Position numbers and translations under genes: made by a program. From an uncultured Pelagibacteraceae bacterium (GTDB lineage Bacteria; Pseudomonadota; Alphaproteobacteria; Pelagibacterales; Pelagibacteraceae), in the NCBI GenBank assembly GCA_902537905.1, contig CACBDD010000002.1, forward strand, positions 1-60,447: a stretch of 60,447 nucleotides of DNA, in the 5' to 3' direction. Of the stretch, positions 1 through 60,447 are shown piece after piece (position 1 is the stretch's first letter; every line of letters starts with the position of its first letter). Under the pieces are notes generated by a model. That model searched no databases and was not told the DNA's origin. It worked only from the letters and a program-made list of their open reading frames with translations.

Positions 1-510
1 GCCTTAAAAGATCAATTTGGTTTCAAAAATATTTATATGACACCAAGAATTGAGAAAATTGTTTTGAATATGGGTCTTGGTTTAGATGCCACAGACTCTA
101 AAATTCTTAAATCCTGTGAAGAGGATATGGCAAAGATAACGGGTCAAAAACCTGTAACAACAAAATTTAAAAAATCTGTAGCTAACTTTAAAACAAGAAA
201 AGGATCAAATGCAGGTTTAAAAGTAACATTAAGAAAAAACAAAATGTATGAATTTTTAGATAGATTGGTAAATATTGCTCTTCCAAGAATTAAAGACTTT
301 AGAGGATTGTCACCAAAAGGTTTTGACAAATTTGGAAATTATACTTTTGGTATAAAGGAACACATCATATTCCCTGAAGTTAGTTTTGATAGAGCTGATA
401 AAGTTAGAGGCTTGGATATAATTATTGTTATAAAAGCGATCAACAAAGAGCACAGCTTTGCATTATTAGAAAAAATGAATTTTCCATTTATTAAAAAAGG
501 AGACAATTAA
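1..510 (+). CDS. rplE: 50S ribosomal protein L5 (5' end outside window)
   Basis: Open in frame from base 1 (ALKDQFGFKNIYMTPRIEKIVLNMG...); L5 signature; spc operon context. Confidence 0.95.
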   Translation, partial: ALKDQFGFKNIYMTPRIEKIVLNMGLGLDATDSKILKSCEEDMAKITGQKPVTTKFKKSVANFKTRKGSNAGLKVTLRKNKMYEFLDRLVNIALPRIKDFRGLSPKGFDKFGNYTFGIKEHIIFPEVSFDRADKVRGLDIIIVIKAINKEHSFALLEKMNFPFIKKGDN

Positions 511-512
511 AA

Positions 513-819
513 ATGGCTAAACTTAGTGCTGTAAATAAAAACAAAAAAAGAATTATACTTTCAGACAAGATGTTCAAGAAAAGACAAAACTTGAAAAAAA
601 ATAATAATGGATAAAAAACTACCATTAGAAGAAAGATTTAAGGCGCAGCAAAAATTATCAAAGTTGCCAAGAAATTCAGCTAAAACAAGAGTGATGAATA
701 GATGTGAGATAACAGGGAGACCACATGGTGTTTATAGAAAATTAAAAATATCAAGAATTGCTCTTAGACAATTAGGATTACAAGGAAAAATACCTGGCTT
801 AGTTAAGTCTAGCTGGTAG
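513..819 (+). CDS. rpsN: 30S ribosomal protein S14, apparently split by a +1 frameshift at the A8 tract 594-601
   Basis: [29 protein letters not shown]... in frame 513, continued by [28 protein letters not shown]...KSSW in frame 607; removing one A joins them into a full-length (~101 aa) S14. Confidence 0.9.
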
Positions 820-830
820 GAAGGAAAATT

Positions 831-1226
831 ATGAGTTTAAGTGACCCAATAGGAGATATGATAGCTAGAGTTAAGAACGCTCAAGCAAGAAATCATAAAA
901 AAGTAGATCTGCCTTCATCAAACTTTAAATCAAAAATTGCAGATATACTTAAAAATGAAGGTTTTATAAAAGATTTTAAAGTTAGTTCAGAGGGTAATAA
1001 ACCAACATTGTCTTTAGAACTTAAATATCACTCTGGCAACCCAGTAATCAGTGCATTTGAAAGAGTTTCTAAACCAGGAAGAAGAATTTTTTCTAGTGCT
1101 GAAGGTTTACCTAAAATTAATAACGGCCTTGGTATTGCTATAATTTCTACACCAAAAGGTGTAATGACTGATATTGATGCAAGAAAACAACGAGTTGGTG
1201 GCGAAATTATTTGTAAGGTATTTTAA
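831..1226 (+). CDS. rpsH: 30S ribosomal protein S8
   Basis: MSLSDPIGDMIARVKNAQ...; spc operon order. Confidence 0.97.
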   Translation: MSLSDPIGDMIARVKNAQARNHKKVDLPSSNFKSKIADILKNEGFIKDFKVSSEGNKPTLSLELKYHSGNPVISAFERVSKPGRRIFSSAEGLPKINNGLGIAIISTPKGVMTDIDARKQRVGGEIICKVF

Positions 1227-1765
1227 TGTCTAAAATTGGAAAAATAAATATATCAATACCTGAAAAAGTGAAAGTTGCTTTAGCTGGTAATATTATAAAT
1301 ATAGAAGGGCCACTAGGAAAGAAATCAATAAATATTGATTTAGATATGTTTAATTTGGATATCAAAGAAGGAAAAGAGATTTCAATAAAACCAAAAAAAA
1401 TTGACCAAAATTCTAAACGACTTTGGGGCATGAACAGAAGTTTAATTAATAATGCTGTAATTGGTTCAAGCACTGGCTATGAAAAAGTGTTAGAACTTGT
1501 AGGCGTTGGATATAGAGCAGCATTAAAAGGTAATCAGTTAAATTTACAATTAGGTTATAGTCACGATATTGATTTTGATATCCCAGAAGGAATTAAAATA
1601 GCTGTAGAAAAACAAACTACACTTAAGATCACAGGATCTGACAAACAATTAGTTGGTGAAGTTGCTTCAAAAATTAAAACATTTAGAAAAATTGAGCCAT
1701 ATAAAGGTAAGGGTGTTAGAGAAAAAGGTCAATATGTTCTTAAAAAAGAAGGTAAGAAAAAATAA
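1226..1765 (+). CDS. rplF: 50S ribosomal protein L6
   Basis: [17 protein letters not shown]...; operon order. Confidence 0.97.
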
Positions 1766-2121
1766 TGAAACTAAACACAAGTATTAGAAAAAGATTTAGA
1801 GTTAGCAATAAAGTAAAAAGAGTTGCTCCAAAAGACAGATTTAGATTAAGTATCTCAAGATCTGCTAAAAATATTTCAGCTCAAATCATTGATGATACAA
1901 AAAAAGTAACCTTGTTATCAGCTTCATCGATTGAGAAAGATTTAAAATCAACTGACAAAATTAACAAAATAGAGTTGTCAAAATTAGTAGCTCAAAAGCT
2001 TGCAAAAAAAGCTCAAGAAAAAAATATTACAAAAATTTATTTTGATAGAGGATCTTATAAATATCATGGTAGAATTAAAGCTTTTGCAGATACATTAAGA
2101 GAAAATGGGATGGAATTTTAA
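1765..2121 (+). CDS. rplR: 50S ribosomal protein L18
   Basis: Family match and operon order. Confidence 0.96.
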
Positions 2122-2123
2122 TT

Positions 2124-2639
2124 ATGGAAAATATTAAAGACAAAAAAACAGACGATATTTTAGAAAAGTTAGTTCATATCAATAGAATTACAAAAGTTGT
2201 AAAAGGTGGAAGAAGATTTGGATTTTCAGCTCTTGTTGTTGTAGGAAATCAAGCTGGAAAAATTGGAATAGCTCACGCTAAAGCAAAACAAGTTCCAGAT
2301 GCAATCAAAAAAGCCAATGAAATGGCTAGAAGAAAATTAACGCATATACCTTTGAGAGAAGGAAGAACAATTCACCATGATGTAAAAGCTAAAGATGGTT
2401 CTGGTAGAATAGTTTTAAGAGCAGCATCAAAAGGTACAGGTATTATTGCAGGAGGTCCAGTAAGAGCAGTATGCGAAGTATTAGGTGTAAAAGATATTGT
2501 TGCTAAATCAATGGGTACATCAAATGCACATAATGTGATTAGAGCTACTATGAAAGCTTTAATGAAACAAAATTCACCAAAACAAATTTCAGCAATAAGA
2601 AATAAAAAAATATCAGAAATTATTGAAAAAAGAGGATAA
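2124..2639 (+). CDS. rpsE: 30S ribosomal protein S5
   Basis: KVVKGGRRFGFSALVVVGNQAGKIGIAHAKAKQVPDAI. Confidence 0.97.
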   Translation: MENIKDKKTDDILEKLVHINRITKVVKGGRRFGFSALVVVGNQAGKIGIAHAKAKQVPDAIKKANEMARRKLTHIPLREGRTIHHDVKAKDGSGRIVLRAASKGTGIIAGGPVRAVCEVLGVKDIVAKSMGTSNAHNVIRATMKALMKQNSPKQISAIRNKKISEIIEKRG

Positions 2640-3091
2640 TGATTACATTAAATACAAGACAGAAAATTAATAAATCTAAAATTAGAGTTGGAAGAGGTAT
2701 TGGATCAGGAAAAGGTAAAACCTCTGGGAGAGGTGTTAAAGGTCAAAAATCTAGATCTGGTGTAGCAATAAAAAGCTTTGAAGGTGGTCAAATGCCTTTA
2801 TATAGAAGATTACCTAAAAGAGGCTTTAATCCAATTTCAAGAGAAAATATAGCAATTTTAAACTTAGAAAAAATTCAGTCTTATATTGATAAAAAAAATA
2901 TAAATCCAAACGAAGTTTTAAATTCTTCATCTTTAAAAAAATTAAAATTAATTAACAAAAACTCTACAAAATTAAAAATATTAGGTACTGGAGAGTTAAA
3001 AGATAAAATTAATATTGAGGCTGACTTAGCATCAAAATCAGCAATAGAAAAACTAGAAAAAATTGGTGGATCTATTCAATTAAAAAAATAA
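2639..3091 (+). CDS. rplO: 50S ribosomal protein L15
   Basis: RVGRGIGSGKGKTSGRGVKGQKSRSG. Confidence 0.97.
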   Translation: MITLNTRQKINKSKIRVGRGIGSGKGKTSGRGVKGQKSRSGVAIKSFEGGQMPLYRRLPKRGFNPISRENIAILNLEKIQSYIDKKNINPNEVLNSSSLKKLKLINKNSTKLKILGTGELKDKINIEADLASKSAIEKLEKIGGSIQLKK

Positions 3092-3100
3092 TTTGTTTAA

Positions 3101-4381
3101 ATGAGCGCATCATCTTCAACAAATGATCTTAGAAATAGGATAATTTTTACAATAGCAATTCTTGCTGTATATAGATTTGGTACATTTGTTCCTTTACCAG
3201 GAATTGATCCAGAACAATTAAAAATCATGATGGATGGTAATCAAAAAGGGTTACTTGGCATGTTTAATGTTTTTGCTGGAGGTGCTGTAAGCAGAATGGC
3301 TATTTTTGCTCTTGGTATAATGCCATATATATCATCAGCTATTATAGTTCAGTTGTTAACAGGAGTATCAGATTATTTTAAGAATTTAAAAGCCCAGGGA
3401 GAAACTGGTAGAGCAAAAATTACTCAGATAACAAGATATGGAACAGTTTTACTTGCTACAGTTCAAGGCTATGGATTATCAGTTGGTTTAGAGTCTTCTG
3501 CAGATTTAGTAATTAATCCAGGAGCATTTTTTAAAATTACAACAGTGACAACTATTGTTGCTGGTACAATTTTTCTAATGTGGTTAGGAGAACAAATCAC
3601 CCAAAGAGGAATTGGAAATGGAATTTCTTTAATTATTTTTGCTGGTATTGTTGCTGAAATACCTAGAGCTTTAGTTACAACTTTTGAACTTGGTAGAACA
3701 GGCGCTGTATCAACTTTCATGATCTTAGCAATTTTTGTTCTTTTAATATTAACTATTTTATTTGTTGTTTTTATGGAGAGAGCGTTAAGAAAAATTCTTA
3801 TAAATTATCCCAAAAGACAAATGGGAAATAAAATGTATGGTGGAGAGTCTTCTCATTTGCCATTAAAAATTAATCAAGCAGGAGTAATACCGGCAATTTT
3901 TGCATCTGCTTTATTATTGTTACCAGTTACTTTTTCTAATTTTTCATTTTCAAACAATGAAACTTTTTTGAACTTAAGTTCTTATTTTACTCAAGGTCAA
4001 CCTTTGTACATGTTGTTATATGCATCTGGTATAATATTTTTTACATTTTTTTATACCTCAATTACATTTAACCCAACTGAAACAGCAGAAAACTTAAGAA
4101 AATATGGTGGCTTTGTACCTGGAATTAGACCCGGTGAAAGTACAGCTTTGTACATCGAAAATATTTCAACTAAACTTACTACAATTGGTGCTCTATATTT
4201 GACGCTTGTATGTTTAATGCCTGAATTTTTAATTGCTAATTACCCAATTCCTTTTTATTTGGGTGGTGCGTCTATTTTAATTGTTGTTGTAGTAGCCATT
4301 GATACTGTAACTCAAATACAAACAAGATTAATGAGCTCTCAATACGAACAATTAATTAAAAAAACTAAATTTGGAAAGTAA
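3101..4381 (+). CDS. secY: Preprotein translocase subunit SecY
   Basis: Multi-TM; GIMPYISSAIIVQLLT, GGFVPGIRPGEST. Confidence 0.97.
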   Translation: MSASSSTNDLRNRIIFTIAILAVYRFGTFVPLPGIDPEQLKIMMDGNQKGLLGMFNVFAGGAVSRMAIFALGIMPYISSAIIVQLLTGVSDYFKNLKAQGETGRAKITQITRYGTVLLATVQGYGLSVGLESSADLVINPGAFFKITTVTTIVAGTIFLMWLGEQITQRGIGNGISLIIFAGIVAEIPRALVTTFELGRTGAVSTFMILAIFVLLILTILFVVFMERALRKILINYPKRQMGNKMYGGESSHLPLKINQAGVIPAIFASALLLLPVTFSNFSFSNNETFLNLSSYFTQGQPLYMLLYASGIIFFTFFYTSITFNPTETAENLRKYGGFVPGIRPGESTALYIENISTKLTTIGALYLTLVCLMPEFLIANYPIPFYLGGASILIVVVVAIDTVTQIQTRLMSSQYEQLIKKTKFGK

Positions 4382-4945
4382 GTGAATATAGTTTTATTTG
4401 GACCGCCTGGTGCTGGCAAAGGTACTCAAGCCAAATATTTAGTAAATAAATTAAATTCCTTTCAGATCTCAACTGGCGAACTCTTAAGAGAAGAAATATA
4501 TAAAAATTCAGATATTGGAAAGTCTATAACTAATGACATGAAAAATGGTATATTTGTAAGTGATGAAATAGTTAACAAGCTTATTGAAAATTTTGTTTCA
4601 GATCCTCAAAAAAAGAACAAATTTATATTTGATGGATACCCTAGATCTTTGAGCCAAGCAAAAAATTTAGATAATTTATTAGAAACATCAAATCAAAAGA
4701 TAGATTTAATACTATATCTTAAAGTTGATAGAGAGACGGTAGTAAAAAGGTTAGAGAAAAGAAAAATTATTGAAAATAGATCGGATGATGAAACAACTAC
4801 TATACTAAAACGTTTCGATACATACATGAACACAACAGAGCCAGTATTGAAATACTACTCTGAGAATCCTAATTTTAGGGAAATTGATGGTAGCTTGGAA
4901 ATAGACGAAATAACAAGGAAAATAGACACTTTTATAAATGTTTAA
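4382..4945 (+). CDS. adk: Adenylate kinase (GTG start)
   Basis: GPPGAGKGTQAKYL P-loop, DGYPRSLSQA. Confidence 0.96.
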   Translation: MNIVLFGPPGAGKGTQAKYLVNKLNSFQISTGELLREEIYKNSDIGKSITNDMKNGIFVSDEIVNKLIENFVSDPQKKNKFIFDGYPRSLSQAKNLDNLLETSNQKIDLILYLKVDRETVVKRLEKRKIIENRSDDETTTILKRFDTYMNTTEPVLKYYSENPNFREIDGSLEIDEITRKIDTFINV

Positions 4946-4949
4946 GACG

Positions 4950-4977
4950 TTGACTTTGATTAATCTTCTTATATAAA
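4950..4977 (+). promoter_or_regulatory. Putative promoter of rpsM operon: TTGACT-16 nt-TATAAA
   Basis: ttgacttTGATTAATCTTCTtATATAAAAGGCACAA in the adk-rpsM gap. Confidence 0.55.
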
Positions 4978-5000
4978 AGGCACAATTTATCACAAAAATT

Positions 5001-5384
5001 ATGGCTCGTATCGCAGGTATAAACATTCCACAAAATAAACTTGTCCACATTGGACTTACATATATTTACGGAATAGGAGATAAATTCTCACAACAAATTT
5101 GTTCTTCTCTAGAAATTCCAAGAGCTAAAAGAGTGAATGAGTTAACTGATGATGAGATTTTAAAAATCAGAGAATATATTGATCAAAATTTTAAAGTCGA
5201 AGGAGATCTTAGAAGAGATTATTCTTTGAGTATCAAAAGATTAATAGATCTTGCATGTTATAGAGGAACAAGACACAGAAAAAAACTGCCTGTAAGAGGT
5301 CAAAGAACAAGATGTAATGCAAGAACAAGAAAAGGAAAAGCAATCGCAATTGCAGGGAAAAAATTAACACCAACTAAAAAATAA
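5001..5384 (+). CDS. rpsM: 30S ribosomal protein S13
   Basis: [26 protein letters not shown]. Confidence 0.97.
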
Positions 5385-5386
5385 TA

Positions 5387-5836
5387 ATGGCAAAAACTGA
5401 AAAAACTGACAATAAAGATCAGAAGGTAGAAAAATCTTCTAAAAAAAGTGCAAAGAGTTCTTACTCCAAAAAGAAAAAGATTAAAAAAAATATTTTAAAT
5501 GGAATTGCTTATGTGCAGTCAACTTTTAATAATACAATAATTTCAATTGCTGATACAAATGGAAACGTAATATCCTGGGCATCTGCCGGACAGAAAGGAT
5601 TTAAAGGATCAAGAAAATCTACACCTTATGCAGCCCAAATAGCAGCGGACTCTGCAGCTTCAAAAGCATTAGAGTATGGAATGAAAACTTTATCTGTTGA
5701 GGTAAAAGGGCCTGGTTCAGGAAGAGAAACAGCATTAAGAGCTTTACAAGCTAGAGGTTTTAAAATTTTGTCAATTAAAGACACAACACCGATGCCTCAT
5801 AACGGAACTAGACCACCAAAAAAAAGGAGAGTTTAA
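5387..5836 (+). CDS. rpsK: 30S ribosomal protein S11 with Lys/Ser-rich N-terminal extension
   Basis: [30 protein letters not shown]; ends [13 protein letters not shown]. Confidence 0.97.
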
Positions 5837-6864
5837 TGGAAGTAGAAAACGTTAATGTTAAAAATTGGAGATCCTTAATTAAACCATCTAAATTAGATGT
5901 GCAAATTAGTGACGACTTAACTCATGCTAAGATTATAGCTGAACCTTTAGAAAAGGGTTACGGATTAACTTTAGGAAACTCTTTAAGAAGAATTTTGCTT
6001 TCTTCAATAAGAGGAGCTGCAGTTACTTCAATTCAAATAGATGGTGTTCTACATGAATTTACATCAATTAAAGGTGTTAGAGAGGACGTAACAGATATTG
6101 TTTTGAATGTTAAATCGTTAGCCTTAAAAAGTAATTCTGAAGGTACAAAAAAATTAGTTTTAGATGCAAAAGGTCCTGGCGAAATAAAAGCTTCAGACAT
6201 TGCTCCTGTGACAGATGTAGAAATATTAAATCCGGATTTAGTAATATGCAACTTAGATGAAAAAACAACTTTTCACATGGAAATGAATGTAAATACTGGA
6301 AAAGGTTATGTTCCAGCTGAGCTAAATAAACCAGAGGAGCCACCATTAGGTTTAATTGCAATTGACTCATTGTATAGCCCTGTAAAAAAAGTTTCTTATT
6401 CAGTTAGTACCGCAAGAGAAGGTAAAGCACTTGATTATGATAAATTAACAATGGAAGTTGAGACAAATGGTTCAATTTCTGCTGAAGATGCTGTTGCGTA
6501 TTCAGCTAGAATTTTTCAAGACCAGTTGAAAATGTTTGTTAATTTTGATGAACCGGTCGAAGCTCCAGTAAAAGAAGTTTCATCTGAACCTGAATTTAAT
6601 AAGAATTTATTAAGAAAAGTTGATGAACTAGAGCTATCTGTTAGGTCAATGAATTGCTTAAAAAACGACAATATAATTTATATTGGTGATTTAGTTCAGA
6701 AATCTGAGGGTGAAATGTTAAGAACTCCAAATTTTGGTAGAAAATCTTTAAACGAAATTAAAGAAGTTCTAACTGGAATGTCTCTGTATTTAGGTATGGA
6801 AATACCTAACTGGCCACCAGATAATATTGCAGAAATGTCTAAAAAATTAGAGGAAGCAATTTAA
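5836..6864 (+). CDS. rpoA: RNA polymerase alpha subunit
   Basis: [22 protein letters not shown]; alpha-[17 protein letters not shown]. Confidence 0.97.
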
Positions 6865-7307
6865 TGAGACACGGCTTAGCCAATAAAAAATTAAATAGAA
6901 CTTCTGAGCATAGAAAAGCTCTGTTAAAGAATATGTTAAATTCTCTAATAAAATATGAACAGATTAAAACTACATTGCCAAAAGCAAAGTTTTTAAGACC
7001 TCAAGCTGACAAAATTATTACTTTAGGTAAAAAAGATACTTTACAAACAACTAAGATGCTTGTGTCTCAATTGCAGGATATCAAATCAGCTAATAAAGTA
7101 AAAAAAACTCTTTCTAAAAGATATTCAAATAGAAAAGGTGGCTACACTAGAATTATTAAAGCGGGTTTTAGATATGGTGATAATGCTCCAATGGCAATTA
7201 TAGAATTTGTAGATAGAGATGTTGAAGCCAAAAGGGTAGATAAGAAGAAAAAAGATACGTCAAAAGAAGCTCCAAAAACAGAAGAAAATAAACAAGCTAC
7301 AGCTTAA
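6864..7307 (+). CDS. rplQ: 50S ribosomal protein L17
   Basis: [24 protein letters not shown]. Confidence 0.97.
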
Positions 7308-7317
7308 AGCCTAAGTC

Positions 7318-8235
7318 ATGAACAAGTCATACATCGTTGATTCAACGTGTAATGATATGCGTATTGATAGATGGATAAGATTAAATATTGGAAAAATACC
7401 TCAAGGTTTAATTGAAAAATATCTTAGGACAGGAAAAATTAAAATTAACAAAAAAAAAGTTAAAAGTTCTCACAAAATAAAAAAAGAAGATCAAATAAAT
7501 ATATTTAATATTGAATTTAAAGAAAGAGTAGAACAAAAAAAAATAAAATTTTTACCAACTAAAGAAATAATAAAATCAAACGAAGATCAAATAATTGATG
7601 ATAACGATAATTTTGTTGTATTAAATAAAGAATCTGGAATATCAGTACAAGGTGGTACAAAATCTAAAAAAAACTTAGTTGATATTTTTGCAAAGAGTGA
7701 AATTTTTAAAGGAACAAAACCTTATTCTGTTCATAGATTAGACAAAGATACATCTGGTGTATTTATAATGGCGAAAAATAGAGAGAGCGCACAGTTACTA
7801 ACATCATTATTTAGATTACGAAAAGTACATAAAACTTATCTTGCCATATGCCAAGGAGAAGTAAATAAAAACACAGGTGTTTGGGATGATGACTTAATAA
7901 GATATGATGGAGGTAAAAAGTTAGTAGAAAAAGCAAAAACTATATTTAAGGTAATAGATAAAAATTCTGAAGCATCTTTTTTGGAGTTAAAACCAATAAC
8001 TGGAAGAAAACATCAGTTACGTAAACAACTTTTTGCAATTGGAAATCCTATATTTGGTGATACGAAATATAAACTATCTAAATCAGATAAAGGTATAAAT
8101 AAAAATCTTATGCTGCACTCGTATCAAATTAAATTTAAAATAAATGATATGAAGTATACTTATTCAGCCTTATTACCAGAATATTTTAAAAAGTTGTTAA
8201 AATCAAAAAGACTTAGTTTTTCAAATTTGAAATAA
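7318..8235 (+). CDS. rluC: 23S rRNA pseudouridine synthase, RluC/RluD family
   Basis: S4-like N-terminus; [26 protein letters not shown]. Confidence 0.85.
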
Positions 8236-8830
8236 AATTTTCAATAATTTCATTATTTAAGTTGGAATAATCTTGATTTGAAATTTTTTTTAAATTTGTA
8301 ACACCTTTATCTGAAATTCCACAAGGTACTATTTTTTTATAATTTTCTAGGTTGTTATCAACATTTATTGCAAATCCATGATATGCAATCCACTTACTCA
8401 CTCTAATACCTATCGCAGCAATTTTTTGAATTTCATTTTTGTCTTTATACCATATTCCAATATTTTCTTTATCAGGAAAGGTTTCAATATTATATTTTTT
8501 TAAACTTTGAATAATTGTGTTTTCGATGGTTGTAATAAATTTTCTAATGTCTTTTTTTTCTCTTAGATCAATAACAAAATAACAAATTAATTGACCTGGA
8601 CCATGATACGTAATTTTTCCACCTCTGTTTGTTTTTAATAGATCAATTGATTTATCAATTATTTCATTTTCTTTATAGGATGTACCTGCAGTAAAAATTT
8701 CAGGATGCTCTAAAATCCAAATTAATTCTTTTTCTTTATTAGCTGTAATATTTTTTAATCTAGACTCTAATAGATCAATTGCCTCAAAATAATTTACCGG
8801 TTTTATTGACTTTTTGATCTCTATATCCAT
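8213..8830 (-). CDS. lipB: Lipoyl(octanoyl) transferase
   Basis: [42 protein letters not shown]. Confidence 0.93.
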
Positions 8831-8891
8831 TTAAAATTTGTAATATTTTAATTATGTATTAATAGTGCACAACTAAATTATAGGTACATTT

Positions 8892-10265
8892 ATGTCTTTA
8901 ATTAAAAAAACTAAAGATAAAAAAGTAAATTTTGAATTCAATAAAGAATATTTGAGAGTTGTTACCTCTAAAATAGCTGACAATGATGCAAAATTTATTA
9001 ATGATTCATTCAATGAAATGCATCCTGCTGATGCAGCAGACATAATTGAACACTTAAGTATTAGCGATAGAGAAAGTTTAATTAAACTAAATAATTTTAA
9101 TATTGATGCAGAGGTTTTTGTAGAATTAAATGAGTCTATACAAACTGAGATAATTAAATATTTATCTTCAGATTCAATTGTAACTATTCTTACCAACTTA
9201 GAGTCAGATGATGCTATTTCGATTTTAGAAAATGTACCTGAAGAAGACAAGAACACTATATTAAGCTCATTGCCTCCTAAAGACAGATTTGCTCTGTTAG
9301 AAAGCTTAAGCTATCCTGAAGATACTGCTGCTAGACTTATGCAGCGTGAGTTTACAGCTATACCAAGCAACTGGTCTGTAGGTCAAACAATTGACTATTT
9401 GAGAGAAAATAAAGATTTGCCTGAAGAATTTTTGGAAATTTTTATTGTTAATGAAGAATTTAAACCTATTGGAACTGTTCCATCATCAAGAGTGCTTACT
9501 TCACCAAGAGACACAAAAATGGCAAGCATCATGTCTGAGTCTCAATTATTAGTGCCTGTTGATATGGACAAAGAAGAGGTGGCTAATCTATTTGAAAATT
9601 ACAATCTAAATTCAGCAGCCGTAATTGATAAAAATAATAAATTGGTAGGAATGATTATGAACGATGATGTTCTTACAGTCCTGAAAGAAGAGGCGGAGGA
9701 GGATGCATTGAGGTTAGCTGGTGTAGGTGATGAGGAAATTACCGATGGTGTTGTTACAAAAACTAAAAGAAGATTTAATTGGCTTTTATTGAATTTATTT
9801 ACAGCCTTCTTAGCAACTTGGTGTATTAGCTTGTTTGGAGCAACTATTGAGCAAATGGTTGTTCTTGCTTTCCTGATGCCAATTGTTGCTTCAATGGGTG
9901 GAAATGCAGGTATGCAAACATTGGCTGTTACAGTCAGAACAATTGCAACAAATGACTTAACTCAAAATAATTTTTCATCAAATGTTTTTAAAGAATTTTC
10001 AATTGGCATATTAAATGGAATTATATTTGCTGTCATAAGTGCTTTAATAGTTCAAATTTGGTTTCAAGATAGTATTCTTTCAATAATCATTTCAATATCA
10101 ATGGTACTTACTATGATTATAGCTGGACTGTTTGGTATTCTTGTTCCTTTTACTTTAAAAAAAATGAATATTGATCCTGCAATTGCATCGAGTGTTTTTG
10201 TTACCACCATTACTGATGTTATAGGTTTTGTCTCATTTTTAGGTGTTGGAGCTTATTTTCTCTAA
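8892..10265 (+). CDS. mgtE: Magnesium transporter MgtE (N domain, CBS, TM domain)
   Basis: MHPADAADIIEHL; PIVASMGGNAGMQTLAVTVR. Confidence 0.93.
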   Translation: MSLIKKTKDKKVNFEFNKEYLRVVTSKIADNDAKFINDSFNEMHPADAADIIEHLSISDRESLIKLNNFNIDAEVFVELNESIQTEIIKYLSSDSIVTILTNLESDDAISILENVPEEDKNTILSSLPPKDRFALLESLSYPEDTAARLMQREFTAIPSNWSVGQTIDYLRENKDLPEEFLEIFIVNEEFKPIGTVPSSRVLTSPRDTKMASIMSESQLLVPVDMDKEEVANLFENYNLNSAAVIDKNNKLVGMIMNDDVLTVLKEEAEEDALRLAGVGDEEITDGVVTKTKRRFNWLLLNLFTAFLATWCISLFGATIEQMVVLAFLMPIVASMGGNAGMQTLAVTVRTIATNDLTQNNFSSNVFKEFSIGILNGIIFAVISALIVQIWFQDSILSIIISISMVLTMIIAGLFGILVPFTLKKMNIDPAIASSVFVTTITDVIGFVSFLGVGAYFL

Positions 10266-11077
10266 AAATTATCAATCAATCTTACGTTATCAATATAATA
10301 AGCAACAAATAAACGTGAATCTCTTACAGTATTAGATATTTTAAGATTTTTAATTGATCTTAATTCTAAGTATTCAATTTTAATTTTTAAAAATTTCTCA
10401 AAATATTTCATTTGAATTCTTAAATTTTGTTTTATTTTTTTATTTTTCACTAAATTTCTTTTTAATTTAATTAGACTTTTGGTTAGAAAACTTGCTTTTT
10501 TAATACCACTTAAATCCAAATGATTATTTCTGGAAGATAAAGCTATTTTGTTTTTATTTCTAATAGTTTTGCATGGAATAATAGAAGTTTTATATTTATT
10601 TTTTAGATAATTTTTTATTAAGAAATATTGTTGATAATCTTTTTTTCCCATAAATATTTTTTTTGGATTTACCAAATTAGTTAGTCTTCCCATTACATCT
10701 AGTACTCCTTCGAAATGGCCTTTTCTATATTTAGCGCATAAAATTTTATCTTTATTTCCAATTTTTATGTTTGATTTTTTACTATTATTGTAAATATCTT
10801 TGAATTTTGGGATGTATAAGAAATCAACCTTTTTAGTTTTTTTTAAAATTTTGATATCCTCTTTAATATTTGTTGGATAATTCTTGAAATCTTTTTTGTT
10901 ATTAAATTGTTTGGGGTTAACAAAAATACTTACTATTGTCTTTTTGCAAGTTCGATTTGATCTATCAATAAGTGATAAATGACCTTCATGAATACTTCCC
11001 ATTGTGGGAACAAAACCAATATCATTAAATGGCCTTAAAGATTTAAATAATGAATTATTATTTAATATAATTTTCAT
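10262..11077 (-). CDS. panC: Pantoate--beta-alanine ligase (start chosen at internal ATG; ORF is open to 11107)
   Basis: GFVPTMGSIHEGHLSLI; ORF MKIILNNN... Confidence 0.9.
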   Translation of the reverse strand: MKIILNNNSLFKSLRPFNDIGFVPTMGSIHEGHLSLIDRSNRTCKKTIVSIFVNPKQFNNKKDFKNYPTNIKEDIKILKKTKKVDFLYIPKFKDIYNNSKKSNIKIGNKDKILCAKYRKGHFEGVLDVMGRLTNLVNPKKIFMGKKDYQQYFLIKNYLKNKYKTSIIPCKTIRNKNKIALSSRNNHLDLSGIKKASFLTKSLIKLKRNLVKNKKIKQNLRIQMKYFEKFLKIKIEYLELRSIKNLKISNTVRDSRLFVAYYIDNVRLIDNF

Positions 11078-11111
11078 TTGTATTAAAATTCTAGATAAGT
11101 AAAACATTTAT

Positions 11112-11928
11112 ATGATTAAACAAGCAATTATTCCTCTAGCAGGTCAAGGAACTAGGCTTTTGCCTTTAACAAGTGTTTTTGCAAAAGAACTTCTTCCAAT
11201 AAATGGAAAGCCTGGAATTGAATATATTTTAGATGAGTGCATTGAAGCTGGGATTAAAGAAATTGTTTTTATCATATCAAATAAAAAAAAAGATGATTAA
11301 AAATTATTTCTACAGTGACGCTTTTTATAATAAAATTATAAAAAAGAAAAAAGACTCTAGAATAATTGCTGAATATAAAAAAATATTAAAATATAAAAAA
11401 TTAATAAAGTTTGTATATCAAAATACACCTAAAGGAACAGGTGATGCTGTATTTAAAACAAGAAAATATATAAAGGATAAATATTTTTTAATGTTATTGC
11501 CAGATGATTTAATAATAAAAAAAAACTGTTCTAAAGATATGATTAAAGTTCATAATAAAAATAAAGCATCTGTGATGGCTAGCATGAAGGTTAATTCCAA
11601 AACAGTTTCAAGATGGGGTATCTATAGTTTAAATAAAAAAATTTCAAAAAATGATTATTTAATTAATGGTGTGGTAGAAAAACCTGATGTTAAAAAAGCT
11701 CCTTCTAATAAAGCAGTAATAGGAAGATATATTCTTCCCAAAACTATATTTAATAAATTAGCAAAGCAAAAACCTGGTAACGGTGGTGAAATACATATAA
11801 CAGATGCTATTCAAACTTTAATAAAAGAAGGTGAAAAATTTATTGCTCATAATTTTTCAGGCAAATATTTAGATTGTGGAACTATGCAAGGATTTATTAA
11901 TTCTAATAAAGAAATAGGAAAACTATGA
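11112..11928 (+). CDS. galU: UTP--glucose-1-phosphate uridylyltransferase, split by frameshift at A9 tract 11283-11291
   Basis: MIKQAIIPLAGQGTRLLPLT...VFIISNKKK then frame change to MIKNYFYSDAFYNKII...KPGNGGEIHITDAI. Confidence 0.88.
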
Positions 11929-13221
11929 AACTTTGCATGATAGGCACAGGTTATGTTGGTTTGGTCAGTGGTGTTTGTTTTTCAGACTTAGGTAATGATG
12001 TTATTTGTATAGATAAAGATGATAATAAAATTAATAATTTAAAAAAAGGTAAAATACCAATTTATGAACCAGGTTTAGAGGAATTAGTTAAAAAAAATTT
12101 AAAAAATAATAGATTAAATTTTTCTACAAATTTAAATGAAGCTGTAAGAAAATCTGACATAATTTTTATATGTGTAGGTACACCAACTAAAAAAAAATAG
12201 TAATAGTGCTGACCTTTCTCAAGTTTATTCAGTTGGAAAAGAAATATCCAAATCAATTAATAAATTTAAAATAATTATAACAAAATCAACTGTTCCTGTT
12301 ACTACAGGTGATGTAGTAGAAAAGATTATATCAAAAAAAGTAAATAAAAAATTGTTTTCAGTAGTATCTAATCCTGAATTTTTAAGAGAAGGTGAGGCGA
12401 TTAGAGATTTTATTTATCCTGATAGAGTTGTGGTTGGTTCAAACGAAGAAAAATCAAAAAAAATACTAAGAAATTTATATTCTCCATTAATTTCCAAAGG
12501 TGCGAAATATGTTTCTACAAATAGACGAGCCGCTGAGTTAATTAAATATGCATCTAATGCTTTTTTAGCAACTAAAATTACATTTATAAATGAAATTGCT
12601 AATTTATGTGAAAAAACTGGTATCGATGTTGAAGAAATATCAATAGGAATTGGACTTGATAACAGAATAGGAAGTAGATTTTTAAGAGCTGGTCCTGCAT
12701 ATGGAGGTTCTTGTTTTCCAAAAGATACTAAAGCTATTGTGTCTACAGCTGATAAATTTAAATCTAATTTATCTGTAATTAAAAGTGTTATTAAATCTAA
12801 TCAGAATAGAACAGATTTATTACTTAAAAGACTTCATTCAATAATTAAAAAATTTAATAATAAAAATGTTTCATTTTTGGGAGTTACATTTAAAGCAAAC
12901 ACTGATGATATGAGAGACTCCTCAAGTTTAAAATTAATTCCTTATCTATCCAAAAAAGGAGCAAAGATTAAATATTATGATCCCACTGGTTCAAAAAAAG
13001 AATTCAATAATTTAAAAAATGTCGAATTTGCTAATTCAATACAAAACTGTATCTCAGGTTCAGACCTTATAATTATCCATACTGAATGGAATGATTTTAA
13101 ATCAATTAATTTTAAAAAACTTTCTAAGAATAAAAAACTTATTATTTACGATATGAGAAATTTATTCTCACCAACTAAAATAAAGAAACTAGGTATAAAA
13201 TATTTTGGTATAGGAAGATAA
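11925..13221 (+). CDS. ugd: UDP-glucose 6-dehydrogenase, split by frameshift at A9 tract 12189-12197
   Basis: MKLCMIGTGYVGLVSGVCFSDLG...FICVGTPTKK, then with one A removed NSNSADLSQVYSVGKEISKS...STVPVTTGDVV...AGPAYGGSCFPKDTKA. Confidence 0.9.
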
Positions 13222-13222
13222 T

Positions 13223-13684
13223 TTAGTTTAACTCAAATATAGCATCAACTTCTACAGAAACCCCAAGTGGTAAACTATTAGTACTTACTGCAGCTCTTGT
13301 ATGCATGCCAGCATCTCCAAATATTGATGCGATTAAATCCGATGCTCCATTAATTACCTTTGGTTGATCAATAAAGTCATTTGTTGAATTAACAAATCCA
13401 GTTAATTTAATACATGATTTTATTTTAGATAAATCTCCATCACAAGCAGCCTTTGCTTGAGCAACTAAGCTTAATCCACATCTTTTTGCAGCTTCGTAGC
13501 CTTGCTCTGTGCTTAAATCTTTTCCAACTTTTCCTTTAATTAGTTCTCCATTTTCGTTTATGGATATTTGACCTGAGATAAAAAGCAGATTACCAGTTTT
13601 TTTAGTTGCAACATATGAGCCAACAGGAGGTTTCGCTTCTGGTAGATTAATATTCAATTCTTTTATTTTGTTTTCAAAGTTCAT
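13223..13684 (-). CDS. RidA (YjgF/YER057c/UK114) family protein
   Basis: GNLLFISGQISINENGELIKGKVG; family pattern. Confidence 0.85.
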   Translation of the reverse strand: MNFENKIKELNINLPEAKPPVGSYVATKKTGNLLFISGQISINENGELIKGKVGKDLSTEQGYEAAKRCGLSLVAQAKAACDGDLSKIKSCIKLTGFVNSTNDFIDQPKVINGASDLIASIFGDAGMHTRAAVSTNSLPLGVSVEVDAIFELN

Positions 13685-13732
13685 TTTATTACTCCTTGAA
13701 TTCTTTATGTGATTTATTTTTTTTAAATTTCA

Positions 13733-16315
13733 TTATTTTTTAGTTTTTTTCTTTTTTTTAGTTTTATCGTATTCTTTCCTTTTCTCAATAAGGATTAAAG
13801 CTTCTTCCATTGTAAGATCTGTAGGATCTTTTTCTTCAGGTATAGTTGCGTTTAAAGATTTATATTTAATATAAGGGCCATATTGTCCCTTCATAACTCT
13901 GACTGGCTTTTTATCCTCTGGGTGTTCTCCTAAATCCTTAATAATTGAAGAAGACATTCTACCTGGTTTTGCTTCAGCAATAAGAGTAATTGCTCGATTT
14001 AATCCTATTGAGAAAATTTCGTCAACATTTTCTACTCTGGCAGATTTATTTTCGCACTTAAGATAAGGACCAAATCTTCCAGTATTTAAAATGATTTCTT
14101 TTTGATTATCAGGGTTAACACCAATTGATTTTGGTAGAGAACATAAAAACTGAGCTTTTTCTATGTCTATACTTTCTAACTCTAAACCTTTTGGTATAGA
14201 AATATTTTTAATTAATTCATTAACATCTGGTTTAGATTTTTTAGTTTTTTTCTTTTTTTTAGTTTTTGTCTCCTCTAATTTTTCTTCCTCAAGTTTTTCA
14301 TATTGCAGATAGGGGCCAAATCTTCCATTTTTCAGATATATATCATTGCCATTTTCATGTTTTCCTAAAAATTTAGGTTCTGCTAACTGCGATTGAGCTG
14401 CTGCTTTTGCCTTAGATAAGGGTCTAGTGAATTTACACTCTGGATAATTTGAACATCCAATAAAAGCTCCACCTCTAAAACTATTTTTAAGACTTAGTGA
14501 ACCCGTATCACATAGCTGGCACTTTCGAACAATATTTCCATCTTTATCGGTATCAAAAATTAAAGCACCTAGACTTTCATTTAAAAGATCTAACACTTCT
14601 CTAGTTCTTTTTTCTTTAACCTCAGAAACATTATTATTAAAATCTTTCCAAAACATCTCTAAAACTTTTATCCAGCTTTCCTTCCCTGTTGTAATTTCAT
14701 CTAATTGATCTTCTAAACCTGCAGTAAAGTTATAATCAACATATTTTGAAAATAATTTTTCTAAAAAGGCAGAGATAAGTTTGCCACGATCTGTTGGAAA
14801 AAACCTTTTATTTATTATTTCTGCATAACCTCGATTAGCTATAGTGGAAATTATACTTGCATAAGTAGAAGGTCTACCAATTCCCAATTCCTCTAATTTT
14901 TTTACTAAGCTTGCTTCAGAGTATCTTGGAGGTGGCTGTGTAAAATGTTGTTCATCTATTAATGCTTCAATATTAATTGGCCCTTTAGACATTTCTGGTA
15001 AAATTTCTTCATCATCATCTTTACTTGTATTTGAGTAAACTTTTAAAAAACCATCAAATTTTAATACTGAGCCACTTGCTTTGCATATTGTTTGATTGTC
15101 TTCAGAATCTATTGTTATGGTATTTCTATCAAATTGAGCAGCTTCCATTTGTGAAGACAAAGCTCTAGACCAAATTAAATTATATAGTTTCTGCTGATCA
15201 CTGCTTAAATGTTTTTTTAGAGTATCAGGTGTTCTCTTTATATCTGTTGGTCTAATAGCTTCATGAGCCTCTTGTGCATTCTTAGCTTTTTTACCTGAAT
15301 AATTATTTGCAGAAGCAGGTAAATATTCATTACCATACTCATTTTTAATAAAATTTCTAAAATCATTTACTGCATCATTTGATAAATTAGTTCCATCAGT
15401 TCTCATATAAGTAATCAATCCAACAGTATCCCCATCAATCTCAACACCTTGATATAGTTTTTGTGCAATTTGCATTGTTCTTGAAGCTCCAAAACCTAAC
15501 CTACTAGATGCTACTTGTTGTAATGTTGAAGTTGTAAATGGACCTGATGGGTTTCTTTTTACAACTTTTGACGAAATATCTGTTATTTGAAATTTTTTCT
15601 CTTTTATTTCCTTGATTGCTTCTTCAATGCTACTCTTGTCTCTAAATGTAAATTTTTCTATTTTATCACCGTTTAATTGAGAGATACTTGCAGTAATAGT
15701 GCTTTTATTATCATCTCCAAATTTAAGAGTAAGTGTCCAAAATTCTTCTGGATTAAATAATTCTATTTCATGTTCTCTTTCAGTAATTAATTTTAAAGCT
15801 ACAGATTGAACTCTTCCAGCTGATTTTGATCCAGGTAGTTTAGTCCAAAGTATTGGAGAAATATTAAAACCAACCAAGTAATCAAGAGCTCTTCTTGCCA
15901 TATAGGCATCCACTAACAAAGGTTCGATTTGTCGTGGATTTTCAATACCATGAATTACAGCTTTTTTGGTTATCTCATTAAAAACAACCCTTTCAATTTG
16001 TTTATCTTTTAAAAGTTTTTTTTCGTCAAGGTACTCTTTAACATGCCAAGCTATAGCTTCACCTTCACGGTCAGGGTCAGTAGCAAGTATTATTTTAGAT
16101 GATTCTTTAGCAATATCAGTTATTTCTTTTAAATATTTTTTTGAAAAACTATCAACTTCCCATTCCATTTTAAAATTATGATCAGGATCAACCGATCCAT
16201 TTTTAGAAGGTAAATCTCTTATATGTCCATAACTTGCTAAAACAGTATAATCATCTCCAAGATATTTGTTTATAGTTTTAGCTTTAGCGGGACTTTCAAC
16301 TATGACTAGATTCAT
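13733..16315 (-). CDS. topA: DNA topoisomerase I
   Basis: MNLVIVESPAKAKTINKYLG; LATDPDREGEAIAWH; C-terminal Zn-ribbon and repeats. Confidence 0.96.
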   Translation of the reverse strand: MNLVIVESPAKAKTINKYLGDDYTVLASYGHIRDLPSKNGSVDPDHNFKMEWEVDSFSKKYLKEITDIAKESSKIILATDPDREGEAIAWHVKEYLDEKKLLKDKQIERVVFNEITKKAVIHGIENPRQIEPLLVDAYMARRALDYLVGFNISPILWTKLPGSKSAGRVQSVALKLITEREHEIELFNPEEFWTLTLKFGDDNKSTITASISQLNGDKIEKFTFRDKSSIEEAIKEIKEKKFQITDISSKVVKRNPSGPFTTSTLQQVASSRLGFGASRTMQIAQKLYQGVEIDGDTVGLITYMRTDGTNLSNDAVNDFRNFIKNEYGNEYLPASANNYSGKKAKNAQEAHEAIRPTDIKRTPDTLKKHLSSDQQKLYNLIWSRALSSQMEAAQFDRNTITIDSEDNQTICKASGSVLKFDGFLKVYSNTSKDDDEEILPEMSKGPINIEALIDEQHFTQPPPRYSEASLVKKLEELGIGRPSTYASIISTIANRGYAEIINKRFFPTDRGKLISAFLEKLFSKYVDYNFTAGLEDQLDEITTGKESWIKVLEMFWKDFNNNVSEVKEKRTREVLDLLNESLGALIFDTDKDGNIVRKCQLCDTGSLSLKNSFRGGAFIGCSNYPECKFTRPLSKAKAAAQSQLAEPKFLGKHENGNDIYLKNGRFGPYLQYEKLEEEKLEETKTKKKKKTKKSKPDVNELIKNISIPKGLELESIDIEKAQFLCSLPKSIGVNPDNQKEIILNTGRFGPYLKCENKSARVENVDEIFSIGLNRAITLIAEAKPGRMSSSIIKDLGEHPEDKKPVRVMKGQYGPYIKYKSLNATIPEEKDPTDLTMEEALILIEKRKEYDKTKKKKKTKK

Positions 16316-16352
16316 AATTTAACAAACTACTTAAAAGTGTTTGATAGTCAAA

Positions 16353-16931
16353 TTAATAAATTTTAGTCTTGTTTTCCTCTTTATTTATAAGTCGTTTAAT
16401 ATTCTCTCTATGAGTATAAAATATCAAAATAAACATTATTCCAAAAAATAATTCATTTTCTTTTGAATCAAACAGAAATATATAAACAGGGACTGAAAAG
16501 GATCCAATTAACGATGCTAATGATGAAAATTTAGAAATAAAAAAAGTTACTAGCCAAAAAATACCAAAAACTATCCCAAATATTATGTTTATACTACATA
16601 AAATACCAACATAAGTAGCTACTCCCTTACCACCTTTAAACTTTAACCAAACTGGAAATACATGACCTAGAAAAGCACATAAAGCTGATACATAAATAAG
16701 ATCTGGAAAATTTATTTTTACATATAAAACTGGGATAACTGCTTTAACTATATCAAGTATTAAAGTTGAATAACCAATAAATTTATTTCCAGTTCTTAGC
16801 GCATTTGTTGCGCCAATGTTACCTGATCCAATTTCTCTAATATCTTTTTTTAAAAATATTTTAGTTAATATCAATCCAAAAGGGATAGAACCCATTAGGT
16901 ACGAGACAATACCTATTGTCAATAATTCCAT
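16353..16931 (-). CDS. plsY: Glycerol-3-phosphate acyltransferase PlsY
   Basis: YLMGSIPFGLIL; IGSGNIGATNALR; FKGGKGVATYVG. Confidence 0.93.
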   Translation of the reverse strand: MELLTIGIVSYLMGSIPFGLILTKIFLKKDIREIGSGNIGATNALRTGNKFIGYSTLILDIVKAVIPVLYVKINFPDLIYVSALCAFLGHVFPVWLKFKGGKGVATYVGILCSINIIFGIVFGIFWLVTFFISKFSSLASLIGSFSVPVYIFLFDSKENELFFGIMFILIFYTHRENIKRLINKEENKTKIY

Positions 16932-16933
16932 TT

Positions 16934-18220
16934 TTATATCTTAAATAATTCTTTACCTTTTACAAATGTATTGGTTACTTTTCCTTGAAGTTTTTTGTCT
17001 TCAATAGACGTATTTTTAGACTTTGAAATTAAATTTTCTTTTTTTACAATCCAAGGTTTATTTATGTCAACTATACAAAAGTCAGCATCATTACCAATTG
17101 AAAGATTTCCTTTATTGATATTTAAAATTTTAGCTGGATTAGATGTTAGTGCTTGGATTATTGTTTCAAGTTTTACAGATCCATTATGAAATAGCTCTAA
17201 ACTTAAAGACAATAAAGTTTCAATACCTGAAGCACCAGTTGCTGCTTGAGAAAATGTCAATCGTTTTGATTCTTCATCTTCAGGTTTATGATCTGAAACA
17301 ATGACATCAATAGTTTTATCTTTTAATCCTTGGACTAAAGCCAATCTATCTTCTTCTTTTCTCAATGGAGGAGATAATTTTAAAAAAGTTTTAAAATCTC
17401 CAATATCATTTTCATTTAATGAAAGATTGTTAATTGAAACTCCACAAGAAAATTTAATATCATTTTTCCTTTCTTTAATGATTTCTACTGATTTGCCTGA
17501 TGATAGTTGAGATATATGATATCGACACTTTACTTTTTCTAACAATGTTAAATCTCTTTCAATAATTATTCTCTCAGCCACATCTGGTATGCTTGATAAT
17601 CCAAGTTTTGTAGCAATTATACCTGAATTTATCATACCATTTTTTGCTAATTCATAATCCTCAGCATGTTGCATTATAAGACATCCCAAATCTTTTGCTG
17701 AATTCATTATTCTTGACATTAATCTGGTATTTTGAATTGTTTTTACACCATCTGTGAAAGCTACAATCCCTTTATTAGCTAATAATCCAAATTCTGTCAT
17801 ATTAGTTCCCTCTATATTTTGTGTAAGAGATGCACATGGAAATATATTAATCTTAGATTTATCTCGTCCTCTTCGTTTTAAAAAATCTACAATTGAAACA
17901 TTGTCAATTACAGGATCTGTATTAGGCATGGTTACTACGGATGTTACTCCTCCAGATAGAGCTGCATTACTTAAAGTTCTAAAATTTTCTTTATATTCAT
18001 AACCAGGTTCTCCAACAAAAACTCTCATATCGACTAAACCAGGGAATATATATTTTCCTTTTAAATCAATAGGTTTTTCTCTGGATGGTAAATTATTTGT
18101 ATTTACTTTCTTTCCTATTGCTTCAATATTACCTTCTTCACTAACAATTAATCCTCCATTTTCATTTATTGAATTTTGAGGATCAATTATATTTGCATTA
18201 ATAAAATATTGTTTTTTCAT
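16934..18220 (-). CDS. Dihydroorotase-like protein (PyrC paralogue lacking the HxH metal motif)
   Basis: Amidohydrolase fold; PGLVDMRVFVGEPG where active DHOases have DxHxHxREPG; downstream of pyrB on the same strand. Confidence 0.85.
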   Translation of the reverse strand: MKKQYFINANIIDPQNSINENGGLIVSEEGNIEAIGKKVNTNNLPSREKPIDLKGKYIFPGLVDMRVFVGEPGYEYKENFRTLSNAALSGGVTSVVTMPNTDPVIDNVSIVDFLKRRGRDKSKINIFPCASLTQNIEGTNMTEFGLLANKGIVAFTDGVKTIQNTRLMSRIMNSAKDLGCLIMQHAEDYELAKNGMINSGIIATKLGLSSIPDVAERIIIERDLTLLEKVKCRYHISQLSSGKSVEIIKERKNDIKFSCGVSINNLSLNENDIGDFKTFLKLSPPLRKEEDRLALVQGLKDKTIDVIVSDHKPEDEESKRLTFSQAATGASGIETLLSLSLELFHNGSVKLETIIQALTSNPAKILNINKGNLSIGNDADFCIVDINKPWIVKKENLISKSKNTSIEDKKLQGKVTNTFVKGKELFKI

Positions 18221-19198
18221 TTATTCACAAAATATTTTTAAACAGGCCATCCTTACAGCAACTCCTAGTTCAACTTGTTCTTTGATTACACTTTTATTTA
18301 TATCGTCCGCTAATCTCGTATCTATTTCGATTCCTCTATTCATTGGGCCAGGATGCATTATTAATGCATCAGGTTTTGCATGATCCAATTTATCTGGTGT
18401 TAAACCATAATATTCATAATACTCTCTATTTGATGATAAATAAGAGCTTGTCATTCTCTCATTTTGTAATCTTAACATCATTACAATGTCACAATCTTTC
18501 AATCCTTTTTTCATATCAGTAAAAGTATTAACACCAAACTTTTCAATTTCTTTTGGCATTAAATTTGTTGGAGCAACAATATTTACTTCAGCACCAAGCA
18601 TCGTTAATAAATAAATATTTGATCTTGCGACCCTGGAGTGAAGAATATCTCCACATATGGCAATTTTTAATCCTTCAATTTTTTTCTTTCTATTTCTTAT
18701 TGTTAAAGCATCCAGTAATGCTTGAGTAGGGTGCTCACGTCTTCCATCACCTGCATTTAATACTACACAATTTACTTTCTGAGATAATAAATTGCATGCT
18801 CCAGAATCTTGATGCCTTATTACAATAATGTCAGGATGCATCGCATTTAGAGTCATTGCTGTATCAATTAAAGTTTCACCTTTTTTAATTGCTGAATTAT
18901 TCATGTTCATTGACATCACATCAGCACCAAGTCTTTTTCCAGCTAACTCAAATGAACTTTGTGTTCTTGTTGATGGTTCAAAAAATAGATTAATTTGAGT
19001 TTTGCCTCTAAGAACATCAATTTTCTTGTTCTTACTCTGATTTAATTTAATGAAAGTTTCAGATTCATCTAAAATGTAGTTAATATCACTAACTGATAGA
19101 TCTTGGATACCTAACAAATGTTTTTGAGAAATTTTAATAGCTTTGATGTTTTTTGCCATTAAAATTAACTCTATAACTATAAAGCCATTGAATGGCAA
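18221..19198 (-). CDS. pyrB: Aspartate carbamoyltransferase catalytic subunit (true start may be internal ATG)
   Basis: [46 protein letters not shown]. Confidence 0.95.
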
Positions 19199-19201
19199 GG
19201 A

Positions 19202-19657
19202 TTAATTATTTAGATAGTCTATGGCTCCTTGAAGAATAAAAGCTGCTGCGTTCTGATCTATATTCTTTTCTCTTTTAGATACATTAACATCTAATTGGCT
19301 TGATAAATTAAAAGCCCCAACAGTTGACAATCTCTCATCCCAGAGACATACATCAACATCTATCTCTTTATCTATATTTTTAGATACATCGTTGACTGAC
19401 TGTGCTGAGGAGCCTAAAGATCCATCCATATTTAAAGGGTAACCAATGATAATTGCCTTGATATCATTCTCTTGAATAATGTTTTTTAACTCCTCAATTA
19501 ATTCATTATTTTTTGATTTATGTATAGTTTTATAAGGGGTCGCAATTAATTGCTTTTCGTCACAAATTGATACACCAATTCTTTTTGAGCCCAGATCCAA
19601 ACCTATCAAACGACATTTTTCTGACTGTTTTTTTTTAAATTCTTCTATTGTGATCAT
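19202..19657 (-). CDS. ruvX: Putative Holliday junction resolvase / pre-16S rRNA nuclease YqgF
   Basis: GLDLGSKRIGVSICDE; DERLSTVGA. Confidence 0.9.
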   Translation of the reverse strand: MITIEEFKKKQSEKCRLIGLDLGSKRIGVSICDEKQLIATPYKTIHKSKNNELIEELKNIIQENDIKAIIIGYPLNMDGSLGSSAQSVNDVSKNIDKEIDVDVCLWDERLSTVGAFNLSSQLDVNVSKREKNIDQNAAAFILQGAIDYLNN

Positions 19658-19707
19658 GTTGTATATTTTAAACTATAGTGATAGTTTGCGTCATATTTAA
19701 ATATCAT

Positions 19708-19995
19708 ATGAGCATCGATCTTAAAACCATAAAGCATATATCTAAATTATCAAGAATTTCAGTAGATGAGAAAAAAGCTGAAAAACTCGCTAGTGATTTG
19801 AATTCAATTTTTGATTTCATTGAGAAACTCAATGAACTTAAAACTGAAAATGTTGAACCACTTACATCTGTAGCTGAAACAACTTTAAAATTAAGACCTG
19901 ATGAAGTTAAGAGTAAAAATTTAAGAGAACAAATAATAAAAAATTCTCCTAAAGATAATGAAGATTATTTTGTTGTACCAAAAGTTATAGAATAA
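19708..19995 (+). CDS. gatC: Asp-tRNA(Asn)/Glu-tRNA(Gln) amidotransferase subunit C
   Basis: MSIDLKTIKHISKLSRISVDEKKAEKL; gatCAB order; ATG chosen at 19708. Confidence 0.93.
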   Translation: MSIDLKTIKHISKLSRISVDEKKAEKLASDLNSIFDFIEKLNELKTENVEPLTSVAETTLKLRPDEVKSKNLREQIIKNSPKDNEDYFVVPKVIE

Positions 19996-21453
19996 TGTCT
20001 GATATAACCAAGCTAACACTTTCTGAATTAGTTACTAACATTAAAGAAAAAAAACTTTCTTCTTCAGAGGTTACTAAAGCTTTTGTCGATAGATCAGAAA
20101 AATCAAAAGAATTAAACACTTATATTACTGAAGATTTTAGTAATGCTTTAGATAAAGCTAAAAAATTTGACGACAAACCAAATTTAGATTTAAAATTACC
20201 AGGAATTCCTATGGCTGTAAAAGATTTATTTTGTACAGCTAATGTAAGAACAACAGCTGGTAGCAAAATATTAAATAATTTTATACCTACTTATGAATCT
20301 ACTGTTACTCAGAATATTTGGAATGAAGGAGCAATTCTTATTGGTAAATTAAATTGTGATGAGTTTGCAATGGGATCTTCAAATGAAACAAGTTTTTTTG
20401 GCAATGTTCAAAACCCGATTGATAAAAATTTAGTTCCAGGTGGTTCTTCTGGAGGCTCATCTTCTGCTGTAGCTGCACAACTAACACCAATTACAATTGG
20501 AACAGATACAGGTGGATCTATTAGACAACCAGCTTCATTCACAGGTACAGTGGGTTTAAAACCAACTTATGGCAGTTGTTCTAGATATGGAATAGTTGCT
20601 TTTGCATCTTCTCTTGATCAAGCTGGTCCAATGGCTCAAAATGTTAAAGATTGTGCATTGTTGCAAGAGGTAATTAGCTCATACGATCAAAAAGACTCAA
20701 CTTCTATTGATTTTCAAAGAAACCAATACAGCAAAGAATTAACAAATGACATTAAAGGAAAAAAAAATAGGTATACCAAAAGAATATAGAGTTGATGGAA
20801 TGCCAAAAGAAATTGATGATCTTTGGCACAAAGGTATTGAGTACGTCAAAGATTGTGGTGCAGAAATAATTGATATTTCTCTTCCGCACACAAATTACGC
20901 TTTACCAACTTACTATATAGTGGCACCAGCTGAAGCATCTTCCAATCTTGCAAGATATGATGGCGTTAAATATGGCTTCAGAGCTGATGGAGAAAACCTC
21001 ATTGACATGTATGAAAAAACTAGATCAGAAGGATTTGGAGCCGAAGTTCAAAGAAGAATAATGATAGGAACATACGTTTTATCTTCAGGTTATTACGATG
21101 CATATTATTTGAAAGCTCAGAAAGTTAGAAAACTAATTAAAAATGATTTTGATGAAGCGTACAAAAAAGTAGATGCAATATTAACGCCATCAACACCTAG
21201 TTCTGCTTTTAAAATTGGTGAAAAAACAAATGACCCAGTTTCAATGTACTTAAACGATATTTTTACCGTTCCTGTAAATTTAGCGGGTTTACCAGGAATT
21301 TCTATTCCAGCTGGTCATGACAGCAAAGGTTACCCTTTAGGTTTGCAAATTATTGGAAAAGCATTTGATGAACAAAATATCTTAAACATTGCTTATGCAA
21401 TGGAAGAAAAAATTAATTTTAAAAATAAAATTATTGATTGGTGGATTAAGTGA
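19995..21453 (+). CDS. gatA: Asp/Glu-tRNA amidotransferase subunit A, split by frameshift at A9 tract 20759-20767
   Basis: Amidase signature [36 protein letters not shown]; ...NDIKGKK | frame change | [12 protein letters not shown]...LPGISIPAG. Confidence 0.92.
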
Positions 21454-22913
21454 GTAAAGAAAAGTCAGAATATTTAATTAATAGAAATGACAATCAATAC
21501 GAAGTTGTCATTGGTTTAGAAGTTCACGCTCAAGTACTTTCTCAATCAAAGTTATTTTCTACGTCAGCTACTAAATTTGGTGCTGAACCAAACACACAGG
21601 TAAGTTTAGTAGATGCAGCATTTCCTGGAATGCTTCCAGTTATTAACGAATTTTGTGTGAAGCAAGCAATTAAAACTGGAATAGGATTAAAAGCTAAAAT
21701 TAACAAAAGGTCGGTATTCGATAGAAAAAATTATTTTTATGCTGATTTACCACAAGGATACCAAATCTCTCAATTTAAGGATCCGATAGTTGGTGAAGGT
21801 AAAGTTATTTTAGATATGCCAGATGGTCAAAAAGAGGTTGGTATTGAAAGATTACACTTAGAACAAGATGCGGGTAAAAGTATCCACGATTTAGATCCCA
21901 AAAACACCTTTGTTGATTTAAATAGATCAGGAGTTGCTTTAATGGAAATTGTTAGCAAACCTGATTTAAGATCACCAGGGGAAGTTAATGCTTATATCAA
22001 GAAATTAAGATCAATAATGCGATATTTGGGAACTTGTGATGGCAACATGCAGGAAGGATCTTTGAGAGCAGATGTTAATGTTTCTGTAAGAAAAAAAGGA
22101 ACTAAAGATTTTGGTATTAGATGTGAGATTAAAAATGTCAATTCAATTAAATTTATGCAAATGGCTATTGAATATGAAGCAAACAGACAAGTTGATTTAA
22201 TTGAGGATGGACAATCTGTTGATCAAGAAACAAGACTTTTTGATACTAAAAAAAATGAAACAAGATCTATGAGATCTAAAGAAGATGCTCATGATTATAG
22301 ATACTTTCCAGATCCTGATTTATTACCGCTAGAAGTTTCTGATGAATTCATAAATCAATTGCAATCAGAAATACCAGAGTTACCTGATGAAAAGAAAAAG
22401 AGATTTATAGATAAATTTAAATTAACTCCATATGAAGCAAATATCATGGTTTCAGACATTGAAACCTCAAACTATTTTGAAGATGTTGTCAAAAAATCTG
22501 ACGTTAAATTAGCAACCAACTGGATAACAGGTGAATTATTTGCTGCACTTAATGAAAAAAATTTAGAAATAACCGATAGTCCAATTAGTGCCGGTAATTT
22601 ATCAAAATTAATTAATTTAATAATGGATGGAACAATTTCTGGAAAAATTGCAAAAACTGTTTTTGAACAAATGATGGAAGGGGACAAGGATCCTAAAAAA
22701 ATTGTTGAAGAAAAAGGATTAAAACAAGAAAGCGATCCAAAAGCTTTAGAGGCTTTAATAGATAAAGTTATTGATGACAATAGAGATAAAGCCACTGAAT
22801 ACAAATCTGGTAAAGTTAAATTATTTGGATTCTTTGTTGGACAAGTAATGAAAGTTTCAGGTGGAAAAGCTAATCCTCAGTTAGTAAATGAGATTTTAAA
22901 GAAAAAACTTTAG
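21450..22913 (+). CDS. gatB: Asp/Glu-tRNA amidotransferase subunit B (GTG start)
   Basis: [21 protein letters not shown]; GatB/YqeY tail. Confidence 0.96.
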
Positions 22914-22917
22914 GTTC

Positions 22918-23568
22918 ATGGGCTCAGACCTAAAAATTAGCACCAAAATTCAAGAGTACATTTTAAATAATGGACTAGATCTTCATCCAGTTCAAAAAGA
23001 AATTATTTCTTATAATGAGTCAATGGGAGATATTAAAAGGATGCAAATATCTATCTCACAATCTCAATTTTTACACTTAATAGTAAAATCATCTAATGTT
23101 AAAAAAATACTAGAGATTGGAACTTTTACCGGCCTTAGTGCTTTATCAATGTCTCTAGCTTTACCAGAAGATGGTAGAATTATTGCTTTAGACAAAAATC
23201 AAGAAACTAACGAAATTGCAATAAAATTTTTTGAGAAAGCAAAACAAAGTCATAAAATTCAAACAATAATTAAACCTGCTTTAGAAAGTTTGAATGAATT
23301 AAAAAAAAATGATTTTGATTTAATTTTTATTGATGCTGATAAAAAAAATTATAAAGAATATTATGAAAAATCTTTAATATTATTAAAGAAAGATGGCTTA
23401 ATAATAATTGATAATGTTCTATGGTACGGTCAAATTGTTGAAGAAAATAGTGATGATAAAATCACTTTAACTATTAAAGATTTTAATAATTATGTTTCTA
23501 AAGATAAACGAGTTGAAAAAATTATAGTCCCATTAGGTGATGGCATGACAGTTTGTAGAAAATTATAA
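22918..23568 (+). CDS. Class I SAM-dependent O-methyltransferase (caffeoyl-CoA OMT-like family)
   Basis: KKILEIGTFTGLSALSMSLALPEDGRIIALDKN; DLIFIDADKKNYKEYYE. Confidence 0.85.
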   Translation: MGSDLKISTKIQEYILNNGLDLHPVQKEIISYNESMGDIKRMQISISQSQFLHLIVKSSNVKKILEIGTFTGLSALSMSLALPEDGRIIALDKNQETNEIAIKFFEKAKQSHKIQTIIKPALESLNELKKNDFDLIFIDADKKNYKEYYEKSLILLKKDGLIIIDNVLWYGQIVEENSDDKITLTIKDFNNYVSKDKRVEKIIVPLGDGMTVCRKL

Positions 23569-24473
23569 TGTTTGTTGTTTTTGGATTTTATAAGTTTATT
23601 AAAATTTCTTATTTGAAGAAGAATCAAAAAATACTTCATAATCACTTATTAAATAAAAATATACGTGGGACAATTATTATTTCTAAAGAAGGGTTAAATG
23701 GAACAATTTCTGGAAAAAATAAAGATATTAAATTGATCAAAGATTATTTATATAAGTTATTTAAGTTTGAAAAATTTGATAGCATTAATAATTCAAAAAA
23801 CTCTTTCCAGCCGTTTCATAAACCAAAAGTAAAAATTAAAAAAGAAGTGGTTCCAATGAATTTAAGTTTAAAAAAGAGAATTAAAAAAAAAGATAGTCAT
23901 GTTAATCATCAAAAATGGAATTCATTAATTAAAGACAAAAAAACAGTTTTAATTGATGCAAGAAAACCTTTTGAATATAAAGTTGGAACTTTTAAAGGTT
24001 CAATTAATCCAGATGTAGATAATTTTCGAGATTTTCCAAAATATCTTAAAAAATTAAAAAAAAATCAACCTATTGCTATGTTTTGTACTGGAGGTATTAG
24101 GTGTGAAAAAGCGTCAGTCTATTTGGAAAACAAAGGCTACAATAATGTTTATCAACTTAAGGGTGGTATTTTAAACTATTTAAAAAAAACAGACCCAAAA
24201 AAAAGTTTATGGAAAGGTGAGTGTTTCGTATTTGATAACAGAATTAGTTTAAAGCATGGTTTGAAAATAGGTTCTTACTCAATGTGTAGTGGTTGTAGAA
24301 AACCTATTTCTCTAAAAGATAAAAAATCTAAAAAATATGAAGAGGGAGTTTCTTGTCCAAATTGTCACGATAAATTAACAAATGATCAAAAATCAAGATT
24401 TAGAATGAGACAAAAACAAATTAATCTTGCCAAAAAAACTGGAAAAAGACATATCTTTCAAAAAGAATATTGA
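23568..24473 (+). CDS. trhO: Rhodanese-domain tRNA uridine hydroxylase family protein (TrhO/UPF0176)
   Basis: GTIIISKEGLNGTISG; rhodanese CTGGIRCEKAS; C-terminal Cys cluster. Confidence 0.85.
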   Translation: MFVVFGFYKFIKISYLKKNQKILHNHLLNKNIRGTIIISKEGLNGTISGKNKDIKLIKDYLYKLFKFEKFDSINNSKNSFQPFHKPKVKIKKEVVPMNLSLKKRIKKKDSHVNHQKWNSLIKDKKTVLIDARKPFEYKVGTFKGSINPDVDNFRDFPKYLKKLKKNQPIAMFCTGGIRCEKASVYLENKGYNNVYQLKGGILNYLKKTDPKKSLWKGECFVFDNRISLKHGLKIGSYSMCSGCRKPISLKDKKSKKYEEGVSCPNCHDKLTNDQKSRFRMRQKQINLAKKTGKRHIFQKEY

Positions 24474-24493
24474 AAAATTTTTAGTTAAAAAAA

Positions 24494-25831
24494 ATGAATT
24501 TATTAAAAGATGAAGTTTCTCAACTTATTAAAAAACTTGCAATACCCGCAAGTGTTGGAACATTATTTCAAACATTATACACTTTAGTTGATACTTTTTA
24601 TGCTGGGAAAATTTCACCTGAAGCTTTATCTGCTTTAAGTAAATCCTTTCCAATCTACTTTCTAATTATTGCTACGTCTATTGGCGTCACTATTGCAGGC
24701 ACTTCGTTAATTGGTATTAGCATTGGGGAAAAAAATGAAAAAAATGTATTAGGTTATTTTACAAATATCATTCTTTACTCAGTAATAATTTCAATAATTG
24801 TATCAATAATTGGATTTAGTTTCTCTGAAAAATTATTTTTAACCATGAATTCATCAAGAGAGGTAATTACTCTTGGCCTTGAATATACTAATGTAATATT
24901 TTATGGAACTATTCTCTTTATTCTGGTTGTTGCTTTAAATTCATTTCTTCATGCTGTGGGAGATACAGTTACATATAGAAATGCTCTTATATTATCTTTT
25001 TTTTTAAACATTTTATTAAATCCAATATTTATATTTGGATTTTTATTTATCCCAGCTTTTGGTGTTGCGGGGATAGGTTATGCAACTTTGATTGCACAAT
25101 TTCTTTCTCTAATAATCGTTTTAATTAAATTGTTAAAATATAAACGTTTTAAAGAGATCACTTTTCAAAATTTTAAGATCAAATTCTTCTACATTAAAAA
25201 CATTTTCTTCCAATCAATGCCAATTACATTAGCTATTCTTGGCTACTCAATTGCTGCAACAATCGTATTTACTTATGTTGCATTTACAGGAGAATATGCC
25301 GTAGCTGGTTATGGAGCAGCAACAAGGATAGAACAGGTTGTCTTACTACCTGTATTGGGGATCAATACAGCAATAATATCAATTATTGCACAGAATATAG
25401 GTGCAAAATACTTTGATAGAGTAAAACAATCTTATTTTACATCTGTAAAATATGGTTTGATCATAATGTTAGCGTCTGGTGTATTAGTATTTGCAACTGC
25501 TGATCTAATGCCAAAATTTTTCTCATCCAACAGTGAAGTTATAGAATATGGGTCTATGTACTTAAAAATTTCTGCATTTATCTTGCCTGCATACCCAATT
25601 TTTTTTCTATCCAATGGTTTTTTTATGGCTTTAAAAAAATCTGAGAAAGCAATGATTAACAATATATTAAGGAACGTTTTGGTTCCTTTTTTATCTTATT
25701 ATATAGCACGTTCTATTGATGCTGATTTTAAAACTTTCTTTTATATCTGGGCAATATTGCAGTGGTTAATATCAATCTTATTATTCTTTTATGTTAAATA
25801 TTATATTAACAATAAATTAACTACTGGCTGA
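24494..25831 (+). CDS. MATE family efflux transporter
   Basis: ~12 TM; PASVGTLFQTLYTLVDTFYAGKISPEALSALS. Confidence 0.87.
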   Translation: MNLLKDEVSQLIKKLAIPASVGTLFQTLYTLVDTFYAGKISPEALSALSKSFPIYFLIIATSIGVTIAGTSLIGISIGEKNEKNVLGYFTNIILYSVIISIIVSIIGFSFSEKLFLTMNSSREVITLGLEYTNVIFYGTILFILVVALNSFLHAVGDTVTYRNALILSFFLNILLNPIFIFGFLFIPAFGVAGIGYATLIAQFLSLIIVLIKLLKYKRFKEITFQNFKIKFFYIKNIFFQSMPITLAILGYSIAATIVFTYVAFTGEYAVAGYGAATRIEQVVLLPVLGINTAIISIIAQNIGAKYFDRVKQSYFTSVKYGLIIMLASGVLVFATADLMPKFFSSNSEVIEYGSMYLKISAFILPAYPIFFLSNGFFMALKKSEKAMINNILRNVLVPFLSYYIARSIDADFKTFFYIWAILQWLISILLFFYVKYYINNKLTTG

Positions 25832-26361
25832 TGTTTTATACAAAAAAAAAATTAATAATTTTAATAATTATTTCATCTATATTTTTTATACTTACATACA
25901 ACGATGTAAGATCTGAAAATATTAATAAAATCTCAGGTTATGCTAAAGTTATTGATGGAGATACAATCAAGATCAATTCAAAAAAAATTAGATTATATGG
26001 TATTGATGCACCTGAAAAAAAACAAAAATGTAAAAAAACCTATTTAACTATATCTTTTATGTCCTTTACCAAAGATTATATGTGCGGGGAAGTATCAACT
26101 CAAAAGTTAATTAAAAAGATTAATAAACAAAAATTAAATTGTAATATTTTTGATGTTGATAGGTATAAAAGGTTGATAGGTGAGTGTTTTAAAAGAAATA
26201 TAAATTTAAATTCCTGGATGGTTTCAAATGGTTATGCTTTGGCTTATAGAAAATTTTCAAAAAAATATATTCCAGAAGAGTCTAGTGCCAAAAATAAAAA
26301 GTTAGGTATTTGGCAAGGTAAATTTGATTATCCCTGGGAATTTAGAGCATTACAAAGATAA
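25831..26361 (+). CDS. Thermonuclease (SNase)-like secreted/anchored protein
   Basis: GYAKVIDGDTIKINSKKIRLYGIDAPEKKQ; N-terminal hydrophobic segment. Confidence 0.88.
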   Translation: MFYTKKKLIILIIISSIFFILTYNDVRSENINKISGYAKVIDGDTIKINSKKIRLYGIDAPEKKQKCKKTYLTISFMSFTKDYMCGEVSTQKLIKKINKQKLNCNIFDVDRYKRLIGECFKRNINLNSWMVSNGYALAYRKFSKKYIPEESSAKNKKLGIWQGKFDYPWEFRALQR

Positions 26362-26416
26362 TTATTTTAAATTTGATTAAATTTGATAGAAAATAAGAAA
26401 GTAATACTAGATATTA

Positions 26417-27079
26417 ATGAAATTCTTTTTTAAAAAAAAAAAAATTAAAAGTTACAAAGATCTTGGTTGTCCTGCTTCTACAGATGAAAATTTTTCAAAT
26501 TTAATTTTCATTATCGATATAATCAAAGAATTAGATTATTTTGTTTTTTTTGGTACGTTACTAGGTTTTGTTAGAGAAGGTTATCTTATAGAAGGTGATG
26601 ATGATATTGATATTTATGTAAATAAGAAGCAAAAAGAAAAATTAATATCTTTACTTAAGAAAAATAATGTTGATGTTGATTTAAACCTTAGTGTAAACAA
26701 AGGAGAATATCTTCTTCAAATCAAGAGAACAATAAATAATAAACATACTATATTTGATTTTTATTTTTTTGAGGATGATATTGACGATTTATATATTGTG
26801 GAAAGATGGAATTTTGGTGCTTTAACACATGATCCATCTAAACATTTAAGAACACCTAAAATTTTTATATATCCAATTCAAAAAATTATAATTAGATCTC
26901 ATGAATTTAATATTCCTGCAAATTCAAAATATGTTTGTGAATTTTTATATGGAAGAAATTGGACTAAAAAATTAAAAAAGGATCAAGATTATACAATAGA
27001 AGTTATAGATGGAAAGCCCGTTATGTTCAAATTGAAAGAAAATTTTTTTGGAAAAAAAAAAATCTTTTTAGAATCTTGA
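26417..27079 (+). CDS. LicD/fukutin-family nucleotidyltransferase-like protein
   Basis: FGTLLGFVREGYLIEGDDDIDIYV; in-frame A13 at 26432-26444 and A11 at 27052-27062. Confidence 0.78.
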   Translation: MKFFFKKKKIKSYKDLGCPASTDENFSNLIFIIDIIKELDYFVFFGTLLGFVREGYLIEGDDDIDIYVNKKQKEKLISLLKKNNVDVDLNLSVNKGEYLLQIKRTINNKHTIFDFYFFEDDIDDLYIVERWNFGALTHDPSKHLRTPKIFIYPIQKIIIRSHEFNIPANSKYVCEFLYGRNWTKKLKKDQDYTIEVIDGKPVMFKLKENFFGKKKIFLES

Positions 27080-27631
27080 TGTACTATCTTCCATCCAATC
27101 CCAAAGATGTTTAGCAAATGATCTTCTGACAAATAAATTAACAAAATCTTTTTCTTTATTATGAATAATAACGTCTATGTGATTTAGCAAAGTTTGAGCA
27201 GTCGACCCTTTTTTTTCACGAAATAAGTTAAAATTAAAAGGACATCCTGAAGAAAAAAGTTCATATATTTTATCACCTTTTATCTCTAATTGAACAAATT
27301 GGTCAGTTACATCAGTTACTGCTCCTAATGAATTTTTTGAAATATTGTTAAATAATATATCATTTAATTCATATTTATTAGTTTCTTTGCTAGTCGTCTC
27401 GTTGGATACAATCATCCATTCATCTGGACTTAACCATATTGCAGTAAGTTTATCACTTGATGAAGATGTATTTGCTTCTGTTGGTAAAATCATATTCAAA
27501 CTTTTTCCAACATTTGTAAAAAATTCTCTTGTTTTACCTCTTAAATTTAATTTCATTATTGGTGCAATTTCTTTTATGGAAACACCGTTATAATTAATTT
27601 CACTATTTGTTACTTGATTATAATTAAGCAT
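27068..27631 (-). CDS. soxG: Sarcosine oxidase gamma subunit
   Basis: AIWLSPDEWMIV...; position in sox operon. Confidence 0.82.
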   Translation of the reverse strand: MLNYNQVTNSEINYNGVSIKEIAPIMKLNLRGKTREFFTNVGKSLNMILPTEANTSSSSDKLTAIWLSPDEWMIVSNETTSKETNKYELNDILFNNISKNSLGAVTDVTDQFVQLEIKGDKIYELFSSGCPFNFNLFREKKGSTAQTLLNHIDVIIHNKEKDFVNLFVRRSFAKHLWDWMEDSTSRF

Positions 27632-30629
27632 TTAATCTTTCGTTAGTTTGATCGAAAAATACTGGGTTTGAAACAGTTACATTAATTGTTTTATCTTCCA
27701 TTGGAATAAATAGTTTTTTACCCATCATATTTTTACCACCTCTGACAACGGCGAGGGCTATTGATTTATTTAAATTTGGACTAAAGTAACTTGATGTAAC
27801 ATGACCAAGCATTTCAACAGGATTTTTATTTAGTTCAGAAACAATTTGTGCTCCTTCTTCTAATACAACTTTAGGGTCATCTGTTAACAATCCCACCAAT
27901 TGTTTTCTGTCTTCTCTCATAGTGTCTGACCTGTAAAGAGATCTTTTGCCAATAAAATCATATTTCTTTTTACTAACAATCCAATCCATCTGTAAATCTA
28001 TTGGCGTCATTGTTCCGTCTGTATCTTGACCAACAATAATAAAACCTTTTTCAGCTCTTAATAGGTGCATTGTTTCTGTACCATAAGGAGTAATATTAAA
28101 TTCTTTACCGGCCTCTATACATTTTTCCCATAAATCTTTTCCATAACTTGCTTGCACGTTAATTTCAAAACTTTGTTCACCTGTGAAACTTATTCTCATA
28201 ATCCTGCAAACAATGTTTCCAATTTTTGCTTCTTTAAAAGACATGTGTGGAAAATTTTCATCAGATAAGTCTAAATCAGGAATAATTTTTTTAAGAATTT
28301 TTTTACTATTAGGACCACATAAACTTGCTGTAGCAAATTGATCTGTAACTGAAGTTAAATATACATCTAATTCTGGCCATTCTGTTTGAAGATAATCTTC
28401 TAATTTTCCAAGAACATTTGCTGCACCACCAGTTGTTGTTGTCATTAGATAGTGATTTTCACCTATTCGTGTAGTTACACCATCGTCATAAACCATACCA
28501 TCTTCATTTAACATTAAACCATATCTACATTTGCCGATACCAAGTTTTGACCATGCATTTGTATAAACTCTATTTAAAAACTCTGAGGCATCACTTCCTT
28601 GTATATCAATCTTACCAAGTGTGGACGCATCCAATATTCCTGAACTTTCTCTAGCAGCTTTGCTTTCTCTTTGAACTGCTTGGTGAATAGTTTCACCATT
28701 AATAGGGTAGTACCAAGCTCTTTTCCATTGACCAACATTTTCAAATTCTGCTTTTTGCTCAACATGCCAATCATTCATGGGCGTTCTTCTAAAAATATCA
28801 AAAAACTTACCAACATTACGCCCTACAATTGTTCCAAATGTTAAAGGAGTATAAGGAGGTCTAAATGTAGTCGTTCCAAGTTCTCCCATCTTAACACCTG
28901 CTGTATCTGCTATTATTCCCAAAGCATGCATATTTCCTAATTTTCCTTGATCAGTTCCCATCCCAGTTGTTGTATATCTTTTGACATGTTCAATAGATCT
29001 AAAACCCTCTCTTAGTGCTAATTTTATATCCTTTGCAGTAGCATCATTTTGATAATCAACAAAAGGCTTAGTTTTGCCTAAAGCTTTATCAGATGGTAAC
29101 AACCATATGTTTCTTTTTGAAATCTCTTGGTCGTTATTAACAGTAATATTTTCAAAATCTGTTTTAGTTATATCTAAAAAATCTTTCAGTTTTTCATTTA
29201 TGTTTTTAAGTATTTCATCAAGCTTAAAATCACCACAACAAGACCCAACACTTATTTGATCTGAATTATTTTTATTTGGAATAAATATTTTTTTATCTTC
29301 ATCAAAAGTAAGTTTGCTACCTGACTGAGTATATAAGTGAACAGCTGGAGTCCATCCACCAGCAACCCCTAAACAATCACATGAAATAGAAATTTTATTT
29401 CCAGTTACTGAAGTTCCATCATTTGATAGTTTCATTATTGAAACATTGTTTAATCTTTTATAACCAGAGGTATCAACAACTGTATGTTCCCAGTATATTT
29501 TTACACCTGCATCAATAACTCTTTTTTCTAAATTTGTTTCAGATTGCTTTCTAATATCAACTATTGCTTCAACTTTTATACCTTTGTCGTTTAATGAAAG
29601 TGCACTTTCATATGCACTGTCATTATTTGTAAAAAATACAATCTTCCTACCACAGGCTACACCATAAAAATCACTATATTTTTTAATTGCAGAAGAAAGC
29701 ATTATTCCGGGTCTATCATTATTATTAAATACCATCGGTCTTTCCAAGGCACCTGTCGCCAAAATTACCTTCTTTGCTCTTATTTTAAGTAACCTTTGTC
29801 TAATTTTATTTGTCTTATCTTTTTTTTCTAAATGATCTGTTAAGTTCTCTCTTGCTAGTAAGTAATTATATTGATGGTAAGCAGCAACACTTGTTCTAGT
29901 TTTTATTTCTAAATTTTTAATATTTTTAAGTTCCTCAATTTCCTCTTTTAACCATTCAGATGAAATTTTGTTATCAATTTTATTACTTTCATTGTTTTCA
30001 TAAATAGTTGATCCCCCCAATTCATTTTTTTCATCTAAAAGTAAAGTTTTATAGTTATTCTTTGCAGCATTTTTCGCTGCCAAAATTCCAGATATACCTG
30101 CGCCAACTACAAGAACATCACAATGAATATTTCTGTGATCGTAAATATCAGGATCTTTTAACGTTGGTGATTTTCCTAGTCCTGCTGAGTGTCTTATAAA
30201 GTATTCATATTTCTCCCAGAAGCTTGCAGGCCACATAAATGTTTTGTAATAAAATCCTGCAGGAAAAAAGGGCGATAAAAAATTATTTATTCCACCTATA
30301 TCAAAGTTTACACTCGGCCAGCAATTTTGACTTGATGCCTCCATTCCTTCATATATTTCAACCTCAGTTGCCCTAACATTTGGTTCAGTTCTATTAGTAT
30401 TGGGATTAATTTGAACAATAGCATTGGGCTCTTCAGAACCTGACGTCATTATACCTCTTGGTCTATGGTATTTAAAACTCCTACCTACTAAATGAACATT
30501 ATTTGCCAATAAAGCAGAAGCAAGTGTGTCTCCTTTAAATCCATAATAGGTAGTACCGTTAAATTTAAATGAAACTCTTGTTGTTTCATCAATATATTGA
30601 CTAGATTTAACTCTTAAATTTTTTGACAT
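27624..30629 (-). CDS. soxA: Sarcosine oxidase alpha subunit
   Basis: ~1000 aa; VLVVGAGISGILAAKNAAKN; GCV_T-like C-terminal half. Confidence 0.93.
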   Translation of the reverse strand: MSKNLRVKSSQYIDETTRVSFKFNGTTYYGFKGDTLASALLANNVHLVGRSFKYHRPRGIMTSGSEEPNAIVQINPNTNRTEPNVRATEVEIYEGMEASSQNCWPSVNFDIGGINNFLSPFFPAGFYYKTFMWPASFWEKYEYFIRHSAGLGKSPTLKDPDIYDHRNIHCDVLVVGAGISGILAAKNAAKNNYKTLLLDEKNELGGSTIYENNESNKIDNKISSEWLKEEIEELKNIKNLEIKTRTSVAAYHQYNYLLARENLTDHLEKKDKTNKIRQRLLKIRAKKVILATGALERPMVFNNNDRPGIMLSSAIKKYSDFYGVACGRKIVFFTNNDSAYESALSLNDKGIKVEAIVDIRKQSETNLEKRVIDAGVKIYWEHTVVDTSGYKRLNNVSIMKLSNDGTSVTGNKISISCDCLGVAGGWTPAVHLYTQSGSKLTFDEDKKIFIPNKNNSDQISVGSCCGDFKLDEILKNINEKLKDFLDITKTDFENITVNNDQEISKRNIWLLPSDKALGKTKPFVDYQNDATAKDIKLALREGFRSIEHVKRYTTTGMGTDQGKLGNMHALGIIADTAGVKMGELGTTTFRPPYTPLTFGTIVGRNVGKFFDIFRRTPMNDWHVEQKAEFENVGQWKRAWYYPINGETIHQAVQRESKAARESSGILDASTLGKIDIQGSDASEFLNRVYTNAWSKLGIGKCRYGLMLNEDGMVYDDGVTTRIGENHYLMTTTTGGAANVLGKLEDYLQTEWPELDVYLTSVTDQFATASLCGPNSKKILKKIIPDLDLSDENFPHMSFKEAKIGNIVCRIMRISFTGEQSFEINVQASYGKDLWEKCIEAGKEFNITPYGTETMHLLRAEKGFIIVGQDTDGTMTPIDLQMDWIVSKKKYDFIGKRSLYRSDTMREDRKQLVGLLTDDPKVVLEEGAQIVSELNKNPVEMLGHVTSSYFSPNLNKSIALAVVRGGKNMMGKKLFIPMEDKTINVTVSNPVFFDQTNERLNA

Positions 30630-30634
30630 TTATT

Positions 30635-30910
30635 TTATATTGAAGGGGGTTTTTCTCCCATCTTATAGATTGCTTTTATTTCATCATTCGAAGTGTCTCT
30701 AACCATATTAAACCATTTGCGACAACCATGTGCATGGTTCCATCTTTCATACTGAACACCTTTGATATTTTTTCTCATAAATAAATATTCTGCCCATTCA
30801 TCATCACTAAGTTCTGTTGGTTGTTTTGGTCTTTCAATATGAGCTTCACCGCCAGCTTTAAATTCTTGCTGATCTCTCTCCCCACAATATGGACAATTAA
30901 TAACAAACAT
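30635..30910 (-). CDS. soxD: Sarcosine oxidase delta subunit
   Basis: INCPYCGERDQQEFKAGGEAH...HGCRKWFNMVRDT. Confidence 0.93.
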   Translation of the reverse strand: MFVINCPYCGERDQQEFKAGGEAHIERPKQPTELSDDEWAEYLFMRKNIKGVQYERWNHAHGCRKWFNMVRDTSNDEIKAIYKMGEKPPSI

Positions 30911-32163
30911 TAGTGAGCAACTGCTGCAGCACCATGTTCATCAACAAGGTCTCCACTTACAAATCTATTTAAATTAAATGCTGCGTTGAGTTTATGTGGC
31001 TCATCATTAGCAATTGTGTGTGCAAACAAATCTCCTGATCCAGGTGTAGCTTTAAAACCTCCTGTACCCCAACCACAATTAAAATAAAGACCTTTGATAG
31101 AAGTTTTACTTAGTATTGGACTTGCATCAGGACATATATCTACAATTCCTCCCCATTGTCTTAACATTCTCATACGGCTAAAAATTGGATACAATTCTAA
31201 AATAGCATTTAGAGTACCTTCAACTATTTGATGACTTCCTTTTTGAGTATATGAAACATAATCATCTGTACCAGCACCAATAACCAACTCACCTTTATCT
31301 GATTGACTAACATAAGCGTGTACAGCGTTCGACATAACTACTGTATCAATTATTGGTTTTACGGGTTCAGATACTAGTGCTTGAAGAGGTTTACTTTCCA
31401 GAGGGAGTCTTATTCCAGCCATATTAGCAACCACACTTGAATGTCCAGCTGCTACAACTCCAATTTTTTTAGTTTTAATAAATCCTTTTGTTGTTTCTAA
31501 ACCTTCAACATTGTCGCCGTTTCTTTTTATACCTTTTACTTCACAATTTTGAATTATATCAACACCCATTTCATCAGCACCTCTAGCATAACCCCAGGCA
31601 ACAGCATCATGTCTTGCTGTACCAGCTCTTCTTTGTAACGTACCACCAAGTACCGGATATCTTATATCTTGGGATGTATTTATAATTGGACAAAATTTTT
31701 TAACTTCTTCTGTACTCAAGTAAACAGCATCAATGCCGTTTAGTCTATTTGCGTGTGTTCTTCTTTTTAAATCTCTTACATCTTGCAAATTGTGAGCAAG
31801 ATTCATTACACCTCTTTGACTAAACATTACATTGTAGTTTAATTCTTGAGATAATCCTTCCCAAATTTTTAGTGCGTGATCATACAGTCCAGCACTAGCA
31901 TCCCATAAATAATTTGATCTAATAATTGTAGTGTTACGTCCAGTGTTTCCTCCACCAATCCATCCTTTTTCAACAACAGCAATATTTTTCATGTTGTGTT
32001 TTTTTGCTAAATAATATGCAGTCGCTAGACCATGACCACCTCCACCAACTATGACAGCATCATACTCTTTTTTTGGCGTAGGGTCTTTCCATGCTCTTTG
32101 CCAATTCTCATGATATGAAAGAGCATTTTTGATTAATGAAAATACTGAGTATTTATTTCCCAT
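30910..32163 (-). CDS. soxB: Sarcosine oxidase beta subunit
   Basis: [41 protein letters not shown]. Confidence 0.95.
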
Positions 32164-32230
32164 AATAATTGAATAATTACTTTATAAATATTGAATTTTC
32201 AATAAAATCGCTTATTACACAATGTCATAC

Positions 32231-32322
32231 GGAGAGATGGGTGAGAGGCTGAAACCAGTCGTTTGCTAAATGACCGTGCGAGGAAACTTGTACCGAGGGT
32301 TCGAATCCCTCTCTCTCCGCCA
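32231..32322 (+). tRNA. tRNA-Ser(GCU), CCA encoded
   Basis: GGAGAGA...TCTCTCC acceptor; GTCGT-TTGCTAA-ATGAC anticodon arm (anticodon GCT); long variable arm; GGTTCGAATCC T-arm. Confidence 0.95.
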
Positions 32323-34509
32323 CTAATATAAAGGCTGATCTTTAAAAAAATCTTTCATTACTATTGGATTTTGCTCTAGTACATATCTGTACACATTGTA
32401 ATTTTCTAATACACGCTGAACATAGTTTCTAGTTTCTCTAAACTTGATTAGCTCAACCCAATCAACATAATTTATCTGTTTTTTTTGTGGATCCTTATTT
32501 ATTTTTTTCCAATATTTAACTCTATTTGGACCAGCATTGTATGCAGCTATTGCAAATGGATAAGCACCATCATATTGCTGAATTAAACCAGCAATATAAT
32601 GAGATCCTAAATTTATATTGTACTCTGGATCGGTTGTTAATCGAGATTTTGCATAAGGAAGCTTTGCTTGTTTAGCAACTAATTTTGCTGTGTAAGGCAT
32701 TAATTGCATTAACCCTTTTGCACCTGCATGACTATTTGCTTTTAAATCAAATTCACTTTCTTGTCTTATAATTGATAAAATTAATGCACTTTCAGGAATT
32801 TTTCTTCCATTAATGTATTTAGGTGTGCTTATTAATGGATAATTGTATTTGTTATGAAATCTTTTTTGATAAGAGGCAATTTTTGATACTTGTATTGCAA
32901 AATCATATCTATTGATACTGGTAGCAAGTTCGGCAGCTAAAAGTTCACTGCCTGCTGAAACATTGTCATTAGCAAGATGTCTTAAGATGAATTTTGTATA
33001 TTTATCTTTATTTAATTCATGTAAAAGGTGTGTAATTTTTACTAATTCTTTATTAAAAAAAACTTTTCTATACTCATCTTCAACTATCATTGTTTTATCA
33101 AGTTCAAATTTTGCAGTAGGATTAATTTTTAAAAATGCTAGCTGACCGTAATATGTGGTTAAATATTTTGTAGCCTCTTTATACCATTTTTCTGATTGAT
33201 CTTTATCTTTTAGTTTTTCATATGATCTACCTAACCAGTATGAACCCCTAGAAACACTTATTGGATAATTAACATTATCAAAAAAGTTTTTAAAATGGTC
33301 TTTTGCTAGAAGTGGATCATTTAAAAAACTTAGTGCTATCCATCCACTCATCCATTCTGCTTCAGCAAATTCAGGTCCTTCAGTCATTCCATGATTGCTA
33401 CTAATTTTATAAGCTAGTTCATATTGTTTTTTATAAATTAACTTTCGAGATATGATTTCTCTCTCTTTCCACCATTTGTCAGGTCTAACTAAATAATCTT
33501 TATCATTTCTTATCTTGAGTAAAATTTCAGTAGAAGACTCTAATCGTCCTTTTTTTCTTCTCCATTTTAATCGATCGTAGTTTAATCCAGCATCGTTTTT
33601 AAATTTATTTGGAACATTTTTGATTGCTTGATCTACACCGTATCCCTTGGTCATTAAAATATGTCTTGCTGTATAGAGCAATTCATAGTCTTTAGGTAAA
33701 TATCTGATTAATCTTTTTAAATCCCAATGATCACTATTCCATGCTAGATGATCAGCTCTTTTAATATAGTCATTTGCATCAAGATATTTTTTATATTTTT
33801 TTCTGAAAAACCTTAATTCACTTTTTGATAAATCTGCAGAAATCCATCCATTTTTAATTAGACTAATTCCATTTGCTTTGTCTCCTGATAAAATATGACT
33901 TTCACCCAAAATCATCTTACCATATCCACTCAAAGGTTCATTTTTTGAAAACCAATTGATTATTTTTCTTGGAGAAACTTTTTCTGTCGAAAGTTTATGC
34001 TCAGCCAAATATCTCAATCTATCTATTCTTGGATAATCTGAATTATCCTCGATAAAAACTTGGTAATCAAAAAAGGACTCTTGATTACCTGTTGTTAATA
34101 AATGTCTCCATTTAATAAAATTATATATAGATTTATCTTTAGCTTTTTTTGAGATTTTAATTGCAGATTTCCACTGTCCTTTTTGCATCTCTCCGATGGC
34201 TTTTTTTGCAATGCCAAAATCTTTTTTATTATAAAATTTAGAAATTTTTACTGTTCCTGAATTGATTAATCCGCTTATAACTGGTTTTTTTTTAGGTAAA
34301 AGAAAACTAAGTTTATTTTCTTTGTTAATTACCTTTTTTTCAACTTTAACTTTTGACGGTTTTTTTAGAGGTTTTATTGTGTTTAATATTATTTTTTTAT
34401 TTAATTCCTCAGACGACAGCGATGGTTTTTTTAAAGGTACAATCTGTGCCCAACTGAAATTAAAGCTAATCAAGGAAGTTATTATTAAAAATAATAATTT
34501 TTTAATCAT
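32323..34509 (-). CDS. slt: Soluble lytic murein transglycosylase
   Basis: SIIRQESEFDLKANSHAGAKGLMQLMPYTAK; AIAAYNAGPNRV; signal peptide. Confidence 0.9.
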   Translation of the reverse strand: MIKKLLFLIITSLISFNFSWAQIVPLKKPSLSSEELNKKIILNTIKPLKKPSKVKVEKKVINKENKLSFLLPKKKPVISGLINSGTVKISKFYNKKDFGIAKKAIGEMQKGQWKSAIKISKKAKDKSIYNFIKWRHLLTTGNQESFFDYQVFIEDNSDYPRIDRLRYLAEHKLSTEKVSPRKIINWFSKNEPLSGYGKMILGESHILSGDKANGISLIKNGWISADLSKSELRFFRKKYKKYLDANDYIKRADHLAWNSDHWDLKRLIRYLPKDYELLYTARHILMTKGYGVDQAIKNVPNKFKNDAGLNYDRLKWRRKKGRLESSTEILLKIRNDKDYLVRPDKWWKEREIISRKLIYKKQYELAYKISSNHGMTEGPEFAEAEWMSGWIALSFLNDPLLAKDHFKNFFDNVNYPISVSRGSYWLGRSYEKLKDKDQSEKWYKEATKYLTTYYGQLAFLKINPTAKFELDKTMIVEDEYRKVFFNKELVKITHLLHELNKDKYTKFILRHLANDNVSAGSELLAAELATSINRYDFAIQVSKIASYQKRFHNKYNYPLISTPKYINGRKIPESALILSIIRQESEFDLKANSHAGAKGLMQLMPYTAKLVAKQAKLPYAKSRLTTDPEYNINLGSHYIAGLIQQYDGAYPFAIAAYNAGPNRVKYWKKINKDPQKKQINYVDWVELIKFRETRNYVQRVLENYNVYRYVLEQNPIVMKDFFKDQPLY

Positions 34510-34552
34510 AATCTTTTGGTATATGAATCTTTAAACTATGTTATAAGTATTT

Positions 34553-35428
34553 ATGTTTAAAGGATCAAATGTTGCTTTAATTACTCCGTTTAAAAACAAT
34601 CTATTAGACGAGGAAGCCTATGTTAAATTAATACATTTTCATATTGAAAATGGAACTAGTGGTCTTGTGCCAGCAGGTACTACAGGAGAATCTCCAACAT
34701 TAAGTCATGATGAACATCAAAAAGTAATTGATCTTTGTATAAAAGAAAGCAATGGAAAAATTCCAGTTATAGCTGGAACAGGTTCAAATTCAACTGAGGA
34801 AGCTATTTCTTTAACCTCACACGCTGAAAAAGCAGGGGCAAATGGTGCTCTTATTGTAACACCTTATTACAATAAACCTACACAAGAAGGTCTATACCAA
34901 CATTACAAAGCCATAAATGACAAATGTGGTATACCAATAATAATTTACAATATACCAGGTAGATCAGTTATCGATATGTCAGTTGATACAATGGCAAGGT
35001 TGTTTGAGTTAAAAAATATAGTTGGTGTTAAAGATGCTACTGGAGATTTAGATAGAGTAGATCAACAGCTATCAAAAATGGGTAAAGAATTTGTTCAATT
35101 GACTGGTAATGATGATAATGCATTTGAATTTAATAAAAGAGGCGGAGTAGGCGCAATAAGTGTAACAGCAAATATAGCACCAAAGCTTTGTTCTGATTTT
35201 CAAAAATTTTCTAAGTCTGAAAATGAAATTAATCAAGCTGAAAAATTGGATAAAATTTTACAGCCAATCCATCATTCAATGTTTATAGAAAGTAACCCTA
35301 GTCCAGTTAAATATGCTGCTAAATTATTAAATCTGTGTGAAGATGATGTGAGATTACCCCTGGTAAAAGTAACTGAACAAACTAAAGAAATTGTTAAAAA
35401 GTCTCTTCAGTCTGCAAAATTGATTTAA
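34553..35428 (+). CDS. dapA: 4-hydroxy-tetrahydrodipicolinate synthase
   Basis: [30 protein letters not shown]. Confidence 0.95.
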
Positions 35429-35898
35429 TGAACAAAAAAACCAATTCTGGTTTAAAAATAATTTGCTTAAATAGGAAAGCTAGTTTTAATTATTTCTTCG
35501 AGGATATTTTAGAAGCAGGCATTGTTCTTAAAGGTTCTGAAATCAAATCAGTAAGAGATGGAAAAGTTAATATAGCAGACTCCTATGCAGTTGAAAAAAA
35601 AGGAGAAATAATTTTAATAAATTCTCATATTTCACCTTACAAACAAGCAAGTTATTCCAATCATAGCCCAACCGATGAAAGAAAGTTATTGCTAAACAAA
35701 AGAGAAATAAACAAATTAATTGGAAAAATGCAAAGAGATGGATTTACTATTGTTCCAACAAAAATGTATTTTAAAAAAGGGAAAGCCAAAATTGAATTAG
35801 CAGTTGCTAAAGGTAAGAAGCAATACGATAAAAGAGCAACAAAAAAGAGTAGAGATTGGAACCGTGAAAAGGCAAGATATATTAGAAAATCAAGCTAA
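35428..35898 (+). CDS. smpB: SsrA-binding protein
   Basis: [35 protein letters not shown]. Confidence 0.95.
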
Positions 35899-36382
35899 AA
35901 TTATTTATTTAGGTATTGGCTCTAATTTAGGTGATAGAAAAAAAAATATAGAAATTGCAAAATCACACTTAAGCGAAAACAATTTGGATTTTTTATCTAT
36001 TTCAAGTTTTTATGAAACACCTTCTTGGCCAGACCCTAAAAAACCTAAATTTTTAAATATAGTTATAAAGGCAAAATTTTATCACAATCCAGAAAGTCTC
36101 CTCGAAATATGTAAGAAAATTGAAATTTTGTTAGGAAGAAAAAAAGGTAAAAAAAATGATCCACGTGTTTGTGATATTGACATAATCGACTTTAATAAAA
36201 AGGTTTTAAAAGTAAAAAACAAATTAACTTTGCCCCATAAGCTTATGCATAAAAGAAATTTTGTACTTGTCCCTTTTTTTGAAATTCAAAAAGAATGGCA
36301 TCATCCAATTATTAAAAAAGATCTTAAAAGCTTGATTTCTTCACTCTCTCAAGCAGACATTAGGTCTATTAAACAAATTTAA
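35864..36382 (+). CDS. folK: HPPK, 7,8-dihydro-6-hydroxymethylpterin pyrophosphokinase (GTG start proposed, overlaps smpB)
   Basis: [43 protein letters not shown]. Confidence 0.88.
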
Positions 36383-36390
36383 ATTAATGT

Positions 36391-36403
36391 TATAATAAAG
36401 CTA
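36391..36403 (+). promoter_or_regulatory. Putative -10 TATAAT immediately upstream of spoT ATG (leaderless transcript predicted)
   Basis: tgTTATAATaaagctATG. Confidence 0.4.
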
Positions 36404-38148
36404 TGTTGAATTCTAATGAACTAATTAATAAAGTTAAAAATTATAATAAATTTTTAAATCCTGAAAAATTAGATAAAGCTTATAATTTTGCTGTAAATGC
36501 CCATAAGAGTCAAAAGAGAGCTTCAGGTGATCCTTATTCTGTGCATCCAATTGAAGTTGCAAATATTTTAACAGAGTTAAAATTAGACAGTGCTACAATT
36601 ACCACAGGTTTGTTGCATGACACTATTGAAGATACTTTTGCAACATATGAAACAATTAAAGCTGAATTTGGTGATGAAGTTGCTGATTTAGTAGATGGTG
36701 TTACAAAAATATCTGTGTTTGAAAATACAGCAGGATCAAATTCAAAAGTAGAAAATTTTAGAAAATTAATTTTAGCAACTTCAAAAGATATAAGAGTTTT
36801 GTTAGTAAAAATTGCAGACAGATTGCACAACATGAGAACGATTAAAGCAATCACAAAAGAAGAAAAAAGACAAAGAATTGCACAGGAAACAATGGAAATT
36901 TATGCACCCTTAGCTGATAGAATGGGTATGCACCGAATACGTGATGAGCTTGAAGATTTGTCTTTCGAAATATTAAATTATGATGCAAGAAAGTTAATAA
37001 AAAAAAGACTTGATGAAATTAAATTAGATAAAAAAGATATTTTTGAAGAGCAATCATATGAACTTAGTGAGATATTGAATGATAACGAGATTAACGCAGA
37101 AATACATGGAAGAGAAAAAACTCCATTTTCAATCTGGAGAAAAGTTCAAAAAAAAAGAGTTTCTTTAGAACAGATAACAGACATTATTGGTTTTAGAATT
37201 ATATTAAACAATGTTGATGATTGTTATAAAACACTAGGCATATTTCATAAGAAATGGAACTGTATACCTGGAAAATTTAAAGACTATATCTCTTCACCAA
37301 AAATAAATGGATACAAATCAATTCACACTTCAGTCATTGGTTCAAATAAAAAGCCTATAGAGATTCAGATTAGAACACAAGAAATGCACGACTTTGCAGA
37401 AAGAGGTGTTGCATCTCATTGGCAGTATAAATCTTCCGAAAAATTTAATTCATTAAGTTGGAAAGAGTATGATTGGTTAAAAGATTTGGTAGAGATTATT
37501 GAAAAAAATGAAAATCCTGAGGATTCTTATGAGTATACAAAACTTCAAATGTTTCAAGAAAATGTCTTTTGCTTTACACCAAAAGGATCAGTAATTAAAT
37601 TACCAAAAGATGCAACAGCAATTGATTTTGCCTATGCTGTGCACACTAAAATTGGTAATTCAGCAATAGGCTGTGAAGTAAATGGAAATAACAGTGAATT
37701 ACAAACTATACTAAGAAATGGTGATAGAGTTAATATTTTAACATCTAAAAATAGTTCACCATCATTGCATTGGATACCAACCACAAAAACAGGTAAAGCA
37801 AGAGCTGCTATTAGAAGATATTGGCATGATAAAGGTGAGCAAAAAGAGGAAAAAACAAAAAAATACAATACTACACTTTGGATTTCTTTACCTGATAAAC
37901 CCGGCCAACTTGGTGATATAAGTTCTTTAATTGGAAGTCATAAACTTAACATTTCTAATTTAGAGATGGCAGGTAAAAATCCAAATTATATTAATTTTAG
38001 ATTTAGATTAATAATTAGAAATCTTAAGAATTTTACAAATTTTATTGCAGAGCTAAAGCAAAAAGGTATAAAATTTAAGATAATTAGACACGAAGAAAAA
38101 AGAAATGCTTTCACTCAAAAAATCCTTAAATATTTTAAAAAAGACTGA
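36403..38148 (+). CDS. spoT: (p)ppGpp synthetase/hydrolase RelA/SpoT family
   Basis: HD domain LLHDTIEDTFAT; synthetase, TGS and ACT domains. Confidence 0.92.
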   Translation: MLNSNELINKVKNYNKFLNPEKLDKAYNFAVNAHKSQKRASGDPYSVHPIEVANILTELKLDSATITTGLLHDTIEDTFATYETIKAEFGDEVADLVDGVTKISVFENTAGSNSKVENFRKLILATSKDIRVLLVKIADRLHNMRTIKAITKEEKRQRIAQETMEIYAPLADRMGMHRIRDELEDLSFEILNYDARKLIKKRLDEIKLDKKDIFEEQSYELSEILNDNEINAEIHGREKTPFSIWRKVQKKRVSLEQITDIIGFRIILNNVDDCYKTLGIFHKKWNCIPGKFKDYISSPKINGYKSIHTSVIGSNKKPIEIQIRTQEMHDFAERGVASHWQYKSSEKFNSLSWKEYDWLKDLVEIIEKNENPEDSYEYTKLQMFQENVFCFTPKGSVIKLPKDATAIDFAYAVHTKIGNSAIGCEVNGNNSELQTILRNGDRVNILTSKNSSPSLHWIPTTKTGKARAAIRRYWHDKGEQKEEKTKKYNTTLWISLPDKPGQLGDISSLIGSHKLNISNLEMAGKNPNYINFRFRLIIRNLKNFTNFIAELKQKGIKFKIIRHEEKRNAFTQKILKYFKKD

Positions 38149-38692
38149 TGCGTTATTAGAAGGACATTTTGTTTTATCCTCAGGGCTACATTCTCCAAAG
38201 TATATTCAATGCGCTAAACTTTTAAGCTTTCCTAATTTAGCTGACAAAATTTGTAAATCATTAGCAAATAAAATTAAAAAAAATTTTAAAAAAATAGATT
38301 TAATTCTTTCTCCAGCAATGGGTGGTGTAATTATAGGTTATGAAATTGGTAAAATTTTAAAAAAAGAAACAATTTTTTGTGAGAGAGTGAATGGAAAATT
38401 TACTCTTAGAAGAGGCTTTAGTATAAAAAAGGGAGCAAGAGTTTTAATTATAGAAGATGTGATTACGACTGGTAAATCCAGTTTGGAATGTGTGAAACTT
38501 ATTAAAAAATCAAATGCAAAACTTCTAGGATTTGCCTCTATAATTGATAGATCAACAAAAAAATCTCTGAAAATAAAAAATAAAATTGTTTCTCATTTAA
38601 AAATAGATGTACCTAGTTACAACCTTAAAAATATACCTAAATCTCTAAAATCAATTCCCATTACTACACCAGGAAGCAGATTTATTAAGTGA
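38105..38692 (+). CDS. pyrE: Orotate phosphoribosyltransferase
   Basis: GHFVLSSGLHSPKYIQCAKLL; VLIIEDVITTGKSS. Confidence 0.93.
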   Translation: MLSLKKSLNILKKTDALLEGHFVLSSGLHSPKYIQCAKLLSFPNLADKICKSLANKIKKNFKKIDLILSPAMGGVIIGYEIGKILKKETIFCERVNGKFTLRRGFSIKKGARVLIIEDVITTGKSSLECVKLIKKSNAKLLGFASIIDRSTKKSLKIKNKIVSHLKIDVPSYNLKNIPKSLKSIPITTPGSRFIK

Positions 38693-39408
38693 AAAGACTA
38701 GGCGTAAATATAGATCATATTGCAACACTGCGTAATGCACGTGGTGAAAAACATCCCAATCCAATTTTTGCTGCAAAAGAAGTTATAAAATTTGGTGCAG
38801 ACTCCGTAACTATTCATTTGAGAGAAGATAGAAGACACATAAATGATTTAGATACTAAAGAGATTTGTGCTTTAAATAAAGTTTTAGTTAATCTTGAAGT
38901 CTCAATGAATAATGAAATAATTAAAAAAGCTTTAAGATATAAACCAAATTATATTTGTATTGTTCCAGAAAATAGAAAAGAGATAACCACAGAAGGTGGA
39001 TTAAATCTAAAAGATAATTATAAAAAATTAAAAGAAATAATTTCTAAATTTAAAAAATCCAATATCCGAACTAGTTTATTTATTAACCCCAATTTAAATG
39101 ATATTAAACTTTCAAAAAAATTAAATGTGGATTGTGTTGAAATTCATACTGGAAAACTAGCTAATTATGTTAAATCACATAAAAATTTTTCAAGCGAATT
39201 AAATAGAATTAAAAAAAGCTCAAAACTTGCATCTAAATTTAATATAGAAGTACATGCAGGACATGGTTTAGATTATAAAACGACTAAAATTTTAACAAAA
39301 ATTAACGAAATTGAGGAATTCAACATAGGACATTTTATTATTGGAGAGTCGATATTTTATGGTCTACCCAAAGTAATTAAAGATTTTATAAAAATTATTA
39401 AAAATTAA
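38689..39408 (+). CDS. pdxJ: Pyridoxine 5'-phosphate synthase (GTG start)
   Basis: LGVNIDHIATLRNARG; HAGHGLDYKT. Confidence 0.95.
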   Translation: MKRLGVNIDHIATLRNARGEKHPNPIFAAKEVIKFGADSVTIHLREDRRHINDLDTKEICALNKVLVNLEVSMNNEIIKKALRYKPNYICIVPENRKEITTEGGLNLKDNYKKLKEIISKFKKSNIRTSLFINPNLNDIKLSKKLNVDCVEIHTGKLANYVKSHKNFSSELNRIKKSSKLASKFNIEVHAGHGLDYKTTKILTKINEIEEFNIGHFIIGESIFYGLPKVIKDFIKIIKN

Positions 39409-39794
39409 TGAAAATTTTAGGTATTGGAGTTGATATAATTGAAAATAAAAGAATTAAAGAAGCTATAAAAAATAAATCTTTTATTAATCGAGTTTATAGT
39501 GTTAGAGAACAAAGACAATCAAACTTGATAAAGAATAGAGTGGCTTTTTTCTCCAAAAGATTTGCAGCAAAAGAAGCATTTTCTAAAGCTTTGGGTACCG
39601 GATTTAAAATGAAATTGAACTTTAAAGATATAGAAGTAGTTAACGATAAAATGGGTAAACCTAATTATGTTAAAAACACAAAAATCACCAAAATGATCCA
39701 AAATAAATTTAAAATAAAAAAATATAATTGTTTTCTATCCATTTCTGATGAAAAAAAATATTCAACAGCATTTGCTATTATTCAATCACAATGA
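39408..39794 (+). CDS. acpS: Holo-[acyl-carrier-protein] synthase
   Basis: GIGVDIIENKRIKEA; FAAKEAFSKALGTG. Confidence 0.94.
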   Translation: MKILGIGVDIIENKRIKEAIKNKSFINRVYSVREQRQSNLIKNRVAFFSKRFAAKEAFSKALGTGFKMKLNFKDIEVVNDKMGKPNYVKNTKITKMIQNKFKIKKYNCFLSISDEKKYSTAFAIIQSQ

Positions 39795-40528
39795 AACTAG
39801 ATAAAAACTTTTTTTCAGAAAATATAAAAACTTTATTTTATGCTTTGATAATTGCAGTAATAATTAGATCACTTTTAGTGCAACCTTTTTACATACCCTC
39901 TTCTTCGATGGAACCCACATTACTTGTAGGCGATAGACTGTTTGTTACAAAATATTCATATGGATATAGTAAACATTCTTTCCCTTTTAGCCCACCAATA
40001 CTCAGTAAAAGAATAATGTTTAAAAGTCCTGAAAGAGGGGACGTAGTTGTTTTTAAAACACCAGCTGACAATAGAACAGATTATATAAAACGTTTAATTG
40101 GACTGCCAGGAGATAAAATTAAGTTTATTGACGCCAATCTATATTTAAATAGTAGCGAAATACTTAAATCTAAAATCCCACTTAAAAAAAAAATTTATTG
40201 TGGTGACACAACAATAGATGTCTTAAAGTTTGAGGAAAAATTACCTAATGGTAAAAAATTTCATACAGTTTATTTAAAAAATTATAGCTATCAAAACTCA
40301 GATGTTTTTACAGTTCCAGATGATCATTATTTTTTTTTAGGTGATAATAGAGATTGTTCTAAAGATAGCAGATTTCTTTCAAGTGTAGGTTATGTTCACA
40401 AAGATAACTTGGTTGGTAAGGCTCAATTTATTTTTTTTTCATCTGACAAAAAAATTGGAAGTTTTATTGAATTTTGGAAATGGCATAAATCTATAAGATT
40501 TAAAAGAACCTTTGATGTTATTAATTAA
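39791..40528 (+). CDS. lepB: Signal peptidase I
   Basis: IPSSSMEPTLLVGDRLFVTKYSYG; GDNRDCSKDSR. Confidence 0.95.
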   Translation: MKLDKNFFSENIKTLFYALIIAVIIRSLLVQPFYIPSSSMEPTLLVGDRLFVTKYSYGYSKHSFPFSPPILSKRIMFKSPERGDVVVFKTPADNRTDYIKRLIGLPGDKIKFIDANLYLNSSEILKSKIPLKKKIYCGDTTIDVLKFEEKLPNGKKFHTVYLKNYSYQNSDVFTVPDDHYFFLGDNRDCSKDSRFLSSVGYVHKDNLVGKAQFIFFSSDKKIGSFIEFWKWHKSIRFKRTFDVIN

Positions 40529-41193
40529 TGAAAATAAAGTATCAAGAATTAGAAAAAAAAATAAATATAGTTTTTAAAAACAAAAATTTATTAGAGCAAT
40601 CTCTTACTCATAAAAGTTTTAATTCTTCTAAAAATAATGAGAAAATTGAATTTTTAGGTGATCGTGTATTAGGACTAGTCATGGCTAAAAAATTATTAGA
40701 AATTTATCCCAATGAAAAAGAGGGTATACTTGATAAGAAATTTGCTTCACTTGTTAATAAAAAATCTTGTCTTGAAATTGCAAAATCAATTAATTTAGAA
40801 AAATATATTAAAACTTTTAATCCTAAAAATAAAAAAATCAAAATAGAGGATAAAATTATTGCAGACAGTTGTGAAGCATTAATAGGAGCAATTTATCTCG
40901 ATAAAGGTTTTAATATTGTTGAAAAATTTATTTTAAAACAGTGGGAAGCAAAAATTAGCGATAGCGTTGTTACCGAAATTGATGCCAAAACTAAGTTACA
41001 AGAACAAACATTAAAAAAATTTAAAAGTCTTCCTAAATATAAATTAATCTCAAATACTGGACCAAGACATAAACCTGTATTTAGAGTGGGTGTAAAATTA
41101 CCTAATACAAAATACTTTATTGGCATTGGTAATTCCAAAAAAAATGCTGAACAAAGTGCTGCTACAGAGTGTTTAAATAGTTTCAATAAATAA
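40528..41193 (+). CDS. rnc: Ribonuclease III
   Basis: NEKIEFLGDRVLGLVMAKKLL; dsRBD C-terminus. Confidence 0.94.
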   Translation: MKIKYQELEKKINIVFKNKNLLEQSLTHKSFNSSKNNEKIEFLGDRVLGLVMAKKLLEIYPNEKEGILDKKFASLVNKKSCLEIAKSINLEKYIKTFNPKNKKIKIEDKIIADSCEALIGAIYLDKGFNIVEKFILKQWEAKISDSVVTEIDAKTKLQEQTLKKFKSLPKYKLISNTGPRHKPVFRVGVKLPNTKYFIGIGNSKKNAEQSAATECLNSFNK

Positions 41194-41194
41194 T

Positions 41195-41875
41195 ATGAAT
41201 TGGTCTGATGAAGGTTTTTTGTTAAGTAAAAATAGATATAACGAAAACTCTTTGATTGTAGAAATTTTTACCAAAGAAAAAGGCAAAGTATCAGGTATCA
41301 TATTTGGTGGCACATCAAAAAAAATTAAAAATTATCTGCAAATAGGAAATAAATTGCATGTTAATTATAATTCAAAAAATGAAAATAGAACTGGCTACTT
41401 TAAAGTCGAAATTTTAAAAGCTTACAGCCCTTTGTATTTTGATGATAAACAAAAATTATCATGCTTAACTTCTGCAATGAATTTGATTAAAATTTTAACA
41501 GCAGATTCACAATCAAATGAAAAAGTATTTTTCATAATTCGGAATTTTTTTTTAATTTTACAAGATAAAAATTGGTTAAAAAAATATATTTTTTGGGAAT
41601 TAGAATTACTCAAAATATTAGGTTATGATTTAGAATTAGAAAACATAGTAGAGAAAGATACTGAAAATAACGAAACTGTTTATTATGTTTCATCGTCAAA
41701 TGAAAAAAAATATGTACCAAACTTTCTTATTGAAAAAGATAAAGAGGTTGAAGATATTAAAATTTTATTAAAAGGTTTGAAGTTAGTTAACGATTATCTT
41801 GATAAAACAATTTTAAAACCAAACAATATTAATTTTCCAAATAATAGATTGTTGTTTCTTAATACTTTAAGGTGA
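41195..41875 (+). CDS. recO: DNA repair protein RecO
   Basis: DEGFLLSKNRYNENSLIVEIFTKEKGKVSGIIFGG; downstream of rnc. Confidence 0.88.
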   Translation: MNWSDEGFLLSKNRYNENSLIVEIFTKEKGKVSGIIFGGTSKKIKNYLQIGNKLHVNYNSKNENRTGYFKVEILKAYSPLYFDDKQKLSCLTSAMNLIKILTADSQSNEKVFFIIRNFFLILQDKNWLKKYIFWELELLKILGYDLELENIVEKDTENNETVYYVSSSNEKKYVPNFLIEKDKEVEDIKILLKGLKLVNDYLDKTILKPNNINFPNNRLLFLNTLR

Positions 41876-42865
41876 TTACTTTATTATTTTGTCAATTCGA
41901 TCAGCGTAATAACTTACTATCGCATTTGCACCAGCTCTTTTGAAAGCTACTAAACTTTCATATACTGCATCTCTATTCACAAGGTTTTTGTTTATTGCGT
42001 TTTCCATTAAACTATACTCACCCGATACTTGATAAGCAAAAACTGGGATTTTAAATTTTTCTTTAATTGATTTAATTATATCCAAATATGGCATTCCAGG
42101 CTTAACCATAATCATATCAGCGCCTTCTTTTATATCTAAAGCAACTTCTCTTAACGCTTCATCAGAATTTCTAAAATCCATTTGATATGTTTTTTTATCT
42201 CCTTTTAATGAGCTTTTTGAACCCACAGCATCTCTAAAGGGACCATAAAAGTTTGATGCATATTTTGCTGCATAGGATAAAATTTGAACATTCTGGAATT
42301 TATTTTTATCTAAAGCTTTTCTTATTTTTCCTATTCTACCATCCATCATATCTGAAGGAGCCAGAACATCACAGCCCATTTCTGCCTGAAGTAATGATTG
42401 ATTAACCAAAACATTAATCGTTTCGTCATTTAATATAGTGTTAGATTTTATTAAACCATCATGACCATGTGATGTGTAGGGATCTAAAGCAACATCACAC
42501 ATTATGCCAATTTGGTTTTTGAATCTTTTTTTGACTTCTTGTAACGCCTTACATACTAAATTATTTTCATTCAGTGATTCTGTTCCCAATTCATCTTTTT
42601 TTGAATTTTTAGTTTTAGGGAAAAGAGCTATCATTGGTATTCCTAATTGTAATGCTTTATCCACAATTTGGCTCAATCGGTTAATTGTATACCTGTAAAC
42701 GCCCGGCATTGATGAAATCTCTTGTCTTTTATTTGACCCTTCAATTAAAAAAATAGGTAGAATAAAGTCATTTGGACTCAAGGTATTTTCTTGAATCAGT
42801 TTTCTAGACCAAGATTGTTTTCTATTTCTTCTTAGTCTTAGACTAGGATATTTACCTGTAATCAT
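41876..42865 (-). CDS. hemB: Delta-aminolevulinic acid dehydratase
   Basis: DVLAPSDMMDGRIGKIRKAL; MVKPGMPYLDII. Confidence 0.95.
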   Translation of the reverse strand: MITGKYPSLRLRRNRKQSWSRKLIQENTLSPNDFILPIFLIEGSNKRQEISSMPGVYRYTINRLSQIVDKALQLGIPMIALFPKTKNSKKDELGTESLNENNLVCKALQEVKKRFKNQIGIMCDVALDPYTSHGHDGLIKSNTILNDETINVLVNQSLLQAEMGCDVLAPSDMMDGRIGKIRKALDKNKFQNVQILSYAAKYASNFYGPFRDAVGSKSSLKGDKKTYQMDFRNSDEALREVALDIKEGADMIMVKPGMPYLDIIKSIKEKFKIPVFAYQVSGEYSLMENAINKNLVNRDAVYESLVAFKRAGANAIVSYYADRIDKIIK

Positions 42866-42938
42866 GTTTTAATTTACTTTCAAATTGCGACAAATGTAAT
42901 ATACACATATACAAAAAAAAGAGTAGAAAGCAATCAAG

Positions 42939-43577
42939 ATGATCAACGAAATTTCAAAAGTAATAGACTTAAATATTAAAAAAGAAGAAAGAGTTTTAGA
43001 CTTTAGCGATTTTCAAAAACAAGAAATTAAATTTGATATTGCTAAATTACAAGAGGCTTATCATCAAATAGTTAAAATTAAAAAATTCGAAGACGCTGGC
43101 GTTACGCATTTTGGTGCAATATCATTAACACAAATACCTGGTGATCCTGACTCAATCAAGGGTAATAAAGCCAGAGGTGTATATTGGACAAAACCTGATA
43201 AGTCTGGAAAAGAAGTAACAAGAGATGAAACCATTGAAGAGTCTTCTTATTCAGAATTTATAAAAGATTATGAAAATACTTATTTCAAGGAAGTTTATGA
43301 TGCTTTGTCTGCAAAGTATAAACTTGGTAGAGTAAGAATACTTTTAAAAGAACCTAGATCAACCTTAAGTTGGCATAGAGATCCAGAACCTAGATTGCAC
43401 ATACCTATCATAACTAATCCTGGTTGTTTAATGGTTATAGATAATGTTGCAAAACATATGCCCGCTGATGGTTCAGTTTGGGTTACGAATAATACTAAGT
43501 ACCACAATGCATTTAATGGTGGAGAAGAGAACAGAATACATTTAGTTGCTTGTGTTTTAGATTACAAATTTAATTAA
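42939..43577 (+). CDS. Aspartyl/asparaginyl beta-hydroxylase-like 2OG-Fe(II) protein
   Basis: WHRDPEPRLHIPI (HxD) ... TKYHNAFNGGEENRIHLV (distal His, Arg). Confidence 0.7.
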   Translation: MINEISKVIDLNIKKEERVLDFSDFQKQEIKFDIAKLQEAYHQIVKIKKFEDAGVTHFGAISLTQIPGDPDSIKGNKARGVYWTKPDKSGKEVTRDETIEESSYSEFIKDYENTYFKEVYDALSAKYKLGRVRILLKEPRSTLSWHRDPEPRLHIPIITNPGCLMVIDNVAKHMPADGSVWVTNNTKYHNAFNGGEENRIHLVACVLDYKFN

Positions 43578-43578
43578 T

Positions 43579-44004
43579 TTGAAAAAAATATTTATTTCAT
43601 CAGATCACGCTGGATTTAAATTAAAAGAAAAAATTAAAGATTATTTAAGAAATAAAAAAGTAAAATTTGAGGATCTTGGTCCTAAAAATGATAGCAGTGT
43701 TGATTATCCTGATTATGCCCATAAAGTTGCAAAAAAAGTTAAGGTTAATAAAAGCAATGTAGGCATTTTGGTGTGCGGATCTGGGACTGGCATGAATATT
43801 GCGGCAAATAAGCATAAAAATATTCGTGCTGCACAATGTTTTAATCTAAAATCAACAAAATTATCCAGATTGCATAACGATGCAAACATCATTACATTAG
43901 GGTCTAGGTTGATAACCAAAAAAAATGCTTTAAGGTTTGTAAGTGTTTTTTTAAATACAAAATTTGATGGCGGTAGACATTTGAGAAGAGTTAAAAAAAT
44001 ATAA
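43579..44004 (+). CDS. rpiB: Ribose-5-phosphate isomerase B (TTG start)
   Basis: [30 protein letters not shown]. Confidence 0.93.
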
Positions 44005-44006
44005 TT

Positions 44007-45314
44007 ATGTCGAGCGAAAAAAATTATTTAAACGATAGCTACAAGAGTTTTTTTGAGGATAGTTTATCTGTAAAAGATCCAGAACTTTTTAAAGCTATTA
44101 AAGATGAATTAATCAGACAACAACAACATATTGAGTTAATTGCGTCTGAAAATATAGTTTCACAAGCAGTATTAGAGGCACAAGGATCAGTTTTAACTAA
44201 TAAATATGCCGAAGGTTATCCTGGTAAAAGATATTATAATGGGTGTGAGCACGTTGATGTAGCAGAAAATCTAGCAATCGAAAGATTAAGAAAACTATTT
44301 AGTTGTAAATTTGCAAATGCACAACCACATTCAGGCGCGCAAGCTAATGGAGCGGTATTTTTAGCTTTGTTAAGTCCAGGTGATACATTTATGGGTATGA
44401 GTTTAAATTCAGGTGGTCATATTACACATGGATTAAAAATTTCTATGTCTGGTAAGTGGTTTAATGCTGTAGGCTATGATGTAGACAAAGAATCTGAATT
44501 GATAGATTATGATAATGTTGAAAAACTTGCATTAGAACATAAGCCGAAACTAATTATTGCTGGAGGAAGTGCTTATTCTAGAGTAATTGATTTTAAAAGA
44601 TTTAGAGAGATTGCAGATAAAGTTGGAGCTTATCTAATGGTTGATATGGCTCACTTCTCTGGACTGGTTGCTGGTAAAGGATACCCAAATCCCTGTGACT
44701 ATGCACACGTAGTTACTTCAACAACCCATAAGGTATTTAGAAGTGCAAGAGGAGGAATAATTTTAACTAATCATGAAGATCTTGCTAAAAAATTTAATAC
44801 AGCTGTTTTTCCTGGGTATCAAGGAGGACCTTTAATGCACATCATTGCAGCTAAGGCAGCAGGATTTCTCGAAGCATTACAGCCAGAATTTCAAGATTAT
44901 ATTAAATCTGTTTTAGCAAACGCTAAGATGTTGGCAGAAACTTTAAAAAATAATGGATTTAAAATTTATTCAGACGGAACAGACACACATCTTATGTTGG
45001 TTGATTTAAGACCTTATAATGTAAAAGGTAATCTTGCGGCAGAGAGTTTGTCTAGAGCAAATATTACATGTAACAAAAATGGTATTCCTTTTGATACAGA
45101 AAAACCTATGATTACCTCAGGAATTAGATTAGGAACACAAGCGGCTACAACACGTGGATTTGGTTTAAATGAATTTAAGACTGTAGGAGAATTGATCACA
45201 AAAACTCTAAAAGGATTATCAGAAAATCCAACAGATAATAGTAAAATTGAAAATGAAGTAAAAAATGAAGTTATTGCTTTAACTTCGTCATTTCCTATAT
45301 ATAAGAACTTGTAG
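44007..45314 (+). CDS. glyA: Serine hydroxymethyltransferase
   Basis: [33 protein letters not shown]. Confidence 0.96.
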
Positions 45315-45317
45315 CAA

Positions 45318-45776
45318 ATGATTTGTCCGTGTGAAAAAAAGGGTGATACATCTGTAGTGGATTCACGACCTACAGAAGATGGTACAGCTATTAGAAGAAG
45401 AAGACTTTGTATCTGTGGTGAACGCTTTACTACTTTTGAAAGAATTCAAATTCGTGAATTAATGGTCGTTAAGAAAAATGGAAGAAAATCAGTTTTTGAT
45501 CGTGATAAACTATCTAAATCAATTTATATAGCACTTAAAAAAAGACCTATAGATACAGAAACAATAGAAAAATTTATAAGTCAAATTTCAAGATCTTTAG
45601 AAGAACTTGGTCAAGGTGAAATTTCATCTAATACAATTGGCACTATGGTTATGGATGGTTTGAAGGATTTAGATCCTGTTGGATACGTTAGATTTGCTTC
45701 AGTTTATAGAAACTTCAGAGAAGAAAAAGACTTTGTGCAATTCGTGGACAGGCTTGATGTCTACAAAAAAAGATAA
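45318..45776 (+). CDS. nrdR: Transcriptional repressor NrdR
   Basis: [30 protein letters not shown]-cone. Confidence 0.95.
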
Positions 45777-46860
45777 ATTCACAGATAAAGATTTATTTTA
45801 TATGGATATGGCCTTAGATCTGGCTAGATCTCGTCATGGCCTTACTGGATCAAATCCTTCAGTGGGTTGTGTTATTGTCAAAAATGACAAAATAATTTCT
45901 ATAGGTCAGACTTCATTTAACGGAAGACCACATGCTGAGTCTAATGCAATTAAAAATAGTTTCGAAGATTTAAAAGGTTCAAAAATGTATGTTACTTTAG
46001 AACCATGTTGTCATCATGGTTTGACACCACCATGTACTGACTTGATAATAAAATCAAAAATTTCAGAGGTTGTGTATTCAGTTGCAGATATTGACAAAAG
46101 GGTAAGTAATAAAAGTTTTAAAATTTTAAATTCAAAAAAAATAATTGTAAAAAAAGGATTGTTAAAAAATAAAGTTGAAAATTTTTATTATCCTTATTTT
46201 TTTAATAGAAAGAAAAAATTACCTTTTGTTACCGGTAAAGTAGCTATTTCAAAAAATAATATTATTTACAGTAAATCCCAAAAAAGAATTACAAATGCTT
46301 ATTCTGATAAGTTTACGCACTTGTTGAGATATCAAAATGATACCATAATGATTACATATAAAACTCTTAACAAAGACAATCCAAGATTAAATTGTCGTTT
46401 AAAAGGTATGGAAAATTTTTCTCCTAAAAGAATTATTTTAGATAATGAACTAAATTCAAATTTGAATAGTTATATATTTAAATCCTCGAATAACAAAAAT
46501 ACTTTAATCTTTTATAATAAAGCTGATAAATCAAAAATTTCTAAATTTAAAAAAAAAGGCATTATTTTAATTAAATCTAAAATTGATATGGATAACAAAT
46601 TTGATATTAAAGAAATTTTAAAAAAACTATATAATTTTGGCTGTAGGAATTTACTAATAGAGGGTGGTAACGATTTAACTAATTTCCTGATCAAGAACAA
46701 AATTTTTAACAAATTTTATTTGTTCAAAAGTCCTAAAAACCTCTCAAAAAGCTTAGAATATTTAAAATTTAGTGGTCTAAAAAAATTAAATCAAAAATAT
46801 TCAAAAAAGATTAATTTAAATCTGAATTTGCGAAAAGACAGAATAACATTATATAGATAA
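45757..46860 (+). CDS. ribD: Bifunctional riboflavin deaminase/reductase RibD (start at internal ATG, overlaps nrdR)
   Basis: [39 protein letters not shown]. Confidence 0.92.
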
Positions 46861-46865
46861 AAATT

Positions 46866-47456
46866 ATGTTTAATGGAATAATTTATAATCAAGGTATAAT
46901 CACAAAAATAATTAAAAGACCAAAGGGTCTTAATATTTTTGTAAAAAGCAATCTCAAAGTATCTAAAAAAGATATAGGATTGTCAGTTGCTTGTGATGGT
47001 GTTTGCTTAACTTTAATTTCATATAAATTAAAAATGATGGAATTTTACCTGTCTAAAGAAACAATCATGCGTTCAAAATTTAAATTTTTAAATATAAAAG
47101 ATAAAATAAATTTGGAATTACCTTTAAAATATGGAACAAAAATTTCAGGACATATTTGCCAAGGACATGTTGATACCGTTGGTAAAGTATTAAGTATTAA
47201 AAAAATAGATAAATCATTTCTTTTTGATTTTGAATTACCTAAAAAAGAGAGAAAACACTTAATAGAAAAAGCATCTATTTGTGTAAACGGTATTTCTCTT
47301 ACAATTTCTAAAGTAACAAAAAAAGGTTTTCAAATTTGGATTATACCTCATACATATATGGAAACAAATTTATCAACTTTAATAAAATCTAGCTTAGTAA
47401 ACGTAGAGATAGATATATTATCTAAATACGTTAGAAATTATTTTAATGAAAAATAA
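46866..47456 (+). CDS. ribE: Riboflavin synthase, alpha type
   Basis: Duplicated lumazine-binding domains; VACDGVCLTL, GHICQGHVD, VNGISLTI. Confidence 0.92.
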   Translation: MFNGIIYNQGIITKIIKRPKGLNIFVKSNLKVSKKDIGLSVACDGVCLTLISYKLKMMEFYLSKETIMRSKFKFLNIKDKINLELPLKYGTKISGHICQGHVDTVGKVLSIKKIDKSFLFDFELPKKERKHLIEKASICVNGISLTISKVTKKGFQIWIIPHTYMETNLSTLIKSSLVNVEIDILSKYVRNYFNEK

Positions 47457-48543
47457 TTTTTCATCAATTGAGTCAATTATAAGTGTAGCCAAAAAAGGAG
47501 GCATGTTCATTTTGGTAGATGATGAAAAAAGAGAAAACGAAGGGGATTTAGTTATTTCCACATCAGACTCGAATGCAAAAAATATTAACTTCATGGCAAA
47601 ATACGGACGAGGTTTAATTTGTTTAGCACTTGATTCTATTCAGGCAAAAAGATTAAATTTATCTTTAATGTCACCGGTAAATCTATCAAGAAACAAAACA
47701 GCTTTTACAATTTCTATAGAAGCAAAAAAAGGAATAACAACAGGAATATCTGCCAAAGATAGAGCCAGAACAATTAAAATTGCTTCCAAAAAAAAGGTAA
47801 ATAAAAATGAAATTGTTTCTCCTGGTCATGTGTTTCCAATTATAGCTAAAGACGGCGGGGTTCTTGTTAGAGCTGGTCATACTGAAGCTTCAGTTGATAT
47901 TTCCAAGTTAGCCAAAAAAAATAACTCCGCTGTAATTTGTGAAATTATGAATGAAGACGGAACAATGGCTAAAGGTCAAGATTTATTCAATTTTGCAAAA
48001 AAACATAAATTAAAGATCGGAAAAATAGAAGATCTTATCGCTTATAGACTAAAAAAAGAAAAACTTATTAAACTTAAAAAACAAAGCAAAATAGATGTAA
48101 AAAATCAAAAATATAATATTAGAATATATGAGAACCTTTTAGATGGTTCAGAACATTTTGCTTTAATAAAAGGTAAATTAACAAAAGGCATTACTCCAAG
48201 AGTAAGAGTAATTTCATCTAATGTTGTGCAAAACTATCTTATAAACCAGTCATTACCAAATTCATTCAATAAGACCTTAAATTATTTTAAAAAATATCAA
48301 AATTGTGTTTTAGTGTTTATTAAAGACTCAAATTTAAAATCAGTAACTCAAACTTTAAAAGATTATAAAAACAAAGACTTTTATAAAAAGGGAAATGATA
48401 AGTTAATAAGAAATTATGGTATTGGTGCTCAAATTATTAAAGACTTAAAAATTAAAAATATGATACTAATCACAAAATCACCGAAAAAAGTTATTGGTCT
48501 TGATGGTTATGGCATAAAAATCACAAAACAGGAATTAATTTGA
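47446..48543 (+). CDS. ribB: DHBP synthase RibB fused to degenerate RibA-like domain (RibBX-like)
   Basis: DDEKRENEGDLVIS; RAGHTEASVDI; C-terminal RibA-like domain lacks the Cys cluster. Confidence 0.9.
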   Translation: MKNNFSSIESIISVAKKGGMFILVDDEKRENEGDLVISTSDSNAKNINFMAKYGRGLICLALDSIQAKRLNLSLMSPVNLSRNKTAFTISIEAKKGITTGISAKDRARTIKIASKKKVNKNEIVSPGHVFPIIAKDGGVLVRAGHTEASVDISKLAKKNNSAVICEIMNEDGTMAKGQDLFNFAKKHKLKIGKIEDLIAYRLKKEKLIKLKKQSKIDVKNQKYNIRIYENLLDGSEHFALIKGKLTKGITPRVRVISSNVVQNYLINQSLPNSFNKTLNYFKKYQNCVLVFIKDSNLKSVTQTLKDYKNKDFYKKGNDKLIRNYGIGAQIIKDLKIKNMILITKSPKKVIGLDGYGIKITKQELI

Positions 48544-48932
48544 TGAAAAAAAAATATCTAGTTGTTGTAGCAGATTATTATAAAGATGTTGCTGAAGGCT
48601 TATTAAGTAGTGCTTTAAAAGTAATTCCAAAAAAAAATTTAATAAAAATTATTAAAGTACCCGGTGCTTTTGAAATTCCAGTTACAATCTCAAAAAATCT
48701 AAAAAAATATGATGGGTTTTTAGCTTTAGGATGTGTAATAAAAGGTCAAACACCCCATTTTGATTTTATTTCTCAAGCATCAACTGATGCTATAATGAAA
48801 TTGTCCATTGATAGTAAAAAACCTGTTGGAAATGGAATAATCACTTGTCTTAATATAACTCAAGCGAGAGCTAGAAGAAAAAAGGGTGCTGAAGCTGCAG
48901 AAGCAGTGATTTCAGTTTTGTCTCAAAAATGA
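48540..48932 (+). CDS. ribH: 6,7-dimethyl-8-ribityllumazine synthase
   Basis: VPGAFEIPVTISK; CVIKGQTPHFDF. Confidence 0.94.
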   Translation: MMKKKYLVVVADYYKDVAEGLLSSALKVIPKKNLIKIIKVPGAFEIPVTISKNLKKYDGFLALGCVIKGQTPHFDFISQASTDAIMKLSIDSKKPVGNGIITCLNITQARARRKKGAEAAEAVISVLSQK

Positions 48933-49333
48933 GAACTCATTTTAACCCAAAAAATAACCCTAGAGTTATTATTATTCAAAAATTATATGGTAAATTTTAC
49001 AATGAAGATGATGATTTGGATTTTCCAAAACATAGATTTAAAAAATTTATTAAGGATATTGTTTTGGGAACACTAGAAAGAAATGACCTTATTTTAGATG
49101 AATTAAATAATAAGCTAGGTGATGAATTTGTATTTGAAAAATTAGATAAAGTTTTTCAAACGATCTTAAAAGCTGCCACATATGAATTTATGTATAAACC
49201 AAATTTATCAATTAATATAATTATTAAAGAATATTTAAATTCATCTAATTTTTTTCTTGAAGATTCACAAACAAAGTATCTTAATGCTTTATTAGATAAT
49301 GTTGGTAAAAAATTAAGATCTCATAATGCATGA
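48929..49333 (+). CDS. nusB: Transcription antitermination factor NusB
   Basis: Size, position ribH-nusB-thiL, NusB-like C-terminus. Confidence 0.75.
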   Translation: MRTHFNPKNNPRVIIIQKLYGKFYNEDDDLDFPKHRFKKFIKDIVLGTLERNDLILDELNNKLGDEFVFEKLDKVFQTILKAATYEFMYKPNLSINIIIKEYLNSSNFFLEDSQTKYLNALLDNVGKKLRSHNA

Positions 49334-50285
49334 ATTTAATTTAATAAAAAATTATTTTTTAAAATTAGCTAAAAAAAATAAATCTGCTCTTAATTTAAAT
49401 GATGACGTTTTTTTTGATAAAAAAAGAGGTATTGTTATATCTGTAGATACGTACAATATTGGTAAGCATTTTTTTAATTTTAAATCCCCTGATCTAGTAA
49501 TTAAAAAAATATTAAGATCATCTATTTCTGATTTAATTTGCAAAGGTGTTAAACCAAAGTTTTATTTTATTTCTGGTTCAGGTAATAAAAAAACATTTAC
49601 AAAAAATAACTTATATAAAATCTCAAAGTCACTCAACTCAGAACAAAATAAATTTAATATAGTTTTATGTGGTGGTGATACTACGTTTTCAAACAAATTA
49701 AGTTTTACGATCACTTCATTGGGATATGCCAATAAAATAATTTATCGTAATAAAGCTAAATTAGATGATGATATTTATGTTACTGGAAATTTGGGCGATA
49801 GTTATTTAGGCCTTAAACTATTAAGTAATAAATTGAATATAAAAAAAAAAGATAAACTATTCTTTATCAGTAAATACTACAAACCGGTTTTACCTTTGAG
49901 TTTAACAAAATATTTATTAAAATTTGCTAATAGTTCCATTGATGTTTCGGATGGATTAATTGATGATTTATCAAAAATGATTAATACACAAAATTTATCT
50001 TTTCATTTATTTGAGAAAAAAATACCTATTTCTAATAAATTGAGTAATTTGATTAAAAATCAAAGATTAAATAAAATTAATCTAATTTCTAACGGAGACG
50101 ATTATCAGATTTTATTTACTGCAAATGTTAATAATACTAGAATCATTCAAAATGCATCTAAAACAACAGGAATTAAAATAACTAAAATTGGTAAAATTGT
50201 ATCTGGGAAAGATAGATCATTTATATTTGATGAAAAAGGTAAGCAAATTCAAGCAAAATCTAAAGGTTATATTCATCAGTTTTAG
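49326..50285 (+). CDS. thiL: Thiamine-monophosphate kinase
   Basis: LNLNDDVFF...ISVDTYN; CGGDTTFS; IDVSDGLIDDL. Confidence 0.88.
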   Translation: MHEFNLIKNYFLKLAKKNKSALNLNDDVFFDKKRGIVISVDTYNIGKHFFNFKSPDLVIKKILRSSISDLICKGVKPKFYFISGSGNKKTFTKNNLYKISKSLNSEQNKFNIVLCGGDTTFSNKLSFTITSLGYANKIIYRNKAKLDDDIYVTGNLGDSYLGLKLLSNKLNIKKKDKLFFISKYYKPVLPLSLTKYLLKFANSSIDVSDGLIDDLSKMINTQNLSFHLFEKKIPISNKLSNLIKNQRLNKINLISNGDDYQILFTANVNNTRIIQNASKTTGIKITKIGKIVSGKDRSFIFDEKGKQIQAKSKGYIHQF

Positions 50286-50363
50286 AAGTTAATCGTTGTC
50301 TTTTTTAGCTTTTTTTGTATTGTGCGGGCTTAAAAATTTAACAACCAACAACTTAAGGTTAAT

Positions 50364-52469
50364 ATGAGCGGAACAATCGAAACAATACTATTATATACAA
50401 TTGGAGCTGGTTTACTATCTATCGTTTATGGATTTTTAACTGGTAAAAATATTCTCAATTCAAGCGCTGGAAACGCTAAAATGCAGGAAATTGCATCTGC
50501 AATCCAAATTGGTGCAAAAGCATATCTAGCAAGACAATACAAAACTATTGCTATTGTTGGTGCTGTAGTTTTGGTAATTGTAAGTATTGCTTTTAGTCCT
50601 TTAGTTGGTCTTGGATATCTTATAGGTGCAGCATTATCTGGTATTGCAGGATATGTTGGAATGTTGGTTTCTGTTGAGGCGAACGTAAGAACAGCAGAAG
50701 CGTCTAGAAAAGGCCTAGCTCAAGGTCTTTCTGTTGCATTTAAATCTGGCGCTGTAACTGGTATGTTGGTTGCTGGTTTAGCCTTATTAGCGATTGCAGT
50801 ATATTATTTCTTATTAATTAAATATGAAGTTGACGAGAGAGAGATAGTAAATGCTCTTGTTGCTTTAGGATTTGGAGCTTCTTTAATTTCAATTTTTGCA
50901 AGATTAGGTGGAGGTATTTTTACTAAAGGTGCAGATGTTGGTGCTGATCTTGTTGGTAAAGTTGAAGCTGGTATTCCTGAAGACGATCCAAGAAATCCTG
51001 CGGTGATTGCTGACAATGTTGGAGATAACGTGGGAGATTGTGCTGGAATGGCTGCAGATTTATTTGAAACATATGCAGTTACTATTGTTGCTACTATGGT
51101 TTTATCATCAATTTTCTTTGTGGGTGATCTTAATATGATGATTTATCCTCTTACAATTGGCGCTGCTTGTTTATTGACATCTATTCTAGGTACGTTCTTT
51201 GTTAAACTTGGAAGAGATAACAATGTAATGAATGCATTGTATAAAGGATTTATTGTATCTGCTGTTGCATCATTAGCTATTCTTTGGCCTGTAACAGATC
51301 ATGTAATTGGTTTTACAAATGAATACACTGTTAATGGAAATACATTTAATGGAATGGATTTATATTACTGCGGAGTAATTGGTTTAGTTATTACTGGTTT
51401 ATTAATTTGGATTACAGAATATTACACAGGAACAAGTTATAGACCTGTTAAATCAGTAGCTTTATCATCAACAACTGGTCATGGAACTAATGTTATCCAA
51501 GGTTTAGCTGTATCAATGGAAGCAACAGCAATACCTGCATTAATCATCGTGGCTGGTATTTTAATTACAAACTCTATTGCAGGCTTATTTGGTATTGCAA
51601 TCGCTGTTACAACAATGTTGGCATTAGCTGGAATGGTTGTTGCCTTAGATGCTTATGGCCCAGTAACTGATAATGCTGGAGGAATAGCTGAAATGTCTAA
51701 CTTGGATAAAAAAGTTAGAAAAACTACTGATGCTCTAGATGCTGTTGGTAATACCACTAAAGCTGTTACAAAAGGATATGCTATTGGTTCTGCTGGTCTA
51801 GGTGCCTTAGTTTTATTTGCAGCTTACACTGAAGATATCAAACATTTCTCTAAAGAAGCTGGTTCTGCTCTTGAAGGAATAGTTGTAACTTTTGATTTAT
51901 CAAACCCTTATGTTGTTGTTGGTTTATTAATTGGTGGAATGTTACCTTACTTATTTGGTTCTATGGGTATGCAAGCTGTAGGTCGAGCAGGTGGTGCTGT
52001 TGTAGTGGAAGTAAGAAGACAGTTTAAAAAATTTCCAGGAATTATGAAAAGAAAGCAAAAACCTGATTATGCCAAATTAGTTGACTTGTTAACTGTTGCA
52101 GCAATTAAGGAAATGATAATACCATCATTATTACCCGTATTATCACCTGTAGTTTTATATTTTATTATACTTTCAATAGGTGGTCAGGTAGCTGCCTTAG
52201 CTGCAGTTGGAGCTATGCTTTTAGGAGTTATTATTACTGGACTGTTTGTGGCTGTTTCTATGACTGCTGGTGGTGGCGCATGGGATAATGCTAAGAAATA
52301 TATTGAAGATGGAAATCATGGCGGAAAAGGCTCTGAAGCTCATAAAGCTGCTGTAACAGGTGATACTGTTGGAGATCCATATAAAGATACTGCAGGTCCT
52401 GCAGTTAATCCAATGATTAAGATCACAAATATTGTAGCTTTATTATTGTTAGCAGTTATCGCTGGCTAA
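50364..52469 (+). CDS. hppA: Membrane-bound proton-translocating pyrophosphatase
   Basis: [54 protein letters not shown]. Confidence 0.97.
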
Positions 52470-52938
52470 TTTCTTTACGTTTTTTGGCCCTCGTACCTAG
52501 AGGGTCATTAATCTTTTGTCTCATACTAGACATAAAATCATATATAAATGAGTTTCTTTTGAAACCAGCTTGTGTTGTAGCTTCGACAATTTTAATATTT
52601 TCCATATCATCTTTATTATAAAAATCTTTCTTTTTTAAAATACCGTATTTATCAATTTCTAAAACAAGTACATCATTTTTAAAGATTTTCATTCTACCCA
52701 AATTTTTTAGTTGTGATTGTGTTTGTTTTCTTTCAATATATATCCATACATCATTATCAAACTTACTTTTTGTAGACGGTACACCTAATATTTTTTTTAT
52801 ATCATTTTTATTTGTTTGATTTACAATTAGAGTTTCTTGTTTTTTTTCTAAAAAAGGAACCCCATGGTGTTTAACAACAGGTTTAAATGAGCAATTTGAA
52901 AGTATTAAAAATAAAAAAAATATATATAATTTATTCAT
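52456..52938 (-). CDS. bamE: Outer membrane assembly lipoprotein BamE/SmpA family
   Basis: [16 protein letters not shown] lipobox; [24 protein letters not shown]. Confidence 0.87.
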
Positions 52939-53404
52939 GACCAATAAGTATATACATATTTATAATAATTTAATTAATTTCACTAGAAATAAAGAGTTGT
53001 ATAAGAATTTAAATAGGGAAGATAGTTTTTCTGATAGATTGACTTTATTTTTGCTTCATTTTTCATTTTTTCTGAAAAACTATAAAAATGAGGATAACAA
53101 AAAAGTATTACAGGAAATTTATGATTTCAACTTCAGACAATTAGAGTTGAGTATTAGAGAGATAGGATATGGAGATCAATCTATAAACAAAAAAATGAAA
53201 GATTATATAAACTTGTTTCATTCAATGGTTTCTGAGATTCATTTTTGGGACAATTTATCGAGATCAGATAAAATTGAAAAATTGTCAATATTTTTAGAAG
53301 ATTTTAATAATATTGATGATTTACTTGAGTATTTTGATGAATTTAACTTAAATTTATCAAAAAAAACTTTGAATTATTATTTAAAAAGTGTAAGTAACCC
53401 ATAA
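52937..53404 (+). CDS. Ubiquinol-cytochrome c chaperone (Cbp3-like) family
   Basis: [36 protein letters not shown]. Confidence 0.75.
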
Positions 53405-53406
53405 TT

Positions 53407-53589
53407 ATGGCTGTACCAAAACGAAAACAAACCCCTTCTAGAACTGGAATGAGAAGGGCACAAACTATGAAATTTTCAACTAAAAATATAGTTGAGGATA
53501 AAAAATCAGGTGAATACAGACTTTCTCATCATCTTGATTTAAAAACTGGCATGTATAAGGGCAGACAAGTTTTAGACCCAAAAGAATAG
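53407..53589 (+). CDS. rpmF: 50S ribosomal protein L32
   Basis: [19 protein letters not shown]. Confidence 0.95.
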
Positions 53590-53602
53590 TATATTTATTT
53601 TA

Positions 53603-54604
53603 ATGTCTGAAAAAATTAAAATTGCAGTTGATGCAATGGGTGGAGATGGTTCACCAAAAAAAGTTATTGATGGTATTATTTACAACCATCAATCAAATAA
53701 AAACAATTTTTATAAAATTTTTGGAGATAGAAATAAAATTTCTTCGTTAATAGAGAATAAAATTAGTAAAGAATTCTATGAAATTTTTCACACAGAAAAT
53801 GCTATAAAAAGTACAGACAGTCCATTAGAAGGTGCAAAAAGAGGCAAAGATACAAGTATGTGGCTTGCTGTTCAAAGCGTTAAAGAAAAGCAGACTGATA
53901 TAGTTATATCTGCTGGTAATACTGGTGCTCTATTAGTTGTATCAAAATTGAATCTTAAAATGATTGAAAATATAGACAAACCAGCTCTGTCTGCACTTTG
54001 GCCAAATAAAAAAGGCATGAGTGTTGTGTTAGACCTAGGAGCTAATATTGAATGTAGTTCTAAAAATCTAAGTGATTTTTCTTTGATGGGAGCTGCACTT
54101 TATAATTCGTTATATCCAGATGAAATAGCCAATGTTGCTTTATTGAATATTGGTTCAGAAGAATTAAAGGGTAATGAAGTAATAAAGGAAACATATCAAA
54201 TTCTTAATGACAAAAAATCTGAAAATTTTAATTTCTCAGGATACATCGAAGGTAATCACTTAATGGATGGTGAAGTTAACGTAATTGTATCTGATGGATT
54301 TACAGGAAATGTTGCATTAAAAACAGCTGAAGGGACAGCAAATTTTATTACAAGCGAATTAAAAAAAGCAATGACAGGTAATTGGATAGGAAAATTGTCT
54401 TCTCTTTTAAACATTGCAAATTTAAAAAAATTTAAAAAAAGATTGGATCCAAGGTTGTATAACGGTGCAATATTTATCGGATTAGACTCTCCAGTGGTAA
54501 AAAGTCACGGAGGTACGGATTTTATTGGTTTTGCTAATTCATTAGATGTTTGCAATAGAATAGTTAAAGGTAATTTGATACAAAAGATCAAACAGAATCT
54601 TTAA
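53603..54604 (+). CDS. plsX: Phosphate acyltransferase PlsX
   Basis: IAVDAMGGDGSPKKVIDG; VSDGFTGNVALKTAEG. Confidence 0.96.
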   Translation: MSEKIKIAVDAMGGDGSPKKVIDGIIYNHQSNKNNFYKIFGDRNKISSLIENKISKEFYEIFHTENAIKSTDSPLEGAKRGKDTSMWLAVQSVKEKQTDIVISAGNTGALLVVSKLNLKMIENIDKPALSALWPNKKGMSVVLDLGANIECSSKNLSDFSLMGAALYNSLYPDEIANVALLNIGSEELKGNEVIKETYQILNDKKSENFNFSGYIEGNHLMDGEVNVIVSDGFTGNVALKTAEGTANFITSELKKAMTGNWIGKLSSLLNIANLKKFKKRLDPRLYNGAIFIGLDSPVVKSHGGTDFIGFANSLDVCNRIVKGNLIQKIKQNL

Positions 54605-54904
54605 ATGAGAATAAATCTAACTAAAAAAGATTTAGTTAATTTAGTTTACATGCAACTAGGTTTTTCTAAACAGATTTCTGAAAACTTAATTGATGATTTT
54701 TTGTCTACAATTGTCTCTAATATTAAATCTGAGAAAAAACTTAAATTATCTAAATTTGGAACTTTTTCTATAAGACAAAAAAAAAGTAGAATTGGTAGAA
54801 ATCCAAAAACTAAGGAAACTAAAGTAATATCTAGTAGGGATGTTGTTTTATTTAAACCTTCAAATGAATTTAAAGAATTTATAAACTTTAAAGACCATGG
54901 ATAA
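54605..54904 (+). CDS. ihfA: Integration host factor alpha subunit-like (HU/IHF family)
   Basis: LTKKDLVNLVYMQLGFSKQIS; FGTFSIRQKKSRIGRNPKTKE. Confidence 0.9.
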   Translation: MRINLTKKDLVNLVYMQLGFSKQISENLIDDFLSTIVSNIKSEKKLKLSKFGTFSIRQKKSRIGRNPKTKETKVISSRDVVLFKPSNEFKEFINFKDHG

Positions 54905-55259
54905 AGCTGATCAAGCTTATAAAACAATTGGTGAAGTTGCTAAAATTTTAGACCTAAAAGTCAATAAGAAAGGTACTTTACCTACTCATATAATAAGATT
55001 TTGGGAAACTCAGTTTAAACAAATTAAACCAAAAATTTTTAACTCTAATAGAAGATATTATGACGAAAAAAATATTGATCTACTGAGGAAGATTAAGTTT
55101 TTGCTTAAAGATCAAGGAATGACGATTAATGGTGTAAAAAAGATGCTAGATAATGATGATACTTTAAAGCTTGACGAAATGGCAGATAAATCTATAAAAG
55201 CTGAAAAATTAAAAAACAAGTTAACTAAAATATCAAATATTTTAAAAACACTAAAATAA
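54897..55259 (+). CDS. MerR family transcriptional regulator
   Basis: YKTIGEVAKILDLK...LPTHIIRFWETQF...RRYYDEKNIDLL; downstream of ihfA. Confidence 0.87.
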   Translation: MDKADQAYKTIGEVAKILDLKVNKKGTLPTHIIRFWETQFKQIKPKIFNSNRRYYDEKNIDLLRKIKFLLKDQGMTINGVKKMLDNDDTLKLDEMADKSIKAEKLKNKLTKISNILKTLK

Positions 55260-55451
55260 ATGGCAAAAAAAACACACGTAAAAGTTAGAATGGTACCTGA
55301 AGCTAAACCAGATAGTCCTTTCTTTTATTATGTAAAAAAACCAGCAGGTGGTGAAAAAGCAAAAGTAAAATTATCTGCAAAAAAATATAATCCTGAAACT
55401 CGAAAACACGAAATGTTTGTGGAGAAAAAGCTTCCACCTCATAGTAAGTAA
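55260..55451 (+). CDS. rpmG: 50S ribosomal protein L33
   Basis: MAKKTHVKVRMVPEAK...KKYNPETRKHEMFVEKKL. Confidence 0.85.
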   Translation: MAKKTHVKVRMVPEAKPDSPFFYYVKKPAGGEKAKVKLSAKKYNPETRKHEMFVEKKLPPHSK

Positions 55452-55452
55452 A

Positions 55453-55743
55453 TTATTTTTTTTTAAAATTTCTTCTTTCGTAATCAATATAAGACCAAAT
55501 CATATTTTTCCAAATACGATTAGTTATCTTTGGATCAATGCCTTGTTTTAAGGATTTTGCTTTAATTTTTTTTAAAATAAAATTAATTCTTTTCTTATCA
55601 ACGATTTCTTTTTTAAATTCTTTAAGCTTTAAAACTTCTTCAACTAGTTTTGTTCTATACTTTATGAGAGATAATAATTTATTGTCTAATTTATCTAATT
55701 TAATTCTTATTATACCTAGTTTTTTTTTATTATTCGGCGACAT
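55453..55743 (-). CDS. Chorismate mutase (AroQ type)
   Basis: IRIKLDKLDNKLLSLIKYRTKLVEEVLKLK. Confidence 0.8.
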   Translation of the reverse strand: MSPNNKKKLGIIRIKLDKLDNKLLSLIKYRTKLVEEVLKLKEFKKEIVDKKRINFILKKIKAKSLKQGIDPKITNRIWKNMIWSYIDYERRNFKKK

Positions 55744-55786
55744 TTAATTTATTGGAATACTTAATAATTATTATATTTATCTGACC

Positions 55787-56812
55787 ATGTACAGTGAGAA
55801 TAATCATTTAAATAATCAACTTAAATTATGGATGTTAACTCTATTAGTTTTAGTTACTTTAATAATAATAGTTGGTGGTTTAACAAGATTAACAGACTCT
55901 GGTCTATCAATTACCACATGGGAATTGTTTGTTGGCTTTTTTCCACCTTTCTCAAATGAAAAATGGTTAGAATATTTTAGTTTATACAAAACAATTCCTG
56001 AATACAGCCAGCAAAACTACAATATGACCTTAGATGAATTTAAAGTAATATTTTGGTGGGAGTGGGGACACAGACAGTTGGGTAGAATAATTGGTTTATC
56101 AGTGTTGCTTCCAATGATCTATTTTTCAATTAAACAAGGAATTTGGATTATTAAAAAATATGGATTTATTTTTTTATTAGTTTGTTTTCAAGGATTTTTG
56201 GGTTGGTACATGGTATCAAGTGGATTAGTTGAAAGAATTGATGTTAGTCATTATAGACTAGCAATACATTTGGTTACTGCTTTTATAATTTTATCAATTG
56301 TATATTGGCAATTTTTAAAATTATCATCTTCTGTAAATAAAACCATTTCTATAGATCTGTTTATTGTGAAAATATTTTATTTTTTATTGTTTTTGCAACT
56401 AATTATAGGTGCTTTTGTATCTGGAATGGATGCTGGAAAAATTTATAACACTTGGCCATTGATGGGTGTTAATTATTTTCCTGATGATAGTAGTTTTGAA
56501 GATTTTTTAAATTTAAAAGTTTTTGATAATCCATCGATTGTTCAATTTATTCATAGAAATTTAGCATACTTAATTGTTGTGATTTACATTTTTATCCTCT
56601 TCAAAGTAATTAATTCTGGAAACAAAAAATTATATAAACCTATTGTTGTAATTGGTTTGACTTTGACATTTCAAATTTTTCTTGGTGTGATAACTGTTTT
56701 ATCTGGAGTAAAAATTTTATTCGCATCTTTACACCAGATAAATTCTATTTTTATAATACTTTCAACTTTGTATTTTATATTTATTTCTCAATATAAAAGA
56801 GAGATTAATTAA
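55787..56812 (+). CDS. ctaA: Heme A synthase (COX15/CtaA)
   Basis: GGLTRLTDSGLSITTWE; EWGHRQLGRIIG; HRNLAYLIV. Confidence 0.94.
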   Translation: MYSENNHLNNQLKLWMLTLLVLVTLIIIVGGLTRLTDSGLSITTWELFVGFFPPFSNEKWLEYFSLYKTIPEYSQQNYNMTLDEFKVIFWWEWGHRQLGRIIGLSVLLPMIYFSIKQGIWIIKKYGFIFLLVCFQGFLGWYMVSSGLVERIDVSHYRLAIHLVTAFIILSIVYWQFLKLSSSVNKTISIDLFIVKIFYFLLFLQLIIGAFVSGMDAGKIYNTWPLMGVNYFPDDSSFEDFLNLKVFDNPSIVQFIHRNLAYLIVVIYIFILFKVINSGNKKLYKPIVVIGLTLTFQIFLGVITVLSGVKILFASLHQINSIFIILSTLYFIFISQYKREIN

Positions 56813-56839
56813 TTTCTATTTGTAGACATATAAATAAAA

Positions 56840-58168
56840 TTAACTAACCGCTTTTAAATTATCTTTTGATGATTTGTCTAAAGCTTGATCTAAGTCATCA
56901 ATGATATCATCAATATGTTCTAAACCAATACAAAGTCTAACATAACCAGGAGTTACGCCAGAGGCAGCTAATTCATCCTCATTTAATTGACTATGTGTAG
57001 TTGTTGCAGGATGAATTGCCAAACTTCTAGCATCTCCTATATTTGCAACATGGTAGAACATTTTTAAAGATTCAATGAACTTTTTACCAGCTTCAATACC
57101 ACCAGCTAATTCAATACCAACCAAAGCACCATTTCCATTTTTAAGATATTTTTTTGCTCGACTTGATATTTCTTCATTATGTTCAGTAGCATAAATAACT
57201 CTCTCAACAGCTTTATGATTTTTCAAGTACTTTACTACTTTAGCAGCATTGTCACAATGCTGCTTCATTCTTAAAGCAACTGTTTCAAGTCCCTGTATAA
57301 CACCAAAAGCATTATCTGGAGAAAGTGCTGATCCCAAATCTCTTAACAAGGTTACTCTTGCTCTTACTGCAAAAGCAACATTTGCTCCTGTTAATTCAGG
57401 TACAGCTTTACCCCAAACAACACTTCCATAACTTGCATCAGGTTCATTAAACAATGGTTGTCTTTTCGGATCTGCTGTCCAATCAAAATTACCACCATCA
57501 ATTAGCGCACCCCCGACTACTGTTCCATGACCTGCTATATATTTTGTTAAAGAATAAACAACTACAGCAGCACCATGTTCGATTGGTTTACAAATTACAG
57601 GGGCAGCAGTGTTATCCAAGATTAATGGAATGTTATATTTTTTACCAATATCTGAGACTTCTTTAATTGGAAAAACTCTTAAATATGGATTTGGTAACGT
57701 CTCTCCATAAAAAGCTCTAGTTTTATCATCTATAACTTTTTCAAAGTTTTTCGGATCAGAAGGATCAGCGTATCTTACTTCTATACCAAGCTTACTTAAA
57801 GTATGTGTAAACAATGAAACTGTTCCACCATAAAGATCTGTTGAACTAATAATATTATCTCCAGCTTGAGCAACGTTTAATATGGCAAAAGTGGAAGCAG
57901 TTTGTCCAGATGCTACAGTTAAACTCGCAAGACCACCTTCAAGAGCAGCGATTCTTTTTTCCAACACATCATTTGTTGGATTCATTATTCTTGTATAGAT
58001 ATTTCCAAACTCTTTTAATGCAAATAAATTAGCCGCATGTTCAGTGTTGTTAAATTGATATGAAGTTGTTCTATAAATAGGAACTGCAACTGAATTTGTA
58101 GCTGGATCACTTCTATAATCTCCACCATGTATGGCAATAGTTTCTGGATTATTTCTCTTTGTACTCAT
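56840..58168 (-). CDS. metY: O-acetylhomoserine aminocarboxypropyltransferase
   Basis: Cys/Met metabolism PLP enzyme; YSLTKYIAGHGTVVGGALIDGG. Confidence 0.93.
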   Translation of the reverse strand: MSTKRNNPETIAIHGGDYRSDPATNSVAVPIYRTTSYQFNNTEHAANLFALKEFGNIYTRIMNPTNDVLEKRIAALEGGLASLTVASGQTASTFAILNVAQAGDNIISSTDLYGGTVSLFTHTLSKLGIEVRYADPSDPKNFEKVIDDKTRAFYGETLPNPYLRVFPIKEVSDIGKKYNIPLILDNTAAPVICKPIEHGAAVVVYSLTKYIAGHGTVVGGALIDGGNFDWTADPKRQPLFNEPDASYGSVVWGKAVPELTGANVAFAVRARVTLLRDLGSALSPDNAFGVIQGLETVALRMKQHCDNAAKVVKYLKNHKAVERVIYATEHNEEISSRAKKYLKNGNGALVGIELAGGIEAGKKFIESLKMFYHVANIGDARSLAIHPATTTHSQLNEDELAASGVTPGYVRLCIGLEHIDDIIDDLDQALDKSSKDNLKAVS

Positions 58169-58172
58169 TTTT

Positions 58173-58231
58173 ACTCCTTTTTTAGTGCTTTTGCTTTATG
58201 CAAGGCGCACAATACAGTTCAAATGCCTACC
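58173..58231 (-). ncRNA. SAM-V riboswitch aptamer overlapping the metY ribosome-binding site
   Basis: Minus strand ggtaggcatttgaactgtattgtgcgccttgcataaagcaaaagcactaaaaaaggag; AGGC/GCCU stem, TTGC/GCAA hairpin, GTGC/GCAC pseudoknot, SD AAGGAG in the 3' strand. Confidence 0.82.
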
Positions 58232-58252
58232 GATTTAAATTTTTATGAAATT

Positions 58253-58296
58253 CCATTTTAGCAGTTTTATGCCCGCAATAGGATCAAATCGGCAAT
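58253..58296 (-). ncRNA. SAM-II riboswitch-like aptamer upstream of the SAM-V element
   Basis: Minus strand attgccgatttgatcctattgcgggcataaaactgctaaaatgg; TGCC/GGCA P1, conserved GATTT..TATTGC and GCTAAAA..GG core. Confidence 0.72.
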
Positions 58297-58304
58297 AGTT
58301 TTCT

Positions 58305-58332
58305 AGCATATTAGTTATGTTTTACAAGTTAA
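58305..58332 (-). promoter_or_regulatory. Putative metY promoter: TTAACT-16 nt-TATGCT
   Basis: Just upstream of the riboswitch region on the minus strand. Confidence 0.4.
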
Positions 58333-58340
58333 ATATAAAA

Positions 58341-58368
58341 TTGACTTTGAATAATTTAATAGTATTAA
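58341..58368 (+). promoter_or_regulatory. Putative rplM promoter: TTGACT-16 nt-TATTAA
   Basis: ttgactttgaataatttaatagtattaatcctcgcacaATG; matches rpsM promoter layout. Confidence 0.5.
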
Positions 58369-58378
58369 TCCTCGCACA

Positions 58379-58837
58379 ATGACAAAATTCACAAAAAAAG
58401 ATCAAGTTACATCGTCTTGGTACGAGATAGACGCAAAAAATGCAGTTGTTGGAAGATTAGCTACTGTTGTATCTAATATAATTAGAGGTAAAAACAAGAC
58501 TACATACACACCACATATGGATGATGGTGATTTTGTTGTAGTAAAAAATATCGAACAAGCCAAATTTACTGGTAAGAAATTTCAAAACAAAAAGTACTAT
58601 AGACACACAGGTCACCCTGGTGGAATAAAAGTTACGACTCCAGAAAAACTTCATGAAAAAAAACCTGGAGAAACTTTAAAGATGGCAGTTAAAAGAATGT
58701 TACCAGGTGGAGTTTTAGGAAGAAAACAATTAACAAAACTAAAAATTTACTCTGGAAGTGAGCACCCTCATGCCGCACAAAATCCAAAAGTTATAGAGTT
58801 AGATAAACTAAACAATAAAAACATTGTAAGAAATTAA
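58379..58837 (+). CDS. rplM: 50S ribosomal protein L13
   Basis: SSWYEIDAKNAVVGRLATVVSNIIRGKNKTTYTPHMDDGDFV. Confidence 0.97.
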   Translation: MTKFTKKDQVTSSWYEIDAKNAVVGRLATVVSNIIRGKNKTTYTPHMDDGDFVVVKNIEQAKFTGKKFQNKKYYRHTGHPGGIKVTTPEKLHEKKPGETLKMAVKRMLPGGVLGRKQLTKLKIYSGSEHPHAAQNPKVIELDKLNNKNIVRN

Positions 58838-58838
58838 T

Positions 58839-59276
58839 ATGGAAAATATACAATCAAACACAAAAACTCCTAAAATAAAGTTAGATTTTAAAGATAGTAA
58901 GTATGCCACAGGTAGAAGAAAAACTTCAATAGCAAAGGTTTGGTTAAAAAAAGGTTCTGGAAAAATTTATGTAAACGGTAAATTATATAATGAATATTTT
59001 GCTGATGAAATTCATAAAATGCAAATTACAAGACCTTTTGAAATTATAAATCAAGCTACTGGTTATGATGTAAGATGTAGCGTAAAAGGTGGCGGACCAA
59101 CAGGTCAAGCTGGAGCAATGGTTCATGGTATATCCAAAGCTTTAGTTCTTTTTGACGAAAATTTAAAAACAACATTGAAAACTGAGAAACTTACAACCAG
59201 AGACTCAAGAGCTGTTGAGAGAAAAAAACCTGGTAGAAGAAAAGCTAGAAGAAGCTTTCAGTTTTCTAAAAGATAA
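58839..59276 (+). CDS. rpsI: 30S ribosomal protein S9
   Basis: YATGRRKTSIAKVWLKKGSGKIYVNG; ends RRSFQFSKR. Confidence 0.97.
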   Translation: MENIQSNTKTPKIKLDFKDSKYATGRRKTSIAKVWLKKGSGKIYVNGKLYNEYFADEIHKMQITRPFEIINQATGYDVRCSVKGGGPTGQAGAMVHGISKALVLFDENLKTTLKTEKLTTRDSRAVERKKPGRRKARRSFQFSKR

Positions 59277-59298
59277 TTTTTTTTTCAATTTAAACTGT

Positions 59299-59310
59299 TA
59301 TAATAAAAAA
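59299..59310 (+). promoter_or_regulatory. Putative -10 TATAAT immediately upstream of argC ATG
   Basis: ctgTTATAATaaaaaATG. Confidence 0.4.
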
Positions 59311-60329
59311 TGCCTAAGCTTAATGCATTAGTTGCTGGATCTACTGGATATATTGGTGTTCAATTAATCAAGTTATTAATTAAACATAAATATATTAATA
59401 TAAAATATTTATGTGGAAATTCATCTGTTGGAAAAAATATTTCTTATTATGATAAATCTTTATCAAAAAAAAAATTACCAAAAATTGTTAAATTTAATCA
59501 AAAATTGTTAAATGGTGTTGATGTTGTTTTCACAGCTTTACCAAATGGTGAAGCTCAAGATATAGCAAAAAAACTTAATCATAATATTACTCTAATTGAT
59601 TTAGCAGCAGATTTTAGATTAGAAAAAGTTAATGATTATTTAAAATGGTATAAACAAAAACATCGAGCTCCAAAATTACAGAAGAAAAGTATTTACTGTT
59701 TACCCGAAATAAATCGTGATGAATTAAAAAATCACAATATAATTTCATGTCCAGGATGTTATCCAACATCAATATTATTACCTCTGGTTCCTTTGTTTAA
59801 AAAAAAATTAGTTAAATTAGATAATATAATTATTGATTCAAAATCTGGTTATTCTGGTGCCGGTAGAGGAGTTCATAAAATATATAAAGATAAGAATTTA
59901 TACGAGTCTTTAAGTGCTTATGGTGTTGGTTTTCATAGACATAATTCTGAAATACATCAATTTTTAAGAAAATTTACTAATAAAAATTTTCAATTTAGTT
60001 TTACCCCACATTTATCTCCAATGTTTAGAGGTATATTAAGTACTATTTATTTAAATTTAGAGAAAAATATTAATCAATCAAAAATCATCAAAACTCTTAA
60101 GAAGTCTTATGAGGGAGAAAATTTTGTTAAAATATTAGACTCTGATAAACTGTTAAGCACAAATGATGTTATCAATACAAACAATTGCTTTATTACAGTG
60201 TGTAAAACAAAATATAAAAACAAAATAATCATTATTTCAGCAATAGATAATTTAATCAAAGGTGGAGCAGGTCAGGCTGTTCAAAATTTAAATAATAAAT
60301 TTAATTTTCCCGAAAAAACTGCTTTATAA
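59310..60329 (+). CDS. argC: N-acetyl-gamma-glutamyl-phosphate reductase
   Basis: VAGSTGYIGVQLIKLL; SCPGCYPTSILLPL. Confidence 0.94.
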   Translation: MPKLNALVAGSTGYIGVQLIKLLIKHKYINIKYLCGNSSVGKNISYYDKSLSKKKLPKIVKFNQKLLNGVDVVFTALPNGEAQDIAKKLNHNITLIDLAADFRLEKVNDYLKWYKQKHRAPKLQKKSIYCLPEINRDELKNHNIISCPGCYPTSILLPLVPLFKKKLVKLDNIIIDSKSGYSGAGRGVHKIYKDKNLYESLSAYGVGFHRHNSEIHQFLRKFTNKNFQFSFTPHLSPMFRGILSTIYLNLEKNINQSKIIKTLKKSYEGENFVKILDSDKLLSTNDVINTNNCFITVCKTKYKNKIIIISAIDNLIKGGAGQAVQNLNNKFNFPEKTAL

Positions 60330-60447
60330 TGAAATATTTGTTAATTATTTTTCTATTTTTTTTAAGTAATTGCTCTTTAAATAAAGATTCTCAATATTGG
60401 ACAGAACATCCTACTGAAAATAAAAAAAATCAAAAAAAAATAAATGA
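60329..60447 (+). CDS. Putative lipoprotein, 3' end outside window
   Basis: MKYLLIIFLFFLSNCSLNKDSQYWTEHP... signal peptide with LSNC lipobox; TAATG overlap with argC. Confidence 0.6.
   Translation, partial: MKYLLIIFLFFLSNCSLNKDSQYWTEHPTENKKNQKKIN

Follow-up and report, generated by a model that had tools for sequence, protein, structure and literature searches.

The leader of metY in this Pelagibacteraceae contig probably acts as a two-aptamer SAM riboswitch, in which a SAM-II-class aptamer would undergo SAM-gated strand exchange in series with a downstream SAM-V aptamer. On the minus strand 5' of the gene, two SAM aptamers are packed into 130 nt of the 210 bp intergenic gap (58169-58378) that separates metY (ATG at 58168) from the divergent rplM (58379), all coordinates being those of the window, i.e. 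the whole stretch of 60,447 nucleotides that was analyzed. A first-pass annotation had placed a distal and a proximal SAM-aptamer-like element upstream of metY on this strand and given the gap as 210 bp; both statements agree with our reading of the sequence. Two features were added here to that account, the linker strand UCGGU and the absence of a terminator. The parts of the leader are as follows.

56840..58168, minus strand: metY, O-acetylhomoserine (thiol)-lyase, 442 aa, the controlled gene (open reading frame; start in agreement with HTCC1062 metY).
58171..58237, minus strand: SAM-V riboswitch aptamer (RF01826), its first 9 bases overlapping the anti-P1 strand.
58174..58179, minus strand: Shine-Dalgarno AAGGAG at the 3' end of SAM-V (sequence; P2a/SD occlusion model, PMC6061858).
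58225..58228, minus strand: SAM-V P1 5' strand AGGC, pairing with GCCU 58203-58206 (covariation).
58229..58238, minus strand: anti-P1 strand, UCGGU core 58229-58233 extended to UUAAAUCGGU, abutting SAM-V P1 with zero gap.
58252..58298, minus strand: distal SAM-II-class aptamer with short P1 (models R2 and R3, described below; conserved in relatives).
58271..58273, minus strand: SAM-II P1 3' strand GGC (alignment).
58275..58278, minus strand: SAM-II P2 5' strand UUGC, pairing with GC(U)AA 58258-58262 (invariant in all aligned sequences).
58281..58283, minus strand: SAM-II P2a 5' strand UCC, pairing with GGA 58252-58254 (covariation).
58286..58290, minus strand: GAUUU, the third strand of SAM-II, corresponding to the SAM-contacting U10/U11 in the numbering of PMC11508383 (no variation in alignments A1 and A2).
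58291..58293, minus strand: SAM-II P1 5' strand GCC, pairing with GGC 58271-58273 (covariation).
58305..58310, minus strand: putative -10 hexamer TATGCT (read from sequence).

On sequence grounds, the identity of 58171-58237 as a SAM-V aptamer is unambiguous. RF01826 (gathering score 41) gave it 83.0 bits, with E 3.2e-12 over the whole window, in line with the earlier proposal of a SAM-V element at this place. It contains the P1/P2 pseudoknot, with pseudoknot strands GUGC 58210-58207 and GCAC 58188-58185, and a 3'-terminal Shine-Dalgarno sequence close to ATG 58168; the AAGGAG ribosome-binding site that had been read within the element indeed lies at its 3' end (58179-58174). P1 covaries, CG being replaced by UA in 15/62 sequences and AU by GC in 3/62. 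Occlusion of the Shine-Dalgarno by P2a is the published SAM-V model (PMC6061858), and SAM binding is known for the metY and bhmT SAM-V aptamers of 'Ca. P. ubique' HTCC1062 (PMC6061858, PMC5069961).

The distal element had been likened to SAM-II, and a search of both elements with the Rfam models had been proposed as the check. By Rfam alone the SAM-V half of the claim would have stood and the SAM-II half would have failed: SAM-II (RF01726) scored 19.0 bits on the distal element (gathering score 44; E 0.55 over all families) and SAM_alpha (RF00521) 15.0 bits (gathering score 36), and in the genome-wide SAM-II search the element ranked second, without significance, a random-looking site scoring 19.5. 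This miss does not discriminate, because bona fide SAR11 SAM-II aptamers upstream of metX and bhmT are missed too; the Rfam SAM-II model also stayed below threshold on a canonical bhmT-type tandem (19 bits, L029) and on metX leaders (L322). As a side observation, RF01726 and RF00521 of Rfam 15 miss every SAR11 SAM-II aptamer tested (L029, L322, L345, L346 and others), and SAM-II is probably under-annotated in public SAR11 genomes. Rfam was accordingly set aside as an uninformative judge of the distal element.

Three models were built instead. R1, made from 76 distal elements, recovered the window element, as expected, and picked up SAM-II upstream of metX in further genera of the family as well. 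R2 was made from 25 metX and bhmT SAM-II aptamers and excludes all metY and mmuM elements; it matched the window at 58298..58252 with 40.7 bits and E 1.2e-9, the runner-up reaching 14.9 bits, and found the distal element in 32/32 relatives, with the mild circularity that its metX members had been gathered using R1. For this reason we built R3 from 17 bhmT aptamers gathered via SAM-V alone. Its top match in the window was again the distal element (18.2 bits, E 0.0067), a score level with those of most metX SAM-II aptamers (range 18.1-29.7 bits; most 18-20, one 29.7). From these model matches we assign the distal element to the SAM-II class, its P1 being unusually short, and we infer that it binds SAM. 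The order proposed earlier for the metY leader, a SAM-II-class aptamer and then SAM-V, is that of the R2 and RF01826 matches.

The alignments reveal both the P1 hairpin and the P2/P2a pseudoknot of SAM-II. P1 measures 3 bp in the window (an optional fourth pair is U58294-A58270), 3-5 bp generally and up to 4-6 bp in some leaders; its outer pair is GC in 59 sequences and AU in 3, and at the pair next outward both sides are changed in 14/62. P2a likewise varies on both sides, UCC:GGA becoming ACC:GGU in other leaders (both sides changed in 5/62), and P2 is invariant. The SAM-contact positions, in GAUUU, UAUUGC and GCUAAA, are invariant across the 76 aligned elements.

The putative -10 hexamer TATGCT would set the transcript start at about 58298, where the distal aptamer begins. 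The region 5' of the aptamer is conserved in 125 metY and 29 mmuM leaders, and the mmuM leaders carry TTTACA and, about 12 nt before the aptamer, a TATAA-type hexamer. A strict promoter scan of the window leader found no promoter; the putative hexamers of metY and mmuM nonetheless point to a transcript whose 5' end lies at the distal aptamer.

Within the genus, SAM-V was found in 184/399 genomes, and the 199 candidate sites collected include a few chance matches of the loose search pattern. The short-P1 SAM-II element stands 5' of SAM-V in 132 metY and 29 mmuM leaders (162 distinct after trimming). Conservation of the distal element extends to well over a hundred relatives within the Pelagibacteraceae, far above chance. 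Among the viral contigs with pattern matches, which were checked for phage copies, there was no SAM-II/SAM-V leader. The gaps and gene starts of one genome in the set (G451) coincide exactly with the coordinates given for HTCC1062, whose gaps lie at 1005679-1005890 (metY), 732778-732938 (mmuM) and 1127293-1127553 (bhmT) (PMC2704228). The metY and mmuM gaps are listed as 'SAM-V' only (PMC2704228, Table 1), and a later report places SAM-II in HTCC1062 only 5' of bhmT and metX, with metY and mmuM again as SAM-V only (PMC5069961). Since R1 matches fall inside both gaps, at 1005760-1005806 (metY) and 732861-732907 (mmuM), these annotations appear incomplete, and the HTCC1062 metY and mmuM leaders carry an upstream SAM-II aptamer missing from both. 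In the same genome the osmC leader (L437, 1126163-1126227, minus strand) is a SAM-V without a SAM-II element upstream.

A SAM-II aptamer 5' of SAM-V is the arrangement of the published 'bi-mechanism' tandem on 'Ca. Pelagibacter ubique' bhmT (PMC9481103, PMC11508383). There an intrinsic terminator follows SAM-II, as it did without exception in the original 120 tandems (PMC9481103). In our set 16 other leaders do have a terminator after SAM-II, and in HTCC1062 bhmT it consists of a hairpin followed by nine Ts. An intrinsic terminator was considered as the expression platform of the distal aptamer and rejected, as none was found within 58050-58450; nor was there a poly-T behind a hairpin in any short-P1 metY or mmuM leader. 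The metY and mmuM type therefore shares with the bhmT tandem a SAM-II-class aptamer 5' of SAM-V, a ribosome-binding site in SAM-V, a methionine-cycle gene, a SAR11 host and a linker that can inactivate SAM-II, but differs in having no terminator after SAM-II, a P1 of 3-5 bp (5-6 bp in bhmT) and a dedicated anti-P1 strand abutting SAM-V P1. The first-pass annotation had treated the tandem class as known; this holds for bhmT, whereas the metY instance is not simply that arrangement, because the published tandem is that of bhmT with a terminator and the metY and mmuM leaders of HTCC1062 were published as SAM-V only.

The linker strand UCGGU (58233-58229) is complementary to GCCGA (58293-58289), which comprises the P1 5' strand of the distal aptamer plus the first two loop bases, and in the window the complementarity reaches 10 bp, between GCCGAUUUGA (58293-58284) and UUAAAUCGGU (58238-58229). 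This conserved helix and the aptamer P1 are mutually exclusive. Among 129 metY leaders, each of the five GCCGA:UCGGY pairs forms in 128, the base opposite G being U in 115 and C in 13, with one exception; the pair types seen are GU/GC/AU and CG/UA. The mmuM leaders attain complementarity through other sequences, with compensatory changes, e.g. UUACCGAUU:AAUUGGUAA in HTCC1062 and GCUGA:UUAGU in L402, where C-G is replaced by U-A; subtypes B and C pair imperfectly. Since the 5' strand hardly varies, anti-P1 covaries through a small number of changes only, which are probably tied to clades, and the pairing evidence is mostly one-sided conservation. This would also be expected if UCGGY were kept for another reason, as part of an extended SAM-V aptamer or as a protein or DNA site, and its complementarity to GCCGA were coincidental. 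We hold that explanation to be very improbable: SAM-V leaders without the short-P1 SAM-II lack UCGGY (bhmT tandems, L035, L406, L411), the position facing G takes only U or C, and the compensatory changes of mmuM argue against it as well.

Folding assigned anti-P1 a probability of 1.00 in the window leader and a mean of 0.96 in metY leaders, against 0.15 with mononucleotide-shuffled linkers; the native/shuffled values for the mmuM subtypes were 0.97/0.17, 0.77/0.08 and 0.84/0.07, and the probability was 0.00 in 16 canonical terminator tandems. The secondary-structure model is pseudoknot-free and ligand-free, so that these values do not weigh the bound SAM-II fold against anti-P1. Dinucleotide-preserving shuffles were rejected as a control because they nearly always regenerate UCGGU, and mononucleotide shuffles were used instead. 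In a duplex test of mmuM subtype B, linkers were no better than shuffles. The predicted anti-P1 fold retains P2a and part of P2, so that in effect P1 is exchanged for anti-P1, with the SAM-contacting third strand sequestered. In the minimum-free-energy fold of the window leader, anti-P1 runs on into SAM-V P1 (pair at position -1), but this extension was discarded, as it is not conserved across leaders.

The predicted dominance of anti-P1 at equilibrium (P ~1.0 for this leader) would also suit a distal domain that is a relic of a SAM-II/terminator tandem, its platform lost and anti-P1 parking it so as to prevent misfolding into SAM-V, and the SAM-II domain of bhmT has been reported inactive in full-length RNA (PMC11508383). 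A relic should decay, however, and the ligand-contact core is invariant in the 76 aligned elements; moreover, P2a, which only the bound fold needs, covaries, and in one genome (L364) the element is also present on mmuM without SAM-V. We therefore consider such a relic distinctly unlikely.

For the metY and mmuM leaders of SAR11 bacteria, a far-reaching version of the proposal, in our view somewhat less likely than not, is that SAM-II acts as a co-transcriptional, SAM-gated strand-exchange switch without a terminator whose displaced or released strand directly sets SAM-V folding, two aptamers for one ligand being coupled physically by branch migration. The reading that we favor as probable for metY is a SAM-gated strand exchange in series with SAM-V. 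In it the SAM-II-class aptamer would stand at the 5' end of the mRNA and SAM-V, with the ribosome-binding site, at the 3' end of the leader. The distal aptamer would be complete some 13-20 nt before UCGGY is transcribed. UCGGY would then nucleate on the single-stranded GAUUU (58286..58290), serving as toehold for the invading linker strand, and displace the weak P1 of 3-5 bp, and the resulting anti-P1 helix would take away the SAM-binding third strand and abut SAM-V P1. Without SAM the exchange would win, whereas an aptamer that has bound SAM in time would resist it, and the presence or absence of anti-P1 on entering the SAM-V stage would thus record the SAM level during transcription. SAM-V would work in its usual mode, SAM binding occluding the Shine-Dalgarno and stopping translation. 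Two SAM-dependent steps in series may give a steeper response, or one spread over two affinities. As a precedent, chemical probing of the full-length bhmT tandem RNA in vitro showed SAM-II to be kept from binding SAM by the linker (PMC11508383).

Coupling to SAM-V is suggested by the position of the anti-P1 strand, which in metY adjoins the covarying SAM-V P1 with zero gap. Folding did not yield the direction of the effect and was set aside for this purpose: with the 5' strand held unpaired, the probability of SAM-V P1 went from 0.55 to 0.33 in metY and from 0.42 to 0.61 in mmuM, so that the two disagree.

Under sulfur limitation, HTCC1062 metY mRNA rises 7.1-fold and its protein 2.2-fold, and mmuM mRNA rises 6.1-fold (PMC5069961). 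Since the mRNAs rise so much, a purely translational switch is not a ready explanation, although the changes could come from translation-dependent mRNA stability. They also bear on another possibility, that the distal aptamer sets the mRNA level, through Rho-dependent termination, polymerase pausing or breakdown of the AU-rich linker by RNase E; UCGGY would then be the strand that switches this output, and any coupling to SAM-V would be incidental. The leaders lack an intrinsic terminator, yet their mRNAs respond (PMC5069961); the linker, of about 20 nt, is rich in A and U; and other genera have related SAM-II aptamers with terminators in the same position (L321, L336). This reading is unlikely in our judgment, if less so than the relic: taken alone, it leaves the zero-gap contact of the switch strand with SAM-V P1 unexplained.

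The separate parts of this leader have counterparts among known systems. The proximal element is the metY SAM-V riboswitch itself (RF01826; 6FZ0, PMC6061858), but the crystallised RNA was the 53 nt aptamer only, without the upstream SAM-II or the anti-P1 strand. Translational SAM-II riboswitches (Sargasso Sea metX, 2QWY; S. meliloti metA, PMC9373788) also have no SAM-dependent terminator and share the core GAUUU..UAUUGC..GCUAAA..GG; their Shine-Dalgarno lies in or next to the aptamer, whereas the distal metY aptamer lies about 75 nt upstream with the whole SAM-V between. With the strand-exchange riboswitches (group 3, PMC10907184) the leader shares a toehold invader that displaces P1 and structures that exclude each other; the metY invading strand, however, ends at a second aptamer instead of a terminator or an anti-Shine-Dalgarno hairpin, and SAM-II and SAM-V are both classed there as direct-occlusion riboswitches. 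Relative to the tandems and annotations cited here, what is new is the arrangement, an unannotated, terminator-less SAM-II-class aptamer separated from SAM-V by a conserved anti-P1 strand. The original description of SAM-V tandems is reportedly the work of Poiata et al. (2009).

SAR11 cells rank among the most numerous in the ocean, and riboswitches are largely how they control methionine synthesis. In the type strain, annotation of the metY and mmuM leaders appears to cover just half of what is there, since Rfam does not see the upstream SAM aptamer; one of these two leaders was the source of the SAM-V crystal structure. The anti-P1 exchange, if real, would be a compact model for how two same-ligand aptamers can be coupled without a terminator, and it may explain both the silencing of SAM-II by the linker in the full-length tandem and the large response of metY mRNA to sulfur limitation.

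Related leaders vary around this layout. In L364 (G046) the mmuM leader has the short-P1 SAM-II without SAM-V and an AUCAAU..AUUGAU hairpin before the start codon. In another genus, the metY leaders L337, L338, L339, L341 and L342 have SAM-II without SAM-V, and a short AGUC..GACU hairpin adjoins the Shine-Dalgarno. A metY leader of another genus (L321, G663) has the order SAM-II, intrinsic terminator, SAM-V, and this version is a useful outgroup for the loss or gain of the terminator. Upstream of metX in other genera of the family (L318, L319, L320, L327), an AAAUCG..CGAUUU hairpin lies directly 3' of SAM-II and before the start codon; its AAAUCG is also complementary to CGAUUU of the aptamer (duplex p 0.01-0.06), and the layout resembles the anti-aptamer scheme of metY, here with translation as its output. 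In other alphaproteobacterial families (L312, L316), a SAM-II-like element, GATTTGATCCTATTGC, lies upstream of a gene whose product, a membrane protein of about 380 aa, begins MKTFYVNARYLIVPVMTIATILG and is possibly a SAM- or methionine-related transporter. Elsewhere in the window, 32231-32319 on the plus strand holds a tRNA gene with a long variable arm and GCU in the anticodon region (Rfam tRNA, 51.5 bits), likely a tRNA-Ser.
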